A model generated the notes under the pieces. That model was not told the DNA's origin. It saw nothing but the letters and a program-made list of their open reading frames with translations, and did no database searches. A program made the translations under genes and the position numbers. Positions 1 to 37,141 of a stretch of DNA of 37,141 nucleotides are shown in pieces. The DNA comes from Halococcus salifodinae DSM 8989 (GTDB lineage: Archaea; Halobacteriota; Halobacteria; Halobacteriales; Halococcaceae). Numbering within the stretch: the first letter of the stretch is position 1; each line of letters begins with the position of its first letter. The stretch lies in contig NZ_AOME01000054.1 in assembly GCF_000336935.1 (NCBI RefSeq), forward strand, positions 69,628 to 106,768, in the 5' to 3' direction.

Positions 1-10
1 AGTCTTCCGG

Positions 11-140
11 TGGACTAAAAACACCCGTTCACTCGCGCCTGCGGCGCTCGTTCACGGTAGGTCTGCTGGCGCTTGCCGCCACCGCACAGCACCGCCCGAG
101 CCCTCACTCCCTTCGGTCGTTCGCCCTCGATCCACCAAGG
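11..140. repeat. Intergenic repeat, copy A
   Basis: Non-coding DNA at the left edge. Bases 11-27 (TGGACTAAAAACACCCG) recur exactly at 1905-1921. Bases 78-140 match 1966-2028 over 63 nt with about 7 differences by eye and no gaps. No plausible gene was seen; the ORFs here are arginine/serine-rich shadows. It lies just past the stop codon of the DUF555 gene. Confidence 0.7.
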
Positions 141-164
141 TCCGCACCGCCGCCGCACAGCGCG

Positions 165-521
165 CTACTCGTCTTCCGGATCGTGTTCGATGGTCTCGAC
201 GATGTCGAGCGGGACGTCCCGGAGCGCGCCGCCGACCTCGCTTTTCGCGATCCGCTGGGCGTGCTCGCGGCCGTCGGCGTTGAAGATCTCGATTTCGAGG
301 ACGAGACCGACGATCGCGGTACCGGCTGCGACGAACGCCGAATCGAACGGCTCGCCGCAGGCCGGACAGCCGGTCGCACCGACATCGACCTCGACGTAGG
401 ATTTGTCGCGCTCGTTGAGTCGCTTGCCGGCCTCGCTGACCGCGACCCCGATCGCGTCGTCGACGTCATCGACGTCTCGGACCAACCACGCCGCCTCCAG
501 CGCCACGAGATAATCGCTCAT
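165..521 (-). CDS. DUF555 (UPF0212) family protein
   Basis: A small acidic protein of about 118 residues, recognised as the archaeal DUF555/UPF0212 family from the opening SDYLVALEAAWLVRDV, the following AVSEAGKRLN and the block GCPACGEPFDSAFVAA. The CPxC pair near the middle could bind a metal, but the family has no established function that I know of. The start is taken at the ATG that gives MSDY. An in-frame ATG three codons upstream (first base 530, MGGMSDY) is possible, and the GGGAGGT between the two would sit too close to the second ATG to be a good ribosome-binding site. It is transcribed away from the small ORF at 816 and psmB. Family assignment is firm; the role is unknown. Confidence 0.85.
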   Translation of the reverse strand: MSDYLVALEAAWLVRDVDDVDDAIGVAVSEAGKRLNERDKSYVEVDVGATGCPACGEPFDSAFVAAGTAIVGLVLEIEIFNADGREHAQRIAKSEVGGALRDVPLDIVETIEHDPEDE

Positions 522-780
522 ACCTCCCATCTGCCCCGGGGCGTGACGTGCCTTGCGGTTCCGTCGCCGGCCATGACGATCCGATTCGACGTGATCGTCC
601 CGGCGCGCACGTGAACGCGATGCGTTCCATAAGTTATCGCGACGACAGCAGTGATCTACCCCGGCGATTCGGATCGTACACCATCGAGGTCAAGTGAACT
701 TGCGATACGATCAAAAATAGTTGAATCGCACGACAGCGGCGGTGTACTCTCGATACGAGCGGTCCAGCGACTCGAAATAG

Positions 781-788
781 TTATATAG
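781..788 (+). promoter_or_regulatory. TATA box for the small ORF at 816
   Basis: TTATATAG centred about 31 nt before the ATG at 816, in an AT-rich patch of otherwise GC-rich DNA. The spacing predicts a transcript starting within a few bases of the ATG. The rest of 522-780 holds no gene that I can support. Confidence 0.6.
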
Positions 789-815
789 GTCTCTGTCGGC
801 CCCTCGGATGACGCC

Positions 816-989
816 ATGATCGAACGGCTGCGCCGCACGACCCTGTTCGCCGCCTACCAGGCCGCCCTCGCGCTCGGCATCGTCACCTTCCCGCTCGCGC
901 TGCTCACCGAGCGAGCTGGAATGTCTCTCCCGGTCGATACCCTCGTCGAACGGCTCGGCGAGGCCCACGAGCGCGCGATCGACGGGTAG
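816..989 (+). CDS. Small single-helix membrane protein, unknown
   Basis: A 57-codon ORF too short for most gene finders. It opens MIERLRRTTLFAAYQAALAL, a basic start running into about 20 hydrophobic residues (to LLTERAG) that could form one membrane helix. An acidic/amphipathic tail (LVERLGEAHERAIDG) follows. A good TATA box sits about 31 nt upstream and psmB starts 80 nt downstream on the same strand, so it may be expressed next to psmB, which has its own promoter. I do not recognise a named family. The clean TATA-to-ATG spacing and hydrophobic pattern support a real gene, but its function is unknown. Confidence 0.6.
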   Translation: MIERLRRTTLFAAYQAALALGIVTFPLALLTERAGMSLPVDTLVERLGEAHERAIDG

Positions 990-1040
990 CACCACTCGAT
1001 TCTTCGACTCGAATCGGCAATCCGAGTGTGAAAGACTGGC

Positions 1041-1046
1041 TTTATC
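1041..1046 (+). promoter_or_regulatory. TATA box of psmB
   Basis: TTTATC centred about 26 nt before the ATG at 1070. It supports a leaderless psmB transcript and argues against the upstream GTG at 1028, which lies before the box. Confidence 0.6.
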
Positions 1047-1069
1047 AGCATCCGGGCCGAACGAGGCGT

Positions 1070-1783
1070 ATGCCTCAGCTTCCCGACGGCCAGAACCTCT
1101 CTCAGCCCGATTTGCAGCCATCGGAGGACGTCTACGGCCCGGAGCTCGGCACGCTCCCCGAGCCAGAGATGGACAAAGGAGAGATGACGAAGACGGGCAC
1201 GACCACCGTTGGCCTCACGACCAGCGAGGGTGTCGTGCTCGCCACCGACCGCCGCGCGAGCGCCGGCAACATGGTCGCGAGCAAGCAGGCCGAGAAGATC
1301 GCGGAGATCCACCCTCGCGGGGCGCTCACGATCTCGGGCGCGGTCAGCGCGGCCCAAGCACTCATCAGCAACCTGAAGGCGGAGGTCGATCTCTACGAGG
1401 CGCGCCGCGGCGAGGAGATGAGCATGCAGGCGCTCTCGACACTCACGGGCAACTTCCTCCGCAGCGGGGCCTTCTTCATCGTCCAGCCGGTGCTCGGCGG
1501 CGTCGACGACGAGGGCAGTCACATCTACCGGATCGACATCGGTGGCAGCGTGATGGAGGAGGACTACGCCGTGAGTGGCTCTGGATCGCCGTTCGCACTC
1601 GGGGTGCTCGAACAAGAGTACGACGACGGCCTGAGCATGGACGAGGCCGAGACGGTCGCCGCCCGCGCCGTCAAAAGTGCAGTCGAGCGTGACACCGCCA
1701 GCGGCAACGGGATCACCCTCTCGGAAGTCACCGAGGAGGGCGTCACGATCGAGAACTACGATAGCATCGAGCAGGTACTCTAA
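1070..1783 (+). CDS. psmB: Proteasome beta subunit
   Basis: Catalytic beta subunit of the archaeal 20S proteasome, which degrades proteins inside the four-ring barrel. The 237-residue precursor has an acidic propeptide of about 43 residues, then the processing site KTG|TTTVG. The mature N-terminal Thr44 is the nucleophile. Asp60 (in ATDRRAS) and Lys76 (in AEKIAEI) fall at the mature D17 and K33 positions of the active site, so the enzyme looks competent. The start at 1070 follows from the TATA box at 1041-1046. An in-frame GTG at 1028 would add 14 basic residues and lies upstream of the promoter. The alpha subunits and PAN ATPase are not in this window. A T6 run follows the stop codon. Confidence 0.95.
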   Translation: MPQLPDGQNLSQPDLQPSEDVYGPELGTLPEPEMDKGEMTKTGTTTVGLTTSEGVVLATDRRASAGNMVASKQAEKIAEIHPRGALTISGAVSAAQALISNLKAEVDLYEARRGEEMSMQALSTLTGNFLRSGAFFIVQPVLGGVDDEGSHIYRIDIGGSVMEEDYAVSGSGSPFALGVLEQEYDDGLSMDEAETVAARAVKSAVERDTASGNGITLSEVTEEGVTIENYDSIEQVL

Positions 1784-1792
1784 GACACCCAC

Positions 1793-1798
1793 TTTTTT
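1793..1798 (+). terminator. T-run terminator after psmB
   Basis: Six consecutive T about 10 nt after the psmB stop codon. Oligo-T on the non-template strand is the usual archaeal intrinsic termination signal. No stem is required or seen. Confidence 0.55.
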
Positions 1799-1800
1799 AC

Positions 1801-2199
1801 TGCGAGGGGTCGCCTGCGGCGACCCCCGTCTGCTCACGGGCGCTTCGCGCCCGTTCGCACGGCCAGCGGGACGGCTCCGCCGTCCCGCTCGGCTTGCAAA
1901 AACCTGGACTAAAAACACCCGCTCGTTCACTCCGTTCACTCGCGGAAGAATTACTGGTACTTTCTGCCACCACACAGCACCGCGCGAACCCTCTCTCCCG
2001 TCGCTCGTTCGCCCTCGATCCACCGAGGCCCGCTACTGCACCGTACCGCCGCCGCACCGCCGAAGCCCTCGGTCACTCGCTGCGCTTGTGACCTCGCCCT
2101 TCATCCGCCAGGCACCGCAACCGCGCCGCTACCGCAGCCGCTCCGCAACCGCGCCGCTACGCACGGAAGCCTGATACGCACCCCCGTACAACCCCGCTC
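1801..2199. repeat. Palindrome-rich spacer with intergenic repeat copy B
   Basis: About 400 nt without a gene. At 1805-1888 lie three short perfect palindromes with tiny loops: GGGTCGCC/GGCGACCC, ACGGGCGC/GCGCCCGT and GCGGGACGG/CCGTCCCGC. They are followed by copy B of the left-edge repeat (1905-1921 and 1966-2028). Bases 2100-2165 contain a short near-tandem repeat (CGCTACCGCAGCCGCT-type). ORFs through here are low-complexity Arg/Ser/Pro shadows. The promoter of the DUF5799 gene should lie near 2165-2180, but no strong TATA box is visible. Confidence 0.65.
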
Positions 2200-2652
2200 A
2201 TGAGCGACCGCGAGTGGAGCGACAGGATCGCTGGCGATCGGATGGCTGTCGACCAGGAGTTCGCCTCGACCGTCGAGAACTCCCAGTTCTCCCGCCAGCA
2301 GTGGGGACTCATCATGACCGCCGTCGAGTTCGAGGTCGAAGGGTCGGCAGGGGGCGAAGATCGTCTCGTCGCGAACACTGACAATCTCCCACACATCATG
2401 CCCGAGCTCGACAACGTCGGCGGTGGCATGGGCGGAATGGGTGCAATGAGCGGCGAGGGATCGGGCGGAAATGACGATGGTGGGGTCTTCGGCTCGATCA
2501 AGAACGCGCTCGGGATGGGCGGCGACGGCGGCACCGATCAGAAGCGGATCGACGACGCCGAGCGACTGACCCAACGCTACGCCGACGAACTCCAGCAACG
2601 CCTCGAAGACCGAGGCAAGTGGGACGACATCCGCGCGAGCGCGGGAAATTAG
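2200..2652 (+). CDS. DUF5799 family haloarchaeal protein
   Basis: An acidic cytoplasmic protein of 150 residues. The N-terminal half (WSDRIAGDRMAVDQEF, then FSRQQWGLIMTAVEFEVEG and LPHIMPELDNVGGGMGGMG) matches what I recall of the haloarchaeal family DUF5799. A glycine/methionine-rich linker at about 68-108 joins a C-terminal helical stretch with many charged residues (KRIDDAERLTQRYADELQQ). No signal peptide or membrane segment was seen. Its stop overlaps the stop of the convergent gene at 2649-2795 by 4 nt. Function unknown. Confidence 0.8.
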   Translation: MSDREWSDRIAGDRMAVDQEFASTVENSQFSRQQWGLIMTAVEFEVEGSAGGEDRLVANTDNLPHIMPELDNVGGGMGGMGAMSGEGSGGNDDGGVFGSIKNALGMGGDGGTDQKRIDDAERLTQRYADELQQRLEDRGKWDDIRASAGN

Positions 2653-2795
2653 GGACTGCCACCGCGAAACAGCGTTCGCTCCTCGGTCTCGTAGATGTTG
2701 ATGAGTTCGGTCACGATCTCGTCGTAGGACTCCTCGTCGACTCGAAGCCGATCGAGTCGGTCGGCGGTGTCCTCGTCGAGATGGACATCAGGCAT
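2649..2795 (-). CDS. Small VapB-like haloarchaeal protein
   Basis: A 48-codon ORF opening MPDVHLDEDTADRLDRLRVD and continuing ESYDEIVTELINIYETEERT. The pattern of a short strand (VHLDEDT), a helix (ADRLDRLR) and a second helix (SYDEIVTELINIY) is that of small antitoxin-like or ribbon-helix-helix-like haloarchaeal proteins (DUF7557 type). No toxin gene is adjacent, so it would be an orphan. It converges on the DUF5799 gene with a 4-nt overlap of stop codons. An AT-rich box (TTAA at about 2823-2826) lies about 30 nt upstream of the ATG. Coding status is likely; DNA or toxin binding is inference. Confidence 0.65.
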   Translation of the reverse strand: MPDVHLDEDTADRLDRLRVDEESYDEIVTELINIYETEERTLFRGGSP

Positions 2796-2842
2796 GGCAA
2801 ACGGCCCAACGCACGCGAGGCGCTTAACTGCGGCGGCCGTGC

Positions 2843-3817
2843 TCAGAGCCGGTCGACGATCGACCGTTCGACGTCCTCGGTCGTCGCGTCGCCACCGAGA
2901 TCCGGCGTCCGGGGTCCGTCCGCGAGCACCTCCAGCACGGCCCCGCGCACGCGCTCGCCCGCAGCGTCGTAGCCGAGATACTCACAGCACATTGCGGCGC
3001 TCAACACCGTCGCGACGGGGTTGGCGACTCCCTCGCCCGCGATGTCGGGCGCAGTACCGTGAACGGGTTCGAACAGCGCGCGGTCGGGGCCGACGTTCGC
3101 GCTCGGAAGCAGTCCCAGCCCGCCGACCAGCCCGGCCGCGAGATCGGAAAGCACGTCGCCCGCGAGGTTCGGACAGATCACGACCCCGTAATCGGAGGGA
3201 TCCATCACGAGATGCATCGCGAGGGCGTCCATCAGAGCCGTCTCGTAGTCGGCCCCGCGTTCGTCGGCGACCGCCGCGACGCCGTCGAGAAACAGGCCAT
3301 CGGTACGGCGCATGACGTTCGCCTTGTGTGCGATGGTCACGTCGTACCCGTTCTCGGCAGCGTAGTCGAAGCCGAACTCCGCAATTCGTTGCGAGGCCGC
3401 GTCCGTCGTCACGCGCGTGAGCGTCCGAACGCTCTCGGTGATCTCGCTCTCGATGCCCGCGTAGACGCCCTCGGTGTTCTCCCGAACGAACACGAGGTCG
3501 GTCTCGGGGTGGAGCGCGTCGACACCCGGGTAGGCACGCGCGGGGCGGACGTTCGCGAACGACCCGACCGCTTCACGGAGCGGGAGGATCACGTCGGCGG
3601 CAGTCTCGCCCGCTGCGCCGAACAGCGTCGCATCGGCCGCCGCGGCCAGCTCTCGAGTCTCCTCGGGAAGCGCACTGCCGGTCTGGGCGCGTGTCTCGTC
3701 ACCCGCTTCGGCGTACTCGAACACGAAGTCGCCGACCGCATCGAGCACTTTCACCGCGACCGGGACGACCTCCTTGCCGATCCCATCGCCGGGGATCACC
3801 GCGATCCGATCAGTCAT
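2843..3817 (-). CDS. leuB: 3-isopropylmalate dehydrogenase
   Basis: Oxidises and decarboxylates 3-isopropylmalate to 2-oxoisocaproate with NAD+, the last leucine-specific step before transamination. The 324-residue protein starts [19 protein letters not shown], the usual N-terminus of the isopropylmalate/isocitrate dehydrogenase family. It carries the family signature [19 protein letters not shown] and the substrate/metal region [17 protein letters not shown]. The start at 3817 is chosen on homology; the reading frame stays open for 27 more codons, but that part is basic and overlaps leuD. Its ATG overlaps the end of leuD by 8 nt, so it is the last gene of the ilv-leu unit and probably translationally coupled. 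Confidence 0.93.
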
Positions 3818-4469
3818 CGACGTAGGGGAGCGCCTGTGCAGTCTCGTCCACGACACCCGCGTTCGATCGCATGAGTGCGGTCGTGTCCCACTCGCCATCG
3901 ACGAGCGCCGTGCGCTGGGCGTCGTCGACCGCGACGTCGATCTCGCGATCGCCGTAGCGCACCGTCTCGGCGGCCACGTCGACGTCGATCGCCGTGTCGG
4001 GGTTGTTCTCGATGAATTCTTGAAGATCGGCGACCGCCTCCGCGTCGGTGGTCACGGTCGGAATGCCGAGCGCGAGGCAGTTGCCCGCGAAGATCTCGGC
4101 GAACGACTCGCCGACCAGCGCGTCGATCCCCCAACGCTGGAGCGCCTGTGGGGCGTGCTCGCGCGAGGAGCCACAGCCGAAGTTGGCGTTGACCGCCATC
4201 ACCGACGCCTCCTGAAAGCGCTCCTCGTTCATCGGGTGGTCCTTCGGTTCGTCATCGTCGTCGAAGCGCTGATCGAAGAACGCGAACTGGCCCAGCCCGT
4301 CGAACGTCACGACCTTCATGAACCGCGCCGGGATGATCTGGTCGGTGTCGATGTCGTTGCCCCGGATCGGGACGCCCGTTCCCGAGACGTGCTCGACGGT
4401 TTCGACGGGGCCGTCCCCGCCGTCAGCGTCGGCGTCCGCAACACCACCGTCGGCATCGCCAGCGCTCAT
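3810..4469 (-). CDS. leuD: 3-isopropylmalate dehydratase small subunit
   Basis: Small (swivel-domain) subunit of isopropylmalate isomerase, which pairs with LeuC to interconvert 2- and 3-isopropylmalate. Recognisable blocks are [16 protein letters not shown] near residue 38, [15 protein letters not shown] in the middle and the C-terminal [11 protein letters not shown]. At 219 residues it has an extra Asp/Gly/Ala-rich leader of about 22 residues ([18 protein letters not shown]), which looks disordered. Its ATG overlaps the leuC stop by 4 nt (ATGA), and its own end overlaps leuB. Confidence 0.93.
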
Positions 4470-5893
4470 GCGGTAGGCACCTCCCGTTCCTCGATCTCAC
4501 AAACATCCGTGACCGTCCCTTTCAGGGCTGCTGCGGCCACCATCCGCGGGTTCATCAGGACTGTGCGGCCGTCCTTCGATCCCTGGCGACCCACGAAGTT
4601 CCGGTTCGACGACGAGGCACACGCCTCGTCGCCCTCCAGTTGATCCTCGTTCATGCCGAGACACATCGAGCAGCCCGCGTTGCGCCACTCGAAGCCCGCC
4701 TCGGTGAACACGTCCTGTAGCCCTTCTTCTTCGGCAGTCGCTTGGACGCGCTGGCTCCCGGGGACCACCATCGCACGCACGTCGGGGTGGACCTCGCGAC
4801 CGGTTACGATCCGCGCCGCGCGGCGCAGATCGGTCAGGCGGGCGTTGGTACACGATCCGAGGAAGGCCACGTCGACCTCGTACCCGTCCATCCGGTCGCC
4901 TGGCTCGACGCGCATGTGCTCTTGGGCGCGTCGTGCGGTGTCGCGCTCGCTCTCGGGGAGGTCCTCGGGCGCGGGGATCGGTTCCGAAATTCCGATTCCC
5001 TGGCCGGGCGTCGTTCCCCACGTCACCATCGGTTCGAGCGCGCCGCCGTCGATCGTCACGACGTCGTCGTACTCGGCATCGCTCTCTGAGCGGATCGACT
5101 CCCAGTAGGGCTTCAGCCGCTCGAATTTCTCGGGGTCGTCGGCGAAGGCGTCGGTCTCACTAAGCCAGTCGTATGTCGTCGCGTCGGGGTTGACGTACCC
5201 CGCTCGCGCGCCACCCTCGATCGACATATTGCAGATCGACATACGCCCCTCCATCCCGAGTGATTCGATCGCGTCGCCAGCGTACTCGTAGACGTAGCCG
5301 ACGCCGCCGTCAGTACCCAGCTTACGGATGATCGCGAGGATCACGTCCTTGGCCTCGACACCCGCACCGAGTTCGCCGGTGATCTCGATCTTGCGGACCT
5401 GCTGTTTCTCCATTGCGATCGAGCCCGTGGCGAGCACGTCCCTGATCTGGGAGGTCCCGATACCGAACGCGAGCGCGCCGAACGCGCCGTGAGTCGCGGT
5501 GTGGGAATCGCCACAGACCACCGTCATCCCCGGTTGGGTCAGCCCCTGCTCCGGGCCGACGACGTGGACGATGCCCTGGTCGCCCGTGGTGGGATCTGAG
5601 AAGTCGATCCCGGCCTCGCGGACGTTTTCCTCCAGCTCGCTCATCATCTCTTCGGCAGCGTCGTCGCCGTAGGGCCGAGACTGGTCGGCCGTCGGGACGA
5701 TGTGGTCGACCGTCGCGTGGGTGTGCTCCGGATAGGCGACTTCCAGATCGCGCTCGCGCAGCATCCCGAACGCCTGGGGGCTCGTCACCTCGTGGATGAG
5801 GTGGAGCCCCACGAACAGCTGGGTCTGGCCGGTTGGGAGTTCCGTGACCGCGTGGCGATCCCAGACCTTGTCGTAGAGGGTGCGATCGCTCAT
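4466..5893 (-). CDS. leuC: 3-isopropylmalate dehydratase large subunit
   Basis: Aconitase-family large subunit carrying the [4Fe-4S] cluster for isopropylmalate isomerisation. The three cluster cysteines are visible: one in [13 protein letters not shown] and two in [14 protein letters not shown]. Other aconitase landmarks include the opening [25 protein letters not shown] and [17 protein letters not shown]. At 475 residues it has normal length for the family. The ATG overlaps the stop of the unknown gene upstream by 4 nt, and its stop overlaps leuD by 4 nt, so it sits inside a tightly packed operon. Confidence 0.95.
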
Positions 5894-6264
5894 CGATCGT
5901 CGTCGCGACCCTCGCGGCCGCGCTCGAAGACCGGGTTCGCCTCGGTCTCGCTCGGCGGCTCGTGATCGACGTCCTCCATGCGATCATCCGTCTCGTCGTC
6001 GGCGTCTTCGGCCGCGTCGTCCGCGGCCCGCTCCGCGTCCGGCTTACTTCCGGCAGACGTCCCGTCTGCCGTCGTTCGAGAATCACCGTTTCTCTCACCG
6101 CCGTCCGCCGCCACCGTCGGGCCGCGTGCAAAGACCACGCGCTCGCCGAACGGCCGGCCGGTCTGCGGGTTAGTGTGGCTCACGTCGTTCATCGTTCGGT
6201 TCGTCGCGTCCGTCGTCTGCCGTGTCGTTTCGTTCGTCATCGGTCGTGTCGCGTTCTCAGTCAT
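5890..6264 (-). CDS. Unknown acidic protein inside the ilv-leu operon
   Basis: An ORF of up to 124 residues between ilvC and leuC, overlapping ilvC by 8 nt and leuC by 4 nt, so it is almost certainly translated with them. The only block that looks conserved is [20 protein letters not shown] followed by ARGP. The rest is Thr/Asn-rich at the start ([19 protein letters not shown]) and a long acidic, probably disordered tail rich in Asp, Glu and Arg. The start at 6264 is chosen because the ATG overlaps the ilvC stop; ATGs at 6240 and 6192 (MNDVSHTN) are alternatives, and the last may be the conserved start. No enzyme motif is seen. From memory a hypothetical gene occurs at this place in other haloarchaeal clusters, but I cannot confirm that here. 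Confidence 0.7.
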
Positions 6265-7306
6265 CTGCTTGGACTCGCTCTGCGTCGGCTTCTTCCTCGC
6301 TCGATTCGGTGTCCTCGGCCCACGCGAACAGGTCGCGCAGGCGCTCGCCCACGTCCTCGATCTCGTGGTTCTTCTCGGCCTGCCGGAGCTGGCGGTAGGC
6401 GGGTCGGTTGGCCTGGTTTTCGGCGATCCACTCGCGGGCGAACGCACCGTTCTGGACGTCTTCGAGAACGTTCTCCATGTTCGCGCGGGCGTGCTCGTCG
6501 ACCACGACGTCGCCCTTGGTGAGACCGCCGTACTCGGCCGTATCAGAGACCGAATCCCACATCTCGCCCAGCCCACCTTCGTACATCAGATCGACGATGA
6601 GCTTCATCTCGTTGAGACACTCGAAGTACGCCATCTCGGGGCTGTATCCAGCATCGACGAGCGTCTCGTAGGCCTGCTTGATCAGGCTCGTCACGCCGCC
6701 ACAGAGCACTGCTTGCTCGCCGAACAGGTCGGTCTCGGTCTCCTCGCGGAACGTTGTCTCGACGACCCCCGCGCGGGTGCAGCCGATGGCCTGGGCGTAC
6801 GCGAGCGCTTCGTCCTTTGCCTCGCCGGTCGCATCCTGATAAACCGCGAGCAGACCTGGCGTCCCCTGATCGTTCTCGTAGTTGCGCCGGACGAGGTGGC
6901 CCGGGCTCTTCGGGGCGATCATCGTCACGTCCACGTCCTCGGGCGGTTCGATCTGCCCGAAGTGGATGTTGAACCCGTGGGCGAACTGGAGGGTGTCGCC
7001 GGCGTCGAGTTCCTCGGTGATGTCGTCGTAGACCGACGGCTGGACGGTGTCGGGGACGAGCATCGAGACGATGTCCGCGCGCGCGGCGGCCTCGACGGGA
7101 GTTTCTACGTCGAGCCCGTCGGCACGGACGGCGTCGCGAGAATTCGAGTCCTCGCGGAGCCCCACAACCACCTCGACCCCGCTCTCGGCGAGATTTTGCG
7201 CGTGGGCGTGGCCCTGGGAGCCGTAGCCCATCACGGCTACTGTCTTCCCGTCGATGGCGGTGCTGTCGGCGTCGTCGTCGTAGTAGATCGTCGCGTGTTC
7301 TGTCAT
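6257..7306 (-). CDS. ilvC: Ketol-acid reductoisomerase
   Basis: Converts acetolactate or acetohydroxybutyrate to the dihydroxy acids of valine and isoleucine synthesis, using NADPH and Mg2+. This is the short class I form (349 residues). The Rossmann motif [20 protein letters not shown] is followed by [15 protein letters not shown], whose Arg and Ser residues suit NADPH. The Mg2+ ligands lie in [13 protein letters not shown] and in [15 protein letters not shown]. The tail is acidic. The ATG at 7306 overlaps the ilvN stop by 4 nt. Translation could extend 15 codons upstream in frame, but homology fits the start [14 protein letters not shown]. Confidence 0.95.
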
Positions 7307-7929
7307 GATTGGGTTCGTTCGTACCGCTCCTCTTCGGCGTGAGTCGTCCACTCCTCGCCGCGCGCGAGCGCGGTCTGTCCCGTCCGAGCGAGCTCGCGAA
7401 TCCCGAACTGCCGGAAGGCGTCGATCGCGTCGTCGATTTTCTGTTCGTCACCGGTGATCTGGACAGTAACGGTCCGTGGGCCGGCGTCGAGGGTGGTTCC
7501 GTCGTACATCTCGGTGACGGCATGGACCTTGTCGGGCTCCTCGCCGTGGACTTTCAGGACCACGAGCTCCCGGCGCACGGCGTCGTCGCCCAGCTCGCGC
7601 ACCGAGATCACGTTGATCACCTTGTCGAGCTGTTTTTCGACCTGGCGGACGCCGGGTTCTGGCTCCTCGATCACCAGCGTGACCCGGGAGGTCTCGGGGT
7701 TCGTGGTCGTGCCCACGGTCAGGGACTCGATGTTGAACTGCCGGCGCGAGACGAGCCCGGAGATCGTCGCCAGCACGCCCGGCTCGTTCTCGACCAGCGC
7801 CGAGATGACCGTGCGTCGCGACGCGGGCTCGGCCGCGACCGCCGGATCGATCCGGATGCCCTGGGCGTTGCGCCGGCCCGACGGCTGTGGTCGCTCGTCG
7901 GGAGCCGGTCCCTGGAGTCCTTCCGTCAT
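7303..7929 (-). CDS. ilvN: Acetolactate synthase small (regulatory) subunit
   Basis: Regulatory subunit that activates the catalytic IlvB subunit and gives it valine feedback inhibition. The ACT domain is clear near residue 38 ([20 protein letters not shown], then [16 protein letters not shown]), followed by the conserved [17 protein letters not shown] and a C-terminal ACT-like half ([16 protein letters not shown]). At 208 residues it is somewhat longer than bacterial versions because of a charged N-terminal extension of about 35 residues. Its ATG overlaps the ilvB stop and its stop overlaps the ilvC ATG, 4 nt each. Confidence 0.93.
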
Positions 7930-9770
7930 AGCTGATCCTCCGCGAGGACGAACTCGCCGTTCGCGCCACCGCTCGGCACCATCGGGTAGACGTTCTCGGT
8001 CGGATCGATATGAGCGTCGACGACCGACGGTCCGTCGTGCGCGAGCGCCTCGCTCACGACGTCCTCGACCTCGCCCTCGTCGTCGATGGTGTACCCGCGC
8101 GCGCCGAACGCCTCGGCGAGCGTCTCGAAGTCGGGCACCCACGGGTACTCCGAGGCCATCCGCCGGCCCTCGAAGAACCCGTCCTGCCACTGCCGCACCA
8201 TCCCGACCGCCTCGTTGTTCAGGACGAACACCGTGATGTCGAGGTTCTCCCTGACGGCGACCGCGAGCTCCTGAAGCGTCATCAAAAAGGAGCCGTCGCC
8301 GTCGAAACAGACCACCGACTGGTCGTCGTCGGCTGCGAAGCGCGCGCCGATAGCGGAGGGCAGCCCGTAGCCCATCGTCCCGAGACCGTGCGAGGAGACC
8401 CACGTCCGGGGCTCGGTGTACGTCCAGTACTGGACCGCCCACATCTGGTGCTGGCCGACACCCGTCGTCACGATCGTGTCGTCGGCCGTCGCCGCGTCCA
8501 CGGCCTCGACCACGAACTGTGGCTTTAGTGGTGCATCCGCCGGCGCAGCGTAGTCCATCGGGTACTCGTCCTTCCACATCAGGCACTGCTCGCGCCACTC
8601 CTGCCAGCGCTCGCCGGTCGCGGCCATGTCCGTGTCTCGCTCCTCGGCGAGCGCGGCGTGGACCTGCTCGATCACCGTGCCGGCGTCGCCGAGCAGCGGG
8701 TAGTCGGCGTGGACGTTCTTGCTGATCTCCGCGGGATCGATGTCGGCGTGGACGATCTCGGCCTCCGGGGCGAACGTCTCGACACCACCGGTCAGTCGAT
8801 CGTCGAAGCGGGTGCCGACCGCGAACATCGCGTCGCAGTGGGTGATCGCCATGTTCGCGTAGCCCGTGCCGTGCATTCCGGCCATCTCCATCGCGAGGTC
8901 GCGGTCTTCGGGGAACGCGCCGACTGCTGGCATCGTCGTCACCACGGGCACGCCGTACTCGGTGGCGAATTGCCGGAGGTCGTCGCACGCCTCGGCCTTG
9001 ATCACGCCGCCGCCAGCGAGGATCACGGGCCGCTCGGCGCTGGCGATCGCGTCTGCGGCCGTTTCGACCGCCTCCTCGTCGGCGCGTTCGGGCGGATCGT
9101 AGGTTTCCGGCGTTTTCCCCTCGTCTGGCTCACGGTCGGTCGCGCCGTTCGTCACGTCTTTCGGGAGGTCGACGAGCGTCGGCCCCTGGCGGCCCTCGTC
9201 AGCGAGCGCGAACGCCTCACCCACCGCGTCGCCCACGGTGTCGGCGTCGCTCGCGAAGTAGTTCTCCTTCGTCACGGGACTCGTGATCCCGGTGGTGTCG
9301 GCCTCCTGGAAGGCGTCCGAGCCAACCATCGCAGTCGGAACCTGACCCGTGAGCGCGATCATCGGGTCCGAGTCGAGCGAGGCGTCCGCGAGCCCGGTCA
9401 CGAGGTTCGTCGCCCCCGGTCCCGAGGTCGCGAGACAGACGCCGGGATCGCCCGAGACGATGCCGTAGGCGTCGGCGGCGTGGGCTGCACCCTGCTCATG
9501 GGCCATCGTGACGTGGTCCATCGCCGAGTCGTACAGCGCGTCGTACACCGGCATGATCGCGCCGCCCTGAACCCCGAAGAGATGCTCGACGCCGGCGGTT
9601 TCGAGCGCGCGCACGACCGACTCCGAGCCGGTCGTCACGGGCCGAGCACCTGCGTCCTCGGAGGACGCTTCTTCCGTGGGCGTCCCTTCGGCAGCCACCT
9701 CCTCGGCCGTCGCGGCTTCGGTGGCCGGCTCGTCCGCGTCGGGGCGGTGAGTCGGTTGCTGTTCGCTCAC
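7926..9770 (-). CDS. ilvB: Acetolactate synthase large (catalytic) subunit
   Basis: ThDP enzyme making acetolactate (valine, leucine) and acetohydroxybutyrate (isoleucine). Of 614 residues, the first 50 or so are an acidic Ala/Glu/Thr-rich extension. Then come SVVRALETAGVEHLFGVQGG and the ThDP-activating glutamate in MAHEQGAAHAADAYG. The ThDP/Mg2+ motif is GDGSFLMTLQELAVAV ending in FVLNNEAVGM. The start is GTG at 9770, supported by the purine-rich GGGGGGTG a few bases upstream, which fits a transcript with a long 5' leader rather than a leaderless one. It is the first full gene after the leader ORF at 9961-10044, and the downstream genes through leuB overlap in series. Confidence 0.95.
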   Translation of the reverse strand: MSEQQPTHRPDADEPATEAATAEEVAAEGTPTEEASSEDAGARPVTTGSESVVRALETAGVEHLFGVQGGAIMPVYDALYDSAMDHVTMAHEQGAAHAADAYGIVSGDPGVCLATSGPGATNLVTGLADASLDSDPMIALTGQVPTAMVGSDAFQEADTTGITSPVTKENYFASDADTVGDAVGEAFALADEGRQGPTLVDLPKDVTNGATDREPDEGKTPETYDPPERADEEAVETAADAIASAERPVILAGGGVIKAEACDDLRQFATEYGVPVVTTMPAVGAFPEDRDLAMEMAGMHGTGYANMAITHCDAMFAVGTRFDDRLTGGVETFAPEAEIVHADIDPAEISKNVHADYPLLGDAGTVIEQVHAALAEERDTDMAATGERWQEWREQCLMWKDEYPMDYAAPADAPLKPQFVVEAVDAATADDTIVTTGVGQHQMWAVQYWTYTEPRTWVSSHGLGTMGYGLPSAIGARFAADDDQSVVCFDGDGSFLMTLQELAVAVRENLDITVFVLNNEAVGMVRQWQDGFFEGRRMASEYPWVPDFETLAEAFGARGYTIDDEGEVEDVVSEALAHDGPSVVDAHIDPTENVYPMVPSGGANGEFVLAEDQL

Positions 9771-9951
9771 GGAACACCCCCCGTTCGCGGTGTGGGCGGT
9801 GAGCCGTGCATCCGTCGTGGGCGATACGTCTGGCGTGGTCGGGTCGGTCGTTGTTGTCGTGGTCGCTGTCGGTCGTGCATGGATCGCGTGTCGAGTGTCG
9901 CGCGTGCTGGTCGCTGTGTGGTCGGTGCAGCAGGGTCGGGGGAGAAGGTGG

Positions 9952-9973
9952 TGTAGGGGGCTACGCCCCTACA
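9952..9973 (-). promoter_or_regulatory. Hairpin overlapping the end of the ilvB leader ORF
   Basis: A perfect inverted repeat with 8-bp arms (minus strand: TGTAGGGG, loop CGTAGC, CCCCTACA). The 5' arm begins in the last base of the second Ile codon and covers the Val and Gly codons of the leader ORF; the loop holds the stop codon. A ribosome waiting on the ATT ATT GTA codons would therefore cover the 5' arm and block the hairpin. No T-run follows, so if it terminates transcription it is not by the simple oligo-T route. The remaining roughly 180 nt to ilvB is C/A-rich and shows no other strong stem. Confidence 0.6.
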
Positions 9974-10044
9974 ATAATCGACACACGCACGCCGACCGCG
10001 CCGCTCCGAGGCTGCGGCCCTCGTGCGACAGTCGATCGGAACAT
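9961..10044 (-). CDS. Putative ilvB operon leader peptide (27 aa)
   Basis: A 27-codon ORF beginning MFRSTVARGPQPRSGA and ending VGVRVSIIVGA, followed by TAG. Seven of the 27 residues are Val or Ile, six of them in the last eleven. The critical run is ATT ATT GTA, codons that are scarce in the surrounding genes, which prefer ATC and GTC/GTG. The ATG lies about 29 nt from the centre of a TATA box, as expected for a leaderless start, and about 190 nt before ilvB on the same strand. A perfect hairpin overlaps its stop codon. Together this resembles a ribosome-sensing leader of a branched-chain amino acid operon. An in-frame ATG at 10062 is possible but sits too close to the TATA box. That it is translated and regulatory is inference. 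Confidence 0.55.
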   Translation of the reverse strand: MFRSTVARGPQPRSGAVGVRVSIIVGA

Positions 10045-10068
10045 CGTATCCACATCCTCCATTCCGAC

Positions 10069-10076
10069 GGTAATAA
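10069..10076 (-). promoter_or_regulatory. TATA box for the ilvB operon leader
   Basis: Minus-strand TTATTAC preceded by purine-rich GCAAGGG (possible BRE). The spacing predicts a start near 10047, just before the leader ATG at 10044. It would give ilvB a 5' leader of about 275 nt separate from leuA. Bases 10077-10204 up to the leuA stop hold nothing else that I can identify. Confidence 0.55.
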
Positions 10077-10204
10077 CCCTTGCGTGCGCTGCAAGCGTTG
10101 CGCCGGCCGGGGTTCTGGCGAGGGCCGATCGCACTACCGTCTCCGCTCGCACGGGCTGGCGCTACCCGCCGGTGATGGGATGGAGCGTTCGAAGCGCGCA
10201 TGAT

Positions 10205-11453
10205 TCAGTCGTCGGCCTCCGTCCGGACGATCCGCTCCGATCGACTGATGCCGACCTCGCTCGCGAACCGGGTCAGCACGTCCATCGTGACCCGCTCCTT
10301 CTCGGCACCGAAGTCCTTCACTCGGCGGGTGCACTCGCGCACCTCGTCGTCGGTCGGCTGGAATCCGGCCTCGACGAGCCGCTCGCGGACTGAATGCTGG
10401 CCGGTGTGTTTCCCCAAGACGAGCTCGCGTTCCGCGCCGACCATCTCGGGAGTCATCACGCCCGGCTCGAAGGTGTCGGAGTTCTCGATCACGCCCGCGG
10501 CGTGGATCCCCGACTCGTGGCTGAACGCGTTCGCGCCGACGATCGGCTTGTTCGCGGGCGTCTCGATCCCGCTCATTCGCTCGACTACTCGCGCGAGTTC
10601 GGTGATCCGGGTCGTGTCGATCCCGGTGTCGACGTCGTACAGCGACTCGGCGCTCATCACGACCTCCTCGTAGGCGGCGTTACCGGCGCGCTCGCCGATG
10701 CCGTTCACACTCACTTGAGCCTGCTCGGCTCCGGCCTCGAAACCTGCAAGCGCGTTCGCGCTCGCCAGGCCGAAGTCGTCGTGGGTATGGACGTCTATCC
10801 GGGCGTCGGTGTGCGCGCGGACGGTCTCGATCAGGTCGCCGAACCGGCTGGGGGTCGCGACCCCGCAGGTGTCGGGAACGTTGATCCAGTCCGCGCCGGC
10901 CGTCGAGACCGCCTCGACCACGTCGACGAGGTACTCCCCATCAGTACGAGTGGCGTCCATCGGCGAGAACATCACCTCGACGCCGGCTTCCTTCGCGCGC
11001 TCAACCGCCTCGACCGAGCGCTCTTTCATGTCCTCGCGGCTGGCGTGCATCGCGTCCTCCAGTTGGACGTCGCTGGTCGACGCGAAGACGTGGACCATCT
11101 CCACGCCGGCGTCCAGCGCGGCGTCGACGTCGCCCTCGACGACGCGTGCCAGGCCGCAGGTTGTCACACTCGTGCTCGCGGCGATGTCGCTCACGGCCTC
11201 GAACTCCGCATCGGAGTTCACGGGGAACCCAGCCTCGATTACATGGGTTCCCATCTCGTCCAGCGTTGCAGCGATCTCGCGCTTGTCGTCGTAGCTGAAC
11301 GAGGTGCGTGGCGACTGCTCGCCGTCACGTAGCGTCGTGTCGAAAATTCGAACCGTGTCGACTTCAGTTGTGGATTCTAGTGTGCCCTGGAAGAACTCGA
11401 CCCGCCGGGGTCTCCGACGATGTGTCCTCCGTGTCCACGTTGTGGTGGGACAT
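10205..11453 (-). CDS. leuA: 2-isopropylmalate synthase-type enzyme, apparent frameshift near start
   Basis: Condenses acetyl-CoA with a 2-oxo acid. In this cluster the likely product is 2-isopropylmalate, though (R)-citramalate synthases share the fold. Catalytic-barrel motifs are RIFDTTLRDGEQSPRTSFSY, HVIEAGFPVNSDAEFEAV, the metal-binding DVHTHDDFGLASANALAGFE and SVNGIGERAGNAAYEE. The protein ends soon after GKHTGQHSVRERLVEAGFQP, so the C-terminal allosteric leucine domain is missing. The body reads in one frame from VEFFQGTLEST, but that frame has no credible start. The ATG at 11453, about 31 nt from a TATA box, opens MSHHNVDTEDTSSETPA in a different frame. Removing one G at 11401-11403 joins the two into a 415-residue protein. 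This is either a sequencing error or a real frameshift. Confidence 0.8.
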
Positions 11454-11763
11454 TGCAATCGACTCCGATGCGCATGACACTCATAAACCTGTCGCTCCAC
11501 CACACGGCATGGGACGACCCACACGACGACCGACCCCAAAACCGACAGCAATCAACGTATATCATTTGTCGCCAATTCCTTATATTCCTCAGCACAGATC
11601 ACAGCGAACCGTCGCAACGTGGCCGCCGTCGGAGTGATATTTCCGCCCTGAATAGCCGGAATACAACAGAACGAGGCTCGCGCGCGATCCGGCGGCGTCG
11701 CGAGGACCGCCGATCCGACGGACGGCAGCTACACTGAAGTTCCCGGAGCGTGTAGCGGGGCCC
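11454..11763. other. Divergent intergenic region leuA / ferritin-like gene
   Basis: About 310 nt without a gene. It holds the leuA TATA box (11481-11487) and an AT-rich patch at 11555-11590 with TATA-like CGTATATC and CTTATATT. The second could drive rightward transcription from about 11607, giving the ferritin-like gene a leader of roughly 155 nt. No clear TATA box lies closer to that gene. Confidence 0.4.
11481..11487 (-). promoter_or_regulatory. TATA box of leuA
   Basis: Minus-strand TTTATGA centred about 31 nt upstream of the ATG at 11453. It supports a nearly leaderless leuA transcript and places the true start in the frame that is shifted relative to the rest of leuA. Confidence 0.5.
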
Positions 11764-12213
11764 ATGACGAGCGAGGAAGTCACTCGCCTGCTCAAAGTGG
11801 CCTACGGCGACGAGATCGAGACCGTGATGAACTACCTCACGAACTCCATCGTGCTCGACGGGGTTCGGGCCGAGGAGATCAAAGAGAGCCTCGAGGTCGA
11901 CATCGACGAAGAACTGAATCACGCCAGGATGCTCGGCCAGCGACTGAAACAGCTCGACGAGCGCCCGCCGGCGTCGGCCGATTTCGAGATGCACCAGGAT
12001 AGCCTCCAGCCCCCGGAGGACTCGACGGACGTGCCCGCGGTGATCGACGGCGTTCTCGAAGCCGAGAACGACGCCATCGACACCTATCGATCGTTGATCC
12101 ACGCCGCGCGCGACGCCGACGATCCCGTGACCGAGGACATCGCAGTCACGATCCTCACCGACGAGGAGGCCCACCGCACCGAGTTCCGCGGGTTCCGGAA
12201 GGAGTACGCGTAG
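11764..12213 (+). CDS. Ferritin-like diiron protein
   Basis: A 149-residue, mostly helical, acidic protein of the ferritin-like superfamily. Candidate diiron ligands are the glutamate in GDEIETVMNYL (helix 1), the ExxH pair in DEELNHARMLGQ (about residues 50 and 53), a glutamate in GVLEAENDAIDTYRSLI (helix 3) and the ExxH-like TDEEAHRTEFRGF (helix 4). That ligand layout matches bacterioferritin-type and related iron or oxidative-stress proteins. No heme Met or Dps-specific features can be assigned by eye. It has no membrane segment, and neighbours on both sides are unrelated. The superfamily call is firm; iron storage versus peroxide handling is open. Confidence 0.8.
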   Translation: MTSEEVTRLLKVAYGDEIETVMNYLTNSIVLDGVRAEEIKESLEVDIDEELNHARMLGQRLKQLDERPPASADFEMHQDSLQPPEDSTDVPAVIDGVLEAENDAIDTYRSLIHAARDADDPVTEDIAVTILTDEEAHRTEFRGFRKEYA

Positions 12214-12230
12214 TCGACGCGGCCGAGGAC

Positions 12231-12237
12231 TTTTATT
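12231..12237 (+). promoter_or_regulatory. TATA box for mini-ORF and BASS transporter
   Basis: TTTTATT centred 26 nt upstream of the ATG at 12260. It predicts a leaderless transcript whose first codons are the mini-ORF, not the transporter. Confidence 0.6.
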
Positions 12238-12259
12238 GGGGCGTGGTGACGGCCGTGGT

Positions 12260-12358
12260 ATGTCCGACGACATCGACCGCGCCGGCGGATCGTCTCGCGC
12301 ACTCGCGTGGTGGGACCGCCATCCCGCCCGTTCCGTGAGCGAGGAGCCGAGGGCGTGA
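12260..12358 (+). CDS. Mini-ORF overlapping the transporter start
   Basis: A 32-codon ORF, MSDDIDRAGGSSRALAWWDR then HPARSVSEEPRA, whose ATG sits at the predicted transcript 5' end. Its TGA lies inside the GTGA that also holds the transporter's GTG start (4-nt overlap). It could be a leader that couples translation into the transporter. Alternatively it is a cytoplasmic N-terminus separated from it by a frameshift, since the following residues (LLDRLERIGG) are also cytoplasmic in character. Function unknown. Confidence 0.5.
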   Translation: MSDDIDRAGGSSRALAWWDRHPARSVSEEPRA

Positions 12359-13341
12359 GCCTGCTCGACCGACTCGAACGGATCGGGGGGTTCGCGAGCA
12401 CGTACTTCGTGGTCTGGGTGTTGCTGTTCTCGGGTGCGGCGCTCGCCTCGCCCGCGACGTTCACCTGGATCGAGCCGTACATCACGCCGCTGCTGGGCGT
12501 CATCATGCTCGGAATGGGGCTGACGCTCCAGCCCGCGGATTTCGCGCGGATCGCGGAGCGTCCGCGCGACGTCGCGATCGGCGCAGTCACCCAGTGGATC
12601 GTGATGCCGATCGCGGCGTGGGCGATCACGGTCGCGCTCTCGCTCCCGCCCGCACTCGCGATCGGCGTGATCCTGCTGGGTGCTGCGCCGGGCGGCACGG
12701 CATCGAACGTGATGACGTATCTCGGAAAGGGTGACGTCGCGCTCTCGGTCGCGATCACCACCGTGACGACGATCGCCGCACCGGTCGTGATGCCGGCGTG
12801 GGTCGTCGCGCTGGCCGGCGAACAGCTCCAGGTCACGTTCGCCGAGATGTTCACGAGCATCGTTCAGGTCGTCCTGCTCCCCGTGATCGCCGGGTTCGTG
12901 CTCCGCATCGCCCTCGATCGCTACGCGCCGCGGCTCGCGACGGCGGGCCTCTCGATCTTTCCCGCGATCAGCGTCGCCGCCATCGTCGCCATCGTCGCGG
13001 CGGTCGTCGGGCTCAACGTCGAGAACATCCTGACTGCGGGCGCGGTCGTGTTGCTCGCGGTCGTCGCCCACAACGCGATCGGGCTGGGGGCTGGCTACGG
13101 CGTCGGGCGCGCGAGCGGAATGAGCCCCGAGCGGGTCCGGGCGTGTACCTTCGAGGTCGCCCTCCAGAACAGCGGGCTCGCGGTCGCGCTCGCGACGGCG
13201 TACTTCAGCCCGCTCGCCGCGCTCCCGCCCGCGCTGTTCAGCGTCTGGCACAACGTCACCGGCCCCGCGTTGGCGACGTACTTCTCCCGGCAGTCCGATC
13301 GAACGTCCGACGTGCCGCGGGCGGAGCCGGCCGACGACTGA
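12355..13341 (+). CDS. BASS family (bile acid:Na+ symporter-like) transporter
   Basis: An integral membrane protein of 328 residues with about nine or ten hydrophobic helices. It resembles bile acid/sodium symporter (BASS, SBF) proteins: the LLGVIMLGMGLTLQPADFAR stretch after helix 2, the GAAPGGTASNVMTYLGKGDV motif, and VALQNSGLAVALATAYF near the C-terminus are typical. Substrate is unknown; family members move organic anions with Na+. The GTG start at 12355 is chosen because it overlaps the mini-ORF stop and has a GAGGAG-like purine stretch shortly upstream. An in-frame ATG at 12307 is unlikely because it lies within the mini-ORF and adds a basic stretch. The tail is acidic. Confidence 0.85.
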   Translation: MSLLDRLERIGGFASTYFVVWVLLFSGAALASPATFTWIEPYITPLLGVIMLGMGLTLQPADFARIAERPRDVAIGAVTQWIVMPIAAWAITVALSLPPALAIGVILLGAAPGGTASNVMTYLGKGDVALSVAITTVTTIAAPVVMPAWVVALAGEQLQVTFAEMFTSIVQVVLLPVIAGFVLRIALDRYAPRLATAGLSIFPAISVAAIVAIVAAVVGLNVENILTAGAVVLLAVVAHNAIGLGAGYGVGRASGMSPERVRACTFEVALQNSGLAVALATAYFSPLAALPPALFSVWHNVTGPALATYFSRQSDRTSDVPRAEPADD

Positions 13342-13376
13342 CGGAAGCGTTTTCTTCGACCGCGGTGAGACCCGGT

Positions 13377-13673
13377 ATGAGCGAGTTCGACCTCGATCTC
13401 CAGACGATCGAATCAGAGATGGACGTGGAGGACGCCGACGGCACCGGTCGGGTGGTCCTCGGGGTGCTCGACGGCCGGACGCCCGACGAAGAGTGGGTCG
13501 CGGAGGTCGACGGCGGCGCGGTGCTCGTTCTCGCCGTCGAGGGCGACATGAAGCGGCTCGCAGCCGGCTTCGCGCCCGATATCCGCGAGATGGGTGGCGA
13601 ACTCATTCACTTCCGCCGATTCCTGCTCGTCACGCCGTCCGGTGTCACGATCGACACCGATCGATTGGATTGA
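13377..13673 (+). CDS. DUF5779 family haloarchaeal protein
   Basis: A 98-residue acidic cytoplasmic protein. MSEFDLDLQTIESEMD, then GRVVLGVLDGRTPDEEWV, VLVLAVEGDMKRLAAGF and GGELIHFRRFLLVTPSGV match my memory of DUF5779. Alternating short strands suggest a compact alpha/beta fold. It starts 35 nt after the transporter stop and may be cotranscribed with it; it converges on the GMC oxidoreductase gene. Function unknown. Confidence 0.8.
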   Translation: MSEFDLDLQTIESEMDVEDADGTGRVVLGVLDGRTPDEEWVAEVDGGAVLVLAVEGDMKRLAAGFAPDIREMGGELIHFRRFLLVTPSGVTIDTDRLD

Positions 13674-13703
13674 CTGCGAGACGGGCTGGTTCTTCAGCTC
13701 GAT

Positions 13704-13708
13704 AAAAA
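13704..13708 (-). terminator. T-run after the GMC oxidoreductase gene
   Basis: Minus-strand CTTTTTATC, a T5 run about 16-20 nt past the GMC gene stop, in the short gap between two convergent genes. Confidence 0.45.
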
Positions 13709-13723
13709 GAGCCGGAGCCGAAC

Positions 13724-15475
13724 TCAGAAGTAGCGTTCGGCGATCTTGTCGGCGGTCCGCAGCGCGAGCGCCTGGCCGCTGTTGGTCGGGTTCGGGCCGC
13801 CGACGCCGTTGGCCATCGCCGAGTGGTCGGCGACGAACAGTCGGTTGACGTTTTTCGCCTCGGCGTTCTCGTCGAGCACTTCCCCCATCCGCATCGACGA
13901 CTGCATGTGGAGGAGCAGCGGCGGCCAGTCACACCGGTGGACGTGGTCGGCCCCCGCCTCCTTGTGGATGTTCGCCGCGATCCTCGACAGCTCGTCGCGC
14001 TTCGCGTCGTCGTCAGGGTGTGGCTCCCACTTCACCTTCGGGACCGGGCCGTGCTCGTCGCTGAAGGTGTTGTCGAGCGACACCCCATTACTCTGGCGCG
14101 GGAGGTCGTCAGTGAGGATGAGCAGCGCCTTCGTCTGCTTGTAGTTCGACATCCGACGCTTGAGTTCCTCGCCGACGACGTAGCCACGGGTGTCCCACGG
14201 TTCACTCGGATCGACCTCGGTGTCGAAGCTGTAGCCCGCCTGGCTGAACAGGTAGTCGGCGTACGAGACCAGACCGGGACTCATTCCGATGTCCTCCATC
14301 CCGCCGACACCGGGTTTGTCGAAGCGCACGGCGGAGTTCTGCCCGACGTAGGGGTCCATGTGCTCGACCTCGGGGTTGATGTCGGCGACCGTCTCGTCGT
14401 CGTAGACGCCGACGATCCAGTCGAACCAGTGAGTGGTGAGACCTTTGCCGACCCAGCCGTCGTCCGGCAGGCCCGCGTTGAGCCAGAGCCGAGGCGTCTC
14501 GATACAGCCACCCGCGAGGACGACCGTATCGGCAGTGACGGTCTGGGACTGGCCCGACCACGAGTCGCGGAACGTGACACCTGTGGCTTCGAGGGTCCCC
14601 GCACCCTCCTTGGTCTGAATGTCCGTGACGTAGGCGTTCGGCCGGAGCGCGACGTTGCCCTGCTCGGAACTTTTGTTGGTGTCGAGCGCGCGGGGCACGT
14701 AGCCGACGTTGCTCGACTTGCGCGCCTTGTCACGAACGGGGGCGTCGACGGGTGTCGACGATCCCTGGAAGTGATCGCCGACGAGCGTGTCGCCGCGGAA
14801 CCCGTCGTCGTAGCTGAACGAGCCCTCGTAGTCGGCGTCGAGCGGCTCGCCGGTCGCGGTCTCTCGACCGGGAACCTCGACGGCGTTGGCCTGCGGCCGC
14901 CAGCCCGTCTCGGTGACGTTTTTGCTCTCGATGAGCGGGTAGAGAGCGTCCGCGCCCTCGATGAACACCTCCTCCTTGGCGGTCATCGGGGCCTGCTGGG
15001 TGCTCGTCAGCTCCTCGTTCAGCTGGTAGTAGGGAACGAGTTCCTCGTAGTCGATTGGCCAGTGGGGTTGGTCGTTGAAGGCGGTCGGATACCCACGCGG
15101 GTGGTTGGAGAAGTAATGCAGCGACGTGCCGCCAACGGCCCCGACCTGCCAGATGAACGCGTTCTGGTGGAGGTTGCGGAACCACGGCGCACGCGAGTGG
15201 TCCGCGGGGCCCACGCGTAGATAGCCGTAGGTCGGGTCGTTCGCGTCGGCCTCGCGGTGGGTGAACTGCTCGTCGAGCAGTTTGCCATCCAAGTCATCGG
15301 GGTCGGTGCTTATCGTCCCACCGGAGTCGGCGTGTGGTTTGGGCCATTGTTCGTTGCCGTGCCACGGGCCGCCTTCGAGGAGAAGCACGTCGATACCATG
15401 ATCGTGGGCGAGTTTCCACGCCGTCGCCGGGCCGTCCGCACCCGCACCGACGATGACCACGTCGGGGTCGTTCAT
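13724..15475 (-). CDS. GMC family FAD oxidoreductase
   Basis: A flavin dehydrogenase of the glucose-methanol-choline family, 583 residues. The N-terminal FAD motif is DVVIVGAGADGPATAWKLA, with an acidic residue later (LLLEGG) for the ribose. The second signature-like region is VLAGGCIETPRLWLNAG. The C-terminal active-site region has HMQSSMRMG (catalytic His) and ADHSAMANGVGGPNPTNSG. It has no signal peptide. Its ATG overlaps by 4 nt the end of a Tat-signal protein gene, so the two subunits probably fold together and the GMC subunit is exported on its partner's signal, as in gluconate or sorbitol dehydrogenases. Substrate is unknown; sugars, sugar acids and alcohols are candidates. No cytochrome subunit gene is nearby. 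Confidence 0.88.
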   Translation of the reverse strand: MNDPDVVIVGAGADGPATAWKLAHDHGIDVLLLEGGPWHGNEQWPKPHADSGGTISTDPDDLDGKLLDEQFTHREADANDPTYGYLRVGPADHSRAPWFRNLHQNAFIWQVGAVGGTSLHYFSNHPRGYPTAFNDQPHWPIDYEELVPYYQLNEELTSTQQAPMTAKEEVFIEGADALYPLIESKNVTETGWRPQANAVEVPGRETATGEPLDADYEGSFSYDDGFRGDTLVGDHFQGSSTPVDAPVRDKARKSSNVGYVPRALDTNKSSEQGNVALRPNAYVTDIQTKEGAGTLEATGVTFRDSWSGQSQTVTADTVVLAGGCIETPRLWLNAGLPDDGWVGKGLTTHWFDWIVGVYDDETVADINPEVEHMDPYVGQNSAVRFDKPGVGGMEDIGMSPGLVSYADYLFSQAGYSFDTEVDPSEPWDTRGYVVGEELKRRMSNYKQTKALLILTDDLPRQSNGVSLDNTFSDEHGPVPKVKWEPHPDDDAKRDELSRIAANIHKEAGADHVHRCDWPPLLLHMQSSMRMGEVLDENAEAKNVNRLFVADHSAMANGVGGPNPTNSGQALALRTADKIAERYF

Positions 15476-16626
15476 GTTCCACCCCCGATGCCCTCGATGA
15501 CGTCATCGCCTTCCAGGTTGCTCGGCAGGTTCAACTCCTCCACGTCGGGGTCGGCGAACCCGCCATCGACGGCGTGTCGCCAGTTGGCGGCGTAGCCGTC
15601 GGCCGGGCCCGGATAGCCGCTCTGTTGCCGGCTCTGGACCTCGCCGGCCGGCGTTGACAGCGAGCGCTCGGTCGGGTTGTTGGTTTTCGTCTCACCCAGC
15701 CCCGACCACTCGGTGTAGTAGCCGAAGCCGTGCAGGCCATTCACAGCCATCACGACGTACTTCAGGATGCCCACGTCGGGCACGAGCGGCGAGAGCAGGT
15801 CGTCGAGACGGTCTATCGCACCGCCATCGACGATGGTCCACAGGCACCGAAGTCGGTCCTCCGGGGAGAGCTGGACGAACGTCCCGCCGGCGGGGAACTT
15901 GCTTCTGTCGCGCTTGATGGCGTCCTCGTTTTCGCCACGGGCGATGAACTCGGCGGCCACGATGTCGAAGACGAGCGTGAACGCCGGTGCGTAGGGGTAG
16001 TTCTGCACCACCTGATGAGTCGTCTCGTTTGCCGTCTCGACGAGCAGTTCGAACGCGGCAGGACCGGACGAGGAGGCAACGTCGTCGGCAAAGGAAATGT
16101 CGTAGCGCTCGACCGGCCCGAACGTGAGTGCCTCTTCGAGCGCATCATCGTCCAGCCCGAGATCCAGATCGAGGAGGTCGAGATCGGCGAGGTTCAACAC
16201 GGCATCGAGCGGCGAGTCGGGACCGAACAGGCCACCGAGGTTGGTCAGGTCGAGCACCGACTCGAACATCTCCAGCGGCATCTCGGCGTCCGATGGACCG
16301 TCGAGCAGTCCTTTCTCGGTGACCATCTCGGCACGGATCTCCTGGAAGTGATTGAAGTCCCAGACGAGGAACTTCTCCAGTTCGACGTCGAGACCGCCTG
16401 GAACGTGTTCCGGTCCGAGTTCGCTCTCCAGCTGTGGCGTGCGAGGCACGATGGCGTCCACGATGGAGCGGTACGTGTCGAGCGTGTGCGGGTCGCTGGG
16501 AACCGAGTCGTTCAAAACGTCCTCTGCCTCTGCGATCGTCGCGCCGGACATGGACAACGCGGCGAGCCCGCCGATGCCCTTCATCACCCCACGTCGTGTA
16601 GCTGCTGTGTCGTTTGTTTCGTTCAT
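15472..16626 (-). CDS. Tat-exported partner subunit of the GMC dehydrogenase
   Basis: A 384-residue protein opening MNETNDTAATRRGVMKG and continuing IGGLAALSMSG, a twin-arginine signal (RRGVMKG plus a short hydrophobic core). It lies directly before and overlapping the GMC gene, the usual position of the gluconate 2-dehydrogenase subunit 3-like partner. The mature part is acidic and mostly helical, with a leucine/aspartate-rich stretch (LADLDLLDLDLGLDDD) near residue 155. It is longer than bacterial subunit 3 proteins (roughly 200 residues). The start at 16626 fits the Tat motif. An in-frame ATG at 16671 overlaps the TATA box and is rejected. Role as export chaperone/anchor is inferred from context. 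Confidence 0.75.
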   Translation of the reverse strand: MNETNDTAATRRGVMKGIGGLAALSMSGATIAEAEDVLNDSVPSDPHTLDTYRSIVDAIVPRTPQLESELGPEHVPGGLDVELEKFLVWDFNHFQEIRAEMVTEKGLLDGPSDAEMPLEMFESVLDLTNLGGLFGPDSPLDAVLNLADLDLLDLDLGLDDDALEEALTFGPVERYDISFADDVASSSGPAAFELLVETANETTHQVVQNYPYAPAFTLVFDIVAAEFIARGENEDAIKRDRSKFPAGGTFVQLSPEDRLRCLWTIVDGGAIDRLDDLLSPLVPDVGILKYVVMAVNGLHGFGYYTEWSGLGETKTNNPTERSLSTPAGEVQSRQQSGYPGPADGYAANWRHAVDGGFADPDVEELNLPSNLEGDDVIEGIGGGT

Positions 16627-16670
16627 TATCGATCGTGTGTTCTTCTCCAGTTCCGGTGATGGTAGCCCCA

Positions 16671-16678
16671 TAGATAAG
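16671..16678 (-). promoter_or_regulatory. TATA box of the Tat/GMC operon
   Basis: Minus-strand CTTATCTA centred about 49 nt before the ATG at 16626. It predicts a start near 16649 and a short leader of about 22 nt. Confidence 0.5.
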
Positions 16679-16898
16679 ATTTTTGTTGATTATTCTAGTA
16701 CGTTCGATCTGGTTCCGAGGTGAACCGATTTGAAGACGATAAAAGTCGTCTACGTAGTGCGTTTTCGCCAGAAAAAGTCGTCAGAATATAGAAGGAAATT
16801 ATCACGAGCTACGACGTGCTAAACGTCCGAAACAAAAATATTCAGTCACATCAGATATGAGTATTTTAGTCAAATTTGTCTAATCATCACGCCATAAA

Positions 16899-16919
16899 CT
16901 GTCCGGTATTACCGAACAG
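16899..16919. promoter_or_regulatory. Palindromic operator 1 (upstream of IclR gene)
   Basis: TGTCCGGTATTACCGAACA (16900-16918), an imperfect palindrome directly after a TATA-like CATAAAC and about 30 nt before the IclR start. It matches the site at 17752-17770 in 17 of 19 positions. The position over the promoter start region suits autorepression. Confidence 0.7.
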
Positions 16920-16949
16920 ACTAAGCGGGAACGGAGCCTGACATTCTCC

Positions 16950-17720
16950 GTGACATCCCATCCCGTCGCAGCGGTCAAGCTCTCTCACGACGTCATCGAG
17001 CTACTCGTCGACCGAGGAAGGGCCGGGGTGACCGAGGTCGCCACGGCGCTCGACGTTCCCAAGAGTACGGCTCATGATCACCTCCGGACGCTAGAGCAAG
17101 TCGGAGACGTGGTCAACGAGGGTGGAACGTACCGACTGAGCATGCAGTTCCTCCACGTGGGTGAGATCGCCCGCAACCACCACGATCTGTTCGTTCAGGG
17201 CCGCGAGGAGACGCTCGGCCTGTTCGAGACCACTGACGAGCGACACCACGTCCAGCTGGTCACGGTAGAACACGGCCGCTGTGCGCTGTTGCTGGCGTCG
17301 CGCTGGCAGCGAGAGACCCTTTCCCAGCAGGCGACGACGTATCCGCGTCACGCCCACCTCCACACGAACGCACCGGGAAAAGCGATCTTCGCACATCTCG
17401 ACGAGGAGAAAGTCGAACACGTCCTCGCCGAACACGGGCTTCCGCCGCGAACGCCCGCCACGATCACCGACGAGACCGACCTCGCCACCGAGCTGGCGCG
17501 GATCCGCGAGGACGGCTACGCCGTCGACGACGGGGAGCTGATCGCGGGCATGACGGGCATCGCCGCACCGATCGTCACCGACACCGAGGTCCACGGTTCC
17601 ATCGCGGTCTACAGCACCACCGACCAGTTCGCGACCGATCCACGGGACTCCGCACTCGTCGATACGGTGCGAGAGTCTGCCGACGAGATACGGGCGAACC
17701 TCATCTTCGCCCAGAAGTGA
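16950..17720 (+). CDS. IclR family transcriptional regulator
   Basis: A 256-residue regulator. The N-terminal winged HTH spans about residues 8-65 (VIELLVDRGRAGVTEVATAL, then DVPKSTAHDHLRTLEQVGDV). The C-terminal IclR effector domain is recognisable from LHTNAPGKAIFAHLDEEKVE, TITDETDLATELARIREDGY and the small-molecule pocket region AGMTGIAAPIV. It sits between the divergent GMC/Tat operon and the AMP-ligase gene, with near-identical palindromes before and after it, so it likely controls all three in response to a catabolite. The GTG start gives MTSHPVAAVKLS, a usual IclR beginning. The effector is unknown. Confidence 0.9.
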   Translation: MTSHPVAAVKLSHDVIELLVDRGRAGVTEVATALDVPKSTAHDHLRTLEQVGDVVNEGGTYRLSMQFLHVGEIARNHHDLFVQGREETLGLFETTDERHHVQLVTVEHGRCALLLASRWQRETLSQQATTYPRHAHLHTNAPGKAIFAHLDEEKVEHVLAEHGLPPRTPATITDETDLATELARIREDGYAVDDGELIAGMTGIAAPIVTDTEVHGSIAVYSTTDQFATDPRDSALVDTVRESADEIRANLIFAQK

Positions 17721-17751
17721 GGGTCGGCTCGGAACGTTCTCGTGACTCGTC

Positions 17752-17770
17752 TGTCCGGTATTGCCGGACA
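17752..17770. promoter_or_regulatory. Palindromic operator 2 (upstream of AMP-ligase gene)
   Basis: TGTCCGGTATTGCCGGACA, a perfect 7-bp inverted repeat (TGTCCGG/CCGGACA) around TATTG. It lies between the IclR stop and the ligase, about 45-60 bp upstream of the ligase TATA-like GATATAG (17813-17819). That spacing suits an activator site or an upstream silencer rather than simple promoter blocking. Confidence 0.75.
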
Positions 17771-17888
17771 AAAATCGACGATCGGTAGCACCGTTCTGTC
17801 TTGCTGACACAGGATATAGTTGTGGGTTGTGTTACGTATCAACGAATGCGCGAAAAACATTTGCCAACACGTACCAAACAGAAGGAAC

Positions 17889-19364
17889 GTGAACTTCGCC
17901 AACTACGCCGACGCCGCGGCGCGGAACGCGCCGGAGGCGTTGGCGGTCGGCGACCGGACCCGATCGCTCACGTTTCGGGAGCTCTCCGAGCGATCGGATC
18001 GCGTCGCCGATGCGCTGGAGCGACGCGGCGTCGAAACCGACGACCGGGTGGCGGTCGATATGCCGAACGGCGTGGCGTTCGTCTGTGCCTATCTCGGCGC
18101 GATGAAATGCGGGACCGTCCCGGTACCGGTCAACACGCGGTTCACCGACCAGCAGACCCGGTACGTACTGTCCGACAGCGACGCGGTCGGCGTCGTCACC
18201 GCCGATCGTCGGACCGCGGATCGCGAAGGCGAACCGACGACCCACGCTTACGCCGATCTCCTCGACAGGGGGGCGTCGGAGTACGACGTGACGCCCCGGC
18301 GCTCCGAGGAACTGGCCGAATTGCTGTACACGAGCGGAACGACCGGCGCACCGAAGGGCGTCTATCACACCCACGGCAACCTCGACGCGAACGCCAACGG
18401 CTTCATCAACTACAACGAGTGGAGCCGTGAGGACGTGGCGTTGACGGTGTGTCCCTGTTTTCACGTGACCGGGCTCAACGTCACCACGACGCCGTTCATC
18501 GCCCTAGAGGCCGAAAATCACCTACTCGAAGCATGGGACATCGAGGCCGCGCTGGCCGCGATCGAGCGCTACGGCGTCACCTACACCTTTCTGATTCCGA
18601 CGATGGTCGTCGAGCTCCTCGATTACGAGGGACTCGACGGGTACGACGTCTCTAGTCTACAGGCGCTCGGCGTCGGTGGTTCACCGATGCCGAAAGAGCG
18701 AATCGACGAAGTCGAACGAGCACTGGACTGTACGCTGCTCGAAGGGTACGGCATGACCGAGACGACGCCACTGTCGGCGTTCAACCATCCCGGATCGGCG
18801 GGGCGCAAGCCAGGCAGCGTCGGCCGGCCGGCAACCGAAGCGGTCGCCCTCCGTATCGAGGACCCACGAACCGGCGATGCGGTCGAACGTGGCGCACGCG
18901 GGGAGTTGCTCTGGCGCGGCGATACGGTCACTCCCCGGTACAACAAGCGTCAGGTCACCGAGAACAACTTCGTCGAACGCGACGGAGAGCGGTGGCTCGC
19001 ATCCGGTGATATCGGGTGGATGGACGAGGACGGGTTCCTGTTCGTCGTCGACCGGATCGAGGACATGTTCACGACGGGATGTGGGGACGTTTCGCCGCGC
19101 GAGATCGAGGAAGTGATCTACGAGATCGACCCCGTCCAGAAGGTCGCGATCATCGATACGGTGGACGATGTCCGCGGGGCGTCGGTGACGACGGTCGTCA
19201 AGCGTCGCAGCGAGGGGTCGGTGTCGGCGGCCGAGATCAAGCGCGCCTGCGAGCGGGAACTGGAGAGCCACGAGGTTCCCGATCGGGTGGAGTTCGTCGA
19301 CGAGTTTCCACTCACTGCGACCGGGAAGATCGATAGAGGGGATCTCCGGGACCGATTCGGGTAG
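17889..19364 (+). CDS. Acyl-CoA synthetase / AMP-dependent ligase
   Basis: An ANL-superfamily enzyme of about 491 residues that activates a carboxylic acid with ATP, probably to a CoA thioester. Motifs in order are the phosphate-binding loop LLYTSGTTGAPKGVYHTH, then EGYGMTETTPLSAF, SGDIGWMDEDGFLFVVDR and the C-terminal catalytic lysine in PLTATGKIDRGDL. The hinge region reads DRIEDMFTTGCGDVSPREIE, where many acyl-CoA synthetases have a GGENV-type sequence. The GTG at 17889 (VNFANYADAAARNAP) is chosen because homology begins there and AGAAGGAA lies just upstream. The 23 codons before it are Cys/Asn-rich and unlike the family. Association with the IclR gene and GMC operon suggests a catabolic acid substrate, identity unknown. 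Confidence 0.87.
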   Translation: MNFANYADAAARNAPEALAVGDRTRSLTFRELSERSDRVADALERRGVETDDRVAVDMPNGVAFVCAYLGAMKCGTVPVPVNTRFTDQQTRYVLSDSDAVGVVTADRRTADREGEPTTHAYADLLDRGASEYDVTPRRSEELAELLYTSGTTGAPKGVYHTHGNLDANANGFINYNEWSREDVALTVCPCFHVTGLNVTTTPFIALEAENHLLEAWDIEAALAAIERYGVTYTFLIPTMVVELLDYEGLDGYDVSSLQALGVGGSPMPKERIDEVERALDCTLLEGYGMTETTPLSAFNHPGSAGRKPGSVGRPATEAVALRIEDPRTGDAVERGARGELLWRGDTVTPRYNKRQVTENNFVERDGERWLASGDIGWMDEDGFLFVVDRIEDMFTTGCGDVSPREIEEVIYEIDPVQKVAIIDTVDDVRGASVTTVVKRRSEGSVSAAEIKRACERELESHEVPDRVEFVDEFPLTATGKIDRGDLRDRFG

Positions 19365-19384
19365 CTCGCCTGGCGACGACCGGT

Positions 19385-20065
19385 TCACACGAAGGTCAGT
19401 ACGTGTCCGTTCGGATCCCGAACCCGGATCCCCTCGTCGGTGGGCTCCACGGCTGAAACTCGATCCTCGACCCGTTCGAGTGTCGTCTCGGGGTCGTCGA
19501 CGCCGAGTCCCAAGTCGACGTGGACGCCACCGCGCGCGTCGGCGATGCCCAACTGGGGTTCCCAGAGTTCGAGAGCGAACGGGCCGGCATCGAGTCGGAC
19601 CCGCCGGCGCTCGCCCCCACGATCGACTGGCTCCATCCCGAGCGCGGTGTAGAACGCCTCGGCACGGTCGAGATCCGCGACTTCGAGAACGACTTCGAAC
19701 ACCCCGAGTACCCCTGTGCCCGCCGCCTCGGTCTCGCCGAGTTCGACGCAGTTCCCCTCGGTGTCATAGAAGTACAGCGAGCGCGCGCTCCCGAACGTGT
19801 GTTCGTCGAGATCGAACGTTTCGGCGAGTCGGTCGTACCACGCGTCGTACTCGGCGGCAGGGATCGAGAGCGCGTAGTGGGTGTGGAGGCCGCCGCGCGG
19901 TAGAGCCGCAGGCCGGCGGAGCACGAAGTCAGTGTCGCCGACGGCGAGCGCGATCTCGTCGTCGCGCTCCACGACAGTATCGAGATCGAGGTGATCACGA
20001 TAGAACGCGCTCGCGCGATCGAGGTATTTGACTTCGAGCGCGAGCCACTCGATGGTCGTGATCAT
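19385..20065 (-). CDS. Two-domain VOC (glyoxalase/dioxygenase-like) protein
   Basis: A 226-residue protein with two vicinal-oxygen-chelate domains. The first (about 5-115) has WLALEVKYLDRASAFYRDHL and ends SLYFYDTEGNCVELGE. The second (about 122-226) has FEVVLEVADLDRAEAFYTAL and ends RVRDPNGHVLTFV. Metal ligands typical of extradiol dioxygenases are only partly visible (HTHYALSI in the first domain, HVDLGL in the second, Glu in CVELGE). It is convergent with the ligase gene, 20 nt away. The ATG at 20065 is about 27 nt from a TATA box, so leaderless. Activity cannot be set: dioxygenase, glyoxalase or resistance protein are all possible. Confidence 0.82.
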   Translation of the reverse strand: MITTIEWLALEVKYLDRASAFYRDHLDLDTVVERDDEIALAVGDTDFVLRRPAALPRGGLHTHYALSIPAAEYDAWYDRLAETFDLDEHTFGSARSLYFYDTEGNCVELGETEAAGTGVLGVFEVVLEVADLDRAEAFYTALGMEPVDRGGERRRVRLDAGPFALELWEPQLGIADARGGVHVDLGLGVDDPETTLERVEDRVSAVEPTDEGIRVRDPNGHVLTFV

Positions 20066-20087
20066 GCGGGGCGAACGGTCCGGGATG

Positions 20088-20095
20088 ACATAAAC
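20088..20095 (-). promoter_or_regulatory. TATA box of the VOC gene (possibly bidirectional)
   Basis: Minus-strand GTTTATGT centred about 27 nt before the VOC ATG. The same AT patch read rightward (ACATAAAC) lies about 26 nt before an ATG at 20117 that opens an 11-codon mini-ORF whose TGA overlaps an in-frame ATG of the next gene. Confidence 0.5.
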
Positions 20096-20142
20096 GTCCC
20101 ACCCACCGACGCTCTCATGCGCCACGGGTTCCAAGCGGGTCC

Positions 20143-20820
20143 ATGTCGATGAAAGGCTCCGGCCGGGCGGAGTACGAAGAGATCGACCGCTTCGACGGCG
20201 GCGTCGGCTGGATCGCCTACCCCGACGAACGAATGCAGCGTGCGAGCCACGCGCTCGCGACCGACGATGGCGTCTGGCTCGTCGATCCGGTCGATGCGGC
20301 CGGTCTCGACGACCTCCTCGCGGAGTTCGGGACGGTTGCGGGCGTCGTGATCCTGCTCGATCGCCACAAACGCGACGCCGCGAAGCTCGCGCGACGCCAC
20401 GACGTGTCGGTTCACGTCCCGTCGTGGATGACCGGGGTCGAATCGGATATCGATGCACCCGTCGAGCGGTTTTCGAGCCAGCTCGGCGACTCGGGCTATC
20501 GGCTCCGGAAAGTTTCGACGCCGCTGTGGCAGGAGGCGGCGCTGTATCACGCCGACGAGGGGACGCTCGTGGTTTCGGAAGCGCTCGGTACTGCGGAGTA
20601 CGTCCGGACTGACACCGAGCGGCTCGGTGTCCACCCAGCGCTACGACTACTCCCGCCGCGGCGGTCGTTTCGGGGGTTCGCGCCCGATCGTGTTCTCGTC
20701 GGTCACGGCGCTGGGGTCCACGAGGACGCGAGCCGGGCGCTCTCGACGGCACTCGACGGTTCGCGGCGGCGTGCACCGTCGCTGTACGCCAAGACTGCGC
20801 GGCTGTTCCTCTCGGGGTAA
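20143..20820 (+). CDS. Unrecognised protein, possibly degenerate metallo-beta-lactamase fold
   Basis: A 225-residue protein I cannot assign firmly. The pattern GGVGWIAYPDE, then ALATDDGVWLVDPVDAAGLD, VAGVVILLDRHKRDAAKLAR and APDRVLVGHGAGVHEDASRA resembles the strand order of a metallo-beta-lactamase fold. The metal motif (HxHxDH) would be degenerate (DRHKRDA), so hydrolase activity is doubtful. The start may be ATG 20143 or the in-frame ATG 20149; the latter overlaps the TGA of an 11-codon mini-ORF beginning at 20117. The next gene starts 12 nt downstream, so the two are likely cotranscribed. Confidence 0.65.
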   Translation: MSMKGSGRAEYEEIDRFDGGVGWIAYPDERMQRASHALATDDGVWLVDPVDAAGLDDLLAEFGTVAGVVILLDRHKRDAAKLARRHDVSVHVPSWMTGVESDIDAPVERFSSQLGDSGYRLRKVSTPLWQEAALYHADEGTLVVSEALGTAEYVRTDTERLGVHPALRLLPPRRSFRGFAPDRVLVGHGAGVHEDASRALSTALDGSRRRAPSLYAKTARLFLSG

Positions 20821-20832
20821 GGTATCAAGATC

Positions 20833-21291
20833 ATGTCGCACGCCGATCGACCCGACGACGTGGTGTACGCGACTCACGGGCTCGTCGAGGCACTGCTGAG
20901 CTTCGCGCGCGAGGCCGAGCCGGAATCGGTAACGATCGGGCTTGCGGTCACGCCAGCCGACGATCTCGAAGGCGAGGAGCGGTCCGCGACCGAACCGGAA
21001 CTCCCGCCCGAGACGCCCGTGTTCACGCATTTCTACTTCCCGGAAGCGGGCGGGTCGGTATCAGCAGTGTTCGGGATGGATCTCGGCACGCCCGCGGGCC
21101 AAACCCAGGGGCGGTTCGTCTCGCATCCGCAGGGGAGCCTCGAACTCACCCGAACCGACGACCTCCACGGAGTGGTGTTCGTCGCGGTGCCGCCGTGGGA
21201 GGCCGACTCGCTCGCGGTGTTTTCGCGCGTCGGCACGCGAAAGCCGCTCGAACGCCTCGCCGGCGCGCCGCCCGCGGAGTTCCCCGAGTGA
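20833..21291 (+). CDS. Unknown acidic haloarchaeal protein
   Basis: A 152-residue acidic protein with no signal peptide or membrane segment. It starts MSHADRPDDVVYATHGLVEA and has beta-rich stretches VTIGLAVTPADDLEG, TPVFTHFYFPEAGGSVSAVF and LHGVVFVAVPPWEADSLAVF. I do not recognise the family. It follows the previous gene by 12 nt and ends one base before the convergent regulator gene. A role linked to its operon partner is likely, but nothing in the sequence says what. Confidence 0.65.
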   Translation: MSHADRPDDVVYATHGLVEALLSFAREAEPESVTIGLAVTPADDLEGEERSATEPELPPETPVFTHFYFPEAGGSVSAVFGMDLGTPAGQTQGRFVSHPQGSLELTRTDDLHGVVFVAVPPWEADSLAVFSRVGTRKPLERLAGAPPAEFPE

Positions 21292-21501
21292 CTACTGGAG
21301 GTAGCCGAGATCCTGGAGCTGTTTGGCGATCTCGTCGAACTGAGCTTCAGTAAGCTCGCCCTGTTTCTGGTGTTGGATCACGATGCTCCGAAGTAAGAAT
21401 CGCACGAGGTCGCTGGTCGACTGGAAGCTCGTCCCCTCGATGGTCTCCTCGACCCGATCGGCGAGATCCTTCGGGATCGAGACGGTGGTGTAGTCGGTCA
21501 C
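21292..21501 (-). CDS. Ribbon-helix-helix (CopG-like) regulator
   Basis: A 69-residue protein with the MetJ/CopG layout. The DNA-contacting strand is DYTTVSIPKDLADRVEE, followed by helix, turn and helix (TSFQSTSDLVRFLLRSIVIQ). A short charged tail (GELTEAQFDEIAKQLQDLGY) has the look of a dimer-stabilising helix found in many haloarchaeal RHH proteins. The start is GTG. No toxin partner lies next to it, so it is more likely a transcription factor than an antitoxin. Targets unknown. Confidence 0.82.
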   Translation of the reverse strand: MTDYTTVSIPKDLADRVEETIEGTSFQSTSDLVRFLLRSIVIQHQKQGELTEAQFDEIAKQLQDLGYLQ

Positions 21502-21579
21502 GGCGAGGAAAGGCGACCGCGGGGGATAGTCGTTGGGTTGGGACGCAGGACTTTCGTCGCTCGACCGGTATGGCCGGGT

Positions 21580-21900
21580 ATGGCCGCACGACCGCCACAG
21601 GACGATGCCGAGGAGCCCGACACTCTCGCGTTCGGGATCGCCGCGCTCGACGACCGGCTCGATCGTGCCGATCTCGCCTTTCCCGCCGATGAGAGCGAGA
21701 TCGTCCGAGCGCTCGACGATCCCGACGTGCCGTACGATCCATCCGGCCGCTCGATGGCGCTCTCCGCGGCGCTTGAGCAGGTCACTCAGGATCGCTTCGA
21801 CTCCGAGGACGAACTACTCGACGCGCTCCATCCCGTCTTCGAGGAACGCCGTCAGTCCGGCCCCTCGGGACTCCTCGAACGGCTCCGATCGCTGTTTTAG
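21580..21900 (+). CDS. Small acidic protein of unknown function
   Basis: About 106 residues starting MAARPPQDDAEEPDTLAFG. The core RADLAFPADESEIVRALDDP and the later SEDELLDALHPVFEERRQSG recall DUF2795/DUF5789-type small proteins, but I am not certain. The in-frame ATG at 21538 would add 14 basic/aromatic residues and is less likely. The 3' end overlaps the convergent glycosyltransferase gene by 4 nt. Confidence 0.6.
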   Translation: MAARPPQDDAEEPDTLAFGIAALDDRLDRADLAFPADESEIVRALDDPDVPYDPSGRSMALSAALEQVTQDRFDSEDELLDALHPVFEERRQSGPSGLLERLRSLF

Positions 21901-23048
21901 TCGGTCGGCTGCTCACCGTCCGTTTCCGGCTCGACGGCCTCGCTCTCGCCACCGTCGTTTCGTGCTCGGCGTTTCCGGTGATGTTCGTCCCCCGATTCGC
22001 CACGTTCGGTGACTAGCGGACGGCCGGAACCCGACTCGGTGGTGGGACCGCTGTCGTTGTCGTCGTCATCGGCCTTCGACTGTGTGGGCGGTGCTGGCGA
22101 CGGTGGACGGTCGGCACGACGGCGACCGACGAGCTCCTCGAACCGCCGAGTCTGCTCGCGGTTGATCGCGAGGATCATGTCCGAGAGCACACCGAACATC
22201 ACCAGCTGGACGCCGACGATGATCGCGAAGGCCGACGCGACCGCGAGCACCTCGTGGGAGATCCCGAGCGTGACCCACTCGATGGCGACGTACGCGGCCA
22301 CGACGGCTCCGACGAGCCCCGCGAGACCGCCCGCACTGCCGAAATAAAAGAGCGGGTTGTTGGTCTTCGCGAGCCGGTAGAGCGTCAAGAGGATCTTCCC
22401 GCCGTCGCGAACGGGTCTGAGGTTGGTTTCCGAGCCGTCGGGGCGCGCCCGGTACCGGATCGGGACCACCGTGGTCGCGATTCCACGCTTGACACACTCG
22501 ACGGCGAGCTCGGTCTCGATACCGAACCCCTCCGAGGCGGGGTTACACCGCTCGAAGGAGGCGGTCGTGAACGCACGATAGCCGCTCAGGATGTCGCCGA
22601 GATCGCGGCCGTGGATGTACTGGAACGCACGGTTGATCAGCCGGTTGCCGACGCCGTTGAGCCGGGTCATCGCGCCGTCGGCCATGTCGGCGTACCGATC
22701 GCCGATGACGTGTTCGGCTTCCCCGCTCAGCAGGGGTTCGAGCAGCGCGTCGGCGTCTTCCGGCCGATAGGTGCCGTCGCCGTCGAGCAGAAGGACGTAC
22801 GGTGCGTCCGCGCGGGCGACCCCTTCTCGGACCGCTTGGCCTTTGCCAGCGCCGCGGCCACGACCTGACTGAGTGAGGACGCGCGCGCCGTGCTCGCGAG
22901 CGATCTCCTGTGTTCCGTCGGTCGAGTGGCCGTCGACGACGAGCACGTTCGAGAAACCGCGATCACGGAACGCTGCGATGACGTCGCCGATGGTCGCGGC
23001 TTCCTCGTATGTCGGGAGCAACACACAGACCTCGCCGCGATCGACCAT
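21897..23048 (-). CDS. aglJ: AglJ-like dolichyl-phosphate glycosyltransferase
   Basis: A GT2-family (GT-A fold) enzyme that in haloarchaea loads the first sugar of the S-layer N-glycan onto dolichol phosphate. The catalytic domain (about 1-225) has CVLLPTYEEAATIGDVIAAF, VVDGHSTDGTQEIA, GRGAGKGQAVREGVARADAP, the metal-binding LLLDGDGTYRPEDAD and GIETELAVECVKRG. Two hydrophobic helices follow (GSAGGLAGLVGAVVAAYVAI and VLAVASAFAIIVGVQLVMFG), anchoring it to the membrane. The last 75 or so residues are an acidic, low-complexity tail. The start at 23048 is chosen by homology; 26 basic upstream codons are open in frame. No other agl genes are nearby. AglJ versus a paralogous GT2 is not settled. Confidence 0.78.
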   Translation of the reverse strand: MVDRGEVCVLLPTYEEAATIGDVIAAFRDRGFSNVLVVDGHSTDGTQEIAREHGARVLTQSGRGRGAGKGQAVREGVARADAPYVLLLDGDGTYRPEDADALLEPLLSGEAEHVIGDRYADMADGAMTRLNGVGNRLINRAFQYIHGRDLGDILSGYRAFTTASFERCNPASEGFGIETELAVECVKRGIATTVVPIRYRARPDGSETNLRPVRDGGKILLTLYRLAKTNNPLFYFGSAGGLAGLVGAVVAAYVAIEWVTLGISHEVLAVASAFAIIVGVQLVMFGVLSDMILAINREQTRRFEELVGRRRADRPPSPAPPTQSKADDDDNDSGPTTESGSGRPLVTERGESGDEHHRKRRARNDGGESEAVEPETDGEQPTD

Positions 23049-23110
23049 TTTCCGGGGTTCGGCGGCGCGCGCGCAAAAGCCTTTGTTACCGCTCCCGATC
23101 GGTGGTCGCT

Positions 23111-23743
23111 TCAGCCATCGAGCCACGTTTCGCGTGCGTCAAGCGCGTACCGACGAGCCTTGCCGTGCCAGACCGAGACGTTCTCGATATCGCGATAGCG
23201 GACGGTGTCGCTTTCTCGCGATGTTCGTCGTTCTCCCCCGGTGATCTCACACCGATAGAGGAGCGTGACAGCGCCGTGTGGACCGTAGGCGTCGGGTGCG
23301 TCGATCCAATAGGCATCGACTAGTTCGACGATCCGAGCGTCGAAACCCGTCTCCTCACGCAGCTCACGGATCGCCGTCTCCGTCGGCGATTCACCGGACA
23401 TCGCGTGTCCACCGGGGACCGCCCACTTACCGTTGTCCACCCGTTCGATCAGTAGGATTCGACTATCGTCGTCGAAAACGGCGGCCGTGGCTCCCACTTT
23501 CGGCGTAATCGCCCCGAACTCCTCGATGGTGAGTCGTTCGTGGACGTCGTCGGGCGGCAGTTTCAGCGTTTTGCCGTACCACTCGCTCACGAGGTGGAGT
23601 ATCCGCTCGTAGCGCTCTTTGTCGTAGGAATCGTGCGGGTCGCCGTCATAGGTCAACCCGTTCCGCGCGATGATCCGGAGCTCGTCGAGCAGTGGAAGGA
23701 CGTTTGTCGTCTCCCGATTGCTGTCCACCTCACGCTCGGTCAT
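23111..23743 (-). CDS. NUDIX hydrolase
   Basis: A 210-residue hydrolase of nucleoside-diphosphate derivatives. The Nudix box is complete: GHAMSGESPTETAIRELREE followed by TGF, matching G-x5-E-x7-REU-x-EE-x-GU. It is preceded by a helical N-terminal region of about 70 residues (LLDELRIIARNGLTY, RYERILHLVSEWYGK), as in Nudix proteins with an N-terminal accessory domain. The substrate is unknown. It lies 62 nt upstream of the glycosyltransferase gene on the same strand, so a nucleotide-sugar or dolichol-linked context is possible, but this is only proximity. Confidence 0.88.
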   Translation of the reverse strand: MTEREVDSNRETTNVLPLLDELRIIARNGLTYDGDPHDSYDKERYERILHLVSEWYGKTLKLPPDDVHERLTIEEFGAITPKVGATAAVFDDDSRILLIERVDNGKWAVPGGHAMSGESPTETAIRELREETGFDARIVELVDAYWIDAPDAYGPHGAVTLLYRCEITGGERRTSRESDTVRYRDIENVSVWHGKARRYALDARETWLDG

Positions 23744-23761
23744 GCCATTATCCGAAACCAG

Positions 23762-23899
23762 TCAGTCGTCGGCCGCACGCTGTTCGCTCAGGTGTTCCCA
23801 GATCTCGGTACACCCACAGCCGTCCGCGACGCCGTCGAGATGCCGGTCGTCGGGCGTTTCCTCCGACGCATCGTCCTCGGTAGTTGCTTGCGATCCCAT
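23762..23899 (-). CDS. Small CGC-motif protein (45 aa)
   Basis: A 45-codon ORF: an acidic start (MGSQATTEDDASEETPDDR), then HLDGVADGCGCTEIWEHLSE and QRAADD. The central GCGCTEIWEHL suggests a tiny metal- or redox-binding turn plus a helix. I believe similar short proteins occur in other haloarchaea, though I cannot name a family. The ATG is separated by one base from a perfect palindrome that probably straddles the transcript start. It lies 18 nt upstream of the NUDIX gene on the same strand, so the two may form an operon under that operator. Confidence 0.65.
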   Translation of the reverse strand: MGSQATTEDDASEETPDDRHLDGVADGCGCTEIWEHLSEQRAADD

Positions 23900-23900
23900 A

Positions 23901-23921
23901 GTTACTCAGCTTCTGAGTAAC
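23901..23921. promoter_or_regulatory. Perfect operator-like palindrome before the CGC gene
   Basis: Arms GTTACTCAG and CTGAGTAAC, 9 bp each and perfect, around a 3-nt centre (CTT). It lies immediately upstream of the ATG at 23899 and downstream of TATA-like GTATTTAC (minus strand, about 23936-23943). This is the place where a dimeric repressor would block the start of transcription. The cognate regulator is unknown. Confidence 0.65.
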
Positions 23922-23966
23922 CAGTGATACCCCTGTCGTAAATACCTTTCCCAACACGAGGTGGTC

Positions 23967-24286
23967 GTGTTCAGATAAGCAGTGGAGCTTGAGACAGCGA
24001 CAGCAACCGCAACCGGTTCGAAAGCCCCGATCGGCTCAGTCCAAGGACTCGCTGTCGTTCGAAAGACGCGTAGCGTCTTTCGTGATGACGAGAGAGCGAA
24101 GCTCTCTCGAACCACGATCCTCAGTCGCTTCGCTCCTTGCGGTTCTTGCTTCATCTGGGTTCCCTGAGCCGGCCGCCCCTTTCAGTCCCGGAAGACGCGA
24201 AGCGTCTTCCGACCCTCGCGGAGCCTTCGGCTCCGCTCAGTCCCACCCGCCGTGGTCTCCTCGATCAGCATCGCTTATCTGAACAC
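23967..24286. mobile_element. MITE-like element with 14-bp terminal inverted repeats
   Basis: GTGTTCAGATAAGC (23967-23980) recurs inverted and exactly at 24273-24286, bounding 320 bp with no transposase ORF. Inside are several perfect stems with 3-nt loops: GAAAGACGC/GCGTCTTTC, GAGAGAGC/GCTCTCTC, GGAAGACGC/GCGTCTTCC and CGGAGCC/GGCTCCG. No target-site duplication is apparent (flanks TGGTC and TACCG differ). The structure fits a non-autonomous insertion element mobilised by a related transposase elsewhere. Its right end stops about 20 nt before the gatC TATA box. Confidence 0.6.
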
Positions 24287-24307
24287 TACCGGCCGGCGCT
24301 ATCGAAA

Positions 24308-24315
24308 CCCTTAGT
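24308..24315 (+). promoter_or_regulatory. TATA-like box of gatCA
   Basis: CCCTTAGT centred about 27 nt before the gatC ATG, just outside the MITE-like element. A moderate match only. Confidence 0.4.
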
Positions 24316-24338
24316 GCCGGCGCAGTTCCCGTGAGGAT

Positions 24339-24617
24339 ATGAGCAACGGGAGTGTCGACCCGGCCGCGGTCCGCCACGTCGCCGGCCTCGCGCGGGTCGA
24401 TCTCGCCGAGGACGAGGTCGAGGCGTTCGCCACGCAGTTCGCCGCAGTCCTCGATTACTTCGAGACGCTCGACGAGGTCCCCGAGGTCGAATCCGAACCG
24501 GATCTCACGAACGTTCTCCGGACGGACGAGGTGCGCACCGGACTCACCCAGGACGAGGCGCTGCGGAACGCACCAGACACCGAGGACGGCTACTTCGAGG
24601 GGCCACCCGTCGGATGA
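24339..24617 (+). CDS. gatC: Asp/Glu-tRNA amidotransferase subunit C
   Basis: Small subunit of the GatCAB amidotransferase, which converts misacylated Asp-tRNA(Asn) and/or Glu-tRNA(Gln) to the amide form. The 92-residue protein has the typical VRHVAGLARVDLAEDEVEAF and the C-terminal VLRTDEVRTGLTQDEALRNA with PDTEDGYFEGPPVG, which wraps around GatA. Its stop overlaps the gatA ATG by 4 nt. gatB is not in this window. Confidence 0.93.
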   Translation: MSNGSVDPAAVRHVAGLARVDLAEDEVEAFATQFAAVLDYFETLDEVPEVESEPDLTNVLRTDEVRTGLTQDEALRNAPDTEDGYFEGPPVG

Positions 24618-25885
24618 GCCACGACGCGTTCATCACCCGCGAGGAAATCGAGAGTAAATCGTCGGGACCGCTCGCCGGCCGGACGATAGCGGTGAAGGAC
24701 AACATCTCGACCGACGGTGTGCGAACCACCTGTGGCTCGGCGATGCTCGAAGAGTACGTCCCACCGTACGACGCCACCGTGGTCGAACGGGTGAAAGAGG
24801 CAGGCGCGACGATCGAGGGAAAGACCAACATGGACGAGTTCGGGATGGGCACTACCACCGAGACCTCTCACTTCGGGCCAACGACGAATCCCGTCGACGA
24901 CGAGCGGGTACCTGGCGGTTCGTCCGGCGGAAGCGCGGCGGCGGTCGCCGCGGGCGAGGCCGATCTCGCGCTCGGCACCGATACCGGCGGCTCGGTGCGG
25001 TGTCCCGCCGCGTTCTGCGGCGTCGTCGGAATCAAGCCCACATATGGCCTGGTCTCGCGGTACGGGCTCGTGGCCTACGCCAATAGCCTCGAACAGATCG
25101 GCCCACTCGCGCCCACAGTAGAAGAGGCCGCCGAACTCCTCGACGTCATCGCGGGAGCGGACGAGCGCGACGCGACGACCCGTGATCGCGGCGACGACTC
25201 GGACTACGCGGCCGCTGCCGACGACGATGTCGAAGGAATGACCGTCGGCGTCCTCACCGATCTCGTCGAGGGAGCCGACGACCGGGTGCGGTCGGTCTTC
25301 GAGGACTCCATCGACGATCTCGCCGCCCAGGGAGCCGAGATCCGCGAGATCGAACTCGAATCGCTCGCTCACGCCGTGCAGGCGTACTACGTCATCGCGA
25401 TGTCGGAGGCCTCCTCGAACCTCGCTCGGTTCGACGGCGTTCGGTACGGGCGATCGGGTGGGTTCGACGGCGACTGGAACGACGCGTTCGCGCGCTCACG
25501 CGAGGCTGGCTTCGGGCCGGAGGTCAAGCGCCGGATCCTGCTCGGCACGTACGCCCTCTCGGCGGGCTACCACGACAAATACTACAAGAAAGCCCAGGAC
25601 GCCCGCGCGTGGATCAAGCGGGACTTCGATGGCGCGCTCGCCGATGCGGACGTGCTCGCGAGTCCGACGATGCCCGTTCTGCCGCCGAAACTCGGCGAGA
25701 GCCTCGACGATCCGCTCCAGCTCTACCTGATGGATGCCAACACCGTCCCGGTGAACCTCGCCGACCTCCCCGCGATCTCGGTGCCCGCCGGGACCGCTGA
25801 CGGGCTTCCTGTGGGGGTTCAGTTCATCGGTCCGGCGTTCGGCGAGGAGCAGATCGTGCGAGCGGGCAGTGCAGTCGAAGGGTAA
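24614..25885 (+). CDS. gatA: Asp/Glu-tRNA amidotransferase subunit A
   Basis: Glutaminase (amidase-signature) subunit of GatCAB, 423 residues. The Ser-cisSer-Lys triad regions are visible: the lysine in GRTIAVKDNISTDGVRTTCG, and the two serines in VPGGSSGGSAAAVAAG and LGTDTGGSVRCPAAFCG. Other family blocks are GIKPTYGLVSRYGLVAYANS and the C-terminal LPAISVPAGTADGLPVGVQF. A short acidic insertion (RDRGDDSDYAAAADDDVEG) is the kind common in halophilic homologues. It is coupled to gatC by overlapping ATGA. Confidence 0.95.
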   Translation: MSHDAFITREEIESKSSGPLAGRTIAVKDNISTDGVRTTCGSAMLEEYVPPYDATVVERVKEAGATIEGKTNMDEFGMGTTTETSHFGPTTNPVDDERVPGGSSGGSAAAVAAGEADLALGTDTGGSVRCPAAFCGVVGIKPTYGLVSRYGLVAYANSLEQIGPLAPTVEEAAELLDVIAGADERDATTRDRGDDSDYAAAADDDVEGMTVGVLTDLVEGADDRVRSVFEDSIDDLAAQGAEIREIELESLAHAVQAYYVIAMSEASSNLARFDGVRYGRSGGFDGDWNDAFARSREAGFGPEVKRRILLGTYALSAGYHDKYYKKAQDARAWIKRDFDGALADADVLASPTMPVLPPKLGESLDDPLQLYLMDANTVPVNLADLPAISVPAGTADGLPVGVQFIGPAFGEEQIVRAGSAVEG

Positions 25886-25936
25886 TCGCAGGCGATTCGA
25901 TCCGAGCAACTCCACCCTGCCACTGCTTGTTTTCGG

Positions 25937-27034
25937 TCAGTAGCCGCGTTCGATGAGGTATTCGGCGAGTCCGCGGAGGTGATCGCGGGCAGCCGAGTCG
26001 GGGAGGACGTCGAGCCGTTCCTTCCCGCGGTCGACGAGATCGCGCGAGAGCGTCCGTGCGTACTCGATGCTGCCGGCGTCTTCGAGGCGTGCCACGGCCG
26101 CGTCGATCGCCGCCTCGTCCACCGCCTCGGGGTCGTCGGCGTCGATCAACCTCTCGACGTCGACACCCTGCTCGCGCGCGTGGAGCGTGACTGCGGTCCG
26201 CTTTCCCTCCACGAGATCGCTGCCACGCTGTTTGCCCAACTGTTCGCTCGGCACCGTGAGATCCAGCACGTCGTCGCGGATCTGGAACGCACGGCCGACG
26301 TCGAGGCCGTACTGATAGAGCGCGTCGGCGGTCGCGTCGTCGGCTCCGAGCAGGACGGCGGGAGCCCGCGCGGCCGCCGCGTACAGCACTGCCGTCTTCT
26401 GCTCGACCATGTGGATGTACTCGTCGGTCGTCACGTCCGTCCGACTCTCGAAGGCGACATCGAGCGACTGCCCCTCGCAGATCAGCGTGCAGGTGCGAGC
26501 GAGCTCCGAGAGCGCCTCGACGGTGCGTTCGGGGGGAGCGCCCGCCTCGAGCATGAACTCGAACGCCTTGGCGTAGAGCGTGTCACCGGCGAGGATCGCT
26601 GTTTCGTCGTCGTACGCCCGGTGGACCGACGGAACGCCCCGCCGGAGGTCGTCCGCATCCATGATGTCGTCGTGGATCAGGGTGAACGACTGGATCGTCT
26701 CGATGCTGGTCGCCGCAGCCATCACGTCGATGGTCGTGCTGTCCGCGCCATCGCCGGTGCCGACGCCCGTCTCAGCGCCAACGCTCTCGGCGTTGGCCTC
26801 ATCCAAGGTCGGAACCGCCTGGTAGTTCGCGTTCGACGGTTCGATACCCGTGAGTGCCTCGGCGACGAGCAGGGTAACGGCGGGACGGAGGCGCTTGCCG
26901 CCGGCGTCGATGAGGTGACGCGAGGCGTGATAGAGGCGTTCAGGCTCCTGGATCGGCAGGCGCTCGACGAGCGCATCGTCGATCAGCTCACGCCGGGCTG
27001 CGACCGCGTCGAGCACCGCCGCCTCGTTGCTCAT
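25937..27034 (-). CDS. idsA: Geranylgeranyl (polyprenyl) diphosphate synthase
   Basis: A trans-prenyltransferase making the C20 precursor of archaeal lipids and carotenoids. Both aspartate-rich motifs are intact: first DDIMD within [18 protein letters not shown], second DDVLD within [18 protein letters not shown] and the [11 protein letters not shown] block support the call. At 365 residues it is longer than usual partly because of an acidic Gly/Thr/Ala-rich insertion at about residues 75-105, just before the first motif helix. Its ATG overlaps the rnj stop by 4 nt, so it is translated behind RNase J. Chain length (C15/C20/C25) cannot be fixed by eye. Confidence 0.92.
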
Positions 27035-28377
27035 TCGACCAGCGAGATGACGTTGCCGTTGCGCGAGGCGTGGATGTCACGCCCCAGTTCGTAGCCCTGC
27101 TCCTCGGCGAGGTCGATGTAGCGCGCGAGATGTTCGAGATCGTTGTGCGCCGGGATCACGTGGTGGGGCTGAAGCGTCTGGAGCATCTCGTAGTGGCCCT
27201 CCTGGGACAGGTGGCCCGACACGTGGACGTCGTCGTAGATCCGTGCGCCCTGCATTCCGAGGAGTTGCTCGGACTGGTAGCGCTGGCCCTCGTTGGTGGG
27301 CTCGGGGATGACCCGTGCGCTGAAGATGACCTTGTCGCCCTCGTCGAGCTGGTAGGGCGTCTCGCCCCGGCCCATCCGGGTCAACATTGCGCGCGGCTCG
27401 CCCTGATGGCCCGTCACGATCGGCAGGAAGTTCTCCTTGCCCTCGTTCATGATCCGCTTGAACGTTCGATCGACCGACTGGCGGTGACCGAACATCCCGA
27501 GGTCGTCGGGGAAGTCGACGAAGTCGAGGCGTTCCGCAGTACCAGAGTACTTCTCCATCGACCGGCCGAGTAGGACGGGTTGCCGGCCGATGTCCTTCGC
27601 GAACTCCACGAGGCTCGTCACGCGCGCGATCTGGCTGGAGAAGGTGGTGGCGACGATCCCGCCGTCGTAGTCCTCCATGCTGTAGATCACGTCCCTGACG
27701 TGATTGCGCGCGTGCTGCTCGCTCGGCGTCCGACCTTTCCGACCGGCGTTCGTGCAGTCCTCGATGTAACACAGCACGCCCTCGCCCTCGCGAGCGATCT
27801 CGCCGAAGCGGTCCATGTCGATCGGATCGCCGATCACCGGCGTGTGGTCCATGCGCTTGTCGAGGCCGTAGATGATCGAACCCTCGGGCGTGTGGAGCAC
27901 GGGGTTGATCGCGTCGATGATCGAGTGCGTGACGTTCACGAACTCCAGATCGAGCCCGTTGCCGATCTCCATCGACTCGCCGGGGTCCATCTTCACGAGG
28001 TCGTTGCCGACCCCGAACTTCTCCTCGCTCTCGATCTGCTGTTTGACGAGCTCGATCGTGAACGGTGTCGCGACCACCGGCGCGTCGTAGCGGTGGGCGA
28101 GCTTCGAGATAGCCCCGATGTGATCGAGGTGGCCGTGGGTGGGGACGATCGCCTGGACTTCGCCATCCAGATCGCTCATCACCCGGTCGTCGGGGATCGC
28201 GCCCATGTCGATCAGATCCAAACTATGCATCCGTTCGGTTTCGACGTTGTCGTGGATCAGGACCTTCGAGAGGTTGAGGCCCATGTCGAACACCACGATG
28301 TCGTCGCCCGCCCGCACGGCCGTCATCTGTCGGCCGACTTCCTCGTAGCCGCCGATCGTTGCAATATCGATTTCCAT
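27031..28377 (-). CDS. rnj: Archaeal RNase J (metallo-beta-lactamase/beta-CASP)
   Basis: A 5'-3' exoribonuclease of the beta-CASP family, 448 residues, involved in RNA turnover. It starts [20 protein letters not shown]. The metal site includes [15 protein letters not shown], then [28 protein letters not shown] and the beta-CASP region [14 protein letters not shown]. The C-terminal conserved histidines are [15 protein letters not shown] and [24 protein letters not shown] just upstream of the ATG is a good ribosome-binding site, consistent with a leader of about 106 nt. It is followed by idsA with a 4-nt overlap. From memory ipk, rnj and idsA are often neighbours in haloarchaea; here a toxin-antitoxin pair lies between ipk and rnj. 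Confidence 0.93.
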
Positions 28378-28514
28378 AGTTATCACTCCCGAGCCGCCCC
28401 GCGAACAGTCTCGAATGCCGGCTGGCGAGGTCGCGTGACCCGCCCGGCCGCCCCGACCGCACCCGGGGCGGTCTCTCGGATGCGGGTAGCTACGGGCCGG
28501 TGATGGTATAAACC
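28378..28514 (-). promoter_or_regulatory. rnj promoter and GC-rich 5' leader
   Basis: Minus-strand TTTATACC (28506-28513) is a strong TATA box, predicting a start near 28484 and a leader of about 106 nt before rnj. The leader holds a very G-rich stretch (around 28435-28470) able to pair with flanking C runs. It ends in a Shine-Dalgarno-like GGGAGTGA. No ORF begins in it. Confidence 0.6.
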
Positions 28515-28665
28515 CCGTGGCTCGACTACAGGCGCTTGATGCTATCGTTGCCACGTGACACACTCCGGCGACACTCGATCGCAGCGCGGGGTCGAGAGCC
28601 AAACCGTCCGAGTGCGCTACACATCGTGGCGAAAGCGGTTTGCGATCGGAGCGAGAACGAAGCGT

Positions 28666-28866
28666 ATGAGCGATGCTGTCGACGAGTTCGAGCTCCTGGG
28701 GCGACAGCTGTCGAAGAAGTCACGGACCGCAGCCCTCAGAGAACGGATGGAATCGTTCGTTGCGGAGCACGAACGGCCGGAAGACCTGAAGACACTCCGT
28801 CGCCGCACGGCAACCGACGAGTCGCTCGCGGAGACCGTCCGTCGGAACCGCGACGAACGGGTATAA
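28666..28866 (+). CDS. Putative antitoxin of a PIN toxin pair
   Basis: A 66-residue charged helical protein ([20 protein letters not shown], then [20 protein letters not shown]). The start at 28666 is chosen because upstream codons are basic and unlike the rest. It ends 5 nt before the GTG of a PIN-domain gene on the same strand, the standard antitoxin-toxin order. No MazE/AbrB, RHH or Phd signature is obvious, so the call rests on position, size and charge. Confidence 0.6.
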
Positions 28867-28871
28867 CTGTC

Positions 28872-29326
28872 GTGGAGCACGCGTTCTTCGATACATCCGC
28901 CTCGTCAAGCGCTACGCCGACGAACCCGGAACGCCGGTCGTCGACACACTCATCGAGGACGAGGAGATCACCGTCGTCATCACGTCGCTATCGGTGATCG
29001 AAACGGTCTCCGCGTTCCGCCGGAAGCAAAACAGGAACGAGATCCCCGAGAACGCTGTCGAGGGTCTCCTCTCGACGTTTTTCCACGAGGCCCTCGCCGA
29101 CTTCCGGATCATCCCGATGGACGAGGCGCTGTTCGACCATTCGTTCGCCCTCGTTCTCGAAGACGACCTCCGCACGCTGGACAGTCTGCAACTGTCCGCT
29201 GCATTGAGCGTGTACGACGATATCGAGAGCCTCTCGTTCGTCTGTGCCGACGCCGAGTTGGTCTCGGTGGCCGATGCTGCGGGCCTCGATACGATGGATC
29301 CGACCGCCGATTCGTCGCAGTCGTAG
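28872..29326 (+). pseudogene. VapC-like PIN-domain toxin, frameshifted
   Basis: A PIN-domain ribonuclease broken by a one-base deletion. The GTG at 28872 opens VEHAFFDTSA in one frame. The next residues expected for the family, LVKRYADEPGTPVVDTLIE, follow at once in another frame, so one C is missing at about 28899-28903 (GCC-CTC reduced to GCCTC). Repaired, the protein has 151 residues and keeps the PIN acidic residues: Asp in FFDTSA, Glu in SVIETVSAFRRK, Asp in LRTLDSLQLSAA and Asp in VCADAELVSVA. It is either an inactivated toxin or a sequencing error. It lies between ipk and rnj on the strand opposite to both. Confidence 0.75.
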
Positions 29327-29346
29327 CGACGGTGCTCACCGACGAA

Positions 29347-30087
29347 TCATCCGTCCGTTCGGATCTTCGTTCCTGGCGATTCGCCGTCCAAGAACCCTTT
29401 CAAGCCGTCGATCCCGAACACCCACGCCGGCGTCTCCATACCGAGCAGCGTCCGGACTTTCGCACTCATGCCACCCGTCACGTCGGTTGCATCGCTGCCA
29501 CCCAGCGCCTCGGCGACCGCGTCGAACGACGCGATCCGGTCGATCACGTCGCCGTCGCTATCGAGCACGCCGGGAACCCCCGAGCACAGCCCGACTCGGT
29601 CGGCCTCGACGTGCTCCGCGAGCACGGCCACGAGCTCGTCGCCGCTCATGATCGTCACGCCGCGGCCCGCATGGGCGATCACGTCGGCCTGGACCACGGG
29701 CACGAACCCCTCGGCGAGCAGCGTCTTGACGCTGTCAGTTGCGAACGCGAACTCCCCCGCGTCGTCGCGCGCGCCGGCCGAAAGCGGATGAATCGGCAGC
29801 GCGGGAACGTCGCACTCGTTGAGCGCGCTCACGACGGCGTCGTTCAACTCCCCCATTGCGCCGTGGACCGCGAGCGCCGCTTCCGGGTCGTGGCTGCCGG
29901 TCGTGTCGCTGAGGCCGTGCTGGCTCGCGTGGTGATGACCGAAGCTCCCGCCGCCGTGGACGAGAACGAGGGGCTCGTCGTGATCTGCCACTGCATCGAC
30001 GGCACGAGCGAGGTTTGCCTCGTCGAGTGTTTCGGGCTGTGCCTTGTCGGTGATGACGCTTCCGCCGAGTTTGAGGACGGTCGTCAT
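29347..30087 (-). CDS. ipk: Isopentenyl phosphate kinase
   Basis: Phosphorylates isopentenyl phosphate to IPP in the archaeal mevalonate variant. The 246-residue amino-acid-kinase-fold protein begins MTTVLKLGGSVITDKAQPET. It has the glycine loop and catalytic histidine in LVHGGGSFGHHHASQHGL, IHPLSAGARD, VPVVQADVIAHAGRGVTIMS, GDELVAVLAEHVEADRVG and DVTGGMSAKV. The start at 30087 is by homology, and the ORF is open 19 codons further in a His/Arg-rich stretch. No clear TATA box is seen before it, so it may be read from the mvk promoter through the palindromic spacer. Confidence 0.92.
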   Translation of the reverse strand: MTTVLKLGGSVITDKAQPETLDEANLARAVDAVADHDEPLVLVHGGGSFGHHHASQHGLSDTTGSHDPEAALAVHGAMGELNDAVVSALNECDVPALPIHPLSAGARDDAGEFAFATDSVKTLLAEGFVPVVQADVIAHAGRGVTIMSGDELVAVLAEHVEADRVGLCSGVPGVLDSDGDVIDRIASFDAVAEALGGSDATDVTGGMSAKVRTLLGMETPAWVFGIDGLKGFLDGESPGTKIRTDG

Positions 30088-30517
30088 GGCGTGTGAACTC
30101 CGGCTGTGATTGCTCTGATGTTCGACGTGACGACGGTGTGGCAAATCCCTCGCGCGCTCCAGTTGCGCGGCTGCTCGCGGCTACGCCGCTCGCTTTTCCG
30201 AGGCGCTCCCTGCGGTCGCGCCTCGCTCTCGCTGCGCTCCTCACTCGGTCGCTTCGCTCCCTCGCTCCGGTGCTTGTGTCGTCGTGCTTCCCGGAGCCCG
30301 CTCGCCCTTTGCGATTCCACCGTCGGACTCGCTACGCTCGTCCGACGAGCCCCCGCTCGCTTTGCTCGTGGGGGCCCCAGGCCCGCATGCGCGCGGTCGG
30401 CCCTCCGGGCCGATACGCGCTCGAAGCTCCCATCCTCTCCCTCGACTCGCGATGAAACGCGGGCCGGGACCGTTCGGACCGCCCGCATCGGCTGGGGCGG
30501 CCGTCGCGTCGAATCGG
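30088..30517. repeat. Palindrome-rich GC spacer between mvk and ipk
   Basis: About 430 nt without a credible gene. It is dense in short inverted repeats and CGCTCGCTC-like low-complexity DNA, for example GTCGGAC/GTCCGAC (about 30327-30351), CCCCGCTCGC near 30352 facing GTGGGGG, and TCGGCCC/GGGCCGA (about 30401-30417). All six frames give Arg/Ser/Pro-rich translations unlike the acidic proteins around it. It resembles the spacers at 1801-1890 and inside the MITE-like element. Confidence 0.55.
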
Positions 30518-31501
30518 TCATCCGTCCTCCCGGCGCACGCCCTCAGTATCGAGCTCCGCTCGGAACGCCTCCTCACAGCCTGGGGTGTAGTGGAGCGCGG
30601 TCCGGGTGGCCTCGGTCTCGTCGAGTGCGACCACACAGCCACCCCCGCCAGCGCCGGTGAGCTTCGCGCCGCGCGCACCCGCCTCGCGGGCGGCCCACAC
30701 CATTGCGTCGAGCGAGCGCGCCGAAACCCCGAGCGCGTTCAGCAGACCGTGGTTCATGTCCATCAGTCGGCCGACCTCGTCGAGATCGTTTGCATCGAGC
30801 GCGCGCTCGCCCTGGCGGACGAGGTCGCCGATCGCGCTCACGGTGTCGGCAGCGAAGTCGTACTCCTCGCGGAGTTCGCGCACGCCCGCGACGAGTGCGC
30901 CGGTGTCCCCCGCGCCGCCGTCGTACCCGATCACGAACGGGAGCGCGGGCGCGTCGAGCCGCCGACAGTCCTCGCCCTCCACTCGTACCGCGCCGCCCAT
31001 CGCCGAGCAGAACGTGTCCGCGCGCGAGGCCTCGCCGTCCTGGACCGCGTGTTCGACCCGATAGGCCCGCTCGGCGAGCTCCTTGGGAGGGAGTTCGACG
31101 CCGAGCTCACGGGTCGCGGCGTCGATCCCGGCGACGGCCACCGCCGCGGACGAGCCCAATCCCGCTCCGAGCGGGATCGCACTCTCGATGGCGACGTCGA
31201 AGCCGATCTCGGGTGCGTCGGCCGCTTCACGGGCCTGTTCGACCGCGCCGTCGACGTAGCCCGTCGCCGCTTCGACGAGCGATTCGGGAACGTCGACATC
31301 GGGTGCGCCGTCGCCGCCGTACTCGACAGTGAACCCGTCGAGCGTGAGGTCGGCGGCATCGACCCGGAGTCGCCCGTCCGAGCGCGCGGTGACGTCGACC
31401 GTGGCTCGGCGCTCGACCGCGCACGGCACCGCGGGTTCGCCGTAGACCACCGCGTGCTCGCCGAAGAGATAGACCTTCCCGGGGGCGCTGGAGACAGCCA
31501 T
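30518..31501 (-). CDS. mvk: Mevalonate kinase
   Basis: GHMP-family kinase that phosphorylates mevalonate in isoprenoid synthesis; 327 residues. Motif 1 is SSAPGKVYLFGEHAVVYGEP, motif 2 the ATP loop AIPLGAGLGSSAAVAVAG, and motif 3 KLTGAGGGGCVVAL. The middle block EHAVQDGEASRADTFCSAMG carries the catalytic-base aspartate region. The ATG at 31501 lies about 29 nt from a TATA box, so the mRNA should be leaderless. It is followed by ipk on the same strand after a 430-nt palindromic spacer instead of a close junction. Confidence 0.94.
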   Translation of the reverse strand: MAVSSAPGKVYLFGEHAVVYGEPAVPCAVERRATVDVTARSDGRLRVDAADLTLDGFTVEYGGDGAPDVDVPESLVEAATGYVDGAVEQAREAADAPEIGFDVAIESAIPLGAGLGSSAAVAVAGIDAATRELGVELPPKELAERAYRVEHAVQDGEASRADTFCSAMGGAVRVEGEDCRRLDAPALPFVIGYDGGAGDTGALVAGVRELREEYDFAADTVSAIGDLVRQGERALDANDLDEVGRLMDMNHGLLNALGVSARSLDAMVWAAREAGARGAKLTGAGGGGCVVALDETEATRTALHYTPGCEEAFRAELDTEGVRREDG

Positions 31502-31526
31502 GCACTCCCTCTGGTGGGGGGCCTAA

Positions 31527-31535
31527 CAGTATTTG
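31527..31535 (-). promoter_or_regulatory. TATA box of mvk
   Basis: Minus-strand CAAATACTG centred about 29 nt before the mvk ATG. Confidence 0.5.
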
Positions 31536-31589
31536 CGACTCCACCGAAGCGTGATCGTCTATGGGTTGGTCGAACGATCGTCCGACCGG

Positions 31590-32738
31590 TCACTCGGGAG
31601 CGGTTCGGTCCGCCGTCTCCGGATCGGCCGTGATGCGGTCGTGGATCGGCCCCTCGCGCTCGGAGAGATGCTGGGGCGTCCGGTCGTTCGCGACCGCGAG
31701 GAGTTCGCCAACGATGCTGTAGGCGATCCGGTACGGTGAGTCGCCGCCGAGATCGAGGCCAATCGGGGTGTAGATCCGATCGAAAGCGTCCTCCGGAAGC
31801 GTAGCACCATCCTCGGCGAACGCGTCGAGTAGCTCTTCGAAGCGCTCTTCGGGACCCATGAGCCCGATGTAGGGAACCGGCGTGTCGAGCAGTGCTTCGA
31901 GCACGATCCGGTCGTCGACGAAGTTGTGCGTCATCACGACCGTGTAGGTGTCGGGATCGAACGCGACCACGCTCTCGACGCTCGCCGGCGAACTCGCGAG
32001 CACGGCGTCGGCGGCGGGGAACTGATCGGCAGTCGCCTGCGCACCGCGGAACCCCACCACCGTCACCCGAAACTCCGCCCGTTTCGCGAGATCGACCACC
32101 GGGCCGACGTCGGGGCCGGATCCGAACACCACGAGGTGTGGCGGAGCCTCGATCCCGTCGACGAACACCTCGGCCGATCCTTCGTCGCAATCGATCTGCA
32201 GCGTGTCGGCCTCGCCCCGATCGAGCAGCGCTGCGGTCGGTTCGGAGAGTTCCGCACGGAGCCACTCGGGAAGGTCGCCCGCAAATCCGTCCTCGGGGGT
32301 GTAGTACCCGCGCTCGCCGCGCGGGCGGTCGCCATCGACGACCGTGACGACGCCGACGTCGCCGCCGTCAGCGGCCCGCTCGACGACCGGCCGGTGGCTC
32401 TCGTCGATCGATTCGAGGAGGATCGTGATGATTCCGTTACAGCCCATGCCGAGGCCCCACGTCCCGTCGTCGCCGGTGAGATCGAACGTCTCGACACGTG
32501 GCTCGCCCGCAGCGCGGACCTCGGCGGCGATCGAGCGAACCTCGTCTTCGAGGCAGCCGGCGGTGACCGAGCCCGCGCTCTCGCCGTCCTCGATCACCAT
32601 CTTCGCACCGGGCCGTCGGTAGGCGCTGCCCTCGACGTCGATGACCGTCGCGAGGACGGCCTCGCGGCCGGCGGCGAGCGCGTCGCCGACGGCGGAGAGG
32701 ACTTCGGTCTCGGGAACGCTCCAGTTCGTGTCGGTCAT
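31590..32738 (-). CDS. coxF: XdhC/CoxF family molybdenum hydroxylase maturation protein
   Basis: A protein of the XdhC/CoxF family, which binds and modifies molybdenum cofactor and inserts it into xanthine or CO dehydrogenase apoenzymes. The 382-residue protein has the family's N-terminal block VLATVIDVEGSAYRRPGAKM, SAGSVTAGCLEDEVRSIA and WGLGMGCNGIITILLE. The C-terminal Rossmann-like half has HLVVFGSGPDVGPVVDLAKR, VMTHNFVDDRIVLEALL, YIGLMGPEERFEELLDAF and YTPIGLDLGGDSPYRIAYSI. It overlaps the preceding VWA gene by 4 nt (ATGA) and is the last gene of the coxDEF-like set. Confidence 0.88.
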   Translation of the reverse strand: MTDTNWSVPETEVLSAVGDALAAGREAVLATVIDVEGSAYRRPGAKMVIEDGESAGSVTAGCLEDEVRSIAAEVRAAGEPRVETFDLTGDDGTWGLGMGCNGIITILLESIDESHRPVVERAADGGDVGVVTVVDGDRPRGERGYYTPEDGFAGDLPEWLRAELSEPTAALLDRGEADTLQIDCDEGSAEVFVDGIEAPPHLVVFGSGPDVGPVVDLAKRAEFRVTVVGFRGAQATADQFPAADAVLASSPASVESVVAFDPDTYTVVMTHNFVDDRIVLEALLDTPVPYIGLMGPEERFEELLDAFAEDGATLPEDAFDRIYTPIGLDLGGDSPYRIAYSIVGELLAVANDRTPQHLSEREGPIHDRITADPETADRTAPE

Positions 32739-34144
32739 GATGTGGGATGTGTCGTCGAGTAGTGTGTCGTCGAGTGGTGGTTCGATTCGGTGCGCCGGGG
32801 GTCGTACTCGTAGCCGATCCGGCCATGCTGGCCCCGGCGATCGAGCTGGCGCGCGATCTCGCCGAGGTCGTCGGGACCGCTGAAGGCGAACAGCCCGTCG
32901 ACGTACGGTAGTGCAGCGGCCATTCCACGGGCGGTCGGCTCGTACTCGACGGAGGCCGCGAGCGGGTTCAGCCAGAACACCGCACCGGCGCGCCGCGAGA
33001 GCTGCGCCGCCTCGCGTTCGAGGGTCGGGACGTCACCCATTTCGAGCCCGTCGCTGAGCACGAACACCGCCGACTCGCGCGAGACGGCCTCGGGGGAATC
33101 CGTGCGGAGCTGTACGAGCGACGCGCCGATCCTGGTCCCACCGCCCCACTCGGTCTCGGCGCGATCGAGCGCGTCGAGCGCCGCTTTCGAACTTCGAGCG
33201 TCGAACGACTCGGTGACTTCGCGAATGCCCTCGTCAAAGAAGAAAATGCGCACGTCGCGCCACTCTGCCGTGGCTCGTCGGAGGAACTCGATCAGAAACG
33301 ATCGATCGAGCACGTCGAGCACCGATCGGCTCACGTCGACGAGGAGACACGCCCGGACCGCAGTCCGGCGGCGCTCGCGTTCGGGGATGTCGACGACCGT
33401 TCCGCCGGTCCCGACGCTGGCCCGGAGCGCGCGCCGGACATCGGGCGTGTCGTCGCCACGCCCCCACTGCCGGCCCGCCAGCTCGGCGAGCGCGTCCGTC
33501 AACCCCTGGAACGCACCGCCGAGTCCCCCATCCGCGACACCGGGAACGGAAACCACAGTTCGCCGGCCGGTCGGGCTGTAGTGCGCGGTCGTCGTCTCTT
33601 CCTTGTCGGCCGCGTTCTCGCCGCGCCCCACGACCGCACCGTGGTCCCACCGTTCTCGATCACGGTCACCTTCCTCGGTCTCGTCGTCGCTCTCCTCGCC
33701 AGCGCGTTCGGGATCTTCCGAGGCAGGTTCGGCGTCGGGCGGGGTGAACCCACCGTCGGGGCCGTCGTCGGCTCGCTCTGCCGGCCCGCTCGAATCGAGG
33801 CCCGCGGTCAGCCGTCGCCAGAACTCGCCGAACAGGTCGTCGAACGTCGTCCGATCGGCGTGATCGGTGACGAGGCACGCCCGGAGCGCCGTCTGCGCAC
33901 GCTCGCGGTCGTCGAATCCGACGACGACCAGCGCCCGGGCGGCGGTCGTCGCGGCGTTCGCGGGCACGTCCGCACCTGCTCGTCGGAGTGCGCGCACGAA
34001 CCGGACGAGTTCGTCGCGAACGTGATCGCGCGCGGCGACGAAATCCGGAACGTCGGCACCGTTCGTTTCGAAGAGGCCGACCCCGTCGATCGTGGGACCG
34101 TCATCCGGGATGTCGAACTCGTCGGCCCGCGGTTCGTCGGCCAT
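32735..34144 (-). CDS. coxE: VWA domain protein, CoxE type
   Basis: A maturation partner of the MoxR ATPase, 469 residues. The N-terminal half is helical and acidic, with a long Asp/Glu-rich linker (about 125-185). The C-terminal half is a von Willebrand A domain, with the metal-ion site starting ACLLVDVSRSVLDVLDRSFL (DxSxS), then FFFDEGIREVTESFD, GGGTRIGASL and VFVLSDGLEMGD. In carboxydotrophs CoxE works with CoxD to mature the [CuSMoO2] site. The ATG overlaps the ATPase stop by 1 nt (TGATG). A longer in-frame ORF runs back into the ATPase gene and is not real. The His/Thr/Ser-rich end (HHSTTHYSTTHPTS) is odd. Confidence 0.86.
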   Translation of the reverse strand: MADEPRADEFDIPDDGPTIDGVGLFETNGADVPDFVAARDHVRDELVRFVRALRRAGADVPANAATTAARALVVVGFDDRERAQTALRACLVTDHADRTTFDDLFGEFWRRLTAGLDSSGPAERADDGPDGGFTPPDAEPASEDPERAGEESDDETEEGDRDRERWDHGAVVGRGENAADKEETTTAHYSPTGRRTVVSVPGVADGGLGGAFQGLTDALAELAGRQWGRGDDTPDVRRALRASVGTGGTVVDIPERERRRTAVRACLLVDVSRSVLDVLDRSFLIEFLRRATAEWRDVRIFFFDEGIREVTESFDARSSKAALDALDRAETEWGGGTRIGASLVQLRTDSPEAVSRESAVFVLSDGLEMGDVPTLEREAAQLSRRAGAVFWLNPLAASVEYEPTARGMAAALPYVDGLFAFSGPDDLGEIARQLDRRGQHGRIGYEYDPRRTESNHHSTTHYSTTHPTS

Positions 34145-35112
34145 CAGTCGGCCTCCGCACGGGCCGTCTCGGCGGCGTCGAGCAGCGTTGCGAGCAGGTC
34201 GTCGTCGACGCGCTTGATGTCCTCCACTTCCTTCAGGAGACAGCCGAGCGTGTTTCTGATCTCGTCGCGGTCGATCGATCCATCGGCACCATCGTGACGG
34301 AGCGCAGCGACCGCTCTGGCCCAGTCGATGGTTTCTGCCGCACCGGGCGGCTTGAGCAGCGGTTCCTCGCGGAGCCGACCCGCCATCCCGCACAGTTCGA
34401 CGGCCACTCTCCCGTCGAGTTCCGGCACTTTGCGTTCGAGGATCGCCCGCTCTTTCTCCATGGATGGCGGCGCGACGTGGAGGTACAGACACCGACGCTT
34501 GAGCGCGTCCGAGAGGCCACGGGTCCGGTTCGAGGTGATAACCACGATCGGCGGCGTTTCCGCCCGCACGGTGCCGAGTTCGGGAACGCTCACCTGGAAG
34601 TCCGAGAGCACTTCGAGCAAGAGTGCCTCGAACGCCTCGTCGGCCCGATCGACCTCGTCGATCAGGAGCACTCGTGGCTCGTCGCCGCGAAGCGCGCGCA
34701 ACAGCGGCCGTTCGAGGAGGTATTCCTCGGCGAACACCGAGTCGTCCGCCCGTTCCGGGTCGTTCTCGGTCCCGTCGCCAGTACCCGGCGCTCCCGCTCC
34801 GGGACCGCCGGCGGCCTGCACCGCGAGCAGCTGTTTGGTGTAGTTCCACTCGTAGAGCGCGCTCTCGGCCGTCAGCCCTTCGTAACACTGGAGGCGAATC
34901 AGGTCGGCGTCGAACCCGCCGGCCAGCACCTTCGCGAGTTCGGTCTTCCCCGCGCCCGGCTCGCCCTCGACGAGCAGTGGCTTGCCGAGCCGGAGCGCGA
35001 GCGAAACGGTCGTACTGATCTCGTCGCCCGCGACGTAGCTCTCCGCGTCGAACGCTGCCCGGACATCCGCCTCGGTCGCGTCGGCGAACGCGGCGGTGCG
35101 ATCGTCGGTCAT
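34144..35112 (-). CDS. coxD: MoxR-family AAA+ ATPase, CoxD type
   Basis: A AAA+ chaperone ATPase that acts with the VWA protein in metal-centre maturation. Walker A is VEGEPGAGKTELAKVLAGG, Walker B VLLIDEVDRADEAFEALLLE, sensor 1 PIVVITSNRTRGLSDALKRR. About 30 extra residues (a Gly/Pro/Asp-rich loop) lie between Walker A and B. Two starts compete. ATG 35112 (MTDDRTAAFADATEADVRAA) is preceded by GGTGATC, a Shine-Dalgarno match, and is used here. GTG 35247 adds 45 residues and lies 24 nt from a TATA box, as for a leaderless start. The gene starts a unit with coxE and coxF. Confidence 0.87.
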   Translation of the reverse strand: MTDDRTAAFADATEADVRAAFDAESYVAGDEISTTVSLALRLGKPLLVEGEPGAGKTELAKVLAGGFDADLIRLQCYEGLTAESALYEWNYTKQLLAVQAAGGPGAGAPGTGDGTENDPERADDSVFAEEYLLERPLLRALRGDEPRVLLIDEVDRADEAFEALLLEVLSDFQVSVPELGTVRAETPPIVVITSNRTRGLSDALKRRCLYLHVAPPSMEKERAILERKVPELDGRVAVELCGMAGRLREEPLLKPPGAAETIDWARAVAALRHDGADGSIDRDEIRNTLGCLLKEVEDIKRVDDDLLATLLDAAETARAEAD

Positions 35113-35266
35113 CCGATCACCCGGTTCGGCATCGTGGATCGCTGACGACGGTCCGTTCGCAGCTTCGACTCCCGAAACCGACTCGGGTGGGAGGGGGCGG
35201 CTCCACGTCGACTCGTGTCGGTTGTCGGTAGTGACACGCGTTCTCACCTATCACAAGGGATCGAGA

Positions 35267-35276
35267 CGTATAATCG
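35267..35276 (-). promoter_or_regulatory. TATA box for coxDEF
   Basis: Minus-strand CGATTATACG in the 215-nt gap between coxM and coxD. It predicts a start near 35246 and shows that coxDEF need not depend on the coxLM promoter. Confidence 0.55.
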
Positions 35277-35327
35277 GTTCGTCGCCAGCAGGCGACGAGA
35301 AGCGACGGACTGAACTGAACGCGGGCG

Positions 35328-36218
35328 TCAGTCGGCCGCCGCGGATCCGCCGGTGCGATCCATCGCTGCGGTCAGCGCCCGCTCGGTGTACACCTCCAGC
35401 AGTTGGGCGCGGAACTCGTTCGACGCCTGGAGATCCGACATCATCATGTCTTCGTCGAGATCGTCGCCAGCGTGGCTTGCGGCGGTCGCGATCGTATCGG
35501 CGTCGAGCGACCCGCCTGCAAGGGCGTCCTCGACGGGGCCGAGTCGAACCCCGTGGTCCATCACGCCGTTCGCGCCGACCCTGACGGATTCGACGGTCCC
35601 GCCGTCGGCCTCTATCAACGCGGCGACGCCGACCATCGCGTAGCCCGACGAGGGACTCGGCTTCTTCGCGTACGCGCCGACTCTGCCGTCGGCCGACGGG
35701 ATCTCCACTCGTGTGAGGAGTTCGTCGGGGCCGACATCGGTGGCGTACATTCCGAAGAAGAAGTCATCGGCCGAGATCGAGCGCTCCCCATCCGAGCCCT
35801 CGATCACGAGGGTCGCATCCGAGGCGAGCGCCGCGCCCGGCAGGTCCGCCGCCGGGTCGGCGTGGGCGAGGTTGCCGCCGATCGTTCCCCGATTGCGAAC
35901 CTGCACATCGCCGACTTGGCGGACTGCCTCCGCCAGCGCCGGCGCGTGCTCGGCGACTGCGTCGGACTCGACGAGATCGCTGTATCGGGTCATCGCGCCG
36001 ATCGAGAGCGTGTCCCCGTCGACTTCGATGCCGTTCATCGCGTCGATGCCGCTGATGTCGATCAGGACGTCGGGGCTCGACAGACCGGTTTTCATCGCCG
36101 GGAGCAGGCTGTGACCGCCGGCGAGCAGCTCCGTCTCCGCCCCCGAATGCTCGTCGAGCAGGTCGAGCGCCTCTCCGACGCTTCCGGCCTCGTAGTAGTC
36201 GAACTCGTCGGGGTACAT
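35328..36218 (-). CDS. coxM: FAD-binding medium subunit, CoxM type
   Basis: Flavoprotein subunit of a xanthine-oxidase-family molybdenum hydroxylase (CO dehydrogenase-like), passing electrons from the Mo and Fe-S subunits to the acceptor. The 296-residue protein has both FAD pyrophosphate motifs, AGGHSLLPAMKTGL near residue 33 and RNRGTIGGNLAHADPAADLP near 108. The tail FRAQLLEVYTERALTAA is typical of CoxM C-termini. The ATG overlaps the coxL stop by 1 nt (TGATG). The small 2Fe-2S subunit (CoxS) is not in the window. Confidence 0.92.
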   Translation of the reverse strand: MYPDEFDYYEAGSVGEALDLLDEHSGAETELLAGGHSLLPAMKTGLSSPDVLIDISGIDAMNGIEVDGDTLSIGAMTRYSDLVESDAVAEHAPALAEAVRQVGDVQVRNRGTIGGNLAHADPAADLPGAALASDATLVIEGSDGERSISADDFFFGMYATDVGPDELLTRVEIPSADGRVGAYAKKPSPSSGYAMVGVAALIEADGGTVESVRVGANGVMDHGVRLGPVEDALAGGSLDADTIATAASHAGDDLDEDMMMSDLQASNEFRAQLLEVYTERALTAAMDRTGGSAAAD

Positions 36219-37069
36219 CAGTCCTCACCCCCGGATGACTCGCTCTGCTCGCCACCGTCTGCAACCGCCTCGCCACCAGCCCCGCCCTCGTCGGCCGCAG
36301 CGCCGTCGTTCACTGCCTGCCAGACCGTCTCGCTCGTGAGCGGCATGTCGATGTGGTCGATGCCGAACGGTTGGAGCGCGTCCGTCACCGCGTTGACGAC
36401 GGCCTGGGGGGCCGCGATGGTCCCCGCCTCGCCGACGCCTTTCACGCCGAGTGGGTTGTGCGGGCTTGGCGTCACCGTCGAATCGGTTTCCATTGTCGGG
36501 ATGTGCTCGGCCTTCGGCACCGTGTAGTCCTGCATCGATCCCGTCACCAACTGTGCGTTGTCGTCGTACTCGGCCCCTTCGTAGAGCGCCTGGCCGATCC
36601 CCTGGGCGACGCCGCCGTGGACCTGCCCCTCGACGATCTTCGGGTTGATCTGTGGGCCGACGTCGTCGACGGCCACGTAGTTCTCGAACTCGATCTCGCC
36701 CGAGTCGGGATCGACCTCCACGACTGCGATGTGGGTCCCGAACGGGAACACGAAGTTGTCGGGATCGTAGAAGGAGGTCTCCTCCAGCCCCGGCTCGATC
36801 CCGTCGGGCATGTCGTGGGCGAGGTAGGACTGGGCGGCCACGTCCTGGATGTGCATCGAGCGCTCGGGCGCGCCAGCGACCGAGAAATCACCGTTGTCGA
36901 ACTCGACGTCCTCCTCGCTCGCCTCCAGTTGGTGGGCGGCGATCTTCTTCGCCTTCTCGACCACCTTCTGCGAGCTCGTCGCGAGCGCGCTGCCGCCGAC
37001 GGCTGCCGAGCGCGAGCCGTAGGTCCCCATCCCCTGTGGGATTTCGTCGGTGTCGCCCTCCACGATCTC
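36218..37069 (-). CDS. coxL: Molybdopterin-binding large subunit, CoxL type (C-terminal part)
   Basis: C-terminal 280 or so residues of the large catalytic subunit of a CO/xanthine dehydrogenase-like enzyme. Visible blocks are EGDTDEIPQGMGTYGSRSAA (cofactor contact), FGTHIAVVEVDPDSGEI, IVEGQVHGGVAQGIGQALYE and GVKGVGEAGTIAAPQAVVNA, whose Glu is the catalytic base of the family. The end is an acidic tail of about 30 residues. The gene should continue beyond the right edge. From 37069 on, however, the window holds an inverted copy of 36570-36642, and translation in the coxL frame no longer matches the family. The motif that separates true CO dehydrogenase (form I) from relatives is therefore not visible. 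Confidence 0.85.
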   Translation of the reverse strand, partial: EIVEGDTDEIPQGMGTYGSRSAAVGGSALATSSQKVVEKAKKIAAHQLEASEEDVEFDNGDFSVAGAPERSMHIQDVAAQSYLAHDMPDGIEPGLEETSFYDPDNFVFPFGTHIAVVEVDPDSGEIEFENYVAVDDVGPQINPKIVEGQVHGGVAQGIGQALYEGAEYDDNAQLVTGSMQDYTVPKAEHIPTMETDSTVTPSPHNPLGVKGVGEAGTIAAPQAVVNAVTDALQPFGIDHIDMPLTSETVWQAVNDGAAADEGGAGGEAVADGGEQSESSGGED

Positions 37070-37141
37070 GAAGATCGTCGAGGGGCAGGTCCACGGCGGC
37101 GTCGCCCAGGGGATCGGCCAGGCGCTCTACGAAGGGGCCGA
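37069..37141 (+). repeat. 73-bp inverted copy of coxL segment at the window end
   Basis: The last 73 bases are the exact reverse complement of 36570-36642 inside coxL. On the plus strand they read KIVEGQVHGGVAQGIGQALY, the same peptide that coxL encodes on the minus strand. The match breaks at 37068/36643. A fold-back contig end or an inversion joint is indicated. Confidence 0.9.

Follow-up and report, generated by a model that had tools for sequence, protein, structure and literature searches.

The question raised by this locus is what occupies the 434-nt gap between the end of leuA (10205) and the GTG start of ilvB (9770) on the minus strand of Halococcus salifodinae DSM 8989, and whether it controls the genes behind it. 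In the window, i.e., the whole 37,141-nt stretch of DNA that was analyzed, ilvB is followed by ilvN, ilvC, leuC, leuD, and leuB in that order. The ilv/leu operon which an earlier note had placed here was upheld, with ilvB, ilvC, and leuC supported by profiles (ilvC and leuC as NCBIfam equivalogs exceeding the cut-off) and the remaining genes by ORF order. The same note had proposed that ribosome occupancy at Ile and Val codons of a short leader ORF determines expression of the operon. The features concerned are collected in Table 1.

Table 1. Features of the leuA-ilvB gap and of ilvB (positions in the window)
Feature	Position	Strand	Basis or remark
TATA box GGTTATTACC, ilvB operon promoter	10069..10078	-	sequence
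Leader ORF MFRSTVARGPQPRSGAVGVRVSIIVGA, 27 codons plus TAG	9961..10044	-	sequence; translation from leaderless mRNA expected
Intra-ORF hairpin, 5' arm after ATG (predicted, tentative)	9990..10044	-	RNAalifold by family
Segment immediately 5' of Ile codons, can pair with CAGCACGCGC (tentative)	9983..9991	-	partner-swap test
Sensing codons ATT ATT GTA (Ile-Ile-Val)	9970..9978	-	sequence; conserved in ilvB loci
Hairpin UGUAGGGG-cguagc-CCCCUACA, putative terminator-like	9952..9973	-	5' arm on Val-Gly codons, stop codon in loop
Pyrimidine-rich stretch CCACCTTCTCCCCCGACCC, expected termination zone	9933..9951	-	alignment consensus CACCnCTTCC
CAGCACGCGC motif, possible partner of 9991-9983 (tentative)	9900..9909	-	pairing analysis
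ilvB (acetolactate synthase large subunit), inferred first controlled gene	7926..9770	-	TIGR00118, E 4e-205

A ribosome-mediated attenuator of the trp/his/ilv type, known from amino-acid operons, would be expected to have a short leader ORF between the promoter and the first structural gene, codons cognate to the operon product (or to the synthetase encoded downstream) near the end of this ORF, and a hairpin able to form in the absence of ribosome occupancy. The first of these was found as described in the earlier note, since the TATA box and the 27-codon ORF starting near the expected transcription start matched to the base. Counted from the first T of the TATA box, the ATG (10044-10042) is 32 nt downstream, and most relatives have an in-frame ATG 29, 32, or 35 nt after TTAT. 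A second in-frame ATG is present at 10062, 18 nt upstream, but would lie ahead of the point where transcription is expected to begin. The TAG stop (9963-9961) is 190 nt ahead of the ilvB GTG, in keeping with the distance of about 190 nt given earlier.

The second expectation was also met, with Ile-Val codons for ilvB and, as described below, Val codons for valS and Phe codons for pheS. Six of the last 11 residues of the leader peptide are Val or Ile, as had been stated, and the ORF ends with the codons ATT ATT GTA GGG GCG. The claim that the ATT ATT GTA run is made of locally scarce codons was substantiated by the usage in 13 window genes, where ATT accounts for 4.2% of Ile codons and GTA for 2.4% of Val codons. 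The combined leader and hairpin pattern had zero chance matches in the shuffled window.

The third expectation is met by predicted folding and by conservation. The perfect 8-bp stem formed by UGUAGGGG and CCCCUACA, which had been reported with its 5' arm on the Val-Gly codons and the stop codon in its loop, was confirmed, with a predicted energy of −13.1 kcal/mol (z, −3.3) that none of 200 shuffles equaled. The earlier observation that no T-run follows was likewise correct. The U-run of a bacterial intrinsic terminator is absent, CCACCTTCTCCCCC being found directly after the hairpin and CACCnCTTCC being the consensus of relatives at this place. The composition from +27 to +120 is 40% C and 20% G.

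According to the earlier note, a lack of conservation in related species would refute the proposal. BLAST with the leader peptide across the order gave true matches only within the genus, and the remainder was noise owing to N-terminal divergence; regions anchored on ilvB were therefore used, and the upstream regions of 111 leuA-ilvB loci from many haloarchaeal genera were read. AT(T/C)GTAGGGG followed by a loop and CCCC was present in 107 of the 111 loci, and the other four retained the GTA codon together with a stem of altered sequence. The GTA codon was present in all 111; it was preceded by an Ile codon in 108 (ATT in 90 and ATC in 18) and followed by GGG in 108 and by CGG in 3. In 101 loci, the distance from the first base of the Ile codon to that of the stop codon is 12 or 15 nt, while the leader as a whole ranges from 20 to 42 codons, mostly from 22 to 33. 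The ORF, its frame, its Ile-Val codons, and the stem were thus conserved across nearly the whole order. The strongest evidence came from the reading frame. ATGs with a TATA-like sequence 25 to 37 nt upstream were in frame with the sensing codons in 107 cases and out of frame in 6, which is taken as evidence that the ORF is translated and that the mRNA is nearly or wholly leaderless.

The hairpin was the one constant structure in these loci, with a GGGG-to-CCCC spacing of 0 to 8 nt. Its pairing was retained despite varying loop length, register-shifted stems, and the divergent sequence of locus L371. The altered stems of the four loci mentioned above are those of L120 (GUACGGGCC/GGCCCGCAC), L140 and L146 (GGGCC/GGCCC), and L142 (GUAGU.GGGG/CCCC..ACUAC). 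The variants in L120, L140, L146, and L371 keep their pairing. The two central G-C pairs never vary, and the covariation support is accordingly modest. Outer stem pairs were lost in many families with GTA retained, which argues that GTA is conserved as a codon and not as part of the stem alone. GTAGGGG could in part be conserved as a nucleotide motif.

The distribution of the element was determined with a covariance model of a 60-nt core, trained on 106 of the 111 sequences. The model matched 351 of the 392 genomes of the order, 322 of the 345 good ones, and 84 of the 95 genera. Training sequences match by construction, and most of the matched genomes were outside the training set. When 11 genomes without a match were read again, eight of them (families f2, f5, f12, and f13) had the leader in a form missed by the model or the filters, including MQSHTALPGSPVVSGVAVGIVGA, MAHTRMPRLACPASIAIVGA, and the A+T-rich MKAVVRTKNGLFVSCAAVQVSVGA, in which GGUGC/GCGCC replaces GGGGC/GCCCC. 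No leader was found in the other three (L374, L375, and L376, from families f9 and f11), where ilvB directly follows the upstream coding sequence without a gap; the ilvB genes of these three are more distant (54 to 56% identity). Outside the order, the other genomes drawn from the phylum gave no convincing match. A match in genome G513 (E 0.08) had neither a leader ORF nor an ilv gene adjoining and was treated as chance. A search of about 85,000 named genomes for the exact pattern gave 118 stretches, and 78 of the 80 matches listed were haloarchaeal. Of these 78, 72 share the strand of ilvB and lie less than 500 nt ahead of it, 5 lie just behind a same-strand leuA in fetched DNA that ends before ilvB, and 1 is flanked by leuA and a partial ilvB match. 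Neither of the bacterial matches had an ilv or leu gene nearby, and both were dismissed, about seven chance matches being expected by estimate. As judged by these sequence searches, the leader element is near-universal in one archaeal order and is found convincingly nowhere else in the phylum among the genomes drawn.

Two further structures were considered. RNAalifold gave a hairpin within the ORF in several families, but it was not supported by partner swapping or covariation, and its fold z in the own sequence was only −1.6. A long-range helix between the segment preceding the Ile codons and CAGCACGCGC, 60 to 90 nt downstream, first looked general. The own partner was better than swapped partners in families f1 (p 0.0005) and f17 (p 0.02) and weakly so in f14 (p 0.07), with no such support in the other families, and these p values are weakened by the relatedness of the sequences. 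The helix was therefore not accepted as a general feature; as an antiterminator pairing, it is conserved in three families at most. The spacer from the hairpin to ilvB (9960-9771, minus strand) is C-rich and G-poor in relatives, and CAGCACGCGC and GTATCGCCC/GTATCGACC recur in it, the latter near the ilvB start.

Leaders before tRNA synthetase genes proved particularly informative. Second, weaker model matches in several genomes adjoin valS, and these leaders end in FVGAP (three cases), FVGAS, and RVGAS, so that GTA and the hairpin are kept and another codon stands in place of Ile. In other families, the valS leaders are short and have GTA GTA CGT at the end, examples being MTVVVRG, MRVVAVVRE, and MGHRFAAVVRA; this ending recurs in f1, f3, f8, and f12, and the identity of valine-tRNA ligase was confirmed for two loci. 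The own genome has a mini-leader of this type before valS (L205), MSVMSSVVRR, ending in GTA GTA CGT CGC TGA. For pheS, leaderless ORFs of 25 to 29 codons with Phe-rich ends were found in 14 of 26 loci (f1, f3, f6, f7, f8, and f10), and no leader was found in the other 12. Examples are MAAEPRVGRSGDRPPIATVAFGVRFFFAN (own genome) and MASEPHSRCPARKQQDGPGFGFFFAA, with ends such as GFGFFFAR and FGVRFFFAN, and the identity of pheS was confirmed. In the own genome (L164), MAAEPRVGRSGDRPPIATVAFGVRFFFAN and its stop codon come shortly past a TTTTTGCC box. Since the structures downstream of the pheS leaders differ, pheS and ilvB are deduced to share the leader logic and not the same hairpin. With simple filters, no convincing Ile, Trp, or Tyr leaders were found upstream of ileS and trpS/tyrS. 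Comparison of the loci supports a specificity that tracks the downstream gene, i.e., Ile-Val for ilvB, Val for valS, and Phe for pheS. Haloarchaeal uORFs before some of the same genes are on record, as a start-site map of Haloferax volcanii placed one of 26 codons before pheS and one of 23 codons before trpS, with mapped long 5'-UTRs (PMC4983044). They were entered as small proteins, and neither attenuation nor ilvB was mentioned. The 23-codon uORF belongs to the tryptophan-tRNA ligase HVO_A0127 (PMC4983044, Table 2); the trpS loci read here showed no Trp leader.

We consider it likely that the ilvB leader is a ribosome-mediated attenuator that senses Ile and Val. The ORF, its frame, the sensing codons, the hairpin, the link to the operon, and the change of codons with the gene are supported by comparison of sequences; the stalling, the hairpin-dependent termination, and the sign of control are inferred without expression data. 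Transcription would start at, or a few bases from, the leader ATG, and the 27-codon leader would be translated by ribosomes following RNA polymerase. With ample charged tRNA-Ile and tRNA-Val, the ribosome is expected to pass the Ile-Val codons and to depart after reaching the stop codon of the loop, whereupon the GGGG/CCCC hairpin could form and the transcript would end shortly after it, ahead of ilvB. With either tRNA uncharged, the ribosome would stall on ATT or GTA with its footprint over the 5' arm, the hairpin would not form, and the operon from ilvB to leuB would be transcribed. The stalled ribosome would thus block the hairpin directly, and a separate antiterminator would be unneeded. 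The ribosome-occupancy reading of the earlier note is supported by the conservation, by the valS leaders that keep Val and drop Ile, and by the Phe runs before pheS; its action on transcription is inferred, and so is the sign (on at starvation), which rests on what the genes do. Termination at hairpins has been reported for H. volcanii, where 503 termination sites were preceded by a hairpin at a distance of no more than 10 nt and a hairpin assayed in vivo stopped 59% of transcripts (PMC7237163). Coupled ribosomes may exclude termination by FttA/aCPSF1, with its RNA cleavage at 3' ends (PMC11616081, PMC8116511), and termination of this type could take part at the ilvB leader.

The same leader could sense Ile and Val and have another output, the position of the ribosome setting either mRNA cleavage or stability, or the translation of ilvB through long-range pairing. 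The missing U-run and the long C-rich spacer with its conserved CAGCACGCGC and GTATCGCCC would fit this, as would the 3'-end cleavage by FttA/aCPSF1, which may compete with coupled ribosomes (PMC11616081, PMC8116511). However, no consistent pairing with the start of ilvB was found across families, and only the short hairpin where the ORF ends is structurally constant. We regard such an output as unlikely, though it remains a serious possibility. It is very unlikely that the leader encodes a small trans-acting protein in place of sensing the position of the ribosome. Some bacterial leader peptides do act in trans (PMC7298713), and the C-terminal IVGA is conserved here, but the N-terminal part varies freely in peptides of 20 to 42 codons, and it is the codons that are conserved and not the residues alone.

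The palindromic form and the strong sequence conservation of the inverted repeat GTAGGGG..CCCCTAC would suit a DNA operator for a transcription factor, with the ORF then incidental. This was rejected as highly improbable on account of the variable spacing of 0 to 8 bases between GGGG and CCCC and the fixed frame of the ATG (107:6); moreover, the outer half-site bases are lost in many families while GTA stays, and the codon before GTA changes with the gene. A metabolite riboswitch, or a T-box-like RNA that binds tRNA directly, might be suspected from a structured, conserved 5' leader ahead of amino-acid and tRNA synthetase genes. It is hardly conceivable here, as the conservation is focused on the reading frame and a short hairpin and not on a large aptamer, and no Rfam covariance model matched at E ≤ 1 between positions 9600 and 10300. 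The ribosome-mediated attenuator remains the preferred explanation.

Amino-acid control by the translating ribosome is a textbook mechanism of bacteria. In the pheST attenuator of Escherichia coli, the leader peptide PheM ends in Phe codons before the Phe-tRNA synthetase gene. The haloarchaeal pheS loci are alike in having a synthetase gene behind a leader with terminal Phe codons and differ in that the leaders are leaderless, about 25 to 29 codons long, of the GFGFFF type at the end, and followed past the stop codon by variable structures. In E. coli pyrBI and tnaC, the ribosome stands at the stop codon or else close to or on the 5' arm, and by its presence obstructs either the terminator or the termination factor directly, no separate antiterminator being required; the signals are the UTP level and tryptophan-induced arrest, respectively, and termination involves a terminator with a U-run or Rho. 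The direct block proposed for haloarchaea resembles these two systems, whereas the signals and the type of terminator differ. The bacterial ilvB and ilvBN attenuators (E. coli ivbL; Corynebacterium ilvBNC, ilvB-II motif; PMC10272879) share with the haloarchaeal leader the type of operon, a short uORF, late branched-chain codons, and a hairpin after these codons. Judging only from the title of a reference in PMC10272879, the Corynebacterium ilvBNC leader is reportedly made without a ribosome binding site. Unlike these systems, the haloarchaeal leader has an archaeal promoter and ribosome, is unrelated in sequence, lacks a U-run and, as judged by partner swapping, a general antiterminator, carries the stop codon within the hairpin loop, and has a fixed rare Ile-Val codon pair instead of a branched-chain-rich run.

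In kind this would be ribosome-mediated attenuation. New features are its occurrence in another domain of life and its near-universality within one archaeal order, the leaderless start, a hairpin loop that carries the stop codon, and the absence of both a U-run and a general antiterminator. In a search of 5.4 million open papers, leader-peptide attenuation was described for bacteria only, and no established archaeal attenuator of the ilvB kind was found, as the earlier note had presumed. Priority is not proven, since subscription papers and supplements were outside this search. With good confidence, we propose a haloarchaeal class of ribosome-sensing leader attenuators (ilvB, valS, pheS, and probably others) as the first ribosome-mediated attenuation in Archaea. 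As part of the same proposal, its design would be minimal: a leaderless ORF in which rare sensing codons number one or a few, joined in the case of ilvB and of many valS genes by just one hairpin, whose loop contains the stop codon and which the stalled ribosome blocks directly. If this is true, the coupling of transcription and translation in archaea is tight enough for the ribosome to steer expression, the leaders offer a natural reporter both of this coupling and of archaeal termination, whether hairpin- or factor-dependent, and small uORFs hitherto entered only as small proteins are accounted for.

A minor observation concerns the DNA immediately upstream of the TATA box, where a conserved CAACGCTTGC-N7-GCAAG element was found (10100-10079, minus strand). 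Of 97 relatives, 22 have TTGC..GCA at this place, compared to 1.6 expected by shuffling, and the element may be an operator for some transcription factor.
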